Notes under the pieces: generated by a model
Seen by the model: the letters and a program-made list of their open reading frames with translations, nothing else
What the model was told of the DNA's origin: nothing
The model's database searches: none
In this document: piece by piece, positions 1 through 47,171 of the stretch
Position numbering within the stretch: the first letter of the stretch is position 1
Layout of the letters: every line of letters begins with the position of its first letter
DNA from: a virus
Reading direction: 5' to 3' (one strand)
Virus record (IMG/VR): IMGVR_UViG_3300025585_000061
Span: 1-47,171 of that record
DNA length: 47,171 nucleotides
Made by a program: the position numbers and the translations under genes

Positions 1-1
1 G

Positions 2-541
2 AGCGAGCGGTGGGCAAACTATCGTGCGCAGATGATGCTGGCAGGAAGTAACCCGCGCAAGAATATGGTGAACGCTTGGATGATGATGGGCAACGAGTCC
101 ACCACGCCCGAGCAGAGGTCGTCGCTCCGGTACATGCTCCCTGGCGGAGATCGCGCCGCAGCCGTGGATGCTAATAATGCTGCCAGCGCTCTTCGACTAA
201 TCAACGCCGACATGATTGGGCAGGGCGGGCTGGGTGACACACGCGCCCAAATGATGCAGCAGAAGGCGCGGGCCGATGCAGCTGCCTACGCTGATTCACA
301 GTGGGCCCAGAAGCCATACAGGGCACGGACCACTGCCGCCCGCGAGCGACTGATGCGTGATATTGAAAATCGATTTGGACTTGGGACTGGCATTGTCGCC
401 GCCGAGCTGGAAGTGAACGACACGCAAGCCCAGCAAGCGACCGGGGCGCAAAGCACCAATCCGACGCAGGTTGGCCCACCGCCGAATCCGATTAATCCGT
501 CCGTCCCGCTTGCTGTTCCCAGCCGCCCGCCGGGAGTCTAA
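2..541 (+). CDS. Partial virion-module protein, 5' end cut by window edge
   Basis: The frame is open from base 2, so the true start lies upstream of the window. The first internal Met is at base 32. The visible part is Met-, Gln- and Ala-rich and ends in a Pro-rich, low-complexity tail. No catalytic motif is visible. Its stop overlaps the start of the next gene (TAATG), so the two are probably translated together. The neighbour is a very large virion-type protein, so a structural or ejection role is likely by context only. If the contig is circular, the 5' end would lie at the right edge of the window, where the same frame stays open across the junction. Confidence 0.75.
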   Translation, partial: SERWANYRAQMMLAGSNPRKNMVNAWMMMGNESTTPEQRSSLRYMLPGGDRAAAVDANNAASALRLINADMIGQGGLGDTRAQMMQQKARADAAAYADSQWAQKPYRARTTAARERLMRDIENRFGLGTGIVAAELEVNDTQAQQATGAQSTNPTQVGPPPNPINPSVPLAVPSRPPGV

Positions 542-3500
542 TGGCCGTCCGCTCCCCCCTCTTCGATCTATACGATCCGTACGGGCGTCTGGCGGAGGAG
601 GCTGAGTTCGGCCTGCTCCCGTCTGACGGAGAAGAGCTGGATCCGATTGGTCTAGTGCCGATTAAGCGCAAGCCGACGATCTCCGACCTTATGCCAGAGG
701 AGGAGAAGAGCGGCCTGCTGAACACGCTTGCGCAAGCGGGGTCCTCCGGACTTGCTGGTATCGGCTGGCTGCTGGATACGCCTGGGGCCATGGCACGAGG
801 CTTACTCTCCGGCGGTCCCGGCAAGGCATTCTCTGCGTTGTGGGAGAACAGCGATGACCGCGTGACCGGCCGTGAGCTTCTCCGTCAATACGATCTAATC
901 GGAAACCAAGACACCACCGCGAACTTCGTAGGCGGCCTTGCTGCCGAAGTGTTGCTGGATCCCACTCTGTACTTTGCACCGTGGGCCATGCTCGGAAAGG
1001 TCGGTGGCCTATCCCGCGTCGGAAAGGCGATGCAGAAGTCCGGCGCCTTCCGGAACGTGGCGGAAGACGCGGCGGAGTTTGGTGGCACACTTCGCACGGC
1101 CCGTGGCAGGCCCGCTGCGGACTTTGTGGGCACGCGAGAGTATGTGCGTGACCTTACCCCGCGTGAGTGGTTCGCCACAATTCCTGATCGCTCAGAACGC
1201 GCTCGGGCAATGCTCACGTACCGCAATCAGGCAGAGCGTTTCGGAATTCCAGCCGGTCGCCGCCTGCGCGAAACCGCAGGGGCATTGTTCGATTTCAGGA
1301 TTCCAGGCACAAACATCGGCGGATCCATTGATGGAGGAGTCGCTGGCGACATTGCCGCGCGCGGACTGGATCGCGTCGGCCGGGCGATGAGGCTTACTCC
1401 TGGGGTGGGGCAGGTCGTTCGTGGAATGGATGCCATCTTCGACGCACGGGCTGGCGGGCTCGGGACGGTAAGTAACGACTTGGAGCTGACGGACGAAGTG
1501 CAGCTGGCCAATCGGCGTGCATCTAACCGCGCTCGCCAGTATGAGTCGGACTTCCTCCGCGACATGGCTGACGTTGAGTACGGCATCCAGTCCCTCCCGG
1601 ACACGCTCCCGCTCCAAGCCGGACAGTATGGACCAGCAGTCCCGGTTCCACGTTTTGAGGACTCGCGTCTGTGGCAGGCGGCTGGCGACTACATCGAATC
1701 GCAAGCCCTCCCGCCGGGCGGCATTGGGCCAATGTTGCCGAATGCCAGAACAAGCGGCAATGCGTTCTACGACTACCTGTTTGAGAACGTCCCGGAATTT
1801 CAACGGGCGATCAATGCGTTTGACCGCATGGGCTTTGATGCCGCTGCCGATGCAGTAGACCTTGGGCTGGCTGACCCAACGTGGACAAGCCGTGCCGCCG
1901 ACACCGGCTGGGTGGCTCGCCAGTTGAAGCGTTTCCAGACTGACCGTCCTCCCGAGATCCCTGGTGGCGGTGGACGCGAGTATCGGCCGTACAGCATGGG
2001 CGAGCGGCTATTGGCGACGAGCGACAACTTCGGTCGCGGTCGCCGGAGCTACACCGACATCCCCAACCCACAGCGGACTGCCAGGGTTCTCAGCGGCACG
2101 CCAACCGACGAGTTCGACAGGCTTGTATCCAGCGGGCAAGGCGCGAATGCGATTGACTCTCGCGCCCTGCAGCAGGCTTTGATTCGCGCGCAAGACGAAG
2201 ACGCCGCTATCCAGATCATGGAGCGTGCCTTCACTACGGCTGGAGTTCCGCAGCCGTACCAGTACATCGTTGACAATGTACTCAACAGCCCAACCTTTGC
2301 AGCAGCAGACCCAGCAGTCCAGCAAACCATGCTGGACGCAGCCAACCGACAGGTCCGGCAGAACTACTTGGACTATGCCAAGCTGCTGAAGACAGCCGAC
2401 ACGCAATTCGCTGAGACTGGCACCGGCCTGTACGACACCAATACGTGGTCGAACATGGTCCGCTATGGTCGCGGGCAGGCGAAGGTGCAGGCCAACGCAG
2501 AGGAACTGATCCAGCAGTTGCTGCGCCGGGCAGAACCGATCCCCGCCGGATCCGTCCAAGGCGGCGTAAACCTTAGTCTCAACCAAGCAGCGGATCGCCT
2601 TGGGTTTGATGCGGACAACTTCCGCAACATGTGGCAGCGCCGCACCGGACAGGATGTCACCAACTACAGCATCAACGAACGCCTGCTGAATGCCCTCGCC
2701 ACGCTCGCGCCAAAGACGCGGCTGGATGATGTGTCTCGCGGAGTTGTTCGGGCAATCGATACTGGCACCAACGCATTTAAGGTGGGTGCCTTGGCCTACC
2801 CAGGTTTCCATACGAGGAACACCTATAGTGGCGTCATCAACGCCATGGCCAACGCGGCGTTCAATCCGCTGGACTTCATCGCCGCTTTCCGTGGGGCAAG
2901 AGGAAACACGGAGGCGCTTGGCCGCAGACTTCGCAACGCCCCAGGCTACAGCAATCTTGCGAACGACGCCGAGCGTGCGCGAAGGTTTCTGACCGAAGCC
3001 GCAGCCCAGAAGGTCGGACAGTCGCAGATCGATGACGTTGTGTCCGGTCTTCCCGAGCAGCGTGTCGCCAGCATCGTTCCAGGAACGCAAGCGGAGGGCC
3101 AAGTTCGGCGGGCGTTCTACAACCCCGACCGCACATGGGGGCAGGCCCTGTCGGACTTCTTCGGCGTGCGTGGCGTCGGCATCTTCTCCAACCCACTGCC
3201 AGAGAACACCAACCCCCTGCTAGTTCTGAACGACAGCGTCGGACGGACGGTGGAAGACACGCTTCGCCTGCAGACATTCCTGAACCAAGTGCGCCAGGGC
3301 GTGGACCCCGGCATGGCTGGCGATGTGACGCGCATGGTGAACGTGGACTATTCGCCACAGGCGTTCAGCGCCGTGGAGCGCGACTTTCTGAAGCGGTTGG
3401 TGCCGTTCTACTCGTATCAGAAGGGCATCCTGCCGAGCATCACCAACAATCTTACCTATCGCCCAGGTGGCCTGCAGAGCCAGATGATTCGCTCGGTCAA

Positions 3501-4248
3501 CCGTGGCGCAAATCCAGGCGAGGACAACTTCACGCCGCCGTACATGCGTCGCAGTTCCGCGATCCCCCTTCCGCCAGAGTGGGTGGGTGGCAACGAGAAC
3601 CTGCGCCGGTACATCACCAGCATCGACCTGCCGTGGGAATCGACGTTCAATCTCCTGACACCGGGCACCGGAGGGACGATCCCGTCAGCGATCACCGACA
3701 CCATCGTCCAGACCGGCAGCAATCTGTTGGGCCAGACGAACCCGCTGCTCAAAGCCCCGCTGGAGATGATCACGAACCGCCAGCTGTACACGGGCCGCGA
3801 CCTGTCTGACGCCTATTCCGTGCTGGAACGCGATCTTGGTGAGTACGGGCGACCGGCCGAGCAGATCCTGATGAATCTGCCATTCGGATCCCGTGGCCTT
3901 GGCATCTACCGGACGTTGACTGACGACCGTTTGACTGACGCAGACCGGGCGACCAAGCTGGCGTTCAATCTGCTGGCCGGTGCAAAGGTTCGCGACATTG
4001 ACGTTGAGCGCACCAAGCAGTTGGCGGCTCGCGACATGCTGAACCAGATCCTGGAAACCACACCGGGCGTTCGCACGTACGAGAACATCACCGTGCCAGA
4101 GGATGTCCTGCGTGCCATGCCACAACAGCAGCGCGACATGTACCTGTTGTACAAGGTCATCCAGTCTGAAGCTGCGAAGCGTGCGCGAGATCGGAAGAAG
4201 CAGCAGGCTGCGATGGATCCGCTGCAGTTACTGGGCGCAATCCGGTAG
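541..4248 (+). CDS. Large internal virion / ejection-type protein (1235 aa)
   Basis: This is the largest gene in the window. Two regions resemble big polyvalent phage virion proteins: a segment around residues 745-765 with the pattern ypGFHtRNtySG, and one around residues 950-965 with KRLVPFYSYQKGILP, like the 'PFy.w.r.niP' signature of phage internal proteins. These are recognised by eye, not by profile search. The C-terminus is basic and Gln-rich. No transglycosylase or protease residues are obvious. The likely role is delivery with, or passage of, DNA at infection. The start is fixed by the TAATG overlap with the gene before it. The 3' end overlaps the convergent integrase by 92 bases, which is unusual for a structural gene. 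Confidence 0.7.
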   Translation: MAVRSPLFDLYDPYGRLAEEAEFGLLPSDGEELDPIGLVPIKRKPTISDLMPEEEKSGLLNTLAQAGSSGLAGIGWLLDTPGAMARGLLSGGPGKAFSALWENSDDRVTGRELLRQYDLIGNQDTTANFVGGLAAEVLLDPTLYFAPWAMLGKVGGLSRVGKAMQKSGAFRNVAEDAAEFGGTLRTARGRPAADFVGTREYVRDLTPREWFATIPDRSERARAMLTYRNQAERFGIPAGRRLRETAGALFDFRIPGTNIGGSIDGGVAGDIAARGLDRVGRAMRLTPGVGQVVRGMDAIFDARAGGLGTVSNDLELTDEVQLANRRASNRARQYESDFLRDMADVEYGIQSLPDTLPLQAGQYGPAVPVPRFEDSRLWQAAGDYIESQALPPGGIGPMLPNARTSGNAFYDYLFENVPEFQRAINAFDRMGFDAAADAVDLGLADPTWTSRAADTGWVARQLKRFQTDRPPEIPGGGGREYRPYSMGERLLATSDNFGRGRRSYTDIPNPQRTARVLSGTPTDEFDRLVSSGQGANAIDSRALQQALIRAQDEDAAIQIMERAFTTAGVPQPYQYIVDNVLNSPTFAAADPAVQQTMLDAANRQVRQNYLDYAKLLKTADTQFAETGTGLYDTNTWSNMVRYGRGQAKVQANAEELIQQLLRRAEPIPAGSVQGGVNLSLNQAADRLGFDADNFRNMWQRRTGQDVTNYSINERLLNALATLAPKTRLDDVSRGVVRAIDTGTNAFKVGALAYPGFHTRNTYSGVINAMANAAFNPLDFIAAFRGARGNTEALGRRLRNAPGYSNLANDAERARRFLTEAAAQKVGQSQIDDVVSGLPEQRVASIVPGTQAEGQVRRAFYNPDRTWGQALSDFFGVRGVGIFSNPLPENTNPLLVLNDSVGRTVEDTLRLQTFLNQVRQGVDPGMAGDVTRMVNVDYSPQAFSAVERDFLKRLVPFYSYQKGILPSITNNLTYRPGGLQSQMIRSVNRGANPGEDNFTPPYMRRSSAIPLPPEWVGGNENLRRYITSIDLPWESTFNLLTPGTGGTIPSAITDTIVQTGSNLLGQTNPLLKAPLEMITNRQLYTGRDLSDAYSVLERDLGEYGRPAEQILMNLPFGSRGLGIYRTLTDDRLTDADRATKLAFNLLAGAKVRDIDVERTKQLAARDMLNQILETTPGVRTYENITVPEDVLRAMPQQQRDMYLLYKVIQSEAAKRARDRKKQQAAMDPLQLLGAIR

Positions 4249-5074
4249 CAAGCAGTTGATCTGGGATTGGCGGCGCGCTTGCGATGTTGTCCGTTAGCTC
4301 TGACAGCAAGAGCCTATCTACGTAGCGCTTCTTCATGCCGGGATCCCGGTGTCCCAGATATTTGCTGCTGTCCTTTCCAGCGGCCTCGCAGTAGGTCGCT
4401 CCGCTGCGTCTCAGCCAGCGCGTCGTGCCTTGCTGCTCGGCTTGTTTGACAAGCCGCCGCATGGCGTGTAAAATGCGATCCTTGTTCGTCAGTGATCCAA
4501 AGATTTGCGGACCACGGCGAGGCAGCTGACCTATCGCACGTAGGGCAGCGTCATCCAACCAAGCGACATGGGGTTCGCTGGTTTTGTGTTGACGGAGGAG
4601 GAGTCTATGACCACGGATTTGGTCGTAACGAATCGCAAGCAAGTCGCCGGTTCGCAGGCCGGTGCTGTAGGCGCAGAGAACCCACGCGGGCAAAAGGATG
4701 TTGTACGGGCAGGTGCGGGTTCCGCCCTGCATGGAGCGTGCTGTGGCAACCCATCTCGCGATCTGGTTGTGATCCAAGGCGACCGGGCACGGCGGCGGGA
4801 CTTTGACACGGCGGAGCGGGCGCAGTATACTCTTGTCCACATGGCCCTCGTCCGCAGCGAAACGCATAAGCGTGCGCAGCATCCGGCGATGGTTGTGAAC
4901 GGTGGAGGGCGCGAGATGAGCGAGTGCCGAATCCAGGTAGGCGTCGATCCGGTCAGGAGTCAAATCGCTGGCCAGCCACGGGAGCCGTTTGGTGAGAACC
5001 AAGAGTTGCTCCAAGTAGCCGGGGCTTCCGCCGACACGGCGCCAGTAGGCATTAGCGAGCTGGGTGATGGTCAT
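4157..5074 (-). CDS. int: Tyrosine recombinase / phage integrase
   Basis: This enzyme would catalyse integration and, with partners, excision of the phage genome. The N-terminal half (about residues 1-95) looks like a SAM-like core-binding domain. The catalytic domain holds R141 (in TGLRTGDLL), K164 (QHKT), R222 (in WLRRSGAT), H242 (LGHRD) and Y251 (KKRYVD). The usual first His of the HxxR motif is replaced by R219, a tolerated variation in some members. Its 305-residue length is typical. The gene is convergent with the large virion gene and overlaps it. A tRNA-like hairpin 90 bases upstream (5163-5189) is a candidate attP. The C-terminal tail after residue 260 is low complexity and includes the part read opposite the virion gene. 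Confidence 0.93.
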   Translation of the reverse strand: MTITQLANAYWRRVGGSPGYLEQLLVLTKRLPWLASDLTPDRIDAYLDSALAHLAPSTVHNHRRMLRTLMRFAADEGHVDKSILRPLRRVKVPPPCPVALDHNQIARWVATARSMQGGTRTCPYNILLPAWVLCAYSTGLRTGDLLAIRYDQIRGHRLLLRQHKTSEPHVAWLDDAALRAIGQLPRRGPQIFGSLTNKDRILHAMRRLVKQAEQQGTTRWLRRSGATYCEAAGKDSSKYLGHRDPGMKKRYVDRLLLSELTDNIASAPPIPDQLLATGLRPVTAADPSQPAASSDLAHASQLQTG

Positions 5075-5425
5075 GATGGGTACTCAGCGAGGGGGAGAGA
5101 GTACCGACATGACGATGGGGCTCGTACCCCCCTGGACAATCGCTACAATCGGCAGAGCCGAGGGCAGCTAGCTCAGTTGGTTAGCTGCCGTTTGGCCCCT
5201 CTCTCTTGGCCAATCGTAAGAGTCGGCTGGGTGGCGATTCTCGCCGCCTTCATTTTCCTACGGTGGAGCGGCTTCGCTCTCACCTGTCTCGTCTTAGGAC
5301 AGTTCGTCCAGGCAGCGGTTGAGTACCGGCGTGTGTACGGACGCCGTCGCGCCCCACGGAGGGGGCCTGCCTGATTTCCGGTCGGTGGTTTGGAGGAGTT
5401 CGTTTCACAACTAGGAGGTGGACAT
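5075..5425. other. Intergenic region upstream of int and the recombination operon
   Basis: About 350 bases separate the leftward integrase from the rightward recombination genes. It contains the tRNA-like hairpin (5163-5189). A frame on the + strand to base 5374 encodes two hydrophobic stretches and a basic tail, but has no good start or ribosome site, so it is not called as a gene. A TACAAT hexamer lies at 5144-5149 without a convincing -35 at the right distance. A strong Shine-Dalgarno sequence (AGGAGGT) lies just before 5426. Divergent promoters are expected here, but I cannot place them. Confidence 0.5.
5163..5189 (+). other. attP: tRNA D-arm-like inverted repeat, candidate attP core
   Basis: GGCAGCTA (5163-5170) and TAGCTGCC (5182-5189) form a perfect 8-bp stem. 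The stretch 5169-5184, TAGCTCAGTTGGTTAG, is identical to the usual D-arm of bacterial tRNAs. No anticodon arm or T-arm follows, so this is not a complete tRNA gene. Tyrosine integrases commonly use tRNA genes as attB, and attP usually lies next to int. Here the site is 90 bases upstream of the integrase start. A match to the 5' half of a tRNA is less usual than the 3' half, so the attP call is an inference. Confidence 0.45.
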
Positions 5426-6277
5426 ATGGACAGTAGTTTGCCAAGGAAAGTGGTGGGCATGAGTAGCCAAGACTACTTCGCCCAGAACGATTTCGACAGT
5501 CGGTCGTTCTTCGTTTCCGTGCTGCGATTTGGTGGCGCGGCGCAGCACTGGATGGATCAGGGGCACAGCCTGTTCGGCGGCAACTCCGCCACCAAGCTGG
5601 GCACCAAATTTGATACAGCGATCATGGCCATCGCGTCCGGCAAGTCGGTGGACGATGTCATCGTCACGCCGCCTGCGGATGTGCTGGACGCTGCCGGGAG
5701 AAGGAGCGGCGGGAAGTACAAGTCTTGGGCCGCGACCATCCAGCCGTGGCAGATCGACTGCAGCGAGGACGAGGCGTTCACGCTGCGAACGATGGTTGAA
5801 CACACGCTGGCTAACCCGGCGGCGAAGAGTCTGATCGAAGCAACCACCGAAACCCAACTGTCGGTGTTTGCTGAGATCGGCGGGCACCGCGTGAAGGTTC
5901 GGCCGGACGGATGCACGCCGGAACTGTGGTGGGATCTGAAGTCCACCTCCGCCCAGTGGGATGTCCTGTACCGCAGCGTCATGGACTACGGCTACGGCGA
6001 GCAGGAGTGGCTGTACCGCGAGTGTGCGATGCAGGTCGGCTGGGACCACTTCCGGATGCCGTTCGTGTTCACGCAAACGATGGCCCCGTATGCGTGCCAC
6101 GTTTTCTATCTGCCAATCGATTGGGTTGAAGAGGCGGGGCAGCGGTTGCTCCGCGTCATGGAGGAAGTCCGTTTGCGGCGGTCTACGGGAGAGTACCTCC
6201 CCATCGACCACGGAGAGATTACGGAGCTGGCCATCCCGCAGTGGGCAGCAAAGAAGAGTGAGGAGGTGGTGGCATGA
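5426..6277 (+). CDS. RecE-like PD-(D/E)XK exonuclease
   Basis: The protein resembles the PDDEXK-like domain of exonuclease VIII / DUF3799-type phage nucleases, which resect double-strand ends to load an annealing protein. Key residues are D161 (RPDG), and D170 and K172 in the WDLKST motif. An N-terminal 'LGTKFD' resembles the lGtavH motif but has Asp in place of His. The start at 5426 is chosen because AGGAGGT precedes it at the right distance; the in-frame codon at 5390 has none. It overlaps the ERF gene by ATGA, matching the usual exonuclease-annealase-SSB order. The length of 283 residues is typical of stand-alone phage versions. Confidence 0.8.
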   Translation: MDSSLPRKVVGMSSQDYFAQNDFDSRSFFVSVLRFGGAAQHWMDQGHSLFGGNSATKLGTKFDTAIMAIASGKSVDDVIVTPPADVLDAAGRRSGGKYKSWAATIQPWQIDCSEDEAFTLRTMVEHTLANPAAKSLIEATTETQLSVFAEIGGHRVKVRPDGCTPELWWDLKSTSAQWDVLYRSVMDYGYGEQEWLYRECAMQVGWDHFRMPFVFTQTMAPYACHVFYLPIDWVEEAGQRLLRVMEEVRLRRSTGEYLPIDHGEITELAIPQWAAKKSEEVVA

Positions 6278-6930
6278 TCGATAACCAAAGCATCATGGGG
6301 CCCAGCAGTTCGCCGGAGACGGGCGAACTGACTGCGGCTCTGGCGAAGGCCCAGGCTGAGTATCAGCACGTTGCCTTGGATAGTGCGAACCCGCACTTCC
6401 GGAGCAAGTTCAGCTCGTACGCCCAGTGCTGCGATTCCCTGCGTGGTCCGCTGACAAAGAACGGGATTGCACTTCCGGACTTCAGGCCCGGCCTTGCTGG
6501 CTCGCAGTGGATTCTCGTCGGAACGCTACGGCATTCCAGCGGGCAGTACATCACCGGAATCGCGCCGCTGCACAACCCGAAAGGGGACATGCAGGGGTTC
6601 GGTGCGGCGATGACCTACGCCAAGCGGACGCTGCTCATGGCGCTCACTGGCGGGTTCTCTGGCGAGCCCGATGACGATGGCAACTCACTCCAGCAGGAAG
6701 TGAAGAAGCCTGTCGAAGTCCGGCCTGCCCAGACGGCGACGAAGTCGATGGAGATCGAATCGGTTGCGACCAAGGAACTGGACGCATCCAAGTCGGTCGA
6801 TGAAGCCCAGAAAGTTCTGGACCGCGTGAAGCTGCGTGTGTCCCAGAAGGTGTGTGACCCAAAGGTTCTGCAGCGGTTGCAGGCCAAGTTCGATGCCAAG
6901 TACGAGGAAGCACCTCATGGCCAGTCTTAA
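6274..6930 (+). CDS. erf: ERF-family single-strand annealing protein
   Basis: ERF proteins anneal complementary single strands during phage recombination and genome circularisation. The N-terminal 135 residues carry the family pattern: a helix with LTAALAKAQAEY, then NPHFRSKFSSYAQ, the 'Pl.knGIal' segment, and GAAMTYAKRTLLMALTG followed by an acidic DDDGN. The C-terminal third is charged and variable, as in other ERF proteins, and may bind SSB. The start overlaps the upstream nuclease (ATGA). The 3' end overlaps the SSB gene by 14 bases. This pairing with a RecE-like nuclease strongly supports the call. Confidence 0.88.
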   Translation: MIDNQSIMGPSSSPETGELTAALAKAQAEYQHVALDSANPHFRSKFSSYAQCCDSLRGPLTKNGIALPDFRPGLAGSQWILVGTLRHSSGQYITGIAPLHNPKGDMQGFGAAMTYAKRTLLMALTGGFSGEPDDDGNSLQQEVKKPVEVRPAQTATKSMEIESVATKELDASKSVDEAQKVLDRVKLRVSQKVCDPKVLQRLQAKFDAKYEEAPHGQS

Positions 6931-7258
6931 TCAGTGCAATTTCATAGGCAACCTCACGCGGGATGCCGAGACGAAGATCGTCGGTGAAACGGAAGTCGCG
7001 TCGTTCGGTATCGCCATCAACGGCCGGACGGAAGGCGATGTGATGTACATCGACTGTGACCTGTGGCGACCGGGCCGCGTCACCGAGTTCCTCACCCGTG
7101 GAACTCCGGTGTTTGTCTCCGGTCAGCTGAAGGTCCGTACGTGGGAGAAGGACGGGCAACAGAAGTTCCGCCTGCAGCTGGACACCAAGACGGTCCAGCT
7201 GCTCGGGACGAAGAAGCGTGCCGAGCCAGCCGCCGAAGAGGAATTCGCATCCTTCTGA
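6917..7258 (+). CDS. ssb: Single-stranded DNA-binding protein
   Basis: This 113-residue OB-fold protein begins with the typical SSB pattern (N-x-x-x-x-I/F-GNLTRDAE) and continues with the 'DVMYIDCDLWRPGR' and 'VFVSGQLKVRTWEKDGQQKF' strands. The C-terminus is acidic and ends EEFASF, close to the DDxPF-type tail that recruits partner proteins. The start at 6917 is chosen because it places Met at the start of the OB fold. The reading frame extends upstream without SSB similarity. A strong intrinsic terminator follows 12 bases after the stop, so this gene closes the recombination operon. Confidence 0.9.
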   Translation: MASLNQCNFIGNLTRDAETKIVGETEVASFGIAINGRTEGDVMYIDCDLWRPGRVTEFLTRGTPVFVSGQLKVRTWEKDGQQKFRLQLDTKTVQLLGTKKRAEPAAEEEFASF

Positions 7259-7269
7259 GGCAGGCGCTC

Positions 7270-7316
7270 CCTGGGGGCGAGGTGACATCCTCCGACCTCG
7301 CCCCCAGGTTTTCTTT
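7270..7316 (+). terminator. Strong rho-independent terminator after ssb
   Basis: A perfect 14-bp stem (7270-7283 with 7295-7308) closes an 11-base loop and is followed by TTTTCTTT (7309-7316). It lies between ssb and the helicase genes on the + strand, so transcription of the recombination operon should largely end here. The helicase cluster then needs read-through or its own promoter. Confidence 0.92.
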
Positions 7317-7330
7317 CACCAAGGTGCAGC

Positions 7331-7924
7331 ATGGACGCTCGCGATTACCAAGAGACAGTCATCCAGCAGAACCTCCAGGCGATGGAGGAAGGATGCACTT
7401 CCACGCTCAACGGATTGTTCACCGGCGCTGGGAAGACCGTGATCTTCTGCATGCTCGCTGAACGGATTCCCGGCCGCACGCTGATCATCTGCCCGCTCAA
7501 AGAACTGGTGTGGCAGGCGATTGACAAGGTGCAGCAAGTCGCCGCGATCTATCCCGAGATCGAAATGGCTGACTACCACGCCGACGAGGAGTACCCGTCG
7601 AAGGTGATCGTGGCCAGCAAGCAGACGCTATTGAGCAAGCGCGGAGGCGAGCCACGGTACAAGCGATTCCGTGACTTTCAGTTGGTGATTGTGGACGAGG
7701 CACACCTGATGACCAGTGAGCCGGTCGTGGAAATGCTGAGGTATTTCCAGAACGACGGGGCCATGGTCGCAGGGTTTTCAGCAACGCCGTTTCGGCAGGA
7801 CGGCAGGGCATTGATGCGGAGGGAGACATGGAATTCTACGAACGAGCCATCTGCAACTACGACATCCAGTGGGCCATCGCCAACGGATGGGCCGTGCCCC
7901 CCGTCTGCAAACTTGCCGTGGTGA
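7331..7924 (+). CDS. SF2 helicase, N-terminal RecA-like half (split gene)
   Basis: The protein holds the first motor domain of a DEAD/DEAH-type SF2 helicase of the RadD/UvsW-like kind. Visible motifs are Walker A GAGKT (residues 32-36), DEAH (122-125) and SAT (150-152). After DGRAL at residues 158-161 the frame leaves the helicase alignment and runs 36 residues of low-complexity sequence to the stop. The missing second motor domain is in another frame starting at 7828. The two frames overlap by 97 bases. This is either a natural two-subunit helicase or a frameshift. The likely role is branch remodelling or recombination-dependent replication. Confidence 0.8.
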   Translation: MDARDYQETVIQQNLQAMEEGCTSTLNGLFTGAGKTVIFCMLAERIPGRTLIICPLKELVWQAIDKVQQVAAIYPEIEMADYHADEEYPSKVIVASKQTLLSKRGGEPRYKRFRDFQLVIVDEAHLMTSEPVVEMLRYFQNDGAMVAGFSATPFRQDGRALMRRETWNSTNEPSATTTSSGPSPTDGPCPPSANLPW

Positions 7925-8865
7925 AGAGCATGGACCTTTCCAGCATTGCCATCGTCGGCGGTGACTTCAAAACCACGGCGCTCCAAGCCGAGGTGGAGAA
8001 GGAAGCCAACCTCCAGCGGCTGTGCGTGATCACGGCCGAAGAACGGGAAGGTCAGACTGTGGTGTTCACGCCATCGGTCGCCGCCGCCAAGGGCGTGTGC
8101 CATTACCTAAACAACAACTACGACGTTCCCGCCGCTTACGTGTACGGCACCATGCCACCGGAGGAGAGGGCCGATGCGCTTCGACGCTTTAAGTCGCGAG
8201 ATGTTCAGGTGCTCGTTAATTGCCAGCTTGTGGCCGTGGGTTTCGATTATCCCCCCACTGCAACACTCATACTCGGAAGACCAACTCGCTCTCGGGCTTT
8301 TTGGCTGCAGTGTGTTGGCCGTGCTACTCGTCCGCTGGCTGGAGTGGTGGACTTTGCGGGGTCTACGCCGGAAACGCGCCGAGCGGCAATTGCTGCGAGT
8401 GCAAAGCCGCGATTCAAAATCGTTGACTGCACCGATGCCTCGCTGGATCACCGGCTGATCACCAGCGTGGACATGTTCCTGGAGGCGAACAAGGAAACGG
8501 TCGCCAAGGTCCGTGAACGTGTCGCTCGGGAAGAGAAGACGCTGACTCCTGAAGAGCTGGCCCTGCTGGCTGCGGAGGAAGAAGAACGCAAGCGGCTGGC
8601 GATGGAGATCGAAGAGCGCCGCAAGCACACGCAAGGCCGGGCGTTCGGCAGCGTGGAGACGCGCGATGTGGATCTCCAGTTCACGGGCAAGCGGTCAGTG
8701 GGCACCTACATGAACCCGCTGAAGGGCAAGTACGCCGGGTGCAGGCTCAGTGAGTTGCCTGACCACTACATCACATGGGCATCCGAGAAGGTTCGGACTG
8801 CTTGGATCAGAAAGATTTTCCGCAAAGAGAAGGAGCGGCGACATGCCGGATCTGCTCACAGATGA
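7828..8865 (+). CDS. SF2 helicase, C-terminal RecA-like half (split gene)
   Basis: This protein continues the helicase begun at 7331. It opens with the segment EFYERAICNYDIQWAIANGW, which normally follows the SAT motif in RadD-like helicases. It then carries helicase motif V (around NCQLVAVGFDYP) and motif VI QCVGRATRP (residues 161-169). A charged coiled-coil-like stretch lies at about residues 225-270. An AGGGAG sequence sits just upstream of the ATG at 7828, so it can be translated on its own. Without the N-terminal half it cannot bind ATP in the normal way, so the two products must work together or the gene is frameshifted. Confidence 0.8.
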   Translation: MEFYERAICNYDIQWAIANGWAVPPVCKLAVVKSMDLSSIAIVGGDFKTTALQAEVEKEANLQRLCVITAEEREGQTVVFTPSVAAAKGVCHYLNNNYDVPAAYVYGTMPPEERADALRRFKSRDVQVLVNCQLVAVGFDYPPTATLILGRPTRSRAFWLQCVGRATRPLAGVVDFAGSTPETRRAAIAASAKPRFKIVDCTDASLDHRLITSVDMFLEANKETVAKVRERVAREEKTLTPEELALLAAEEEERKRLAMEIEERRKHTQGRAFGSVETRDVDLQFTGKRSVGTYMNPLKGKYAGCRLSELPDHYITWASEKVRTAWIRKIFRKEKERRHAGSAHR

Positions 8866-9157
8866 CACGGTACAGCAACTAACGGAGTTGCTGCGATTGG
8901 ATGAGGCGTTTCCACCAGGAGGACGGAATGAGAAGCAAGGTATCTGGACCCGTTTCAAACACTGGCTATCGAAGTGTTTTCGCAGAGGCAAGCGAAGTGT
9001 GGCGTCGGGTGATCGTCAACAGGGAGACGATCCACAAGGTGGCCAGGGACATCCGATATCCCAAGTCCACCATCTCGCTCCTCATTCGGTGGCTGAAGGC
9101 CATGGGCGAGGTGCCGCCGAAGTCCCGCCTCGCAGTGGCGGCGATGCTCGTCCATGA
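8843..9157 (+). CDS. Possible small protein overlapping helicase end
   Basis: An ATG at 8843 follows GGAGCGGCGAC and opens a 104-codon frame. The first 45 residues look protein-like (acidic, helical). The rest lies under the HTH gene at 8928 in another frame and is low complexity with many Gly, Gln and His. It may be a short real peptide whose tail is a by-product of overlap, or not a gene at all. No family was recognised. Confidence 0.3.
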   Translation: MPDLLTDDTVQQLTELLRLDEAFPPGGRNEKQGIWTRFKHWLSKCFRRGKRSVASGDRQQGDDPQGGQGHPISQVHHLAPHSVAEGHGRGAAEVPPRSGGDARP

Positions 9158-9434
9158 CGCCACGGATGCCGACATCGCGTGGGCGTTCCGCATGCCGCTG
9201 GAGTGGGCGCAATCATGCCGAGAGCGGCAGGAGTCAATCCGCAGTTCATGGCCTGTGCCCGCAGAGTTTGAGTACGTGGAGCTAGACCCAGACGATCCGA
9301 CACCGGAGCAGATTCGCGAGATGTGTTCTCGCATCCCCCGCGTGGCGTGCGGCGCGATAGCCGTTCGCGAACCGGGGATTCGTTCCTTCAGGTTTGATCA
9401 CAATGCCACGCTCGTTCCGCAGCTCGCTGACTAG
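8928..9434 (+). CDS. Helix-turn-helix DNA-binding protein, unknown role
   Basis: A predicted HTH lies near residues 33-58 (VNRETIHKVARDIRYPKSTISLLIRW; key positions are the Ala-Arg turn and the Ser-Thr recognition helix). A second AWAF-containing helical stretch near residue 85 may be another DNA-binding element. The C-terminal half has a segment DDPTPEQIREMCSRIP, similar to small phage regulators that hold an HTH plus an acidic linker. AGGAGG 6 bases upstream fixes the start at 8928 over the in-frame codon at 8901. The gene overlaps the next one by 32 bases. Function is not assigned beyond DNA binding. Confidence 0.7.
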   Translation: MRSKVSGPVSNTGYRSVFAEASEVWRRVIVNRETIHKVARDIRYPKSTISLLIRWLKAMGEVPPKSRLAVAAMLVHDATDADIAWAFRMPLEWAQSCRERQESIRSSWPVPAEFEYVELDPDDPTPEQIREMCSRIPRVACGAIAVREPGIRSFRFDHNATLVPQLAD

Positions 9435-10023
9435 CGGCCACCGCGCCGAGCGGGCATGGGTTGATTCCCATCGCTCGCTCGGCCTAGCGGTTGCTCATGG
9501 AAGAAAGGTGATCCTCACCAAGCATGACAAGGTGAAGGACCATTGCGGCAATCCGGACGCCGCTGTGCTGATGACTGTGGAGATCAAAGAACGCAACCTC
9601 ACGTTCACCTGTCCGGAAGACTTTCCGTACGACACGGTGTTCGTTGATGACCTGCGTGGGTTGGGGAGAGAAGTGATCCGGCCATTCGCCTACGTGTTCC
9701 TCTCCAAGAACACGGGCCAGTGGGTGTGGGTCACGCCGCTGGACAGGGATGACACATGGACGGAACAGGTGGTCAGGGACACGACCCGAGGACATGCGAT
9801 GGGAATGCTGGTGGCGCCGAAGTCGCACCTTCGGCCAGCGCAACAACTGATTGACTATCTCGTACCACATGACTTGCTCGGGGGAATCGATGGAGACACA
9901 GGGCTCTTTGTCACAGGAGGCGGAGAGGTTGAAGAACGAGAACGATACGTTGAGAAAACGAATCCAGTTATTGACAGTGGAGATCGAAAGGCTGCGTCGA
10001 AAACTAGAAAGCACATGGGGTGA
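9403..10023 (+). CDS. Putative PD-(D/E)XK-type nuclease
   Basis: The first 165 residues look like a small phage nuclease or DNA-recognition protein: a conserved-looking D52, then E60-I-K62 in TVEIKER fits the D...ExK active-site pattern. A strand-rich segment follows (YDTVFVDDLRGL, AYVFLSKNTGQWVWVT). This is a motif-level call only. The start at 9403 is an internal Met. The start at 9394 is also in frame. The last 45 residues lie over the coiled-coil gene at 9890 in another frame and are charged and repetitive, so this C-terminus may not be conserved. Confidence 0.5.
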   Translation: MPRSFRSSLTSGHRAERAWVDSHRSLGLAVAHGRKVILTKHDKVKDHCGNPDAAVLMTVEIKERNLTFTCPEDFPYDTVFVDDLRGLGREVIRPFAYVFLSKNTGQWVWVTPLDRDDTWTEQVVRDTTRGHAMGMLVAPKSHLRPAQQLIDYLVPHDLLGGIDGDTGLFVTGGGEVEERERYVEKTNPVIDSGDRKAASKTRKHMG

Positions 10024-10030
10024 GGCATGA
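9890..10030 (+). CDS. Small coiled-coil protein in overlapping frame (46 aa)
   Basis: An ATG at 9890 preceded by GGGGGA opens a 46-codon frame whose product is almost entirely a leucine-zipper-like coiled coil (Leu/Ile at heptad spacing from about residue 14 to 40, rich in Glu, Arg and Lys). Its stop overlaps the next start in an ATGA junction at 10027-10030, the same coupling used by the following genes. This supports real coding even though 134 bases are shared with the gene at 9403. Small phage coiled-coil peptides of this form are common, but their roles vary. Confidence 0.65.
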   Translation: METQGSLSQEAERLKNENDTLRKRIQLLTVEIERLRRKLESTWGEA

Positions 10031-10116
10031 ACACTCCGGGCCCCATGGAATTCTTCATTGGACTCATCTTCGCCACGGCCATGCTCCTGTACGGTCTATC
10101 AATGGGTGACGAATGA
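10027..10116 (+). CDS. Small single-pass membrane peptide (29 aa)
   Basis: This 29-residue peptide has one hydrophobic span (FFIGLIFATAMLLYGL) flanked by a short N-terminus and an acidic end. It is coupled by ATGA overlaps to both neighbours (10027 and 10113). Coding is supported by this exact chain of overlaps, not by similarity. It probably inserts in the inner membrane; its role is unknown. Confidence 0.6.
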   Translation: MNTPGPMEFFIGLIFATAMLLYGLSMGDE

Positions 10117-10256
10117 GCGGACATCTCATCATCTTCACTGGCCTGATCTATGCCTACGTGGCGTTCGACCAGTGGCGGATCGGTAACTACGGAATGGCCT
10201 GGGCGTACAGCGGGTATGCGTGGAGCAACATAGGACTCTGGATGCTCGCCAAATGA
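10113..10256 (+). CDS. Small membrane-associated peptide (47 aa)
   Basis: The 47-residue product is aromatic-rich, with many Trp and Tyr. Two hydrophobic stretches are possible: the N-terminal 17 residues and the C-terminal 15. It overlaps the gene before and after it by ATGA. Tandem membrane peptides in a phage early or middle region often alter the host envelope or exclude superinfection, but nothing here shows this directly. Confidence 0.62.
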   Translation: MSGHLIIFTGLIYAYVAFDQWRIGNYGMAWAYSGYAWSNIGLWMLAK

Positions 10257-10903
10257 ACGCTGACATTCCGTACCTGAAGGTCTACGTGCGGCTGAAGTAC
10301 ATCTCCGACAAGGATGGGGTGGAGGAGGGTTACGCCTTCGCCATCCAATCCATGCCCGGCCGGGCCTTGGGGGTCCATGTAATGCTGAAGTCCGGCGCCC
10401 ACTACCGGAACATCCCCATCCATGCCCTGGCCACCGACCCGGAATCCCCAGAGATCGCGCTGGGGGATGCCCAGCTGTGGGACTGTTTTACTTTCCGGCC
10501 AAGCGTTCACTGCTTCCAGTACCTCCGGGACCATGAGGCAACCTGTCACCTCCGGTCCAAGGAGATCCCCGGCGTGTACCTGTTTACCGTGGATTGGTTA
10601 CCGGACCACAACGGACCCGGGTGGACACACCTACCAGACCAGAACAAGTGCGGGCATGTCATGTTACTGGATGACGGCAACCTCGCCTGCCTGCCCACTA
10701 ACCGGATCGTTTGGAAAGATGCCTACTTTATAGGCAGCAAAGGCGACCCAAAGGCGGCTGGATATAAGGTCCAGGACGCGGTGTATCAGGCCGAATCGTC
10801 TGAGTGGGATGTGAGCAAGGAGGACAGTTACTTTTATGGCCTCCGGGCAAGCACCTGGAGGGCCGTTCAGATCCCCACCCGAACCCCTATGCCTCCGAAA
10901 TGA
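10253..10903 (+). CDS. Conserved-type hypothetical protein (216 aa)
   Basis: No family is recognised. The product is a globular, strand-rich protein with many Tyr, Trp, His and Pro, few obvious repeats and no membrane segment. The start at 10253 is fixed by an ATGA overlap with the membrane peptide before it, and its own end couples to the HExxH protein by another ATGA at 10900. Such tight coupling suggests a shared pathway with that putative metallopeptidase. Confidence 0.7.
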   Translation: MNADIPYLKVYVRLKYISDKDGVEEGYAFAIQSMPGRALGVHVMLKSGAHYRNIPIHALATDPESPEIALGDAQLWDCFTFRPSVHCFQYLRDHEATCHLRSKEIPGVYLFTVDWLPDHNGPGWTHLPDQNKCGHVMLLDDGNLACLPTNRIVWKDAYFIGSKGDPKAAGYKVQDAVYQAESSEWDVSKEDSYFYGLRASTWRAVQIPTRTPMPPK

Positions 10904-11532
10904 GCTGGCTTCATATCGCAATTCTGGGGCTCTCAGAGGCATGTGCCACCGGGGCCGAAGTTGAGTACGTGGCCCGGGTCTGGTCCCCGCCAGCGGAGTT
11001 CCCTCCTGCCCTGCGAGATGTCGCCTCCCGGCTCCCCGATAACACGGACGCTAGGGACGCGGATTTGGTGACCTACGCCCATGAGGCGAACCACTTCCTG
11101 TGCCGTGGCAAGCCGGGATATCACGGCGTGTACGTGGGGAACGGCCTACGAATCTTCATACCCACCCCGCCGCTGACCACCGAGCGGGTGTTTGCGGCCG
11201 TGCCCATAACAAAACGCGGGACGATTTACAACACTTACCTGAACCAGGGCAGGACGGAGTACTGGTCCACCCAGCCATTGATGATCCTGGACGAGTGGCA
11301 GGCATACATCGCTGGGTCACAGGCACGGGCCCAAATGAACATGCGACAGCGGAAGGAAACCACGGTACACTGCGCCACGTTCGCGGGATACGCCGAGGTG
11401 CTGTACCGGCTGGCGAAGGAGTGCCGGGAATATCCCATCACGGATCTGAAGAACTTCTGTAATCACCAGCTGGATCGCTGCCGGGAGATCATCCCGGAAT
11501 GGGATTCGCTGTGTGACGTTTCGTTCGACTAG
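10900..11532 (+). CDS. Putative HExxH zinc metallopeptidase
   Basis: Residues 61-65 read HEANH, a match to the HExxH zinc-binding motif. A likely third ligand, E132, lies in DEWQAYIAG, which resembles the 'glutamate helix' of gluzincin peptidases (E-x-x-A). The motif is preceded by a Val-Thr-Tyr strand-helix junction as expected. The 210-residue protein has no clear signal peptide. The start overlaps the upstream gene (ATGA). It ends in an amber codon, after which the same frame stays open for more than 80 codons. Substrate is unknown. The call rests on motif spacing, and chance HExxH matches do occur. Confidence 0.5.
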   Translation: MSWLHIAILGLSEACATGAEVEYVARVWSPPAEFPPALRDVASRLPDNTDARDADLVTYAHEANHFLCRGKPGYHGVYVGNGLRIFIPTPPLTTERVFAAVPITKRGTIYNTYLNQGRTEYWSTQPLMILDEWQAYIAGSQARAQMNMRQRKETTVHCATFAGYAEVLYRLAKECREYPITDLKNFCNHQLDRCREIIPEWDSLCDVSFD

Positions 11533-11847
11533 GCTCTGATTGCCAAGGACGGCCTGAAGATCGGCCCCACGCCGACCGGCTCCCGCGAGGAGTGCGACAA
11601 GAGGGGGCAGGGCTCGCGAAGTAATTCGCTTGCCATCCAAGAAAGCTCGGGGTGCGCTGTACGACTACCCTGCCCCGGGGCTGGCTTCGCGCCCGCTTGG
11701 CCCGGCGTGGGGAGACTGCGAACTGGACCGGGAAAACAAATACACTTCGCACGGGCTGGCTGGCTCCACAAAGCCATGTTTAGCCCCTGACTTCCTCCAG
11801 CGATGGAGGGAGTCGGGCCAGCTTCACCACTAGCCATGGAGTAACGC
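11533..11847 (+). other. ORF-poor stretch with stable RNA hairpins
   Basis: No convincing gene fills these 315 bases. A frame from a TTG codon at 11630 to 11833 and the continuation of the upstream frame after its amber codon are both open, but neither has a good start or family match. Two GNRA-capped hairpins are visible. One is at 11611-11634 (GUAA loop). The other has a 14-bp stem at 11786-11817, two G-U pairs and a GCGA loop. No U-tract follows, so they are not classic terminators. This may be an untranslated structured RNA segment or a decayed gene. Confidence 0.4.
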
Positions 11848-12096
11848 ATGAACCTACCGCTTAAGCCGGGATTTATTGTTCGCAGTACACCCAAGGGCCT
11901 TCCTAAAGGTGCCGCCCATATCTGGACTGGCACTGATACCGCATGCCGCATGTGGTCTACGGGCGGTCTGCAGCACAGCAAGCGATGGGACTACTACATC
12001 GCGCCGCCTGTTCGGATCTGTACGCTCTGTCATCCAGAGAAGCACGGTATCGAACAACCCGATCTGACTGTCGAACAGCCATCTTTGTTTGACTAA
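11848..12096 (+). CDS. Small hypothetical protein with Cys motif (82 aa)
   Basis: The product starts after GGAG at 6-base spacing. It has a basic, Gly-rich N-terminal half and a CTLC pair near residue 63 with one further Cys upstream, so a small zinc site is possible but incomplete. The tail is acidic and ends in SLFD. No family is recognised. A promoter-like sequence for the next gene begins 4 bases after the stop. Confidence 0.65.
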   Translation: MNLPLKPGFIVRSTPKGLPKGAAHIWTGTDTACRMWSTGGLQHSKRWDYYIAPPVRICTLCHPEKHGIEQPDLTVEQPSLFD

Positions 12097-12099
12097 CGG

Positions 12100-12128
12100 T
12101 TGCGTGTACCGGCGTTCACTGCTACAAT
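12100..12128 (+). promoter_or_regulatory. Sigma70-type promoter upstream of the nuclease genes
   Basis: TTGCGT (12100-12105) and TACAAT (12123-12128) are separated by exactly 17 bases. This is a good match to a housekeeping bacterial promoter. It lies 36 bases before the start of the PD-(D/E)XK gene and would transcribe rightwards. A dedicated promoter is notable because most genes around it are coupled by overlaps. Confidence 0.7.
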
Positions 12129-12163
12129 CCGCCCGCCTTCGGAGGATAGAGGGCTGATGGAGC

Positions 12164-12628
12164 GTGATCGCTGAATCTGCCATAAGCGCGTCGCACAATG
12201 ATTACTTGTTTGCGGTGGGATGGCGTGCCGAAGAAGATTTTCTTCGACTGGCCAGTGCTCGCGGGCTGAGTGCTGAAAATTGTGCAAGCAGAAGGAAAGC
12301 CTATGACTTTGTTGTCAATGGCTTTCGCGTACAGGTTAAGCACAGAACTTGCAAATCTTCTGCCGTCATACAACTCTGCAAGGCTCGCCGCCCAGGAGAA
12401 CCTAAATTAGCCTACTACCGCGACGAGTTTGACATCTTGGCACTGCGGTGTGACGGAGTTTGGTATTTGATTGATGCCAAAACTCTTGTCGCTGAAGACG
12501 GCGATACGCTCATCAATAATTTGAATCCATCGCATTACAAGGAATTTATTGAAAACTGGGGCGTGTTTACTGACGAAGGCGTCAGGCGCAATTCGCCGCA
12601 GCTTCTTTTGAAATTTGATTCACAGTGA
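12164..12628 (+). CDS. PD-(D/E)XK endonuclease, homing-type or restriction-like
   Basis: The active-site pattern is E23/E24 ... D48 ... Q57-V-K59, in YDFVV...RVQVKHRT, as in small PD-(D/E)XK nucleases, including intron-type homing enzymes. A following FDILAL...WYLIDAKTL pattern matches the core beta-strands of that fold. The start is a GTG at 12164. An ATG at 12156 opens only a five-codon frame. The gene is visibly richer in A and T than its neighbours and has its own promoter, both signs of recent acquisition. It overlaps the HNH gene by GTGA. It could be a free-standing homing nuclease. Restriction or repair roles are alternatives. Confidence 0.65.
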   Translation: MIAESAISASHNDYLFAVGWRAEEDFLRLASARGLSAENCASRRKAYDFVVNGFRVQVKHRTCKSSAVIQLCKARRPGEPKLAYYRDEFDILALRCDGVWYLIDAKTLVAEDGDTLINNLNPSHYKEFIENWGVFTDEGVRRNSPQLLLKFDSQ

Positions 12629-13023
12629 ACAAACAGGAACGCATTGAACTCCAGGCGTGGCTGGAACTCCACAGGTGCTGCGCGGTCTGCCACTGGCCCG
12701 AGTCCGATGCCCGCCGTTGGCTGGAGGTACATCACCTCGTCGGAGGCGCCGGTCGCAAGCATGACATCAGACAGTACGTTCGACTGTGCAATCACTGTCA
12801 CACCGTCCTGCATTCGGGCACGTATTTGACTAGACGCCCAGACCTGAACAAGGGTATACTGTTGGGCGTGAAGCGAGAGTGTGATCCGGATAACTACGAT
12901 CCCGTGTTCCTTGCGTCGTTGAAGCACAAGAAACATTTGGGCTACGAACCGGAAGAGCTTCCGGAGTTTTACAAGGAGGAGCGAGTGAGAAACGTGGGGC
13001 CATGGAACCAGAGAGAACCCTGA
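12625..13023 (+). CDS. HNH-type endonuclease-like protein
   Basis: The N-terminal 65 residues show a zinc-bound HNH pattern: C19 and C22, then H36-H37 in WLEVHHLVGG, and C55-N-H-C58-H in the finger helix. The rest is a charged C-terminal region of about 65 residues. The GTG start at 12625 overlaps the previous stop by GTGA. HNH proteins in phages can be homing nucleases or packaging cofactors. Here it is far from the terminase genes and next to another nuclease, so a mobile or DNA-metabolism role is more likely. Confidence 0.75.
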   Translation: MNKQERIELQAWLELHRCCAVCHWPESDARRWLEVHHLVGGAGRKHDIRQYVRLCNHCHTVLHSGTYLTRRPDLNKGILLGVKRECDPDNYDPVFLASLKHKKHLGYEPEELPEFYKEERVRNVGPWNQREP

Positions 13024-13382
13024 CCTGCGAGGTCATCAGGGTGACCCGGCCCAACACGCTGCTCATCAGGACGATGGCAGAACCCATGCAGAGCTACGCA
13101 ACCATCTACTTGGTGTTGGCTGGTGTCCGCTGCAAGCCCTCAGCCACGCGCGACATCATCGACTGGCTGGAGATCAACTCCGACTTCGGCCGTTACGAAC
13201 TGATGGTCTTTGACTGGATGCGGGATTCGTACGGTCGCCTGCTCGGGAACATCTTGGACCGCCGGACGGGTGATGCGTTGACCACCTACCTCCTGCAGCG
13301 TGGCTCGGCCCGCCCGCGAGACAACCATCTGGACGAGGTCATGCGGGAACTCATGTCTGCCCAGGAGCCCGAAGAACTATGA
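13002..13382 (+). CDS. Staphylococcal nuclease-like (SNase fold) protein
   Basis: The product shows the outline of an SNase/OB-type nuclease: an early V-x-R-V-x-x-x-N-T-L strand pair, then an 'LAGVRCK' segment in place of 'L.GIdaPE', and 'YGRLLGNILDRRTGDALTTYLLQRGSARP', which is close to the conserved SNase C-terminal pattern. The first catalytic D-G-D is not present, so activity is doubtful. It overlaps the HNH gene by 22 bases and couples to the next gene by ATGA. This fold call is by eye. Confidence 0.55.
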   Translation: MEPERTLTCEVIRVTRPNTLLIRTMAEPMQSYATIYLVLAGVRCKPSATRDIIDWLEINSDFGRYELMVFDWMRDSYGRLLGNILDRRTGDALTTYLLQRGSARPRDNHLDEVMRELMSAQEPEEL

Positions 13383-13615
13383 ACGCAGGCGGATTCTGGA
13401 AGACCACCAACTCCCAGATCACGGCCCACTGGCCCACCCGTGGCGACAACCGGGACTTCCAGTACTGGTCGCAGGTCGGCGTGTGGATCGGCAAGAACGA
13501 GAAGGTGTTGGCCAAGAAGCCGGTCACGGAAGTCTGCCGTCTGGTGGCCGAGCAGTTCCCCGAGATCAACCACATCGAAGCCCGGGACTTTGCAGGCAGG
13601 AGCGCCCGCCTATGA
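13379..13615 (+). CDS. Small hypothetical protein (78 aa)
   Basis: The gene sits between an SNase-like and an Hjc-like gene and is coupled to both by ATGA overlaps. The product is aromatic and basic, with W-x-x-x-x-S-Q-I near the N-terminus and a helical end (VTEVCRLVAEQFPEINHIEARD). It may be a nuclease accessory or DNA-binding protein, but no family is recognised. Confidence 0.65.
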   Translation: MNAGGFWKTTNSQITAHWPTRGDNRDFQYWSQVGVWIGKNEKVLAKKPVTEVCRLVAEQFPEINHIEARDFAGRSARL

Positions 13616-14058
13616 ACAGCCGCCAGAAAGGCGCCCGGGGCGAGAGGGACGGCGCCCAGGCGTGGGCTGAAGCGCTCGGGCTGGATCCGTCAGCCTGCCG
13701 CAGAGGCCAGCAATTTGCGGGCGGAACGGATTCCCCGGATGTGGTTCACCCTCTCGGGGACACAGTTCATTTGGAGGTGAAGCGGGTCGAACGCGGGAAC
13801 CCATACCTCTGGATGGAGCAGGCGGAACGGGACGCTGGTGGGAAAATCCCACTGGTCCTGCACCGCAGAAACAACAAGCAGTGGTTGGCGATTGTGAGGT
13901 TGTCCGATGTCGCAGGACTATCGCAGGTCATTGCTCAGAAAGCTGAAGCGCTGGGCGGAGGAGCGGTTCCCGGTGTTGTTTCCGGTGCGGGTCTACCTCA
14001 GACCGAAGGCGACGATGGGCGACATGCTGGGCTACTTCCTGATGGACGAGGACTGTGA
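13612..14058 (+). CDS. Holliday-junction-resolvase-like PD-(D/E)XK nuclease
   Basis: The product has the pattern of Hjc/VRR-type resolvases: G-x-R-G-E11-R near the N-terminus, then S-P-D43-V and H-L-E55-V-K57. A GRGQQ-like segment (RRGQQFAGG) lies between. This fits a homodimeric junction resolvase that would process recombination intermediates made by ERF and SSB. The start at 13612 is fixed by an ATGA overlap. The last 50 residues share DNA with the next gene in a different frame and are low complexity, so only about 105 residues may form the domain. Confidence 0.78.
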   Translation: MNSRQKGARGERDGAQAWAEALGLDPSACRRGQQFAGGTDSPDVVHPLGDTVHLEVKRVERGNPYLWMEQAERDAGGKIPLVLHRRNNKQWLAIVRLSDVAGLSQVIAQKAEALGGGAVPGVVSGAGLPQTEGDDGRHAGLLPDGRGL

Positions 14059-14251
14059 ACGCGGGACGATTGGAATCCTAGATAGTTTGAATCGCGGCGA
14101 AATCATTGACACTTTCCTGGAGGAATGGGCTCACGCGCGGTGTGCCCACCTCCTAGACACGGAGGACCATGATGATGATCCAGACCACCACCCCACCTTC
14201 TGGAGCGAATATGGAAGACTCGTTAAGGCAGGACGGGGGGTGGCGTGGTGA
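13907..14251 (+). CDS. Degenerate metallopeptidase-like protein
   Basis: The product matches small phage proteins with a 'DtLlHEwAHal...H...FW..YGRl' pattern (SprT/zincin-like). Here the motif at residues 72-76 reads EEWAH, so the first zinc-binding His is replaced by Glu. The downstream acidic-His stretch and F-W-S-E-Y-G-R-L are kept. It may have lost peptidase activity or bind metal differently. It overlaps the upstream nuclease by 152 bases in another frame and the downstream gene by 41 bases. Confidence 0.55.
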   Translation: MSQDYRRSLLRKLKRWAEERFPVLFPVRVYLRPKATMGDMLGYFLMDEDCERGTIGILDSLNRGEIIDTFLEEWAHARCAHLLDTEDHDDDPDHHPTFWSEYGRLVKAGRGVAW

Positions 14252-14528
14252 CGATCCCTACAAGGAGGTCACCGACACCATCCACCGGCTGATGCTGCGG
14301 AAATCTGGGTACTACGGCAACCCTGATGCCGGTCCCTTGTGCAATGCACTGGGCGTGGAGCAGGACGGCATTGAGCCCTGGCGTTACCAGCTGGCCAGGA
14401 TCGGGGAGAAATGCCGCCGCCTGAGAGGCGAAGCCCAGTATGACGAGCAATTACTTAGGGAGACTTTGATCGACATCGCAGGCCATGCGGTGGTAGCGGT
14501 TGCGTGTTTGAATGCCAAGAATCATTAG
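14211..14528 (+). CDS. DUF1599/MazG-like small protein, possible nucleotide metabolism
   Basis: The helical pattern 'L..R.ksgyYGNPda' followed by 'YQLARIGEKCRRL' and 'LRETLIDIAGHAVVAVACL' resembles phage DUF1599/DUF6378-type proteins, distantly like all-alpha NTP pyrophosphohydrolases. No complete MazG EExxE metal site is visible, so catalysis is uncertain. The start at 14211 (MED) is chosen because the upstream codons are low complexity and lie inside the previous gene. About 105 residues is normal for this family. Confidence 0.55.
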   Translation: MEDSLRQDGGWRGDDPYKEVTDTIHRLMLRKSGYYGNPDAGPLCNALGVEQDGIEPWRYQLARIGEKCRRLRGEAQYDEQLLRETLIDIAGHAVVAVACLNAKNH

Positions 14529-14538
14529 GGAGATCACC

Positions 14539-14904
14539 GTGAATCTGAAGGTTTTGAAGTGGTTGCTCGCCCACAAGGACGCCCTGCTGCAGATCGTGGA
14601 GATCGGCAAGGGCTACTCCAAGAGCCTGCCGTACCTGAAGCAGTGGGAGATCGTGGACCAGATCGCCCGCATCGTCATCCCGATCCTGGAAACGGAGGCC
14701 GTCACGCCGAAGGTGCTGGCGCATGACGATATCTTCACCGAAGTTTGGGCTGACGATGCGTTGAACGACGAGCCGCGTGAGGTGCAAATCCTCCAAGCCG
14801 GTGCCGAAGTACAGGCCATGGCCGTGGATTGGAAGACGCTGGTGGAGACGATCATCCCCTTGGTGGTGGCGATCCTGAAGGCGCTGCTTCGCGACGAGCC
14901 GTGA
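14539..14904 (+). CDS. Hypothetical protein with hydrophobic C-terminus
   Basis: GGGAG 6 bases upstream supports the GTG at 14539; an ATG at 14512 in the same frame has no ribosome site. The product is helical with an acidic middle and a C-terminal hydrophobic segment (ETIIPLVVAILKALL) that could insert in or lie on the membrane. It couples to the subtilisin gene by GTGA. Its place directly before a protease and small membrane proteins suggests it belongs to that cluster, perhaps as a membrane partner. Confidence 0.65.
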   Translation: MNLKVLKWLLAHKDALLQIVEIGKGYSKSLPYLKQWEIVDQIARIVIPILETEAVTPKVLAHDDIFTEVWADDALNDEPREVQILQAGAEVQAMAVDWKTLVETIIPLVVAILKALLRDEP

Positions 14905-17069
14905 GCTTCGTTCACCTCCCGCCCTACCGGGTGACCGCGCATCCACTCGCCGCCAAGAGCGACGGGGTTGACTGGGGCGTTTCGTCCTACGGGATCCCGG
15001 CCTTGTGGAAGCAAAGCCAGGGCGAAGGGGTGACGGTAGCGGTGGTGGATTCCGGGGTGGCCCCGCACTACGCCTTGGATGGCGTGGTGGTGGACTACCG
15101 CAACTTCACCACCGACGCAGACATGTACGACACGCTCGGGCATGGGTGCATTGCACCAGATGACGAGGTGTACACATCGAACTGCGGAGTGCAGCCGATA
15201 AGCACGCTGTTTGAACGAGTCGATGGCGTCGTGCATCAGATGGAAGATGGCAGCACCATCAAAGATGTATCCCGCCTTGGAATCTACACGCTTGGTTACG
15301 ACACCGAAACGCAGGCGACAGTTCGCAGGAAGGTACTTGCTGTTCATCGACTGCCGTACGACGGCGAAATCGTGAGCGTCAAAACTCGCGAAGGCGTCCA
15401 GCGGTTTACGCCGTGGCACCCCGTGTATGCGCAGACATCGCAGCGCGGAAGCGACAGGAGCGTGCGTAAGATTCGCGCTGACGAGATAGCAGTTGGCCAG
15501 AGGCTTGTGACATCGCGAGAAAACACAGGCGTATATGACGGGATCCATGAGATACCGCTAAAGGCTGAGTGGACATGCAGGTACTGCGGACATGTCGCCT
15601 CTGGCGGGCTACGGCCACAATGCAAGAAGTGCAACAAAAGCAACTGGCATTCAGGGCCGGAGCATCGCAGCCTCCCGCTGGACGAGAACCTTGCGTTCTT
15701 CCTTGGGCTCGTCGCATCCGATGGCCATGTGATGGCCACGCAAAAGGCAATCAATTTCTTTAACAACAACCGTCAGCTGGCGGATGTGTTTTCGGATCTG
15801 TGCCAGCAATTGTTTGGCAAGCGACCGGCGGAGTTGAAGCCGCGCCACTCCGACTCCACCCTCATTAGCCAGCGGCTTCGCAGTGCGGACGCATGGCATG
15901 TCTGCGCCATGCGCATGGGGATGCCGTCCAGCAAATCAATCACCTTGGAGTTCCCAGAGCTTGTCGCGAAAAGCAAACCGAGCGTGATCCTGTCGTTCAT
16001 CGCCGGGTTCGTTGAGGGCGATGGCAGCGTGTGCAAGAAGACGGGCCGTGTTCGCATAGCCACTGGAAGCGAGCGCTTCGGAAAAAGGCTTGTGGCAGTG
16101 TGTCGGTTTCTTGGGATCAGCGCTTCGATGCATTCAGTGAAGCCGTCTCCGACTGGTTTTAAGACAGAGAGAAATTCGTGGATTGTGCGAATCGCCCATA
16201 ACGAGGAGCTTGCGGCGCTGATGCGAGTGAAGCGTGTCCAGCTGGGGCGCAACGTACGCAGCAGGCGGGCCGTTAGCGTTGTGTCGGTTACTCGCGAAAC
16301 GTACAGCGGAGAGATGTACGACCTGACCGTTGAAGGCTCGCACAACTATGCCGCGAATGGGGTGATCGTAAGCAACACGCACTGTGCCGGGGTGATCGGC
16401 GCGAAGACCGGGAACGCCAAGGGCATTGCACCCAAGTGCAAGATCCACTCGTTGAAAGTCTTGGGCCACTCCGGGATGGGATCGAACGATGCCGTGGCGG
16501 AGGCCGTCCGGTACGCCACAGAGATCAAATGCGACATCATCTCCATGTCGCTCGGCTCCTCCCGGCCGGATGACCATCTGCATTCTGCCATCAAAGAAGC
16601 CCATGAGCAGGGCATCGTCATCGTCTGCGCCGCTGGCAACGACGGCGGATCGGTGAACTTCCCGGCTGCATTCCGCGAAACGATTGGCGTCGGTGCGGTG
16701 GACAAGTCCGGTCAGGTGTGTGAGTTCTCCAGCCGTGGCAAGGAGATCGTAGTCGCTGCGCCGGGGGCCGACATCACCAGCACATGGCTGGCCAACGGCT
16801 ACGCCACGATCAGCGGCACCAGCATGGCGGCGCCGTTCGTTGCTGGCGTCCTGGCCCTGTACATCTCAGCCGCCAAGAAGGGCGGCGAGAAGGTCACGCA
16901 CAAGACCGTGGTGGATGTCCTGTCGAAGACTTGCAAGGACGCTGGGGCTGTGGGGCATGACGATGTCTACGGCTGGGGACTGTTGGACCCCCATCGCCTG
17001 CTGACCTACGACATCAAAGCCACCGCAAACGGCATCACCATCTGGATTCCCGGAGCAAAGATCCTGTGA
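14901..17069 (+). CDS. Subtilisin-family (S8) serine protease interrupted by an intein
   Basis: The 722-residue precursor holds a 312-residue S8 protease and a 410-residue intein. Catalytic Asp is D50 (VAVVDSGVAPHY). Catalytic His is H81, in G-H-G then, after the intein, T-H-C-A-G. The oxyanion Asn is N580 (CAAGNDGG) and the nucleophile is S641 (GTSMAAP). The intein splits HGTH between Gly and Thr, so the active site forms correctly only after splicing. No signal peptide is seen. The GTG start overlaps the upstream stop. It heads a run of small membrane or secreted proteins and a papain-like protease. It may act in lysis, in host-protein degradation or in virion maturation. Confidence 0.93.
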   Translation: MSFVHLPPYRVTAHPLAAKSDGVDWGVSSYGIPALWKQSQGEGVTVAVVDSGVAPHYALDGVVVDYRNFTTDADMYDTLGHGCIAPDDEVYTSNCGVQPISTLFERVDGVVHQMEDGSTIKDVSRLGIYTLGYDTETQATVRRKVLAVHRLPYDGEIVSVKTREGVQRFTPWHPVYAQTSQRGSDRSVRKIRADEIAVGQRLVTSRENTGVYDGIHEIPLKAEWTCRYCGHVASGGLRPQCKKCNKSNWHSGPEHRSLPLDENLAFFLGLVASDGHVMATQKAINFFNNNRQLADVFSDLCQQLFGKRPAELKPRHSDSTLISQRLRSADAWHVCAMRMGMPSSKSITLEFPELVAKSKPSVILSFIAGFVEGDGSVCKKTGRVRIATGSERFGKRLVAVCRFLGISASMHSVKPSPTGFKTERNSWIVRIAHNEELAALMRVKRVQLGRNVRSRRAVSVVSVTRETYSGEMYDLTVEGSHNYAANGVIVSNTHCAGVIGAKTGNAKGIAPKCKIHSLKVLGHSGMGSNDAVAEAVRYATEIKCDIISMSLGSSRPDDHLHSAIKEAHEQGIVIVCAAGNDGGSVNFPAAFRETIGVGAVDKSGQVCEFSSRGKEIVVAAPGADITSTWLANGYATISGTSMAAPFVAGVLALYISAAKKGGEKVTHKTVVDVLSKTCKDAGAVGHDDVYGWGLLDPHRLLTYDIKATANGITIWIPGAKIL
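15147..16376 (+). mobile_element. LAGLIDADG intein inside the S8 protease
   Basis: The intein spans precursor residues 83-492. It starts with Cys (CIAPDDEV, the N-terminal splice nucleophile) and has TPWH (residues 170-173) as the block B T-x-x-H. It ends in ...VIVSN followed by a +1 Thr. The usual penultimate His is Ser here. Two LAGLIDADG helices are visible near residues 266-275 (FFLGLVASDG) and 366-377 (FIAGFVEGDGSV), so it is a full homing-endonuclease intein. A CxxC...CxxC zinc ribbon (from residue 226) lies between the splicing block and the endonuclease. It inserts next to the most conserved codons of the host gene, as inteins usually do. Confidence 0.92.
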
Positions 17070-17275
17070 CTACCTACCAGATCGTCGCCCTCGTCGCCGT
17101 CGCAGCCGTCGCCGCATGGCAGTACGTGCCGTGGTCAAAGCTGCGTCTGCCGACCAGTCAGCCATCGGTCATGAACGACATCGCCTGCGTTGTCCGCATC
17201 CGTGACAACCGAAAGACCAAGGAAGTCACGGAGGCATGCAACGATCTGTTGCGCGTCCTGCTGGACACCCAATGA
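17066..17275 (+). CDS. Small membrane-anchored protein (69 aa)
   Basis: The GTG at 17066 overlaps the protease stop (GTGA). Residues 4-21 form one hydrophobic span (YQIVALVAVAAVAAWQYV), followed by a soluble tail with one basic cluster and two Cys. The topology suggests a membrane anchor with a periplasmic or cytoplasmic tail, like some spanin or holin accessory proteins. It is coupled by ATGA to the next gene, which also has a hydrophobic N-terminus. Confidence 0.7.
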   Translation: MTTYQIVALVAVAAVAAWQYVPWSKLRLPTSQPSVMNDIACVVRIRDNRKTKEVTEACNDLLRVLLDTQ

Positions 17276-17670
17276 AACACCTCCCCCTCGTCATAGCCTG
17301 CTTGTTCCTGGCGTTCACCCTTGTCCCACCGCAGCCACGGGCTACCGGCCCCGTCGCAGAAGCCCTATCGTCGGCCTCCTCCACCGACCGGGCGACCGTG
17401 TCAGCCATCTACCGCGCGCTGGCAGACGTTATGCGACGAGATGCTGGTCGGCGGATTACCACCACTGGAGTCTGGCGCTCCGTCTATCGTGACGCGCTGG
17501 CCCTGGCTGCGGGTGGGACAGACCTCGTCGGCAAGTATCCGGGATTGGATAAGGCCGTGGAGGAAGTGCTGGGTAAGTACTACTCGCTGGATGACTTGGC
17601 GATAGACGATGAGCTAGCCCAGAAGATCGCGACCGCATGCATGGAAGTGGCAAGGCAAAGTGGCGGATGA
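17272..17670 (+). CDS. Probable secreted protein (132 aa)
   Basis: The ATG at 17272 is chosen over the in-frame upstream codon at 17236 because it gives an ATGA overlap and a clear signal-peptide pattern: MKH, a hydrophobic core (LPLVIACLFLAFTLV), then Pro-Pro. The mature part is helical with no recognised domain. The lack of a lipobox Cys makes a lipoprotein unlikely. Its place between two proteases and small membrane proteins suggests an envelope-acting role. An inner-membrane tether is the alternative. Confidence 0.7.
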   Translation: MKHLPLVIACLFLAFTLVPPQPRATGPVAEALSSASSTDRATVSAIYRALADVMRRDAGRRITTTGVWRSVYRDALALAAGGTDLVGKYPGLDKAVEEVLGKYYSLDDLAIDDELAQKIATACMEVARQSGG

Positions 17671-18613
17671 TCTAGACACACCATACTCGCTGTTCCGAGC
17701 GTACGAAGATGGGCTGGGTGGCTACGTGCCAGATGCACGGGCGACCAATGAGTTCTTGGAAACCCAGAAGTACCAGCACTTCCGCGAGCCCAACATCTAC
17801 GGCTCGGGCCGTGGCAAGCGTGCGTTGCTCTGGCAGTACGCGAAGAAGCTGGATCCCACCTGCTTCACTGAAGCCCAAGAGACGGGCGATTGCGTCAGCC
17901 ATGGAAGCCGCAACGCCAGGGACATAACCAGGGCCGTGGAAATTCTGGTGAAGCGGGAGCCAGAGTCCTGGTTTCAGAAGGGCGCCACCGAACCAACGTA
18001 CGGTGCGCGTGGCCATGGCGGGCAGGGAATGTCACCCGCCAAAGCCTCCCGCTTTGAGCGTGACGTTGGCTTCCTCGCCCGCTCCGACTACGGCGTGGTC
18101 GATCTCTCCAAGTACAACTGGAAGATCGGCCACAGATGGGGCTCGTCTGGCGTGCCGAGCGATGTTCAGGATCTGTGCAAGAAGAACAAGGTCGGCGTGA
18201 TCAGTCTCGTCCGCTCGCAAGAAGAGCTGATGGACGCGATGTTCAATGGGTACGCCGCGCACTCCGGGCAGTTCGCGTCATGGAGCCCGAGCCCCAACGA
18301 CAAGCACGTTCACCCGCGCACATCCAAGGGGTGGGCGCATGACATGGCCATCGTAGGCTACGACGATACGCAGGAGTTCTGGCCGTTCCGCGTGTGGTTC
18401 ATTCAAAACAGCTGGGGCCCGTGGAACCAGAAGCCTAAGGGCTGGCCTGCCGAGTACCCGGAGTGGGTGCCCGGCATGATCGTGACCACGGCCGAAGACT
18501 TCGATGTCTGCGTGAAGTCGAACGACTGTTGGATCTACGGGTCCATCGACGGCTACCCGGCCCAGCGTCTCCCAGACTACGGCACCATAGGAATGCTGCA
18601 CCATGGTGAGTAG
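17660..18613 (+). CDS. Papain-like (C1-type) cysteine protease
   Basis: The product has the order of a papain-fold protease: Q73 and C78 in QETGDCVSHGS (oxyanion Gln and nucleophile), H227 in GWAHDMAIVGYDD, and N250 in IQNSWGPWN. The spacing and flanking residues fit family C1. A GTG at 17660 starts it and overlaps the upstream gene by 11 bases. No pro-peptide of typical length or signal peptide is obvious, though the first 60 residues could act as a short pro-region. Two unrelated proteases within 4 kb of a phage genome are unusual. They may digest a protein-rich host envelope layer or host proteins. Confidence 0.85.
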   Translation: MADDLDTPYSLFRAYEDGLGGYVPDARATNEFLETQKYQHFREPNIYGSGRGKRALLWQYAKKLDPTCFTEAQETGDCVSHGSRNARDITRAVEILVKREPESWFQKGATEPTYGARGHGGQGMSPAKASRFERDVGFLARSDYGVVDLSKYNWKIGHRWGSSGVPSDVQDLCKKNKVGVISLVRSQEELMDAMFNGYAAHSGQFASWSPSPNDKHVHPRTSKGWAHDMAIVGYDDTQEFWPFRVWFIQNSWGPWNQKPKGWPAEYPEWVPGMIVTTAEDFDVCVKSNDCWIYGSIDGYPAQRLPDYGTIGMLHHGE

Positions 18614-18866
18614 TTTCCTCTGGCTGTTCATCCCGCTGAACATGGTGCCGAGTGTGGCGGTGAATGCTGCCTACACCATCAACACCCAGGCATCGCCAGC
18701 ACCAGCAGTGAGCGACTGCTGCGGCCGATGCAAGAACGGCGTTATCACACATGGTGACGGACATACAACGCTCTGCCCGTGCCCGGCCGACTGCAAGTGC
18801 AAGGCCAAGGGCGTTCACCCGCCTATATGCGTGAGTGGGACATGCAAACCGAAGCAGAGCAAGTAG
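18603..18866 (+). CDS. Small Cys-rich secreted or membrane-anchored protein (87 aa)
   Basis: An N-terminal hydrophobic stretch (SSFLWLFIPLNMVPSVAV) resembles a signal peptide or anchor. The mature part has nine Cys, including CCGRC and CPCPADCKCK, suggesting disulfides outside the cytoplasm or a metal site. A basic tail ends in KQSK. The ATG overlaps the protease stop by 11 bases. It may be a protease partner or inhibitor, but no family is recognised. Confidence 0.68.
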   Translation: MVSSFLWLFIPLNMVPSVAVNAAYTINTQASPAPAVSDCCGRCKNGVITHGDGHTTLCPCPADCKCKAKGVHPPICVSGTCKPKQSK

Positions 18867-19159
18867 CCGACTGGTGTCTGGAATCCACAGGAACGAAGAG
18901 GTTCGGTAAGCATGCAAGATCGGTGGCCCTTGTGGCGATCATGCTTCTGCCAGATGGCGAACTGGATCTACCGAGCTATCGCAAGCAGGTGCGGGCGGAA
19001 TGCCGCAGGCGCAAGCAGACCTTCGGCTCCGTGTTCCTTGTCTTCATCTTGCCCCTCATCATCAACATCATCACAGCCTGGATAGCCAGATGGTTAGTGG
19101 ACCGAAGAAACGCTTCTCAATTACGGAGGATCAGGGGCCAAGCGTTCGACGCCCTGTGA
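18842..19159 (+). CDS. Membrane protein with C-terminal transmembrane span
   Basis: The start is uncertain: 18842 gives MQTEAEQ, 18827 adds five residues, and neither has a strong ribosome site. The soluble N-terminal part (about 60 residues) is helical and basic near its end. One strong membrane span follows (SVFLVFILPLIINIITAWIA), then a basic tail. This layout fits a bitopic envelope protein such as a holin or spanin component, but no family match was made. Confidence 0.6.
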   Translation: MQTEAEQVADWCLESTGTKRFGKHARSVALVAIMLLPDGELDLPSYRKQVRAECRRRKQTFGSVFLVFILPLIINIITAWIARWLVDRRNASQLRRIRGQAFDAL

Positions 19160-19326
19160 TCCGATTGGTTGCCACGTATGACGGCGAGACGCACATCTAC
19201 GAGTTTCCCCCCGATGAATCCATGGATGCGGCGCAGATGATTGCGCTGCACGTACATGAAGGTCAGCTGCATCCTGCCGCAGGCACGATGCTGTGCAACA
19301 TGATTATGGGGGAAGACGATGTCTGA
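19090..19326 (+). CDS. Small soluble hypothetical protein (78 aa)
   Basis: The ATG at 19090 is chosen because upstream in-frame sequence is His- and Pro-rich and lies in the previous gene. The product has a beta-rich core (PVIRLVATYDGETHIYEFPPDES) and a helical end with acidic residues. It overlaps both neighbours. No family recognised. Confidence 0.55.
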   Translation: MVSGPKKRFSITEDQGPSVRRPVIRLVATYDGETHIYEFPPDESMDAAQMIALHVHEGQLHPAAGTMLCNMIMGEDDV

Positions 19327-19546
19327 ACAGGCGGAGATTTGGATGGTCGGGCTCACGGTTGCGGCGGCCGTGGTGCCATGGGCGATGAGCATCCATGCAA
19401 AAGTTGCAGTGATCGCACGCTCGGTGGAGGAACTGCCCGAGCTTGTGAAGGAACTGCGGGAAACCCTGGAGGAGCATGAGGTGCGGTTGAATCGCCATGA
19501 TGAAGAGATCAAAACTCTCAAAATATCGACAAGGTTTAGTGGTTGA
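19319..19546 (+). CDS. Holin-like protein, membrane span plus coiled coil
   Basis: One hydrophobic segment at residues 8-24 (WMVGLTVAAAVVPWAMSI) is followed by a long amphipathic, acidic coiled coil (residues 33-68, with Leu/Val at heptad positions). This resembles small phage holin or XhlA-like proteins, which sit in the inner membrane and control lysis timing. The gene closes the protease and membrane-protein cluster, and overlaps the sigma-like gene by 50 bases. Confidence 0.6.
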   Translation: MSEQAEIWMVGLTVAAAVVPWAMSIHAKVAVIARSVEELPELVKELRETLEEHEVRLNRHDEEIKTLKISTRFSG

Positions 19547-20120
19547 ATACCACGGCCTAGTCACCATCCTGTCCCGCTACTTCCTGCAGAATCGACCAGC
19601 GTGGCAGCGGTCTGTCCTGATCGGTGACCTGGAGGGGGAGGGATACCTCGCCCTGTGCAAGGCTGCTCGCACGTACGACAAGAAGAAGTTGCCGTACCCG
19701 AAAGCCTACTTCGCACGGGCGATCCTCAACGCCATGCTGAAGAGCATCAAACGAGTGACCCGCACGCCGGGCGAGAACAAGATCAGCCTGCAGGAAGCGG
19801 CCGAACTGGCGCCGGACTTCGATCACTTGGACCACCTGCGGCTGGCGATTGAAAGCCTGCCGATAGAGGATCAGCAGATCGCCATGGACAGGTTCATGTG
19901 CGGGGCAACATTGCGAACTCTTTCAGCCGTCCACGATGTACCGTTGCGCGTTGCTTCCCTGAGCGCAGCTCGGCTGCAAAGACAGTTGGCGCAGTCTTTG
20001 GATATCCGGCTGACGCCGCGTGAGCCAGCAGCCAGACATCCGAAGGAGAGTAGTAGCCGCGAGCGTCCTTCCGCATCAGGACGGGCTTCTTCACGCCATC
20101 GCGGGCCAAAGCGAGGGTGA
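19497..20120 (+). CDS. Sigma-70-like factor (phage-encoded)
   Basis: The product looks like a small two-domain sigma factor: region 2 at about residues 40-88 (DLEGEGYLALCKAARTYD ... FARAILNAMLKSIKR) and region 4 at about residues 112-165 (LPIEDQQIAMDRFMCGATLRTLS...). It would direct RNA polymerase to particular promoters, possibly late genes. The last 45 residues are basic and low complexity, and their DNA is read on the opposite strand as the serine recombinase, so the domain probably ends near residue 165. The ATG at 19497 or 19500 is equally possible. Confidence 0.65.
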   Translation: MMKRSKLSKYRQGLVVEYHGLVTILSRYFLQNRPAWQRSVLIGDLEGEGYLALCKAARTYDKKKLPYPKAYFARAILNAMLKSIKRVTRTPGENKISLQEAAELAPDFDHLDHLRLAIESLPIEDQQIAMDRFMCGATLRTLSAVHDVPLRVASLSAARLQRQLAQSLDIRLTPREPAARHPKESSSRERPSASGRASSRHRGPKRG

Positions 20121-20685
20121 TCTTCTCCCACCCCCAGCCCTCCGCTCTCCACTGCATGATCTTGTCCGCGATCTTGCGCTCCTTCTCGCAGACCACCCAC
20201 TCCTTGTTGCCACGCATCCAGCCGAACGGCCGGGCACAAGCGTAGGGCAGGCCGTTGCGCTTCAGATACTGGACCGCATCGGATACCCGGCGACCGATCC
20301 GCTTGCGTTCGTACTGTGCCCAGCTGGCGAACTGGGTGAACATCATCTCCCCCTCGTCCGTGCTGGTATCGATTGGGAAGTCCAGGATGGCAAGCCGGAC
20401 ACCGTACTGCTTCCAGGTGGCCAGGGTATTGGCGGCATCCGCCGTCGAACGCCAGCCACGGTCCAGTTTGGTAACCACCACCAGATCACCAGTACGCAGC
20501 GTATCCCACATGATCCTGCCTTGCGGGCGGTCCTTCATGGGGATCTTGCCGGACACATCCTCGTCGCAGAAGACTTGGTCGATGGTCAGGCCATGCTTCA
20601 CGGCGTATGCCTGAAGCTCCTGCCGCTGGTTATCCAGGCTGATCGACTGATCGTCCGTCGATACCCGGCAGTACCCGTAGATCAT
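19894..20685 (-). CDS. Serine recombinase (resolvase/invertase family)
   Basis: The N-terminal catalytic domain has Ser9 in IYGYCRVSTDDQ, then DEDVSGK and LDRGWRST, and the YERKRIGRR helix that starts the C-terminal DNA-binding part. At 263 residues it is longer than Tn3-type resolvases and shorter than large serine integrases. The start at 20685 is chosen because GGAG precedes it and the upstream peptide's stop lies 2 bases before, giving coupling. It is the last gene of the leftward cluster and overlaps the sigma-like gene by 227 bases on the other strand. It could invert, excise or resolve DNA; no target is proven. Confidence 0.88.
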   Translation of the reverse strand: MIYGYCRVSTDDQSISLDNQRQELQAYAVKHGLTIDQVFCDEDVSGKIPMKDRPQGRIMWDTLRTGDLVVVTKLDRGWRSTADAANTLATWKQYGVRLAILDFPIDTSTDEGEMMFTQFASWAQYERKRIGRRVSDAVQYLKRNGLPYACARPFGWMRGNKEWVVCEKERKIADKIMQWRAEGWGWEKITLALARDGVKKPVLMRKDARGYYSPSDVWLLAHAASAGYPKTAPTVFAAELRSGKQRATVHRGRLKEFAMLPRT

Positions 20686-20687
20686 GG

Positions 20688-20771
20688 CTACTCCAATGAG
20701 GCGAAGAACATGATGCACGCCATGATGACGGCACCCACCAAGAAGTCAGCGGTCTGAGACATAGCAAACAT
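20688..20771 (-). CDS. Small membrane peptide (27 aa) upstream of recombinase
   Basis: A 27-codon frame on the - strand begins after a strong AGGAGGT ribosome site. The product is hydrophobic (FLVGAVIMACIMFFAS). Its stop lies 2 bases before the serine recombinase start, so it may work as a leader that couples recombinase translation, as a membrane peptide, or both. Coding is supported by the ribosome site and spacing only. Confidence 0.55.
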   Translation of the reverse strand: MFAMSQTADFLVGAVIMACIMFFASLE

Positions 20772-20780
20772 CGGCACCTC

Positions 20781-20885
20781 CTATTGTAACAGAATACGAA
20801 CCAACAGTTCCTTCAACTGCACGCACAGTATCAACAAGATACAAGTGGCCATGCAGTGAAGCGCGAGCAGCACATCCTTGTGCAT
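20781..20885 (-). CDS. Small membrane peptide (34 aa)
   Basis: This 34-codon frame starts after AAGGAGG, which itself overlaps the stop of the gene before it. The product is a hydrophobic helix (VLLALHCMATCILLILCV) with a charged C-terminal end. It is the first of two tandem membrane peptides. No family is recognised. Confidence 0.58.
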   Translation of the reverse strand: MHKDVLLALHCMATCILLILCVQLKELLVRILLQ

Positions 20886-20895
20886 ACGGGCCTCC

Positions 20896-21255
20896 TTAGA
20901 CTACGGACAATGTGGCTGGCTGACCCCATTCCTTGGTGGTCTTGGCAAGCACGCGCTTGCCGGTTGCGTCCACGTACAGAGTGATCTGACCATCGGCTGG
21001 CGGCGTGGGCTTGCCGGAATGGTTGACCTCCGGAAACGCATCGTCGCTTTCCAGCAGGGCATTCATCACGCTCGGGCCCACGGCACCAGCGAACTTCTGG
21101 TATGCGGCGAGGACGGAATCGGCGGGCGCCTTGCCTGCGATGCACGCATCCAGTTGAGTCTTGGAATGAACAAGCCCATCCACATGGATGGGCCAGTTGA
21201 AACCTTTCGCCACGGGCTCCAGGTCGAAGAACCACTGCACGATATCGTTACGCAT
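20896..21255 (-). CDS. Hypothetical protein of leftward cluster (119 aa)
   Basis: GGAGG upstream supports the start at 21255. The product is mixed alpha/beta with a conserved-looking helical segment (TQLDACIAGKAPADSVLAAYQKFAGAVG) and a beta-rich end (GQITLYVDATGKRVLAKTTKEWGQP). No family is recognised. It overlaps the upstream HTH gene by 8 bases. Confidence 0.68.
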   Translation of the reverse strand: MRNDIVQWFFDLEPVAKGFNWPIHVDGLVHSKTQLDACIAGKAPADSVLAAYQKFAGAVGPSVMNALLESDDAFPEVNHSGKPTPPADGQITLYVDATGKRVLAKTTKEWGQPATLSVV

Positions 21256-21484
21256 CTCGCCTCCGGTGTTTGTTGACCAACCGCTGAACCTCTTCCGTAT
21301 CTACTGCCTTCCCCACAAAGTCTGGCAGACCTTTGATTCCGAGCGACTTGTAGTGCATGAGCCGCTTGCTCACCGCCTGCCTGGAAACCCCAAGCGTCTT
21401 GGCCGCGTCCTGCAACGTGCGGGCACGCATTACTGCTTTGATGAACTCTTCGGCGCTCGTCTTGCTACGTGTTGGGCGTGGCAT
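21248..21484 (-). CDS. Small HTH DNA-binding protein
   Basis: The 78-residue product carries a clear helix-turn-helix (TLQDAAKTLGVSRQAVSKRL, near residues 21-40), like Fis-, Spo0J- or resolvase-type HTHs. A basic tail follows. The start at 21484 is chosen because GGAGAT precedes it, and upstream in-frame sequence is Arg- and Cys-rich and not protein-like. It lies in the leftward operon that ends in a serine recombinase, so it could regulate that operon. Its partner site is unknown. Confidence 0.7.
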   Translation of the reverse strand: MPRPTRSKTSAEEFIKAVMRARTLQDAAKTLGVSRQAVSKRLMHYKSLGIKGLPDFVGKAVDTEEVQRLVNKHRRRDA

Positions 21485-21854
21485 CAGTGATCTCCTTCTC
21501 AAATCGTTCTGCCGTTCGCAACAGAGAGCCAGCTTTTTTGCGCAGCCTCTTTGCTGCCTCGGCGTATGCCAGCGGGCGGGATTCAAATAAGTCGCGGGCA
21601 CTGCATGAGTATGGGGTCTTCCATACATCGCCCGGGGAAATGACTTGGACAGACCAAGCAAGAGACGGCGACTGCCTCGGTGCAGATGAGACTGTTACGG
21701 GATACGGTTCGCGAGCGCCATCCGGAAGTACCTTCCACGCAGTGGCTCCTTGTGTGAGCCATGCGTAGCAAGTCGGCAACGCAGTAGCGGCACTGCGTTT
21801 GCGAGATCCGCGTGGAAGCAGGTCGGCAAGGTTGCTGCTCTTCTTCTTAGCCAT
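21465..21854 (-). CDS. Hypothetical protein of leftward cluster (129 aa)
   Basis: The product begins MAKKKS and is basic at its N-terminus, with a Pro- and Ser-rich middle and a helical Ala-, Arg-rich end. A pair of Trp residues lies in the central part (YAWL, TAWKVL, LAWSVQV). It overlaps the HTH gene downstream by 20 bases. The start uses the recurring GTGATGGC junction (see the finding on junctions). No family recognised. Confidence 0.6.
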   Translation of the reverse strand: MAKKKSSNLADLLPRGSRKRSAATALPTCYAWLTQGATAWKVLPDGAREPYPVTVSSAPRQSPSLAWSVQVISPGDVWKTPYSCSARDLFESRPLAYAEAAKRLRKKAGSLLRTAERFEKEITDATPNT

Positions 21855-22180
21855 CACCCACCTCCCTTGTTGTGATCTTTGTCCCAGTCCTGCATCTCCC
21901 TGGCGAACCCGGCTGCAATGTCCTCGGGGTTAGCCAATGCATCCCGGAGGCGGTTCGCCACCATCGCCAAGCCCATTCCAAACACAAACCCGGCCGACAG
22001 CATGCGCCCCGTCTCATGCTTGGTGCCCTGCGGGTCAGGAATAGAACCCTCCAGCGTGTACGCCCGCTCGTCGGCACAACCCCAATCGTCCTCGCCAAAG
22101 TTCAGCGACACGGCGATGGTGACTGCACCAGCAGCGGGTCTAGTCAACTCCACAAACTCTTCGTCTTTCTTCTTCGCCAT
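21854..22180 (-). CDS. Small acidic protein (108 aa), possible ssDNA- or host-targeting protein
   Basis: Starts MAKKKDEEFVEL after GGAGAT. The N-terminal half is beta-rich (AVTIAVSLNFGEDDW), and the second half is helical with a Met-Gly-rich segment (MLSAGFVFGMGLAMVAN). Its acidic N-terminus and Gly-rich middle give no family match. The start and stop both overlap neighbours in the TGATG style. Confidence 0.58.
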   Translation of the reverse strand: MAKKKDEEFVELTRPAAGAVTIAVSLNFGEDDWGCADERAYTLEGSIPDPQGTKHETGRMLSAGFVFGMGLAMVANRLRDALANPEDIAAGFAREMQDWDKDHNKGGG

Positions 22181-22389
22181 CACGGCATCTCCTTCGGCTC
22201 CACGTAACACTGGTTCGCCCAACGCAGGACGAACTGCACCCGCTCTGCCTCATCCCACGTATCGAAACGGGCGACCTCGGGATCGCGGTAGTCTGCAATC
22301 GGCAGGAAGTTGCCGTCCATTGTGTAGACGTTCTCTCCCGCCTCGTCAGTCAGAACCCACCTCAACTGCGTAATCACATACTCAGCCAT
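22180..22389 (-). CDS. Small hypothetical protein (69 aa)
   Basis: The 69-residue product has a beta-strand start (AEYVITQLRWVLTDEAGE) and a helical C-terminus. It shares start and stop bases with its neighbours. The start is the ATG of a GTGATGGC junction. No family is recognised. Confidence 0.6.
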   Translation of the reverse strand: MAEYVITQLRWVLTDEAGENVYTMDGNFLPIADYRDPEVARFDTWDEAERVQFVLRWANQCYVEPKEMP

Positions 22390-22654
22390 CACTCTCCTCC
22401 CTCTCTTTCTTCATGGCAGCCCGCCTGCAACGCGGGCATTCGTAAGTCACGCCGTCTGCCCAGTAGCGGGCGAAGGACTTCATGTGCCAAGCGTCTGCGG
22501 GCTTTCGCAATCGGCCCGGCCCGATCATAGACACCTCTGTCTTTTCGTATCCGCACGGCCAGCGATAGGTGAGTCGGTTGCCATCGCTAGCGATAACCTT
22601 GGCTCGCTGTCCGTAAAGCCCGCACTGGGTCTTAGGGCGTTTGAGTGTCGCCAT
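22382..22654 (-). CDS. Small zinc-motif protein (90 aa)
   Basis: CPRC near the C-terminus, with one Cys near residue 11 and one at about residue 34 (WPCGY), suggests a small zinc site but the pattern is incomplete. The rest is basic. It overlaps the next gene by 8 bases. GGAGG lies 4 bases before the start. No family is recognised. Confidence 0.55.
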   Translation of the reverse strand: MATLKRPKTQCGLYGQRAKVIASDGNRLTYRWPCGYEKTEVSMIGPGRLRKPADAWHMKSFARYWADGVTYECPRCRRAAMKKEREESDG

Positions 22655-22685
22655 CACTTTCCTCCTTTTGGGGAACCAGTATACC

Positions 22686-22883
22686 TCAGTGCGGAATCAC
22701 CTGCTCCTGCTCCACCCTGCCCAGCGTGGCGGTCAGAGCCTTGCATAGCCGCACCTCATCTTGGTGGGCCTCTTGCTCGTCGTAGATATCCCACGGTGCC
22801 ATCTCTTCCAGGTTCTCCAAGTCACGCCTCACGGCACGCTGGAGGTAGAAGAACTGGGCGGGGGTGAGGTTAAGTGTTGTCAT
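22686..22883 (-). CDS. Small helical protein (65 aa)
   Basis: The start at 22883 is chosen because GGAGGAG lies 8 bases upstream; a Met at 22889 is closer to the ribosome site but only 2 bases away. The product is helical, acidic in the middle (DLENLEEMAPWDIYDEQEAHQDE), with no repeats. Its function is unknown. Confidence 0.58.
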   Translation of the reverse strand: MTTLNLTPAQFFYLQRAVRRDLENLEEMAPWDIYDEQEAHQDEVRLCKALTATLGRVEQEQVIPH

Positions 22884-23157
22884 CAGCATGCTCCTCCTTC
22901 CATATCTGTGCGCTGATGGCATGCACCACGGGCAGGCCATCCTCAACCGCCTGATCCTGGATGGCATCGATCAGATGGACGATGCCCCACAGAATGTCAT
23001 CCGGATTGTCCCAGATCATGGTGACTAGCCGGTGCTTTTGGTGGGCCAACTCCAGCCAGTCGATGTTTGTTACGCCCACCCACGCAGAAGGGTTAGCGGC
23101 GCCTTCCTTCTGCACGTATACGGTGTCGCCGTCACGCAATACCACGGTGTCAGGCAT
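22870..23157 (-). CDS. Hypothetical protein (95 aa)
   Basis: The product has a strand-rich N-terminus (TVVLRDGDTVYVQKEG) and a helical, acidic half. A central segment (IDWLELAHQKHRLVTMIWD) looks structured. It overlaps both neighbours. The start is taken at the Met at 23157. No family was recognised. Confidence 0.58.
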   Translation of the reverse strand: MPDTVVLRDGDTVYVQKEGAANPSAWVGVTNIDWLELAHQKHRLVTMIWDNPDDILWGIVHLIDAIQDQAVEDGLPVVHAISAQIWKEEHADDNT

Positions 23158-23371
23158 CGTCCTTCTCCTTGTGCTTGGCAACCAGCGCACGCAGCGTCAC
23201 GCGCGACTCGTCAGCCGACCGGACAGCTGCTGCCATCCACTCCGCTCCGACTGAGTCGTTGTCTATGGAGATGTAATCCTGCTGCTTCTTGCGGCCACGC
23301 CTTGCCGCCTCCAGCAGATGCATGCAGGCAATGTCGATGGCGCGCAGTTCGTCGGCTGTCAGGTCAGGCAT
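23150..23371 (-). CDS. Small helical protein (73 aa)
   Basis: Basic and Ala-rich helices fill the product (IACMHLLEAARRGRKKQQDY, then MAAAVRSADESRVTLRALV). It may bind nucleic acid because of its basic cluster, but no HTH is visible. The start at 23371 (MPDLTADEL) is chosen over a Met-rich upstream extension. Confidence 0.55.
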   Translation of the reverse strand: MPDLTADELRAIDIACMHLLEAARRGRKKQQDYISIDNDSVGAEWMAAAVRSADESRVTLRALVAKHKEKDDA

Positions 23372-23576
23372 CAACCTTCTCCTTATGGAATGACAGATGA
23401 TCATCAATGCGAACCTTGGCGGCGCGCAGCGTCTGCGCCCAGAAGACGGGCTCGCTCCCTGGCCTATCTGGGAATGCCACCCACCGCTTGGTGCGGTAGT
23501 CTTGGCCGATTACGAAGCCACGGTATTCCCAGTCGCCGCTAGCCAGCCTGCTGGCGCGGTGCTTCTGCTTGTCCAT
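23364..23576 (-). CDS. Small hypothetical protein (70 aa)
   Basis: The product is a basic, aromatic protein with a strand-turn-strand core (WEYRGFVIGQDYRTKRWVAFPD) and a helical end. It overlaps the gene upstream by 38 bases. No family is recognised. Confidence 0.55.
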   Translation of the reverse strand: MDKQKHRASRLASGDWEYRGFVIGQDYRTKRWVAFPDRPGSEPVFWAQTLRAAKVRIDDHLSFHKEKVDA

Positions 23577-23853
23577 TGCTCACCTCATAAACTCCTGAGT
23601 AATCCCCGGTGCAATCCTCCACATACAGGCCGATAGCCGACAAGGCATCGACCATCTTTTCGATCTTGTCGTACCCCTCAAAGTCGTAGCTGCAGTACGC
23701 CCGCAGCACACTGCCCGGTTGGTGCAGCAGGATCATCACTGCCCCCTTGCCATACGGCCGATGGCCCGGTGTCTCCCACTCAAACTCACAGCCGATCACG
23801 GATCGGATCACCTCCGCAGCGCGGGCGATGCGGGGTAGTTGGTCACTGGTCAT
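23539..23853 (-). CDS. Hypothetical protein (104 aa)
   Basis: The product is a mixed alpha/beta protein. Central beta-strands include GAVMILLHQPGSVLRAYCSYDF, and the end is polar. It overlaps both neighbours, like most genes of this cluster. No catalytic or DNA-binding motif is visible. Confidence 0.55.
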   Translation of the reverse strand: MTSDQLPRIARAAEVIRSVIGCEFEWETPGHRPYGKGAVMILLHQPGSVLRAYCSYDFEGYDKIEKMVDALSAIGLYVEDCTGDYSGVYEVSNGQAEAPRQQAG

Positions 23854-24047
23854 GTGGGCCTCGCTTTCTTGCGGCGGCGCGGCTTCAGCCGGACGTACCA
23901 GTCGCGTATCTCGCTGGCCTTGCCGTAGGTGAGGTCTGATTCATGGTCGCAGCCAGCCCACTCATAGTCATGGGCGGCAGACATCAGAAGCCTTGCCGCC
24001 TTGTCGATAGCGTCCAACGCTTGGCGTTTATATTCAGCCTTGGTCAT
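23850..24047 (-). CDS. Small helical protein (65 aa)
   Basis: The start at 24047 follows GGGAGGACCG, and the in-frame upstream sequence is Arg- and Pro-rich and not protein-like. The product is helical with a basic C-terminus (RLKPRRRKKARPT). It may bind nucleic acid. It overlaps the next gene by 4 bases (ATGA). Confidence 0.55.
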   Translation of the reverse strand: MTKAEYKRQALDAIDKAARLLMSAAHDYEWAGCDHESDLTYGKASEIRDWYVRLKPRRRKKARPT

Positions 24048-24342
24048 CGGTCCTCCCTTCTGCCTTGGCGATTGCCGCAATCGCCGCATCAATCGCCCGG
24101 GTGGTGTCGTTGTCCGACTCGTCATCCGGGTATGCCCGTTCGTACAGTTCGATCAACTCATTCTTCACGGAACGCAATGCATCTAGTAGGTCGGGTGCGG
24201 CGGCAAGCAGCGGAATGTTGGCCGATTGGTTTGCTGTGAACACTGGATAGCAAATCAAATCCCCGCCGTCCTCTGCGTATATCTCATGCAGTTCGCCGTC
24301 TGCGGGCCAGCGAACAGCCCACGGCCCCGGTGTGTGTGCCAT
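24034..24342 (-). CDS. Phage 'HTPGPW' family protein
   Basis: The N-terminus MAHTPGPW and the later 'N-x-P-L-L-A-A-A-P-D-L-L-D-A-L' stretch match a widespread family of small phage and prophage proteins of unknown function ('AHTPGPW...ANARLIAAAPdLLeAL'). The ATG at 24342 is chosen over the GTG at 24345. The gene lies in the leftward cluster and shares its first base with the stop of the gene before it. Family membership is by motif recall. Confidence 0.8.
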   Translation of the reverse strand: MAHTPGPWAVRWPADGELHEIYAEDGGDLICYPVFTANQSANIPLLAAAPDLLDALRSVKNELIELYERAYPDDESDNDTTRAIDAAIAAIAKAEGRTDDQG

Positions 24343-24452
24343 CACTCCTCCTCATGGTCCCACTCATAGTCCTCGGGCTCCTGGCATGGATCATCCAGCC
24401 ATGGGAAAAGCCGAGACTCCTGTTCCAGTTGTTCGTAGTCGATGTCATTCAT
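24342..24452 (-). CDS. Very acidic small protein (36 aa)
   Basis: The product is 36 residues, strongly acidic at its end (DYEWDHEEE) and contains one Cys and two Trp. Its stop overlaps the next start in a TGATG junction. Its acidic nature is like small DNA-mimic or anti-host peptides, but this is speculative. Confidence 0.6.
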   Translation of the reverse strand: MNDIDYEQLEQESRLFPWLDDPCQEPEDYEWDHEEE

Positions 24453-24675
24453 CGTTCACCCCCTGCTTTTGCAACGTCTGGTGCGCCAGCTGCAACAGCA
24501 CGCTGAGAAGGTCGCACCGAAACTCCATGTTCTCTAGCTCGTCCGCACTGCATCCGCAGAAACCTTCACTGTCGATGGTGCGCTGCACCTCCAACTCCAG
24601 CGTGTCGGTTAGCACCTGAAGTTGCCTGCTGGTGAGACGCAAAGACAGGTTGATGTCAGCAATCTTGCTAGGCAT
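24445..24675 (-). CDS. Small helical protein (76 aa)
   Basis: The product starts MPSKIADINLSLRLTSRQLQVL, has a helical N-terminal half and ends in a polar stretch with FCGCSADE and CDLLSVLLQLAHQTL. A Cys pair (CGC) near residue 40 may be a small metal site. The start at 24675 is chosen over upstream Met codons in a low-complexity extension. No family is recognised. Confidence 0.55.
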   Translation of the reverse strand: MPSKIADINLSLRLTSRQLQVLTDTLELEVQRTIDSEGFCGCSADELENMEFRCDLLSVLLQLAHQTLQKQGVNDE

Positions 24676-24880
24676 TGACCACCTCCAGATGTACGTTGCC
24701 CCTGCTCTCATCCCATGCACAGTTCACCGGGTCTTCGGAGTACTCAGCCCCGTAGTTCTCCACCAGAAACCACCGCGACATGAGGTCACGGGCGGAGGAC
24801 AGGGCCTCCTCTTCGGTGGCAAACCGGACCCCATTGCCTGCCCACTTGCCGGATACCTGGACCATCGGACGGTAACTCAT
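24668..24880 (-). CDS. Small hypothetical phage protein (70 aa)
   Basis: The product has a beta-strand N-terminus with aromatic residues (YRPMVQVSGKWAGNGVRFATEEEALSSARDLM) and a helix, the common form of small phage 'FATEEEA' proteins that pair a strand with an Ala-rich helix. The ribosome site is GGAGG. It may belong to that loose group, but this is not certain. Confidence 0.6.
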   Translation of the reverse strand: MSYRPMVQVSGKWAGNGVRFATEEEALSSARDLMSRWFLVENYGAEYSEDPVNCAWDESRGNVHLEVVNA

Positions 24881-25125
24881 GGCACCTCCTCGTATAGGAA
24901 CCGCTCCACCTCATCACGCATGGACTCCAGCCATGCCAATTCGCTCGGCTTCAGCGGCCCGCCATTGATGGTTTCACCCGTATCGGTGACGCACCAATAG
25001 GTGCCGCTGTCATTGCCAACCCACACCATGGCTGGCGTGCCAGCGCCAGGATCGTCAGGCACAACCTGATCGCGATCCAATTCCAGCCGCACCCGGCCTG
25101 ACCGCAGGGTTTTCTTGGTGATCAT
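24877..25125 (-). CDS. Hypothetical protein (82 aa)
   Basis: The product is beta-rich with a basic N-terminus (MITKKTLRSGRVRLELDRDQ), a central Trp-rich strand (AMVWVGNDSGTYWCV) and an acidic helical C-terminus. Neighbouring genes overlap it on both sides. No family is recognised. Confidence 0.58.
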   Translation of the reverse strand: MITKKTLRSGRVRLELDRDQVVPDDPGAGTPAMVWVGNDSGTYWCVTDTGETINGGPLKPSELAWLESMRDEVERFLYEEVP

Positions 25126-25460
25126 GTGGCCTCCTCTAAGACGGCATCGATGTAATGCCGTGCAATTTCATCCCAGTTGACGGAACTGAGCGCACCGCTC
25201 AGTAGGTCGTAATACAGGCTAAACGTGGGCATCTCTGGCCGGTTCTCCTCATGGTGATCCTTCAGCCATTCAGCAAACCGAAACCGTGCAGTCTCGCGCC
25301 GTGTCCACACGACATGCCACTCCGTCTCGGCCTCTGCAGCGTCGTAGATTTCCTTGGCATGCCCACGGAAGAACTCCTGCGAGCCCTGCTCGTTATCCAT
25401 CCATAGGTTGACGCACCACGTTTCGTAGTTCGCCCACCCGTTGTATGTGGTATCTGCCAT
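25122..25460 (-). CDS. 'NYETW' family phage protein (112 aa)
   Basis: The N-terminal TYNGWANYETWCVNLWMDNEQG matches a recurring phage protein pattern ('YNGWkNYETWnvaLWi.ND') of unknown function. The middle has FAEWLKDHHEE, and the end has NWDEIARHYI, as expected for that family. The ATG at 25460 follows GGAGGTGAGTG. It is one of the better-recognised members of this leftward cluster. Confidence 0.72.
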   Translation of the reverse strand: MADTTYNGWANYETWCVNLWMDNEQGSQEFFRGHAKEIYDAAEAETEWHVVWTRRETARFRFAEWLKDHHEENRPEMPTFSLYYDLLSGALSSVNWDEIARHYIDAVLEEAT

Positions 25461-25666
25461 CACTCACCTCCGCTATAGTGAACAACCATGACGGGATCGT
25501 CGGGCAGCATTTCCAGCCGTCGATAGTCGTCGGCAAGCATCACGCCGAGTACTGATTCGCCAGCGCCCTGCACGGTGCAGACAACCTCGCACTCAACCTT
25601 CGTGCCGCCGTAGTCGATTGCAATCCAGTCGCCAGACAAAACGTGGCGAGCCTCTTCGACTGCCAT
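25460..25666 (-). CDS. Small hypothetical protein (68 aa)
   Basis: The product is beta-rich (IAIDYGGTKVECEVVCTVQG ... SVLGVMLADDYRRLEM), with two Cys and an acidic middle. It shares its stop region with the start of the gene downstream (GGAGGTGAGTGATGG). No family is recognised; a small beta-barrel is possible. Confidence 0.58.
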   Translation of the reverse strand: MAVEEARHVLSGDWIAIDYGGTKVECEVVCTVQGAGESVLGVMLADDYRRLEMLPDDPVMVVHYSGGE

Positions 25667-25669
25667 CAC

Positions 25670-25798
25670 TCACCTCTCGGTTCGTGTAACCCAAGCCCGC
25701 ATGCCATGGACTGAACGCCAGTCACGGCACCACTGCGCGGCCTCATCACGATCATCAAATACCGCCAAAATCCTCTTGCTCGTCCTCACTGCCCACAT
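25670..25798 (-). CDS. Small basic protein (42 aa)
   Basis: The 42-residue product has a strand (SKRILAVFDD) and a helix (EAAQWCRDWRSVHGM) followed by a basic end, a compact beta-alpha form. The start overlaps the zinc-ribbon gene by 44 bases. Its ribosome site is weak. Coding is supported by the strand-helix pattern and by filling the gap exactly to the next gene. Confidence 0.5.
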   Translation of the reverse strand: MWAVRTSKRILAVFDDRDEAAQWCRDWRSVHGMRAWVTRTER

Positions 25799-25925
25799 AG
25801 CACTCGTCCTCCAATGACGGTGTAAACGTGTACACTATACCGCAATCCCGGCATCTTGCATGACCAACGTCACCCAAGACACCGGCAAACGACACCTCAA
25901 CGCAGTCACATAGGGGGCACTGCAT
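25755..25925 (-). CDS. Small zinc-ribbon protein (56 aa)
   Basis: CPLC at residues 3-6 and CRDC in the middle form a CxxC...CxxC zinc ribbon. An acidic C-terminus follows. The start at 25925 uses the recurring GAGGTGTGACATG junction. Small zinc ribbons in phages often bind host proteins or DNA; no partner is shown. Confidence 0.68.
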   Translation of the reverse strand: MQCPLCDCVEVSFAGVLGDVGHARCRDCGIVYTFTPSLEDECYVGSEDEQEDFGGI

Positions 25926-25926
25926 G

Positions 25927-26103
25927 TCACACCTCGTACTTGTAAGAGCCACAGGAATTGCCGTTCACATCGACAAGCCCACCGCAGGACTCGCCGTCCT
26001 TCTCCAGGCGGTTGCAGATTTCACGCAGCAGACGAACGACCTCATGGTTCGGGTCATCCGCAAACGCGGCGTGATCGCACTGAATCTCCACTAGAAACCG
26101 CAT
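25927..26103 (-). CDS. Small hypothetical protein (58 aa)
   Basis: The start at 26103 follows GGAGGTGTGAC. The product has a beta-strand start (RFLVEIQCDHAAF), a helical basic middle (EVVRLLREICNRLEKD) and four Cys. It ends in YKYEV, with its stop inside the next ribosome site. It may bind a metal ion, but no family is recognised. Confidence 0.6.
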   Translation of the reverse strand: MRFLVEIQCDHAAFADDPNHEVVRLLREICNRLEKDGESCGGLVDVNGNSCGSYKYEV

Positions 26104-26161
26104 GTCACACCTCCTGGAATGAATGTGCATGCTACAGGACACTTGCCCTGTGAGGTAATTC

Positions 26162-26692
26162 ATGCCCGGAAAACTGGACTTACTAGGCGACACGGTGCGC
26201 CGCCTAATCTCATACGGCGATTCGCAGCCGCATTACGAGGAAATCCTGCGAGCAGTGGACGCAGGATCGATGCCGCCTAGCAGGCAGGTGCTGCTGCCAA
26301 TGCCAGAACAGGGTTGGCGGGTGACCGACCAGCTGGGCGGTGACGCCACTGGCCGATACTTGCAGGCTGTCGTCCCCCGGCCCGCCGAACCGCCGTTCTA
26401 TGCACCCTATTCGGGCGCAGGCAGAAACAAGGTTGCCAGCATAGTCGGCATGCACTCGGTCCCGAGCAGTTTGCGATACGCAGAAGGATCGGATGCCTTG
26501 CGGCAACGCGGCTTCCTGTCTGGCTTGCTAGACACACTGCAAGATGACGGCGCAGACCGACTGCTTATCAACCTGCAATCCCAGGACACGCAGGCCGCAA
26601 TGCGGAGACTGATGGAGCGAGGCAGGGTACAGCCCATAGGGCTTGGCCCGTGGGATTCTTCCCGATACCCGTCGTTGTTCAATCTTCGGTGA
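26162..26692 (+). CDS. Rightward gene inside the leftward cluster (176 aa)
   Basis: This is the only + strand gene between 20.1 and 29.0 kb. GAGGT lies 6 bases before the start. The product has a short helical N-terminus and a long region with many Pro, Gly and Gln, a style more like this phage's virion proteins than the small early genes around it. It overlaps the convergent gene at 26679 by 14 bases. It may be an accessory 'moron' expressed from a lysogen or a cargo protein. No family is recognised. Confidence 0.6.
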   Translation: MPGKLDLLGDTVRRLISYGDSQPHYEEILRAVDAGSMPPSRQVLLPMPEQGWRVTDQLGGDATGRYLQAVVPRPAEPPFYAPYSGAGRNKVASIVGMHSVPSSLRYAEGSDALRQRGFLSGLLDTLQDDGADRLLINLQSQDTQAAMRRLMERGRVQPIGLGPWDSSRYPSLFNLR

Positions 26693-26930
26693 AGGCATGC
26701 AGCTCGGAATGCTGCCAGTCGAATGACGCACCCTTGCTGGCATTCCATCGTTTCTCTGGAAACTGAAGCCGGGTCGCCACGCATATCTCGCCGTCATGGT
26801 CTTCCCACAGGCGGGCGTCCGGCAGAATCTTGCGGACAGCCTCCTCCAACTGGCCGAACGTCCACCGGCCCGTCTTTTGTTTCGCAGATTTGTGACTCAT
26901 TTTTGCCCCAAAAGTGATCGACAAACTCAT
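26679..26930 (-). CDS. Hypothetical protein of leftward cluster (83 aa)
   Basis: The product looks globular and well balanced, with a helix-strand core (WTFGQLEEAVRKILPDARLWEDHDGEICVATRL). The start is uncertain: 26930 and 26900 (MSHKSAKQK) are both possible, and neither has a strong ribosome site. It overlaps the + strand gene at its 3' end by 14 bases. No family is recognised. Confidence 0.6.
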   Translation of the reverse strand: MSLSITFGAKMSHKSAKQKTGRWTFGQLEEAVRKILPDARLWEDHDGEICVATRLQFPEKRWNASKGASFDWQHSELHAFTED

Positions 26931-26936
26931 TTGTGT

Positions 26937-27062
26937 TCAACAAGTGACAGCCAAGGCATCTTCCCGGCTGGCATAGCCGGACGTATGGCACCACTCGCCA
27001 TCCACCTGTTTCTCCAGTCGCACCCAGCACTTCAGGTGGTTGGAGTAATACGCATCCACCAT
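26937..27062 (-). CDS. Small hypothetical protein (41 aa)
   Basis: GGGAGGTGTGAC directly precedes the ATG at 27062. The product has a beta-strand pair (HLKCWVRLEKQVDGEWCHTSGY) and a short helix (SREDALAVTC). The exact reuse of the junction seen at other starts in this cluster supports it as a gene. No family is recognised. Confidence 0.62.
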   Translation of the reverse strand: MVDAYYSNHLKCWVRLEKQVDGEWCHTSGYASREDALAVTC

Positions 27063-27073
27063 GTCACACCTCC

Positions 27074-27253
27074 CTAGTTTCCTTGATCCAGAACCCCGCC
27101 CGCCCGAAACACCGGGCGGTCGTCACTGTCCGCAAGAATCTCCACATGGTCATGCTCCACATCGATGAGGTTGGCCCAGTCCCAATGGCCGGGCCGCGGC
27201 ACCTCCTCGCTGTCCCATGTGATCTTCACCACCAGGGTGGTTTCCCGCCGCAT
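27074..27253 (-). CDS. Small beta-rich protein (59 aa)
   Basis: The start at 27253 follows AAGGTGTGAC; upstream in-frame codons belong to the previous gene. The product has strands RRETTLVVKITWD and HVEILADSDDRPVF and an acidic middle. It ends just before the junction of the next gene. No family is recognised. Confidence 0.62.
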   Translation of the reverse strand: MRRETTLVVKITWDSEEVPRPGHWDWANLIDVEHDHVEILADSDDRPVFRAGGVLDQGN

Positions 27254-27254
27254 G

Positions 27255-28004
27255 TCACACCTTCGCTTTCCGGTTGTAGGAACCGTTGCCACGCAAGGCC
27301 CGCACGGCCCTGCCTGCCTCGCTGCCCTTCGGCTGGATGCCGTGGATCAGCAGGGCGAACGAACCACCCGTGAGCGAATACGCATGGTGGTCGTCATGGT
27401 CGATCTCCAGGCCCAGATCGGCAGCCTGTTGCTCGCTGTAACAAACCACCGACTCACGGAACCCATGCTCATCGATGAGCGAATCCCATCGGCCACCCCT
27501 GCTCGCAGTCAGAGCCAAGTTGGGCGGGAGAACATCCCGACGCTTGACCCAGAACGGCAGCATCTTGGTGTACGCATAGACCCGCAGATCGGGCCTGCGA
27601 TGGCACACCTCCAGCCATGCGTCGAAGTAGTTGAGGATCTTGAAATCCCCAGCCACATGTGGACGCAGAACCGCTGCATCGTCAGGTATGGCAGCCACCA
27701 GGGCAGCCGCACACTTCATCGGAGAACTGGCCGCAAGGGCCAAGGCCGCTTGTGTGTTCTCCTCGCGGAAATCGAACACGTTCGTATAGGCAACCTCTTG
27801 CGAGGCAGAGAAGCACCGGAACACCGTATGCTTGCCGTCTGCGATCCGCCGGGAGCCGTCAGCCTGCACATCGGCCCAAGACTTACAGTCCTTGGCACCA
27901 GGGCAGGTCACACCTGACAGCATGTCGAAGGAATAGACTTCGACACCCAGCCGAGCGGCCAGACGGGCCAGCTTGGCGTTAGCCGGTGCATAGCGAACAC
28001 GCAT
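27255..28004 (-). CDS. Gp88-like phage protein
   Basis: The product resembles the GP88 family first named from mycobacteriophage genomes: a Cys-rich motif early on (GVTCPGAKDCKSW, near residues 33-42) followed by 'RCFSASQEVAYTNVFDFREEN', then 'YFDAWLEVCHRRPDLRVYAYTKMLPFWVKRRD' and 'LTASRGGRWD'. Function in that family is unknown, and a metal or Fe-S site is possible from the Cys pattern. GGAGGTGCAT fixes the start at 28004. Its stop falls inside the next gene's ribosome site. It is the largest protein of the leftward small-gene cluster and its promoter-proximal side. Confidence 0.75.
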   Translation of the reverse strand: MRVRYAPANAKLARLAARLGVEVYSFDMLSGVTCPGAKDCKSWADVQADGSRRIADGKHTVFRCFSASQEVAYTNVFDFREENTQAALALAASSPMKCAAALVAAIPDDAAVLRPHVAGDFKILNYFDAWLEVCHRRPDLRVYAYTKMLPFWVKRRDVLPPNLALTASRGGRWDSLIDEHGFRESVVCYSEQQAADLGLEIDHDDHHAYSLTGGSFALLIHGIQPKGSEAGRAVRALRGNGSYNRKAKV

Positions 28005-28325
28005 ATGCACCTCCTTGGAACAGGCACCGACACGGCACCTGAATAGCACCCTCTGAGCGAACGGTCAGATCACAGGCCACAAAAGCCGACCCGGGATCGG
28101 GTTGTGGCGGTTCTCTGCGCGTTGACTACGCACTCCGTCGAATGCGTTTTGCCCAGAGGGGGCTATTCAGACACCGACAAACGGCATCCGATCTCAGGCA
28201 TGAAGGCGAGGCTGGCGGCATGCTCTTATTCCATGCCAACCACGCAGGCGTCACTGACGCCATGTCACCATGCCCAGGATCGGATGCCGGAACAGGGGTC
28301 ACTGCTCCCCTGCCCGGCGGCCCGA
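28005..28325. repeat. Gene-free stretch with a 19-bp outward-facing inverted repeat
   Basis: No gene is supported in these 320 bases. CTGAATAGCACCCTCTGAG (28039-28057) and CCCAGAGGGGGCTATTCAG (28152-28170) are inverted copies matching at 17 of 19 positions, 94 bases apart. They may be operators, protein-binding sites or recombination sites. A short GC palindrome (ACCCG GGAT CGGGT) lies between them near 28088-28101. Weak promoter-like hexamers in the - direction overlap the left arm, which would serve the Gp88-like gene. Confidence 0.6.
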
Positions 28326-28673
28326 TTAGCCGTAGATCGCACGCTGCCAGTTGGAGGCAGCATTTGACCGCCCGCCCAGAAGAACCTGGGCCAGCGTGTC
28401 TAGTTCGTCCCGCATCTGCTCGTTGGCAAACCACGGCCAGCCGTACAGACTGCCGGACGAACGATGAAACTTCACCAACTGCCAGAGTAAACCGGCAGCA
28501 TCATCATCGGGCTTAGAAGCCCGCCACTGTCCTGTCCTGGTGTTCAGGCAACCCCTGACCGCACGCACAGCCAATTCGTCGGAAGGGACGGAAACATTCC
28601 CGGCCTCCCGAAGTTTGGCGAGTGGTTCGGCTAATGCCGCCATAATCACCAAGGAGTGATCCACCTTTGACAT
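28326..28673 (-). CDS. Hypothetical protein at the head of the leftward cluster (115 aa)
   Basis: GGAGGTTCC precedes the ATG at 28673. The reading frame continues upstream to 29711, but that stretch lies across the control region and the gene at 29073, so it is not part of the gene. The product is helical in its first half (SLVIMAALAEPLAKLREAG) and has many Trp and Gln near the end. No family is recognised. A 320-base gap follows it, so it may be transcribed apart from the rest of the cluster. Confidence 0.68.
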   Translation of the reverse strand: MSKVDHSLVIMAALAEPLAKLREAGNVSVPSDELAVRAVRGCLNTRTGQWRASKPDDDAAGLLWQLVKFHRSSGSLYGWPWFANEQMRDELDTLAQVLLGGRSNAASNWQRAIYG

Positions 28674-29072
28674 GGAACCTCCCATTGCTGCCCGCATGCG
28701 CAGGAGTAACACGTTACCCCTACATGACGGGCGGGAATGAATCGCACCATATAGATAACAGATGAGCGGAAAAATTCCGGACGTAAATCGCGGAATTTTC
28801 ACCGCTGATCGCATCGATAGGGTGCGGCCCAGTGTAAATCGCCCTGGCGGGTTACCTTGCGGCATCCGCCAGTGTGGCGAACGTGCGAACGAATCGCACG
28901 AACGTGACACACACGCGGGGCGTGTGATCGACACCCTATATATAAAAGATGACCAGAAAAAAAATTCCGGACGGATGAAAATTTTTTTGTTGACGCTGGC
29001 AAGGGTTGCCGATACATTTACAAGGGTTGCAACGCATGAGATTGCAACACACTTTCCCCGGAGGATATAAAC
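28674..29072. promoter_or_regulatory. Repeat-rich divergent control region, possible operator/origin
   Basis: This is an AT-rich gap between divergent gene blocks. An imperfect direct repeat of about 40 bases is seen at 28741-28783 and 28927-28973, sharing TATA-like and AATTCCGGACG parts. A perfect GTGCGA/TCGCAC inverted repeat spans 28883-28899, and a GTAAC/GTTAC palindrome lies at 28706-28717. Several T-runs and TAAATCGC copies are present. With a strong rightward promoter (28990-29018), this resembles a phage switch or replication-origin region. No gene lies here. Confidence 0.7.
28990..29018 (+). promoter_or_regulatory. Rightward sigma70-type promoter with overlapping operators
   Basis: TTGACG (28990-28995) and TACATT (29013-29018) are 17 bases apart. 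The spacer contains GGCAAGGGTTGCC, a perfect 5-bp inverted repeat around GGG (about 28998-29010). A second AAGGGTTGC copy lies at 29022-29030, exactly two helical turns (21 bases) from the first, and GTTGCAAC follows. This is the layout of a repressor-controlled promoter, driving the gene at 29073. Confidence 0.78.
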
Positions 29073-29699
29073 ATGATTGGAGTGAATTACACTGGCGCAT
29101 GCTGTGCATGGCCGAAAGCGTCTTATGATCCGGCCACCCTCCCGGATTCCGAACACGCGGCGGTACGGGAATTCTTCCGCCGGTCTGCCATGCGGGACAT
29201 CCTCCCGGAGGCCCGTACCATGGACGAGCGGAATGGGCTCATGGAACGATGCGAGGAAGTAGCATCGGAGGCGTACCTTCACTGGCGCACGAAGCGTTTC
29301 CCCAAGGTAGCCGCTGGGGATCACGCACACGCCATCTATGCGACCCGCAGATACTTCCGGCTCACGGGCTGGCACGGCATGACGGGCATGCGCCGGAAAG
29401 CGTATCGCAAGCGTACCCGCGAGATGATCGCGGAGAGGGAGCGATTCGCGGCCCGCAACCCCGCAACCCCGGCGGCAATGGCAATGGCCGTGGAGCGGCT
29501 GATTCAATCCCCGGCCATGCACCGTAAGGCGCAGATACTGGCGCAGCGTACAGGCCATGCCAGTATCGATGCCATGCTTGCCAGTGTGGCCGGGGAGGGA
29601 TTCGCGGATCGTGGGCGGTACGTCCCGCAACCGACACCAACGGAGGGATGCCCGGCCATGGCAGGGGATGGGACGGAATGGCGGTCGATCCGCGAGTAG
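29073..29699 (+). CDS. Hypothetical basic protein from the controlled promoter (208 aa)
   Basis: GGAGG lies 9 bases before the ATG. The product is strongly basic in its middle (RRKAYRKRTREMIAERERFAARNP), Ala- and Met-rich after that, with a helical N-terminus holding a Cys pair (CCAW). No HTH is clear, but the charge suggests nucleic-acid binding. It is the only gene between a controlled promoter and a strong terminator, which is the usual setting of a regulator or a gene expressed in lysogens. Its function is unknown. Confidence 0.65.
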   Translation: MIGVNYTGACCAWPKASYDPATLPDSEHAAVREFFRRSAMRDILPEARTMDERNGLMERCEEVASEAYLHWRTKRFPKVAAGDHAHAIYATRRYFRLTGWHGMTGMRRKAYRKRTREMIAERERFAARNPATPAAMAMAVERLIQSPAMHRKAQILAQRTGHASIDAMLASVAGEGFADRGRYVPQPTPTEGCPAMAGDGTEWRSIRE

Positions 29700-29825
29700 T
29701 GTACACTCCACAAGCGTACACTACAGAGAACCCTACCCTCGCGAGGGGGTAGGGTTTTTTGTTGCGCCAACCAGGGTAGTGTACGGGCGCACAGTGTACG
29801 GAAAGGCAGGGGACAAGCGTACACT
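29698..29825. repeat. Five GTAC-centred 10-bp repeats around the terminator
   Basis: AGTGTACACT (29698-29707, a perfect palindrome), AGCGTACACT (29713-29722), AGTGTACGGG (29778-29787), AGTGTACGGA (29793-29802) and AGCGTACACT (29816-29825) share a GTAC centre. Two pairs are spaced exactly 15 bases apart. ACAAGCGTACACT is repeated as a 13-bp direct repeat at 29710-29722 and 29813-29825. These look like a regulator's binding sites on both sides of a terminator. Confidence 0.68.
29729..29760 (+). terminator. Strong rho-independent terminator
   Basis: AACCCTACCC (29729-29738) pairs perfectly with GGGTAGGGTT (29747-29756) around a TCGCGAGG loop, followed by a T-run (29755-29760). It ends transcription of the 29073 gene before the structural module. 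Confidence 0.93.
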
Positions 29826-30118
29826 GTGGGAGGGAGGGGAGCGGATGCATCCCGGCCAATCCGGCGGTGAAACCAGCCCGGACGGAACCTTACAAAATCG
29901 TAAGGGTAGGTGGTGCTTGTCCGCCCGAAAGCGTAAGCCGTTGCCCGGCCTAGACTTACGATCGATCGCGGGAGGGTATCGGCACGTGGAAACAGGCCCC
30001 CCAACCCCCCCCATCGCGTCAGCGGATTCATGTCATATCCACCCCTGGATTTTTCAAAACTCTCGGGCGTCAGCTGCCTCCTGCCCCCTGCCGCCTGCGT
30101 GCCGCCCACTTATTCAGT
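29826..30118 (+). other. Gap before the Cys-rich gene, with CTTACG repeats
   Basis: About 290 bases without a convincing gene. A CCTTAC/GTAAGG inverted repeat lies at 29888-29905, and further CGTAAG or CTTACG copies lie near 29931 and 29954. An ATG at 29845 after GGGAGGGAGGGGAG opens a frame that runs into the Cys-rich gene in another register. Its first part is basic and might encode a short peptide, but low complexity makes it doubtful. A late promoter for the structural genes is expected here, but I see no clear one. Confidence 0.45.
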
Positions 30119-30799
30119 ATGGCGTGTTGCAAAGTCTGCTGTGGCTGCAAGGAGTGCGACGAGGGCGAAGAGGGCAAATGCTGCTGCGGCTTGGACTGCT
30201 GCCAGCCCGGCACCTACTGCTGCAACGGGGCGTGCGTGGAAACGTGTGGCGAGGGCGGTGTCGGCCCCTGTAAGTGTGGCTCCTCTTGCTGCGCGGAAGG
30301 CGAGTACTGCTGCGACGGCGTCTGTCAGGCGGAGCCGTGTGGCTGCGAGACGGACGAAGATTGCCCGGCAGACAATTCGTGCTGTGGAGGGCAGTGCTGC
30401 CATTTGGATCGCTGCTGCGGTTGCGTGGATTCCGCGTGTGACCGCCAAGGCAAGGCAATGTATCTGCTCGGCTCCGCCGTGTCTGATCTTTGCACGGCAG
30501 AGGACTTCTCTCGCTGCGATTGCAATCTCTTCAGGGAGTCGGTCCGGCCATGCGTAGATCCAGAGGATGTGCCAGCAACGCAGGCCGGGGTGGACGGAAC
30601 CCTGGAACAGGTCGGCCCGGTCTGCGAGTGCGGCTTTGAGCCCGTTGTTGTGGGCTGGCCACTGGACTCGTTCCCGATTTCGGCGGCAGACTATGAGGTG
30701 GAGTGCTGGGCGATACCGGCGGGGTCTTCTCCGGGTGATCCAGATTATCCGCCTGTTGTAGATCCAGACTGGTATCCCGCAATTTGTGACCCGCCATGA
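30119..30799 (+). CDS. Extremely Cys-rich protein with granulin-like CC repeats
   Basis: I count 41 Cys in 226 residues, 33 of them in the first 107. They come in repeating CC pairs (CCQPGTYCCNGAC, then CCAEGEYCCDGVC, then SCCGGQCC), like granulin or metallothionein-type repeats. The C-terminal half is Pro-, Asp- and Val-rich and less Cys-rich. The start is uncertain because no ribosome site precedes 30119. It is the first gene of the head module and couples by ATGA to the next. It may be a disulfide-rich virion surface protein or a metal-binding protein. Function is unknown. Confidence 0.75.
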   Translation: MACCKVCCGCKECDEGEEGKCCCGLDCCQPGTYCCNGACVETCGEGGVGPCKCGSSCCAEGEYCCDGVCQAEPCGCETDEDCPADNSCCGGQCCHLDRCCGCVDSACDRQGKAMYLLGSAVSDLCTAEDFSRCDCNLFRESVRPCVDPEDVPATQAGVDGTLEQVGPVCECGFEPVVVGWPLDSFPISAADYEVECWAIPAGSSPGDPDYPPVVDPDWYPAICDPP

Positions 30800-31281
30800 A
30801 CGCACAGCTTCTTGTTCAGCGCATTAAGGACACTGCGAAACTGCGCCCAGCGGGGTACGTGGAAGAGGTTCTTGCTGCAGGTGTCGTTGTCCTCGTCGGC
30901 GGCAGGGAGGTTTTGAATCTGCCGCAATCGGAACTAGACAGGCTGCGGGAGAAATACAGAAACCACCCCAAGCCTCCTCCGTATGAGCCCTTGGAGTCAG
31001 CAGTTGCTTCCCTCAGTGCGCAGCGAGGCCCAGGCACGGAACTCAAAGCTCTCCTGAAGAAGGTCGGAATCGTTGCTTCTCCAGGATGTTCATGTAACAA
31101 GCGCGCCATGCTCATGGACGAGAACGAAGCCAAGGAGCCCGGCTGGTGCGAGAAGAACCTGGAGACGATCTGTGACTGGCTCCAGGAGGAGGCAACGAAG
31201 CGGAAACTCCCCTTCGTCCGTATGGCCGCCAAGATTCTGGTGAGGCAGGCGATTCGCAACGCCCGCAAAAAGGGACAGTGA
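30796..31281 (+). CDS. Conserved phage protein with Cys motif (161 aa)
   Basis: The C-terminal half carries GTELKALLKKVGI followed by PGCSCNKRAMLMDENEAKEPGWCEKN and a helical end, a pattern I recognise from phage and prophage proteins of unknown function found near structural genes. Three Cys in CSC...C might bind metal. The N-terminal half is an unrelated helical segment. The start overlaps the previous stop (ATGA). Confidence 0.65.
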   Translation: MNAQLLVQRIKDTAKLRPAGYVEEVLAAGVVVLVGGREVLNLPQSELDRLREKYRNHPKPPPYEPLESAVASLSAQRGPGTELKALLKKVGIVASPGCSCNKRAMLMDENEAKEPGWCEKNLETICDWLQEEATKRKLPFVRMAAKILVRQAIRNARKKGQ

Positions 31282-31298
31282 TCTCTTAGGAGAGTGAA

Positions 31299-31505
31299 AT
31301 GAACCAAATTGACCCATTCGGCAACAACGTGCGATCACTGTTGCAAAACAACGGAGTTGATCCGCAGGCAGCGCGCGCTGTTCAGGAAACCGCGCAGTTC
31401 ACCGCCGCGAACCCGCCGCCTGACAACGCAGGAAATACGCAGTACGGAATGGCCTTGGCGGAGTTTTTGAGGCAGCGAGGCCACAACGTCACTGTCAATC
31501 CTTAG
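31299..31505 (+). CDS. Small virion-module protein (68 aa)
   Basis: GGAGAGTGAA precedes the ATG. The product is Gln- and Asn-rich with a short helix (NNVRSLLQNNGVDPQAARAVQET). Its first base range shares no overlap with the gene before; the stop overlaps the next start. Short Gln-rich proteins of this kind often sit among virion genes here. Function is unknown. Confidence 0.6.
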   Translation: MNQIDPFGNNVRSLLQNNGVDPQAARAVQETAQFTAANPPPDNAGNTQYGMALAEFLRQRGHNVTVNP

Positions 31506-31996
31506 TGCTCGCGAGCAAGCCAATGCCAGACAGTCCGTTTTTGCTGAGTGAGGAAGAGCAAGAAGAGGAGAACCGGGCGCAGTTGGAGGCTTTCGGTGCG
31601 ACCCAGCTGGATGCTCTTCGCAAAAAGCCACGCCCCCGGCCGGATGCTGATCCTCGCCCGCCGCGTCCTCAGAGTCGCCAACCTTTTGCAACAGGTGCCA
31701 ATTCCATGATGAACCACGGCGCATCAGGCGCTTACCACGCAGCCATGGGCTCCGCCCAGCAGGGGCGGCACTTGGGCAACATGATCGCCCAGACCATGGC
31801 GGCCCACCAAGACGAAAACGACTCCCGTGTCTCTCAGCAGCGTGAGATGCGCCGCATGATGCATGAGCAGGAGATCGAACGCATGCGTCAGGAGACGGAG
31901 CGCATGAAGACGGAGGCTCTCCTGAAGCGGCTGGAGATGGAATCTGGCGGTGGTCGCCGCGTGACCTTCCCGGGAGGATCGATTAACTATGTTTGA
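31505..31996 (+). CDS. Virion-module protein with C-terminal coiled coil
   Basis: The start is either the GTG at 31505 or the ATG at 31523 (MPDSPFLL); neither has a strong ribosome site. The N-terminal half is acidic and then Pro-Arg-rich, the middle is Ala- and Gln-rich, and the end holds a basic coiled coil (EIERMRQETERMKTEALLKRLE). It may be an internal virion or assembly protein. Confidence 0.6.
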   Translation: MLASKPMPDSPFLLSEEEQEEENRAQLEAFGATQLDALRKKPRPRPDADPRPPRPQSRQPFATGANSMMNHGASGAYHAAMGSAQQGRHLGNMIAQTMAAHQDENDSRVSQQREMRRMMHEQEIERMRQETERMKTEALLKRLEMESGGGRRVTFPGGSINYV

Positions 31997-32030
31997 CTTC
32001 CTCTTTGAAGATGACTGGGAGATCGATTAA
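31989..32030 (+). CDS. 13-codon micro-ORF bridging two genes
   Basis: ATG at 31989 lies inside the last codons of the previous gene, and its stop overlaps the next start as TAATG at 32028-32032. The product would be MFDFLFEDDWEID. It may act only to couple translation between the neighbours. Coding is unproven. Confidence 0.35.
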   Translation: MFDFLFEDDWEID

Positions 32031-32356
32031 TGCCTTACAAGATGACTGATGACACAGCGGAAAGCATCCGCATGTTGCTGAACGGGATGCGTGGCCCTGT
32101 TGTAGGCCCGCTTCCAGAGGTTGCCGAACCGCAGTTCGACCCAGGGGTGTTCGCTCCCAGCGAGCAGGCGTTCGGTAGCGATGTGCCAAGAAACGACGCC
32201 CTCATGCGCCAGGTGAACCCTGGCATGCCGGATGAGTTTATGAGTACCGATGCCCGCAGCTATGAGGCGCAAAGGAAGCAAGCCATCCGCGACCGCAACA
32301 CGGCTCGCATGCAGCCTCGCCCGAAGCCGCAAGGCCGCGCCTACAGTATCGACTAA
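32030..32356 (+). CDS. Small virion-module protein (108 aa)
   Basis: The product has a short helical N-terminus (TAESIRMLLNGMRG), a Pro- and Phe-rich middle and a basic C-terminus (QRKQAIRDRNTARMQPRPKPQG). It shares TAATG junctions with both neighbours. It may be a small packaged protein. No family is recognised. Confidence 0.6.
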   Translation: MPYKMTDDTAESIRMLLNGMRGPVVGPLPEVAEPQFDPGVFAPSEQAFGSDVPRNDALMRQVNPGMPDEFMSTDARSYEAQRKQAIRDRNTARMQPRPKPQGRAYSID

Positions 32357-32637
32357 TGCCGAACATGGACACCGAAGGCGATAAGGTCCGTCAGCTGATC
32401 CCTAACCGTCCCGTGAAGGACGTTCAGGGCGGAAAGAAGTTCGTCGTTCGCGCCAAGGTTGGCGACGAAGAGCGGATCGTCCGGTTTGGTGACGCCTCCA
32501 TGGAACACTACAAGGAGGGTTCCAAGCCCGGCCACGGCGACGAGGGCCGCAGGGCGAACTTCAAAGCCCGCCACAACTGCTCCGAGAAGACCGACAAGCT
32601 GACGCCCGGCTATTGGTCCTGTAACTGGAGCTGGTGA
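32356..32637 (+). CDS. Phage 'FRARHNC ... YWSCNW' family protein
   Basis: The segment KFVVRAKVGDEERIVRFGDASME followed by R-R-A-N-F-K-A-R-H-N-C and a Trp-Ser-Cys end matches a common phage protein family of unknown function found near portal and terminase genes. Two Cys and a His in the C-terminal part may bind zinc. The stop overlaps the next start (ATGA). Confidence 0.72.
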   Translation: MPNMDTEGDKVRQLIPNRPVKDVQGGKKFVVRAKVGDEERIVRFGDASMEHYKEGSKPGHGDEGRRANFKARHNCSEKTDKLTPGYWSCNWSW

Positions 32638-33551
32638 TGGAGCCGTCCGACGCCGACTTCATCCGCCAGTTGATTGCTGAAACTGAAGCCCTCCCCAAGG
32701 CGAAGATGCCTGGGGCAATGTCGCTCTTGGTCAATCACCCGGGCGTGTTGTCGTACGAGACGAAGACTCCCGAGCAGTACGACGCGGACGTTCGTCGCAA
32801 GTACTTCCTAGACAAGGTGTCGGAGAAGTACCCAAATGCTTCCTACCTGCCAAACGACATCGCCGCACCACTGACCGATTACCGTCAGGGCAATCTTGGC
32901 GATCTCGGAAGTCCTTACCAGCACAACGGCATGTTCAGCGGCCGTTCGCCAATCGGCAAAGGCATGGCGGCTCTCGGTTCCGTTGCAGCCATACCGATCA
33001 ACGCCTCGCGCATGCTGGCGCACAACATCGATCCTGCCCAGAATCGATTCCCGGATGCTTCCAAGAACCTCGCTGTAGCAGCCAACACGCTCTCCATGTA
33101 TGGCCTGGAGGATGCTGGCGTCGTTCCCAAGGGTACGGGAACAATTGAGGAGATGTACGACGCGGAGGCGGAAGCGAGGTCCAAGGTTCCGTGGGCCGTG
33201 CTGGATCGTCGCAAGCCAGACGAAGCCATCCGCGAGATGGCGAACGAAGACATCGCCCGCACGCTCCCGACCCCATCCGAACACCTCATGGAAGCTGGAG
33301 TCCCCTGGTGGGCGGCGCTGCCGTGGGGCGGTTTGATGGACATGATCCTGGACCCATACCCGGGATTCATTGGTGCAGCCCGCGCTGCGCGAGCCGGTCG
33401 CCCGGCCGGTGCCTTGCTCGCCAAGGAGGCGGCTATCGGCATGGGGCCCGGCACAGCAATCCCCGCAGCATACGGCGCAGCCGAAGGCTACAACGCCCTG
33501 CGCGATCTCATTAACCCGGAGTTTGGTGATGGCAGACAGGCAAGCCGCTAG
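32634..33551 (+). CDS. Probable internal virion protein (305 aa)
   Basis: The start overlaps the previous gene by ATGA. The N-terminus has DFIRQLIAETEALP, a motif that recurs in the small protein at 37869. The middle is Gly- and Ala-rich, and the C-terminal third is hydrophobic with Gly and Ala (AALPWGGLMDMI... AAIGMGPGTAIPAAYGAAEG), like ejection-type proteins. It shares the style of the next two genes, which also end in hydrophobic Gly-Ala segments. Membrane insertion during DNA entry is a fair guess. Confidence 0.55.
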   Translation: MMEPSDADFIRQLIAETEALPKAKMPGAMSLLVNHPGVLSYETKTPEQYDADVRRKYFLDKVSEKYPNASYLPNDIAAPLTDYRQGNLGDLGSPYQHNGMFSGRSPIGKGMAALGSVAAIPINASRMLAHNIDPAQNRFPDASKNLAVAANTLSMYGLEDAGVVPKGTGTIEEMYDAEAEARSKVPWAVLDRRKPDEAIREMANEDIARTLPTPSEHLMEAGVPWWAALPWGGLMDMILDPYPGFIGAARAARAGRPAGALLAKEAAIGMGPGTAIPAAYGAAEGYNALRDLINPEFGDGRQASR

Positions 33552-34218
33552 GTATATCGCGGATCTCTCCGGTCAGATGCCGTGGATCGCGGAGGACATC
33601 GCTAAGAACCTCCCGCGCGCTGCCCCGGAATCCGCCATCGAAGCCATGATAATGGCGCGCCGCAACGTGCCGATGAACCCGACACGCAACCCGCTGTTTG
33701 AGAACGATGTCCGTCTCCTGCCCCATGAATGGGACGCCATGGAAGCGGAGCGGTACGGCAGGGGCGGTCTGCAGTATGTGCCCAACAACCGATCAGAGAG
33801 ACTGGTCGCCAACGAATGGGGCGATGTCCCAACCGATGCGCTGGGAAACGTCCGTCTCCCGCCCCGCAAGCGTGCCCGCCGATACTTCCCCAAGCCTGAA
33901 CCACAGCCCTACCCGTACGACGCAAATGCCGTTCGCATGGAACGCAGGGCACATGTGGCAGAAGGGATCTTGGAGCAGGCCCGCCAGAACCCAGAGATTT
34001 ACGACCAGCTCCCAGCGATCTTCAAACTGCCTATCGAAGACCGTCTCATTGCACGCCTCGCAGCGGAAGGCCCGTCAGCCTACATGCCCGTCGCGAGAGA
34101 GATCATCGATCCCAAGGTAGCCGCCGCCCGCAAGTTCCTCTCTGAGCATCCGGAACTGATCGGCGCAGGTGCCGTCACAGGCGCTGGCATGGCCTATGGG
34201 CTGATGGGGGGCGAGTAA
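33529..34218 (+). CDS. Probable internal virion protein (229 aa)
   Basis: The true start is the ATG at 33529, which overlaps the previous gene by 23 bases; the longer upstream frame is low complexity. The product is rich in Pro and Arg in its middle and ends in a hydrophobic GAGAVTGAGMAYGL segment. The ending is like the genes on both sides, so the three may be one functional set of internal proteins. TAATG couples it to the next gene. Confidence 0.55.
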   Translation: MADRQAARYIADLSGQMPWIAEDIAKNLPRAAPESAIEAMIMARRNVPMNPTRNPLFENDVRLLPHEWDAMEAERYGRGGLQYVPNNRSERLVANEWGDVPTDALGNVRLPPRKRARRYFPKPEPQPYPYDANAVRMERRAHVAEGILEQARQNPEIYDQLPAIFKLPIEDRLIARLAAEGPSAYMPVAREIIDPKVAAARKFLSEHPELIGAGAVTGAGMAYGLMGGE

Positions 34219-34940
34219 TGCCAGGGAGAATGGACTCCCTCATCGCCCGTCTGGGCATGGCGCAAATGGACCCAGCCCAACTGCGCGCAATGCGTTCTGC
34301 ACGCAAGCGTGTTGTGGAGCAGCCGTTTGACTTTGTGGAGCATGAGGGTGATCCGGCGATCTTGCTGAAGCCGGTGCGGTACGGTGACATCAGCGTCGAT
34401 GTCGATGACTGGGAGCCCATGCGGCGCAAGCTCATGCGGAACATCCAGTCCGGAAAGGCGGAGGCCGCTTTTCTGCCAATAGCAAAGAACGAACAGGACG
34501 CAGTGGGCATTATCGCGAGCCGATCCGGCGACCGCATGGGCAAGCGGCATGAGTTGATGCACGCCTACAACCATGCTGCAAGGATGGGTGAGCCGAACAT
34601 GCCGTTCGCATCGCGATTCATAGCGGCCGTGGAGGGCGGCAATCCAGCAGGTACGTGGCGAGGCGCTGCTGGAAGATTGCTAGATGAATACTCGGCACAG
34701 CGCGCTGGCGGCCGTGGCTTCGGGGACATTCCGTGGGAAGCGTACGCTGGCATGTACGCGAACGACGGGCTCCCGCAGGCGGCCCGGCTGGCCCGCGAAA
34801 TGCAACGTGCGCAGAGAGTGGCCGAAGTCGCGTCACGCCCAGAGGCCCTGGCGCTCGCCGCCCTTGCCGCAGGAACGGCAGTGGGCGTGCCTTATGCGCT
34901 GTCTTTGGACGAGGAGCAGAGAGCCAATGCCGCCGAGTAG
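34218..34940 (+). CDS. HExxH putative metalloprotease in the head module
   Basis: Residues 111-115 read HELMH, a match to HExxH, and E157 in LLDEYSAQR, 42 residues later, is a candidate third zinc ligand as in gluzincins. A hydrophobic helix ends the protein (EALALAALAAGTAVGVPYAL). It lies directly before the scaffold and capsid genes, where a prohead maturation protease is expected; no serine-type prohead protease was found. It may be a zinc-dependent maturation protease or an internal virion peptidase. Spacing and context support it, but activity is unproven. Confidence 0.55.
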   Translation: MPGRMDSLIARLGMAQMDPAQLRAMRSARKRVVEQPFDFVEHEGDPAILLKPVRYGDISVDVDDWEPMRRKLMRNIQSGKAEAAFLPIAKNEQDAVGIIASRSGDRMGKRHELMHAYNHAARMGEPNMPFASRFIAAVEGGNPAGTWRGAAGRLLDEYSAQRAGGRGFGDIPWEAYAGMYANDGLPQAARLAREMQRAQRVAEVASRPEALALAALAAGTAVGVPYALSLDEEQRANAAE

Positions 34941-34989
34941 GTTAGACACAGCAGGCGATGCTGTGACCGAAATCGGTAACAAGTCCTGA
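34927..34989 (+). CDS. Possible 20-codon leader peptide
   Basis: An ATG at 34927 inside the previous gene opens a 20-codon frame (MPPSRLDTAGDAVTEIGNKS) that ends 55 bases before the scaffold gene. It might couple or attenuate translation through the following hairpin. Coding is speculative. Confidence 0.25.
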   Translation: MPPSRLDTAGDAVTEIGNKS

Positions 34990-35006
34990 CATAGAAGGGC
35001 ATTAGT

Positions 35007-35039
35007 TCACCTAGAGGATTCCCCCGAACCCCTAGGTGA
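35007..35039 (+). promoter_or_regulatory. Hairpin covering the scaffold ribosome-binding site
   Basis: TCACCTAG (35007-35014) and CTAGGTGA (35032-35039) form a perfect 8-bp stem with a 17-base loop. The right arm contains AGGTGA, the ribosome site of the scaffold gene 4 bases before its ATG. Folding would hide the site and lower scaffold translation. Confidence 0.65.
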
Positions 35040-35043
35040 CGAA

Positions 35044-36084
35044 ATGTCCGACGAAGTCCAGAACGATATTCAGTCCGAAGCCCCGGTTTCTGCGCCGGTT
35101 GATACCGCGCCGCAGAGCGCTCCGCAGTCGGCCCCGCAGTCCGCTCCGCAGGCCGGTGGCTTCTCCACGCCATACGAAGCCTTCCGGCATCTTCCGGAGT
35201 TCCAGGGCCAAGACGATCTGGCGATTGCCCAGAACCTGTACCGTGCATTCAACGGCTACGGCGAAACCCAGCGTCAGCTGCAGCAGTACCAGTCGATCAT
35301 CCCCCACGCGACTGAGTACCTCCAGAACAAGGCGCAGTACCAGCAGTGGCTCGCCGCCCAGCAGGAAGCCAACAAGCCGAAGGCGGCAGAGCAGCCCAAG
35401 TGGTGGAGTCCGCCCCAAGTCGATGACTCGTGGAAGAACTACATCATCCGCGATCCGCAGACGGGCAAGGAGATCATCGACCCCAACGCCCCGTTTGAGG
35501 CACAGCAGGCTCTCCGGAAGTACCAGGATTACACGGCGAACTTCGCCCGCAAGCTGGTCACCGATCCCGAGAACACGCTGAAGCCGTTCGTGGAACAGGT
35601 CGCGATGCAGAAGGCCCAGGAGCTGGTTCAGCAGCACCTCGGCCAGTATCAGGCGCAGAACTTCGTTCAGGATCTGGAAGCCCAGAACGCCGACTGGCTG
35701 TACGACGCCAACGGCCAAGTCTCCCGTGAGGGTCAGGCGATCCAGGCGTACATCCAGCAGGCCGCACAAATCGGCATAGCCGACCCCAAGGCCCGCTGGC
35801 AGTACGCCACTGGCATGCTGCAGCGCGACCTCCTGAATCTGCGTTACCAGCAGATGCAGGCCGCGCCTCCCATGCAGGCTCCGCCGCAGGGCTATGCCCC
35901 TGCCCCGCCTGCCCCCCAGGCGCCGGTTGATCCGGTCGCCCAACAGAACATGCAGTTCCTGCGCGAGCGTGCTACCCGCACGGTCAACAGGTCTGCAGGC
36001 ACTACAGAGCCTCGGGCACCGCGCCAGAGGATGAGCTTTGAAGAGCGGCTGAAAGGCCAGCTCGTAACTGATGGAGTAATCTGA
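35044..36084 (+). CDS. Scaffold-type assembly protein
   Basis: The product is Gln-, Ala- and Pro-rich, acidic at the N-terminus and helical through much of its length, as in phage scaffold proteins. A PQSA repeat occurs four times near residues 24-38. A C-terminal segment (RMSFEERLKGQLVTDG) is basic and likely contacts the coat protein. It lies directly before the major capsid gene and overlaps it (TGATG). It would guide procapsid assembly and leave the mature head. The call rests on composition and position. Confidence 0.75.
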   Translation: MSDEVQNDIQSEAPVSAPVDTAPQSAPQSAPQSAPQAGGFSTPYEAFRHLPEFQGQDDLAIAQNLYRAFNGYGETQRQLQQYQSIIPHATEYLQNKAQYQQWLAAQQEANKPKAAEQPKWWSPPQVDDSWKNYIIRDPQTGKEIIDPNAPFEAQQALRKYQDYTANFARKLVTDPENTLKPFVEQVAMQKAQELVQQHLGQYQAQNFVQDLEAQNADWLYDANGQVSREGQAIQAYIQQAAQIGIADPKARWQYATGMLQRDLLNLRYQQMQAAPPMQAPPQGYAPAPPAPQAPVDPVAQQNMQFLRERATRTVNRSAGTTEPRAPRQRMSFEERLKGQLVTDGVI

Positions 36085-37193
36085 TGAGCAGTTCGACCGA
36101 CTGGGCTCGTTCAATTGCCACGACGATCACCAATTACCTCAAAGAAGAGGAAATTGCGTCGTTGCGCAAGTTTAAGGTGTTCGCCGCGCTGGAGGGTTCG
36201 GGCAACATCCGGACCAACATGAGTGGCCGTGGCGTTCAGTGGGAAATCCAATATCGCAACCATACCCCCTCGGGTAACAACGGTGAGACTCCGCGATCCT
36301 TCGCGCGTCAGAACCTGTGGAAGAACGCGGAGCTGGAGTTCCGTGGCGCGCAGGTGACCGATGCGATCTACAAGAAGGAAATGCTGGAGAACCGCTCGGC
36401 TCAGGCGCTGGTGAACGTCGCCGGTCGCATGGCCTCGCGGCTCATCACCAGCATGGAGCAGTACCTGGGCCGGGAGTGGGTGATCGACGGCGCTGCCGCT
36501 GGCAACGAGCTTCGATTCCACGGCATTGAGTCGTTCATGGGAGTCAACGGCACGCTCAACGTGTCCACCGGCGCCCAGCGTGCGGCCAACGCTGCCGATC
36601 CGTTCGGCTCTCCGTCCGATACCTACGCCGGTCTTTCGACCGTCCTGGGAGCGTACGGCGGTTCGCAGAAGGTGGGCGTGTGGCCCAACGGCGAAGCCGA
36701 TCCGGAGTTCGACTTCTACAGCCCGGTGATCTGCAACGTGACGAGCACCTACTTCGGTAGTTCGACATGGGCGGCCAACTGTGCGAAGGCTCTCCGCGAG
36801 GCTTTGCATCAGACCCGTCGCAACGACACCAAGGAAGACCAGATCGACATGGTGCTGCTCAACCGGCGCTGGTTCATCGACTTCCTGAACAAGCTGGATG
36901 ACAAGGAGCGCGTCATCGTCACTCGCACCAACGGCCTCCGGAGCTACGGCTTCACGGATGTCTTTGAGTTCGACGGCGTTGAGGTTTCGTCTGAGAATTC
37001 GATTCCTGCTGACACGGGCTACGGCCTGTCGATGGGGAACATCGAACTGCTCTGCATGCAGGACCAGCTGATGGTCAGCGAGGGTCCGTTCTACGACGAG
37101 ATCACGCAACAGTATCGCTACGTTGTGTCAACGCTCGGCAACCTTAAGTTTAAGACGCCGCGCAACTTCTTTAAACTCGCTGCCCTTGCCTAA
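36084..37193 (+). CDS. Major capsid protein
   Basis: The 369-residue product has the look of an HK97-fold coat protein in size, gene position and strand-rich content. It begins with a helical N-arm, then 'GRGVQWEIQYRNHTPSGNNG' and 'MASRLITSMEQYLGREWVIDG'. It is followed by a probable decoration protein and a terminator. The start overlaps the scaffold stop (TGATG), with GGAG upstream. This is one of the most likely abundant virion proteins. Confidence 0.85.
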   Translation: MSSSTDWARSIATTITNYLKEEEIASLRKFKVFAALEGSGNIRTNMSGRGVQWEIQYRNHTPSGNNGETPRSFARQNLWKNAELEFRGAQVTDAIYKKEMLENRSAQALVNVAGRMASRLITSMEQYLGREWVIDGAAAGNELRFHGIESFMGVNGTLNVSTGAQRAANAADPFGSPSDTYAGLSTVLGAYGGSQKVGVWPNGEADPEFDFYSPVICNVTSTYFGSSTWAANCAKALREALHQTRRNDTKEDQIDMVLLNRRWFIDFLNKLDDKERVIVTRTNGLRSYGFTDVFEFDGVEVSSENSIPADTGYGLSMGNIELLCMQDQLMVSEGPFYDEITQQYRYVVSTLGNLKFKTPRNFFKLAALA

Positions 37194-37211
37194 AGAAAGA
37201 GGTGAATTGAG

Positions 37212-37802
37212 ATGAGTCTTCTTGTTGATCCGCCGTTCGCCCTTGGCCAGACGCTCGGCGTCACCTCGGCCTCGCAGGGCGGCAATTGGGTGGGCTGCGT
37301 GAAGCAGTTCCCCGATGTGAATCCCATCACGGGCGTGGTCCGCAGCAACCGGGTGAAGACCTGCGTTGCCGTGCGGAACACCTCGGCTGCGGCGCTCCTT
37401 CCGAAGCGCGTCGTGGCGTTCGACACCGGCACGGCTGGCCTCTCCTCCTTCACGGAGACGAAGGGCTACTCGGCCGTGACGAACGAAGAGCGCGTCGGCG
37501 TGGTGGACGAGTACCTGCCCGCCACGGGCGTGGCTGTCAACGATGTGTACTGGGTGACGGTTGAGGGCCCCACTGAAGTGGCTGTTGCTCTCAGCGGCTC
37601 GGACATCGTCGTTGGCGACCGGCTTGCGGCCATCACGGCTGCAACCTCGGGTGCTACCACCTCGGGCCGGGTGACGAAGAGCGGTGTGGGCGCTGCCACG
37701 ACTGGCGCCGGTGACAATGGCCTCGGTGTTCTCGGCCGCGCGTGCAGCGCCGGTGCGACCACCGGAGCGAACGTCCTGGCCATCGTGAAGACCCGCTACT
37801 AA
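37212..37802 (+). CDS. Head decoration / capsid-stabilising protein
   Basis: GAGGTGAATTGAG precedes the ATG. The product is Gly-, Ala-, Ser- and Thr-rich with many short beta-strands and few charged residues, like phage head decoration proteins of the DUF2190 or lambda-D type. It comes directly after the capsid gene, and a strong terminator follows. A fibre or spike protein is a less likely alternative. Confidence 0.65.
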   Translation: MSLLVDPPFALGQTLGVTSASQGGNWVGCVKQFPDVNPITGVVRSNRVKTCVAVRNTSAAALLPKRVVAFDTGTAGLSSFTETKGYSAVTNEERVGVVDEYLPATGVAVNDVYWVTVEGPTEVAVALSGSDIVVGDRLAAITAATSGATTSGRVTKSGVGAATTGAGDNGLGVLGRACSAGATTGANVLAIVKTRY

Positions 37803-37829
37803 TAAGCCCCCTCACGGGGTTTCGGGGGA

Positions 37830-37866
37830 GGCGGCTGGCCGGGCAACTGGTCAGCCGCCTTTTCTC
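37830..37866 (+). terminator. Rho-independent terminator after capsid genes
   Basis: GGCGGCTGGCC (37830-37840) pairs with GGTCAGCCGCC (37849-37859), one mismatch, around a GGGCAACT loop, followed by TTTTCTCTT. It ends the high-level transcript of scaffold, capsid and decoration genes. Confidence 0.88.
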
Positions 37867-37868
37867 TT

Positions 37869-38045
37869 ATGGACTACCTACTTGCGCTTATGAGCGATCC
37901 GGCCATCCAGAACCTGGACTTCCTGCGGCAGCTGATTGCCGAGACACGCGGCCAGCCGGAATACGCCGACATGGCGAACCTCCGCATGCTGCAAGGCACT
38001 GGCATGGGGACGGACGGCCTGACTACGAAGAAGGGTGACGAATGA
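37869..38045 (+). CDS. Small virion-module protein (58 aa)
   Basis: The ATG at 37869 lies at the end of the terminator region. The product carries DFLRQLIAETRGQP, almost the same as DFIRQLIAETEALP in the protein at 32634. It is acidic at its end. Its stop overlaps the next gene by ATGA. It may share a targeting or assembly peptide with that protein. Confidence 0.65.
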   Translation: MDYLLALMSDPAIQNLDFLRQLIAETRGQPEYADMANLRMLQGTGMGTDGLTTKKGDE

Positions 38046-39598
38046 GCCTGATGATGCCAGACGGCAAGTCTTGGACGCAGCCGTATCAGAACCCATACGC
38101 CGCCCCTACCACGCAACAGCAGCCCTTTGACCGCGTCAATCCCGCGACCCCGTCTAAGCCGACTCCAGGCCAAGGCGGCATCCCGCAAGACGCGATCTTC
38201 CGCAGCGCCACTCCAAGCACAGGCGGGACTAAGTCTCCCGACATGTCGGCCTACGCTCCTGGCAGGGCGCAGCCTGTCCAGTCGCAGTCCACCGGCACGC
38301 CGTATGGTTTGTACGCCCCCGGCACGACGGCGGCCGACATCGCAAAGCAGCCGTACACGGACCACATGCAACCGAACCCGTCGTACGCAGGCGGCGCTAG
38401 GCCGCAAGCACCGCAAAGGTTCGACAGCGTCCTCGCCGCAGATGCGCCGTGGTGGGCTGGCGAACTCGGAAGCCTCCCGCACAACCCGGCAGACAACCGA
38501 CCGGCGTACGGGCCTACTGGCAATGCAACTGGGGCCAACGCCGGAAATTTTCAGCCAAGCGCACCAGCGCCCCAGAACCCGTTCGCCAACATGGCCCCCG
38601 GCGTGTACTACGGCGGGCAGCAGATCCCTGGCAACCAGCAGCAGGCTCTCGCGACGGCGATGGCCCAGCGCGATGCCATGTCCGTTTTGGTGAACAACAA
38701 CAACCTGCAGTACCAGATGGCCAACGCCTTCGGGCAGGATCTCGGCCAACCGCAGTTCGACTACGGCTCCGCCATGCAGCAGGCGCAGAACATGGTGGCC
38801 AACGGGTTCTACAACCCGTTCACGCAGTACTATAACCAAGCCACCAATCCCACGAGCCAGCCGTTCCCGCCGATTGGCGGATTTGGCGTGCAGCCCCAGC
38901 GGCCCACCAACGCTATCCAGGATCTGTTCACCCAGAACAACATCCAGACGCCCCCAGGCTTCATGGATCAGCTGATCCGTCTCCTTGGCGGCAGCGCCCC
39001 GCAGCCTGTCCTGCCGCCGATGTCCGGCCCTCCGACGCTGCTATCGCCACAGCCAGCAGGGCCGAACCCCGGCATGCGTTACGTGCCAGCCGAATACCGT
39101 GACGGCAAGCTGTGGTCTGACGCCCACTACGTAAACGAAGCTCCGCCGATCCCTGAATACGCGCCACCGGACATGTACGGTCGGCGCAATCCCGTGCTGA
39201 AGGCTCCAAGCAGCCAGCCGCCAAGGACAGGCGACTACGGCACAGACCCAGACGGTCGCCGCATGACCCTGGATTTTCGTGACAGCGACCGCGACGGCGT
39301 AGATGATCGCGACCAGCCATATCCGGGTGCGCCGCCGTTCAGGGCGGGCCGCGCACAGCCCATCCAGCCGCCGAGCCAAGGGACGCCGTATTGGATGCGC
39401 GAGAAGCAGGCGACGCAGCAGCCAAGGAAAGATCCAGGCCAAGAGTTCAATGAGAGGCTGTTCAAACGGGACGCCGATCTGAAAAAGGCCAAGCGTGAGG
39501 GTAAGGTCTTGGACGCGAACGGCAACTTCATCTCACCCAAGAACCTGCCTCCCGATCTGTACGCCGACTGGCTGAAAACGCGCAGGCCGCAGTACTAG
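38042..39598 (+). CDS. Pro/Gln-rich virion protein with Ca-binding-like motif
   Basis: The 518-residue product is rich in Pro, Gln, Asn and Gly with little predicted fold in much of its length. GRAQPVQSQSTGTPY and GRAQPIQPPSQGTPY are two copies of an internal repeat. DSDRDGVDDRDQ near residue 420 resembles a thrombospondin type-3/dockerin-like calcium loop. The C-terminus is basic and helical. Disordered, Gln-rich proteins of this size are common in phage heads or tails, but no family is recognised. Confidence 0.62.
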   Translation: MSLMMPDGKSWTQPYQNPYAAPTTQQQPFDRVNPATPSKPTPGQGGIPQDAIFRSATPSTGGTKSPDMSAYAPGRAQPVQSQSTGTPYGLYAPGTTAADIAKQPYTDHMQPNPSYAGGARPQAPQRFDSVLAADAPWWAGELGSLPHNPADNRPAYGPTGNATGANAGNFQPSAPAPQNPFANMAPGVYYGGQQIPGNQQQALATAMAQRDAMSVLVNNNNLQYQMANAFGQDLGQPQFDYGSAMQQAQNMVANGFYNPFTQYYNQATNPTSQPFPPIGGFGVQPQRPTNAIQDLFTQNNIQTPPGFMDQLIRLLGGSAPQPVLPPMSGPPTLLSPQPAGPNPGMRYVPAEYRDGKLWSDAHYVNEAPPIPEYAPPDMYGRRNPVLKAPSSQPPRTGDYGTDPDGRRMTLDFRDSDRDGVDDRDQPYPGAPPFRAGRAQPIQPPSQGTPYWMREKQATQQPRKDPGQEFNERLFKRDADLKKAKREGKVLDANGNFISPKNLPPDLYADWLKTRRPQY

Positions 39599-39645
39599 AC
39601 ATCCGTCCACTAATCTGATACACTCACTCTCCCCCGAGGTGACAC

Positions 39646-40506
39646 ATGCAACAGCGCAAGCTGAACGTCGGTCTGGTTACTTTCTCGTACGGCGGCAACG
39701 GCGGGATTTCGTCTGAAGTCCCTGACATCCGTGAATGGATGACGCCACTCGTTGCCGAATGCTCCAGAGATCCACGGATTGAGAACATCCGCATTTGGAA
39801 TCTCGCGGACACGCCGATCACCATGACCCGCAACCGGGCCGTCCTCCAGGCAAGGGAGTACGGCATCGATGTCTTGGTGATGATCGATTCCGACATGAAG
39901 CCCGACATGGACGGAGACAAGAAGTTCTTTCCGTCTTCGTTCGACTTCCTGTACGACCACTACGACAAGGGCCCGGTGGTGATTGGCGCCCCGTACTGCG
40001 GCCCGCCGCCGATGGAGTGCGTGTACGTGTTTGAGTGGCGCGACATGCAGACCGGCCACCCCAACCCAGACTTCCAGCTGAAGATGTACGAACGCACGCA
40101 GGCCGTGAAGATGTCCGGCATCCAGCCATGCGCGGCCCTGCCGACCGGCCTGATCATGTACGACATGCGGGCCTTTGAACTCACGGAGCCGAAGACAGAA
40201 GACGATAAGCCGTGGTTCTTCTATGAGTGGGCCGACAAGTATCAGGCCGACAAGGCATCGACCGAAGATGTCACCATGACACGCGACCTCTCCTTGGTCG
40301 GCACGCAGAAGCTGGGCTACAACCCGGTGTTCTGCAACTGGGACGCCTGGGCCGGGCATTGGAAGCCGAAGTGCGTTGGCAAGCCGCAGTTCATCGAAGC
40401 CAAGCACATCTCCTCCAAGCTGAAGCAGTCTTGGGATGCGAACTACGACTCGTCCGTGAAACTCGTTGACCTGAAGCCCCGGTTCACGGTACGTGGAGGA
40501 AGTTAA
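39646..40506 (+). CDS. GT-A-type glycosyltransferase-like protein
   Basis: The product has the nucleotide-sugar binding pattern of GT-A enzymes: an N-terminal beta-alpha start (GLVTFSYGGNGG), then 'TRNRAVLQAREYGIDVLVMIDSDM' with D81-S-D83 as the DxD motif, and a later 'PVVIGAPYCGPPP' segment. GAGGTGACAC precedes the ATG. It lies between virion and packaging genes, so it may add sugars to virion proteins or DNA. Related proteins of unknown target occur in several phage structural regions. Confidence 0.7.
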   Translation: MQQRKLNVGLVTFSYGGNGGISSEVPDIREWMTPLVAECSRDPRIENIRIWNLADTPITMTRNRAVLQAREYGIDVLVMIDSDMKPDMDGDKKFFPSSFDFLYDHYDKGPVVIGAPYCGPPPMECVYVFEWRDMQTGHPNPDFQLKMYERTQAVKMSGIQPCAALPTGLIMYDMRAFELTEPKTEDDKPWFFYEWADKYQADKASTEDVTMTRDLSLVGTQKLGYNPVFCNWDAWAGHWKPKCVGKPQFIEAKHISSKLKQSWDANYDSSVKLVDLKPRFTVRGGS

Positions 40507-41164
40507 GGCTTGCTCCAAGTGCGGGAAAAAGTACCCGCTCACCGAAAAGTTCTGGCACCGCTCCAAGGGGGCGTTCCACACCCGCTGTCGGAAGTGCCGG
40601 AACAAGAAGCAGAAGGACGGCCGGACGATCCGCGCCCAGAAGAAGCTGGCGGAGATCGAACGCGGGGCCGTAGACACGTTCATCGCTGCGGCGCGTGTCG
40701 GCGGAACGAACGTCCCTCACTCCGCCGAACTGCTGGAAGTGGCGATGAAGTACTTCGGCGGCGTCGAAGGATTCGTCACCGCGTTTATGAAACAGTTCTA
40801 CGACGCTCCTGCTGGCGGAGCGTTTCGCACTAAGCAGCTGGATTCCATCCTTCGCCTGATCACGCAGAACACGGCGATGGGCGGAGCGAAGAAGCCGCTG
40901 GAGCTGATGACCGAAGAAGAGCTGGAGGCGCAGTACCGGCGGGACGTTCTCGCCGCCGCCATGACGATCAAAGTGAACGGCAACCAAGTAAGGATTGAAT
41001 CTGATGAAAACGTGCGAGCGGTGCCGGTGGTGGCGGACTTCCAAGCCGGAGGCGTTGGTGGGGGAGTGTCGGAGATACCCGCCGACATCGCGGAACGGAC
41101 GGTGGGAGTGCCCGCTGACCGACAAGAGCCACTGGTGCGCGGAATGGCACCCGGTGAAACATGA
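40493..41164 (+). CDS. Zinc-finger protein before TerL, probable small terminase or packaging factor
   Basis: The N-terminus has CSKC and CRKC spaced as a zinc ribbon (residues 7-10 and 32-35), with 'FWHRSKGAFHTRC' between. A helical middle follows. The last 50 residues share DNA with the zinc gene at 41004 in another frame and are low complexity. The GTG start at 40493 overlaps the glycosyltransferase gene by 14 bases. Position directly before the large terminase suggests a DNA-recognition subunit of packaging, but no HTH typical of TerS is clear. Confidence 0.6.
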   Translation: MEEVKACSKCGKKYPLTEKFWHRSKGAFHTRCRKCRNKKQKDGRTIRAQKKLAEIERGAVDTFIAAARVGGTNVPHSAELLEVAMKYFGGVEGFVTAFMKQFYDAPAGGAFRTKQLDSILRLITQNTAMGGAKKPLELMTEEELEAQYRRDVLAAAMTIKVNGNQVRIESDENVRAVPVVADFQAGGVGGGVSEIPADIAERTVGVPADRQEPLVRGMAPGET

Positions 41165-41198
41165 GACAGCACCCAAAGATTCACGTGCCGATTCCTGA
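41004..41198 (+). CDS. Small Cys-rich zinc protein in overlapping frame (64 aa)
   Basis: AAGGA lies 9 bases before the ATG at 41004. The product has CERC, then GECRRYPP, WECPLTD and WCAEW, matching a common small phage protein pattern ('C..CrWW....GECRR.PP....WP.t....WCGEf'). It lies in a different frame across the end of the zinc-finger gene and the first 38 bases of TerL. The strong family pattern supports real coding. Confidence 0.7.
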   Translation: MKTCERCRWWRTSKPEALVGECRRYPPTSRNGRWECPLTDKSHWCAEWHPVKHETAPKDSRADS

Positions 41199-42834
41199 AC
41201 AGCCCAAGCCCGTCATCACGCAGCACGCTGTTCAGCAAATGCGTGAGGTGCAGGCGGAGCTGGCGTCTCGCCGCCTAGAAGCTCTGCGGCTGTATCGCCC
41301 CATGCCTCATCAGGAAGAGTTCCACAAGTGCATGGTCAGCGAGCGGATTGTGTTGGGTGGAAACCGTGGAGGAAAAAGTCTGGCAGTGGCAGTTGAGGCT
41401 GCGCGTGCTGCGACTGGCCAGGATCCGTATGGCAAGTACCCGCTGGAAGGCGGCAACCTTGCGATTGTCGGAAGGAACTGGCCCCACATCGGATTGGTAA
41501 TTTACCCCCTCCTCCTAAAGGCTGGGGCATTCCGGATCATCCGCGACGAAGAGACGGGTGAATGGCGAAGCGTCCGCAAGGGCGATGACAAGTCGAAGTC
41601 CAAGCCCGCTCCTCCGCTCATCCCACCACGATTCATTAAAGACATGTCGTGGGTGCTGAAGAACGCTGGCTATCTCAACAAGGTCGAACTGACCAACGGC
41701 TGGACGATCTGGTGTTTCTCGTCTGAGGGCGAACCTCCGCAGGGCTATCAGGCCGATCTTATTTGGCTGGACGAGGACTTAAACAACGAGCGATGGGTGG
41801 GTGAGTGCCAAGCCCGACTCGCGGATCGTAAGGGCCGATTTGTGTGGGCAGCGATGCCGCATAGCAAGAATGACGCACTGCTTGGGTTGTGTGAGCGGGC
41901 CGACAAGGCAGTTGAGAACAACGAGCCGAATCCAATCATCCGGAAGTTCACGTTCCGCTTCTTGGACAACCAGTTCATCGATGACGAAGAGAAGCAGAAG
42001 AACATCGAACGCTGGTCGGCGCTCGGCCAAGAAGAACTGCGGATGCGTGCGGAGGGTGAGTTCACCACCGAATCCACGCTCATGTACCCGACGTTCAATC
42101 AGGCCGTCCACATTCTCCGGAGAGAAGACCTCCCGGCCGGGCAGGTTCCGCCCGAGTGGACGCGGTATGTCGGCATCGATCCGGGCCATGCGGTCATGGC
42201 GACACTCTTTGCCGCAGTCCCTCCAGATGAGTCGTTCGTTCTGATCTACGACGAACTGTACATCCGCCAATGCAACGCCATGATCTGGGGCGAGCAATTC
42301 TGGGCCAAGGCGCAGAACCAACTGATCTACGCCGCGATCATGGACATGCACGGCGGTGCCCTGCGTGATCTCGGGTCAGGCCGGTTGCCGCATGAGCTGT
42401 ACTCCGAAGAGCTGAAGAAGCGCAACTACAAGTTCGTCATCGGCGGGCATTCGTTCATTCCCGGTTCCGATGATATCCCTGCCAGAACGGCATTGGTACG
42501 GCAAATGCTGCACGTACGGGGTGATGGTTCGACACGCCTGAAGATCCTGGAGGGCGCCTGTCCGAACCTGCTCCGAGAGATCAAACGCTATCGCAAGAAG
42601 ACCACGACGGTGAACGGTCAGGTCTACGTGACCGACGAGCCGCAGACACGCGGCGAGGTCCATGCCGTGCAGACCATGGAGTACCTTGCCGCCTACGAAC
42701 CCAAGTATCACAAGCCACCAAAGGTCCAAGGGCCAGAGCCGTGGTGGGTGAAGTATCTGGCAGAACGAGAACGCAGACAGAGAAAGGCCGATGACGGCGC
42801 TGTCTATCTATCCCCGAAAGGAGTATTGAGATGA
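41161..42834 (+). CDS. terL: Terminase large subunit
   Basis: This ATPase-nuclease cuts and packages DNA into the prohead. Walker A is GGNRGGKS (residues 66-73), and Walker B with its catalytic Glu is LIWLDED (201-207). The C-terminal nuclease domain includes 'YVGIDPGHAV' as the first acidic active-site strand. Its 557 residues are normal for TerL. The start overlaps the upstream stop (ATGA), and the end overlaps the next start (ATGA). The portal gene follows after a small gene. Confidence 0.96.
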   Translation: MRQHPKIHVPIPEQPKPVITQHAVQQMREVQAELASRRLEALRLYRPMPHQEEFHKCMVSERIVLGGNRGGKSLAVAVEAARAATGQDPYGKYPLEGGNLAIVGRNWPHIGLVIYPLLLKAGAFRIIRDEETGEWRSVRKGDDKSKSKPAPPLIPPRFIKDMSWVLKNAGYLNKVELTNGWTIWCFSSEGEPPQGYQADLIWLDEDLNNERWVGECQARLADRKGRFVWAAMPHSKNDALLGLCERADKAVENNEPNPIIRKFTFRFLDNQFIDDEEKQKNIERWSALGQEELRMRAEGEFTTESTLMYPTFNQAVHILRREDLPAGQVPPEWTRYVGIDPGHAVMATLFAAVPPDESFVLIYDELYIRQCNAMIWGEQFWAKAQNQLIYAAIMDMHGGALRDLGSGRLPHELYSEELKKRNYKFVIGGHSFIPGSDDIPARTALVRQMLHVRGDGSTRLKILEGACPNLLREIKRYRKKTTTVNGQVYVTDEPQTRGEVHAVQTMEYLAAYEPKYHKPPKVQGPEPWWVKYLAERERRQRKADDGAVYLSPKGVLR

Positions 42835-43148
42835 GTGAGTATGTGATGCCGACCGCCGACCTGGGCGACAAGGTGCTGTTTTTCCGCCATGAGGGTGCCG
42901 AGCCCAATCTGGCCTTGGTGACCGCCGTGTCGAAGCGGACCCTGACCCTGTGGGTCATCACCCCGGGCTACGGCGGCGTGGAGCGTCCGAGCGTCCACCA
43001 CACCGACGATCCGGGCGTCAATGAATTCCCGGCGTGGAAGGAGTACGGGTTCTGGGCCCCCCGCCCCAGCAAGCTCGTCGCCCTGCAGGAGAAGGTGTCC
43101 CTTCTGGAGAAGAAGGTGGCTGATCTGGAGGGGAAGAAGGCCAAGTAG
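42831..43148 (+). CDS. Small protein between terminase and portal (105 aa)
   Basis: The product has a beta-rich N-terminal domain (VLFFRHEGAEPNLALVTAVSKRTLTLWVITP) and a C-terminal coiled coil with heptads (LVALQEKVSLLEKKVADLEGK). Proteins of this size and shape often lie between TerL and portal genes. It may help head assembly or packaging. ATGA overlaps TerL's stop. Confidence 0.6.
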   Translation: MSEYVMPTADLGDKVLFFRHEGAEPNLALVTAVSKRTLTLWVITPGYGGVERPSVHHTDDPGVNEFPAWKEYGFWAPRPSKLVALQEKVSLLEKKVADLEGKKAK

Positions 43149-43172
43149 GGCATTTACCACTAGGAGCCCCAC

Positions 43173-45158
43173 ATGGCAGACGAAAATCCGCTGCGCCCAA
43201 TAGTCACGCGCTGGCTAGAGTGCATAAAGCAGGCGCAGAAACATAAGAAGCCCTTTGCCGATGACGCCAATGAGGCGATGGGCTTTTATGCGTCGGATCC
43301 GGACGCCATGTGGGGTACGGAAAAGGCCCGCACCTACAACAAGGGCATCGATCCGCCCGCCATGCGGATCTGCGTCAACCGGGTGTGGGAGGCCGTCCGT
43401 CTGTTTGCGTCGGTCATCCACCACCGCAATCCGACGCGGGCGGTGACCCCCAAGCAGTATCCTGTTGTTCCGGCTCCGCTCCTTGGGATTTTCCCCCAGC
43501 CGCCGGTTCCGCAGATGGGCCCCAACGGGCCTGTCGTTGGTCCGGACGGCCAGCCGGTGATGATGCCGGATCCTGGCATGATGGCCTATCAACAGGGCCT
43601 GCAACAGCAGCAGTTCCTCCAGGAGCGCAGGGGCATCATCGCCAAGCTATTGGAGGACTACCTGAACTACACACCGAACGAACTGAACCTGAAGCAGCAC
43701 TCGCGGAAGGTTGTCGAAGAGGCGTTCATCAAAGGCGCCGGTGTGTGGTGGCATGAGCTGTACCAGCCGCCTGGGTCACAGGTGAAGATGGCCGGTTCGT
43801 TCTATGACTCCATCGACAATCTGGTGTGGGATCCAGATGCCGATGAGTACGAAGACATCCGCTGGGCCGCCCGCAAGCGCATTCAGCCGATTGATGAAGT
43901 CGCTGCCAAGTTCGGCCTGTCCCGCGAAGACCTGAAGGGGCACGTTGAGTCGTACGCCTCTCGGGCCGATGAGAACGAGCGGGGCTACGAAACCAAGCGC
44001 AAGAACGGCAAGACGAACGACCTCATCTGCTACTGGGAGATTTACTCCAAGACCGGCTTCGGTGACCGGCTGAAGGACGGCGACAAGGATCTCGTCGGCA
44101 AGTTCGACTCGCTGGGTGCGAACTGCTACATCGTGGTGAGCGAGGGCGTCGAATTCCCGCTGAACCTCCCGCCGTCGATCCTCCAAGAAGAGGTCGATGA
44201 GACGGGCGTTCCGCAGGAGATGTTCATGCGGGCCCAGTGGCCGATCCCCTTCTGGGCCGAACCGGCGGGCTGGCCGTTCACGCTCTTGGCGTGGCATGGC
44301 AAGCCGGGGTACTCCTGGCCGATCTCGCTGATCCGCCCCGGCATTGGGGAATTGAGGTTCATCAATTGGGGGATGTCGTTCCTCGCCACGCGCATCGCAA
44401 CGTCCAGCCAGACGCTCATCGGCGTGGCCAAGTCTGCCGACCCGGATCTGAAAGCAAAGATCCTGGAACGCGGCGAGAAGGGCTTCAACATTGTTGAAAT
44501 CTCCGAAGCGGTTGGCCGCTCGGTGAACGATGTCATCTCGGTATTCCAGACGCCGGGTGTGACGCAGGACATGTACAACATCATCGCGGAGGTCACCGCT
44601 CTCTTCGACCGCCGCGTGGGGCTTACTGAACTTTTGTACGGCATGACCAGGAACCAGTTCCGGTCAGCTGCAGAAGCGCAGGTGAAGGCCGAGCAGATCA
44701 GCGTCCGTCCGGACGATTACGCAAACATTCTGGAAGACGCGCTGTCGGAAGTTGCCCGCAAGGAAGCACTTCTCGCGCGGTGGCTGGTCTACCCGCAGGA
44801 TGTTGAGCCCATTCTTGGACCGATGGCTGCGCAAGCGTGGGGCATGCACGTACAAGGCGAGTCTCCTGACGCCATTGTCAGAGAGTACTCGTACCGCGTT
44901 GAGGCCGGTTCTGCGAGGAAACCGAACATCGCCACCCGCATCGAAAACATCACCAGCGCCATGCAGATCCTGGCCCCCATCAGCCAAGGGCTCCTCCAAG
45001 CCGGGCGGCCGGAACTGTTCAACGCCCTCTTGGAAGACTGGGGCAAGGCGATGCAGGTCGATGTCGCGCGCTACATGATCCCGCCGCCCCCTCCACCGCC
45101 GCCTCCCGGCCAAGAGGGCGCGCCGCCACAAGAAGCCCCCCAACCCCCGCAGCAATAG
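43173..45158 (+). CDS. Portal protein
   Basis: The 661-residue product follows TerL and fits a portal: an N-terminal helical region with 'AMRICVNRVWEAVRLFASVIHHRNPTRAV', a 'FYDSIDNLVWDPDADEYEDIRWAARKR' wing-like segment, and a long helical C-terminal part. The last 30 residues hold a poly-Pro run, unusual for portals. AGGAGC precedes the start. It would form the dodecameric vertex ring through which DNA passes. Confidence 0.82.
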   Translation: MADENPLRPIVTRWLECIKQAQKHKKPFADDANEAMGFYASDPDAMWGTEKARTYNKGIDPPAMRICVNRVWEAVRLFASVIHHRNPTRAVTPKQYPVVPAPLLGIFPQPPVPQMGPNGPVVGPDGQPVMMPDPGMMAYQQGLQQQQFLQERRGIIAKLLEDYLNYTPNELNLKQHSRKVVEEAFIKGAGVWWHELYQPPGSQVKMAGSFYDSIDNLVWDPDADEYEDIRWAARKRIQPIDEVAAKFGLSREDLKGHVESYASRADENERGYETKRKNGKTNDLICYWEIYSKTGFGDRLKDGDKDLVGKFDSLGANCYIVVSEGVEFPLNLPPSILQEEVDETGVPQEMFMRAQWPIPFWAEPAGWPFTLLAWHGKPGYSWPISLIRPGIGELRFINWGMSFLATRIATSSQTLIGVAKSADPDLKAKILERGEKGFNIVEISEAVGRSVNDVISVFQTPGVTQDMYNIIAEVTALFDRRVGLTELLYGMTRNQFRSAAEAQVKAEQISVRPDDYANILEDALSEVARKEALLARWLVYPQDVEPILGPMAAQAWGMHVQGESPDAIVREYSYRVEAGSARKPNIATRIENITSAMQILAPISQGLLQAGRPELFNALLEDWGKAMQVDVARYMIPPPPPPPPPGQEGAPPQEAPQPPQQ

Positions 45159-45159
45159 C

Positions 45160-45690
45160 ATGAACATCCCCAGCCACATTGCACGAGCCGGTCGCGAGGC
45201 CGTCGAAACGTACAAGCGTGCCCTGCCCCACGGCGAACGCTGGGCAGAAATGTGCGCCCTCCAGATCGCCCCAGGAACCAAAGGGACGGATCGGGCGTTC
45301 ATGGAAGGCCGCATGAACAACCAGCAGCTGGATGAGATGCCGCGCCAGTCGGCTGAGTGGATGGTCAAAGAAGCCCGCGAGGCGGGAATCAACATCTCGG
45401 GCAAGTACTACTGCGGTGGCATCGCAGACAAGCGGGCGTGGCGGGATCCGGAAGCCTGGGTGTCCTCGTCCGACGATGTCGTGCGTGTGGCCCAGAAGCG
45501 TAGAATGGTGGTCAAAGGTTCAGTACAATATGACCCCGGCTCCGTGGAGCCCCCGAAGCGCAAGCTGATGAACGAAAAGATCCTCCGCCGCGAGGTGGCG
45601 AGGGAACTGAAGCGGAACCCCGGAGCCAAGGCTGGCGAGGTCCGCGAACGAATCTTGGAAAAGCACGCCTACCGTCCGAAAGGAAAATGA
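45160..45690 (+). CDS. Conserved phage structural-region protein (176 aa)
   Basis: The product has 'ALQIAPGTKGTDRAFMEGRMNNQQLDEMP' and 'NISGKYYCGGIADKRAWRDPEAWV', a pattern that recurs in phage structural modules next to portal genes. Its function is unknown. The C-terminal half is basic and helical. It starts 1 base after the portal stop. Confidence 0.62.
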   Translation: MNIPSHIARAGREAVETYKRALPHGERWAEMCALQIAPGTKGTDRAFMEGRMNNQQLDEMPRQSAEWMVKEAREAGINISGKYYCGGIADKRAWRDPEAWVSSSDDVVRVAQKRRMVVKGSVQYDPGSVEPPKRKLMNEKILRREVARELKRNPGAKAGEVRERILEKHAYRPKGK

Positions 45691-46016
45691 TGTCTCAGAT
45701 CGAACGCTTCTTCAGCGGCGCCGTCATCACTGCCGGGTCTTCCGCTGCCACCACCACGCCGCGATTCCCCTTCGGTCGCTATGCAGGCGGCGGGGTGCTG
45801 ATCGGCGCGACCAACGGTGCCACCCAGATCAACTGGCATGCGTCGAACGGCCCAGAGGACACACCGCTGGTGATCCGCGCTGACGGATCGGCGGTGACCA
45901 CCGCCGTGACAAACGGCGCCCACCCGATTCCGGACGCCTGTTTTGGATTCCCCTACATCGCCCCCGTCATCGTCGGTGCCACCACCTGCGCCATGACGGT
46001 GTCGGTGAAGGGCTAA
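45687..46016 (+). CDS. Small beta-rich structural-type protein (109 aa)
   Basis: ATGA couples it to the gene before. The product has few charges and many Gly, Ala, Thr and Pro, like a small capsid- or tail-surface protein. No family is recognised. The next gene is a lectin-like protein, so both may be surface components. Confidence 0.58.
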   Translation: MMSQIERFFSGAVITAGSSAATTTPRFPFGRYAGGGVLIGATNGATQINWHASNGPEDTPLVIRADGSAVTTAVTNGAHPIPDACFGFPYIAPVIVGATTCAMTVSVKG

Positions 46017-46047
46017 GTACCGTACATCCCTACAAGAGCGCACCTCC

Positions 46048-46872
46048 ATGCCAATGTCGCCGAGACTGTTGAGGCCGCAACCAAGTCGCGGGTTCAATCC
46101 ACGATCCATCTCCGGCCTTTACGCTTGGTACGACGCGGCCGACTCTGCCGCAGTTACCCTCAACGGATCGACCGTGAGCGAGTGGAGGGACAAGAGCGGG
46201 GGCGGCAGGAACTTATCGCAGGGCAGCGCGAGCATTCAGCCGACCTACACGACAGCAGGGCAAAACGGCAAGAGCTGCCTTACTTTTACAAGTTCTGGGG
46301 CAGGCAGGCGGCTTGTTGCTGCAACCGCATCGGACTGGGCGTTTCTTCATGACGGCCTGTCGCTGTACGGAATGTTCATTGTTGCGTCTAGTTCCGGCAG
46401 TTCGGGCATAGGGCAAGCTCACACCTATTTGTCAACGCGAGGTGCCTACAACACCTACAACGTTCGCGGTTTCGATATGGTGCATGACTACGGCGGCATT
46501 GCGGCCAACAACAACATCCGCGTTAGCATCTCAGGTACGGCGGGCATGGTGGGTAGACGCGATATGTCGGCAACTGGCCTAGACGTTGTGCGGTGCTACT
46601 CAATATTGGGTGATCCTGCCAACGCGACTTCTACTGCAAGGTTGGCGTTCACGCACTCTGCCAGCGGCACATCTTCCGCAACGTCTTCGGCAAACACCGC
46701 ACAAACCGGCGATCCTGCTGGCGTGCTGACTGTCGGTAATCCCAGCACGGGAAGTGCGTTTCCGCTTGCCGGGAAAATCTGCGAAATCATTTTCTACAAC
46801 CGCGCGACTGCGATCACTTCTACTGAGTCCGCCGCCATCGTCGCGTACCTGACGAGGAAGTGGGGCATATGA
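46048..46872 (+). CDS. LamG/concanavalin A-like domain protein, probable receptor-binding or fibre
   Basis: The pattern 'LYAWYDAADSAAVTLNGSTVSEWRDKSG', a strand-rich middle and a 'GKICEIIFYNRA.....IVAYLTRKWGI' ending are typical of LamG/ConA-like lectin domains in phage fibres and cell-surface proteins. The core jelly-roll covers most of the protein. A role in host glycan or protein binding is likely. The start has only weak ribosome support. Confidence 0.78.
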   Translation: MPMSPRLLRPQPSRGFNPRSISGLYAWYDAADSAAVTLNGSTVSEWRDKSGGGRNLSQGSASIQPTYTTAGQNGKSCLTFTSSGAGRRLVAATASDWAFLHDGLSLYGMFIVASSSGSSGIGQAHTYLSTRGAYNTYNVRGFDMVHDYGGIAANNNIRVSISGTAGMVGRRDMSATGLDVVRCYSILGDPANATSTARLAFTHSASGTSSATSSANTAQTGDPAGVLTVGNPSTGSAFPLAGKICEIIFYNRATAITSTESAAIVAYLTRKWGI

Positions 46873-47150
46873 ACACGCGATACTTTCGCGCCTCGCCAAG
46901 CGTATACGCGGGCGTCTGCCAACAGTTAGACGCGGCATACGGCTACCCAAACGCCGAAACAAAGACCCTGCGAGCGCTGCCGCTGGCGAGCGAATTGCCT
47001 ACCGACAGCGAAGGCCGCGTCTATCTGGCAATCGACTCTGCATATTGCGATTTCATTCTGCCAGGCCAAATGCTTCCCGATCTGCTTGTGGCAGGAACGG
47101 TGCAGGAAGTTGCGGCCGAGCAGTACGCTACGGCCGAGTGGCCGGTCTAG
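46869..47150 (+). CDS. Small protein after the lectin gene (93 aa)
   Basis: The ATG at 46869 overlaps the previous stop (ATGA), so it is chosen over the GTG at 46860. The product is mixed, with 'YFRASPSVYAGVCQQLDAAYGYPN' and 'VYLAIDSAYCDFILPGQML'. It may be a chaperone or partner of the lectin-domain protein, as such small genes often follow fibre genes. The window ends 21 bases later. Confidence 0.65.
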   Translation: MNTRYFRASPSVYAGVCQQLDAAYGYPNAETKTLRALPLASELPTDSEGRVYLAIDSAYCDFILPGQMLPDLLVAGTVQEVAAEQYATAEWPV

Positions 47151-47171
47151 TTGCGCTCTCCCACCAGAAGA

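Follow-up and report, generated by a model that had tools for sequence, protein, structure and literature searches.

The window, by which we mean the whole stretch of DNA analysed, is a 47,171-bp virus record from IMG/VR in which terminase, portal and head genes are present. It carries a gene for an S8 subtilase that is interrupted by an intein and followed by a second protease gene, and the features concerned are arranged as given below.

14901..17069, plus strand: precursor gene, 722 aa, an S8 subtilase interrupted by an intein, with a GTG start
14901..15146, plus strand: N-extein (residues 1-82), with the LPPY segment, Asp50 and His81, terminating in GHG
15147..16376, plus strand: intein of 410 aa (residues 83-492), matching PF14890, TIGR01445 and TIGR01443
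15576..15632, plus strand: Cys4 knuckle (C144-x2-C147 ... C159-x2-C162) in the intein
15672..16181, plus strand: LAGLIDADG homing-endonuclease domain (PF14528, PF05204)
16377..17066, plus strand: C-extein (residues 493-722), with THCAG, the oxyanion Asn580 and Ser641 in GTSMAAP (PF00082)
17660..18613, plus strand: next protease gene, a papain-like cysteine peptidase by motif, uninterrupted in the window

The interrupted subtilase gene

The S8 gene opens with a GTG that overlaps the stop codon of the ORF before it (GTGA), and the same start together with the N-terminus VS[FY]VHLPPY is retained in the homologues L002-L005. A Pfam search of the precursor places Peptidase_S8 (PF00082) at residues 493-693 with 153.8 bits (cut-off 21.8), and the Asp/His/Ser triad and the oxyanion Asn are all present in S8 context. 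An earlier note on this DNA had listed D50, H81, N580 and S641 as present in the precursor; they are, and 13 aligned S8 sequences show no variation at these four residues or in the LPPY segment near the N-terminus. The closest solved relatives of the exteins are the intracellular subtilisins of Bacillus (PDB 7y6m, 7xr8, 2wv7/2x8j), with E-values down to 2e-39, and their N-terminal LIPY segment matches the LPPY segment of the phage protein (RLIPYEV in the intracellular serine protease 7y6m, HLPPYRV here), but they are cellular enzymes without an intein. Intracellular subtilisins (ISPs) lack a signal peptide and have an inhibitory N-terminal extension of the LIPY type. The phage subtilase may be ISP-like, with no obvious signal peptide as judged by eye.

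The same note had located a 410-residue LAGLIDADG intein at the catalytic-His motif of this protease, and its borders (15147-16376) prove exact to the base and are backed by profiles above cut-off. The Cys1 codon TGC occupies 15147-15149, the Asn410 codon AAC ends at 16376, and the 1230 bp between these limits read in phase 0 as 410 codons with zero stops. The junctions are ...DTLGHG / CIAPDDEVYTSNCG...HNYAANGVIVSN / THCAGVIG..., a reading (GHG / THCAG) that confirms that the host motif GHGTH is restored only on removal of the intein; when the segment is taken out, GHGTHCAG is rebuilt and a 312-aa subtilase results. Elsewhere in the window, a serine recombinase/resolvase-like ORF (19894-20718, minus strand; GYCRVSTDDQSISLDNQR) runs opposite to most genes, and a 226-aa ORF (30119-30799, plus strand; CCGCKECDEGEEGKCCCGLDCC) is very rich in cysteine.

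Anatomy and class of the intein

A profile search for splicing blocks in residues 83-492, which the earlier note had proposed as a check, returned all three of the splicing models. Intein_splicing (PF14890) scores 46.9 bits against a cut-off of 35.8, and the N-terminal and C-terminal splicing regions of NCBIfam, TIGR01445 (residues 83-176) and TIGR01443 (residues 473-493), are both above cut-off, with their outer borders falling at residues 83 and 493. LAGLIDADG_3 (PF14528; 44.5 bits, cut-off 22.5) and Hom_end (PF05204; 37.9 bits, cut-off 21.1) are recognized as well, and the two LAGLIDADG motifs, LGLVASDG at intein residue 186 and IAGFVEGDG at 285, have their acidic residues D192 and D292 intact. 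The best sequence matches to the endonuclease part are TliVMA (7qss/7qsu), PI-PfuI (1dq3), PI-SceI and PI-PkoII, with E-values from 2e-10 to 7e-7, all of which, unlike the S8 intein, reside in non-protease host proteins. AlphaFold models of the precursor and the intein are of low confidence (mean pLDDT 40.6 and 49.4), and their fold matches to PI-SceI, PI-PfuI, TliVMA and I-DmoI add weakly to this picture.

The splicing residues are intact, namely Cys1, T88-P-W-H91 in block B, D392 and H399 in block F, V408-S409-N410 and the +1 Thr, and the C-terminal motifs read YDLTV..HNYAANGVIVSN (block F/G). Cys1, Asn410 followed by Thr83, the motifs of blocks B, F and G, the profiles and the existence of empty alleles together characterize a class 1 intein. 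Class 3 inteins have no nucleophile at position 1 and carry a WCT triplet with Cys at F4; this class is ruled out here because Cys1 is present and F4 is occupied by Asp392. A bacterial intein-like domain is likewise ruled out, by the conserved site and the exact empty alleles. The penultimate residue is Ser409 and not the usual His, giving SN instead of HN at the C-terminus; a penultimate His is usual in class 1 inteins, although it is not universal and hence no defining bar. GC3 is 0.67 in the intein and 0.82 in the exteins, a gap that would be compatible with a separate origin.

Empty alleles and a second S8 insertion

Intein-free S8 genes were found in four IMG/VR contigs, each encoding exactly 312 aa at 87-91% identity with a contiguous GHGTHCAG, and an alignment of S8 homologues across the insertion point, as the earlier note had suggested, thus contains in-frame alleles that lack the segment. 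Two wider scans yielded 130 uninterrupted S8 loci spanning the site (some contigs being retrieved more than once), which represent 70 distinct sequences; of these, 56 have at least 50% identity. The peptide patterns used lie off the insertion site and so introduced no bias against alleles with an insert. The insertion site ranks first in protein conservation among all 4-residue windows (mean 1.000), and over 12 bp of DNA it ranks 12th of 308, a degree of conservation that would be expected of a homing target. Eight phage or plasmid S8 matches that apparently started within the intein (H13, H19, H20, H26, H31, H33, H34 and H60) were rejected as uninterrupted subtilases with a chance extension.

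Intein-only peptide patterns gave no second copy of the exact S8 intein in viral contigs, and tblastn with the intein matched endonuclease parts only in phages and nothing in plasmids. The DNA pattern for HNTHVAG occurs at 5 loci in viral contigs, none of them S8, and at 80 or more loci in 85,000 species genomes, with no S8 among the matches listed. The pattern V-x-N-T-H-V-A-G, by which intein C-termini are separated from ordinary GHGTHVAG, has 32 viral loci at the DNA level and is real in one of them, contig L251; in about 400 genomes from each of two bacterial phyla (that of a Streptomyces and that of a Pseudomonas) it revealed no S8 intein, and a two-sequence intein profile had zero matches in 398 genomes of the phylum of the Pseudomonas genome. 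L251 has a length of 84,772 bp and a GC content of 0.43, much lower than that of the window, and holds the following.

L251:3685-5907, plus strand: S8 ORF of 740 aa from a distant phage, bearing a homologous intein
L251:3976-5223: intein of 416 residues, between ...NFHG and THVAG, at the same S8 site

The two S8 inteins share 36% identity over 406 residues (47.5% in the first 125), and their exteins 35.6% over 270 residues. Since divergence is alike in intein and extein (36% in both), the comparison would not by itself indicate horizontal transfer, and the two known members of this intein are too distant for dS, recent homing being documented for the intein of the neighbouring gene only. The L251 intein retains Cys1, TPWH, HNY, VSN, the +1 Thr, both LAGLIDADG Asp residues and the penultimate Ser, and the retention of the splicing residues at 36% identity argues for function of the S8 inteins. 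C144, C147 and C159 of the Cys4 knuckle are also retained in this alignment, and the knuckle may form a zinc ribbon within the endonuclease part. Small ORFs with a C-terminal hydrophobic helix lie 5' of S8 in both phages (window 14512-14904, plus strand, IIPLVVAILKALLRDEP; L251:3260-3673, plus strand, ILLPIAIDLLRAWLRKRQGR), which suggests that gene order has been retained between these distant relatives. In L251 a 208-aa ORF (L251:2580-3206, plus strand), located two genes before the interrupted S8 gene, resembles a free-standing Hint/intein-like domain.

These data bear on two rival explanations. Given that the exact intein is known from a single IMG/VR contig without a second copy, metagenome assembly might have fused a foreign intein to the S8 gene. 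We regard such a chimaera as extremely improbable, as the junctions are base-exact, in frame and at an intein-type site, an independent contig carries a homologue of the intein at exactly this position, and in codon bias and GC3 the intein falls inside the range spanned by the other genes of the phage. Alternatively, the missing penultimate His, observed here in a single environmental genome, could mean that splicing is slow or dead and the protease gene effectively knocked out by a decaying intein. In passages of a study of mycobacteriophage inteins, the penultimate His is replaced by Gly, Lys or Ser; one intein with a penultimate Gly splices completely and becomes slower once His is introduced, and an upstream His of block F can assume the role of the penultimate one (PMC5050341). 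The penultimate His is also dispensable in some other splicing inteins (PMC7664689). With Ser retained in a homologue differing at 64% of positions in which all other splicing residues are intact, and with an open extein frame that keeps all catalytic residues, decay is a poor candidate, though less remote than an assembly artefact.

The class 1 inteins of mycobacteriophages (in TerL, RDF gp51, portal and other proteins) resemble the present one in residing in phage genes, in having splicing blocks and endonuclease domains, in their insertion at functional centres and in the frequent replacement of the penultimate His; their hosts are mostly nucleic-acid or phage packaging proteins, and no protease is among those named in the passages drawn on here (PMC5050341). 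The ClpP inteins of the Chlamydomonas eugametos chloroplast and of bacteria are, like the S8 intein, inside a serine protease, and for that of C. eugametos an atypical penultimate residue is discussed (PMC5784728, PMC5050341). ClpP differs from S8 in fold and clan, and it is not a phage gene.

The neighbouring protease, homing and activation

The peptidase encoded next to S8 has invariant Q73, C78, H227 and N250-SWG; against Pfam Peptidase_C1 the best of 11 members reaches E 0.018, short of the cut-off, and there is no match to a PDB profile. Its homologues in four contigs (L015/L242, L144/L233, L131/L230 and L231) have an intein of 401-402 residues directly before C78.

L120:778-2946, minus strand: intein-bearing papain-like peptidase, with the like in L144, L131 and L231; homologues of window 17660-18613

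These C1 inteins end in HN, and the catalytic Cys is the +1 residue. Uninterrupted homologues at 50% identity or more number 53 distinct sequences, and in all three C1-intein contigs where the S8 gene is visible it is empty, the window showing the reverse arrangement. The C1 inteins are 57-96% identical among themselves and share only about 24% identity with the S8 intein, so that colonisation of the two sites was either independent or very ancient. In a comparison of L015 with L144, the inteins have 96.6% DNA identity (dS 0.087, dN 0.018), whereas the exteins have 79.7% nucleotide identity (dS 0.96, dN 0.11); with dS so far below that of the extein, transfer of the intein is recent compared with the divergence of the gene that hosts it. 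The intein is under purifying selection, with dN/dS of about 0.2. In the tree of the C1 C-extein the filled state requires 4 changes, at least 3 of them forced by well-supported branches. The C1 insertion site ranks 56th of 313 in DNA conservation and is thus less extreme than the S8 site. A scan for this intein family led back to these four contigs and to one further IMG/VR contig, in which a DNA polymerase III alpha-like protein carries a distant intein (L281:2159-5428, plus strand; GRG/CFLPD...VHN/SAAGCL). In the L004 phage the large terminase subunit (L122:1126-3189, minus strand) also contains an intein, of 342 aa (ACQ/CFDD...IIAGN/CLEYLCAY) and with a penultimate Gly.

We consider it probable, at about 0.88, that the S8 insertion is a selfish homing intein of class 1 type with a LAGLIDADG endonuclease, situated between Gly82 and Thr83 of a phage S8 subtilase whose activity depends on splicing. 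Splicing would begin with an N-S acyl shift at Cys1 and proceed by transesterification onto the +1 Thr and by cyclisation of Asn410, in which His399 of block F probably replaces the absent penultimate His, and a final O-N shift would yield the 312-aa protease, in which GHGTH is whole again. With His81 two residues ahead of the splice junction, the S8 precursor should be inactive and protease activity should await splicing, a dependence that by position follows almost necessarily. The neighbouring protease, where it bears an intein, probably works only after excision in the same way, and from the established structures of subtilisin and papain an active precursor is very unlikely at both sites. 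The endonuclease would cleave alleles without the intein at the GHGTH codons, which are strongly conserved, and repair of the break would copy the intein into the empty allele, so that the element would persist by homing; homing would likewise have brought another intein family, only distantly related to this one, to the catalytic Cys of the neighbouring protease in related phages. Conserved active sites are the usual targets of homing (PMC2814812), and activity that comes only with splicing is the general picture for inteins at active sites (PMC2814812, PMC5784728).

The earlier note had proposed that splicing decides when the protease becomes active, as a post-translational switch. In its regulatory form, conditional splicing would delay the subtilisin until late infection as an extra zymogen lock beyond the LPPY segment. 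The insertion does split the catalytic motif, inteins occupy catalytic residues of both neighbouring proteases, the unusual penultimate Ser is common to both S8 inteins, splicing rate in a phage intein is altered by changes of the penultimate residue (in passages of PMC5050341), and conditional splicing is documented for other inteins (PMC5790916). A broader version, to which we give equally little credence, holds that two unrelated protease types in one phage gene cluster are intein-inactivated, with non-canonical splice residues tuned to time activation as an intein-made zymogen. The switch is not established by these points. Almost all relatives are without the insert, among them the 56 distinct S8 homologues with at least 50% identity, and the protease therefore does not need it; the intein of the C1 gene has been gained or lost several times, the endonuclease motifs of the S8 intein with their Asp pair are intact, and recent transfer is observed in the neighbouring gene. 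Homing alone suffices for all of these observations, conserved active sites being the usual targets (PMC2814812). Rarity and patchiness, both LAGLIDADG Asp residues and recent homing next door are typical of a selfish homing element. Selfish spread accounts for the data better than a beneficial on/off switch, which is possible and which we hold to be improbable, if less so than decay.

The earlier note named no documented intein at this site of a phage subtilisin, and our search of open-access full text, with subscription journals mostly outside its scope and novelty accordingly unproven, likewise found no report of an intein in a subtilisin, subtilase or S8 protein. The class of element is known; novelty appears to lie in the host family, in the insertion site and in the pairing with another protease. 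Phage S8 subtilases and the neighbouring papain-like peptidase thereby join the intein hosts, with an exact insertion site that adjoins a catalytic residue. In the C1-like peptidase the +1 nucleophile is the enzyme's own catalytic Cys, so that the chemistry of splicing and the activity of the protease hinge on a single residue; because this one Cys serves both, dependence on splicing should be easy to assay. The empty alleles, the two distant S8 alleles and the four alleles of the neighbouring intein constitute a natural test set for asking whether active-site inteins are hard-to-lose parasites only or have been turned into activation switches.
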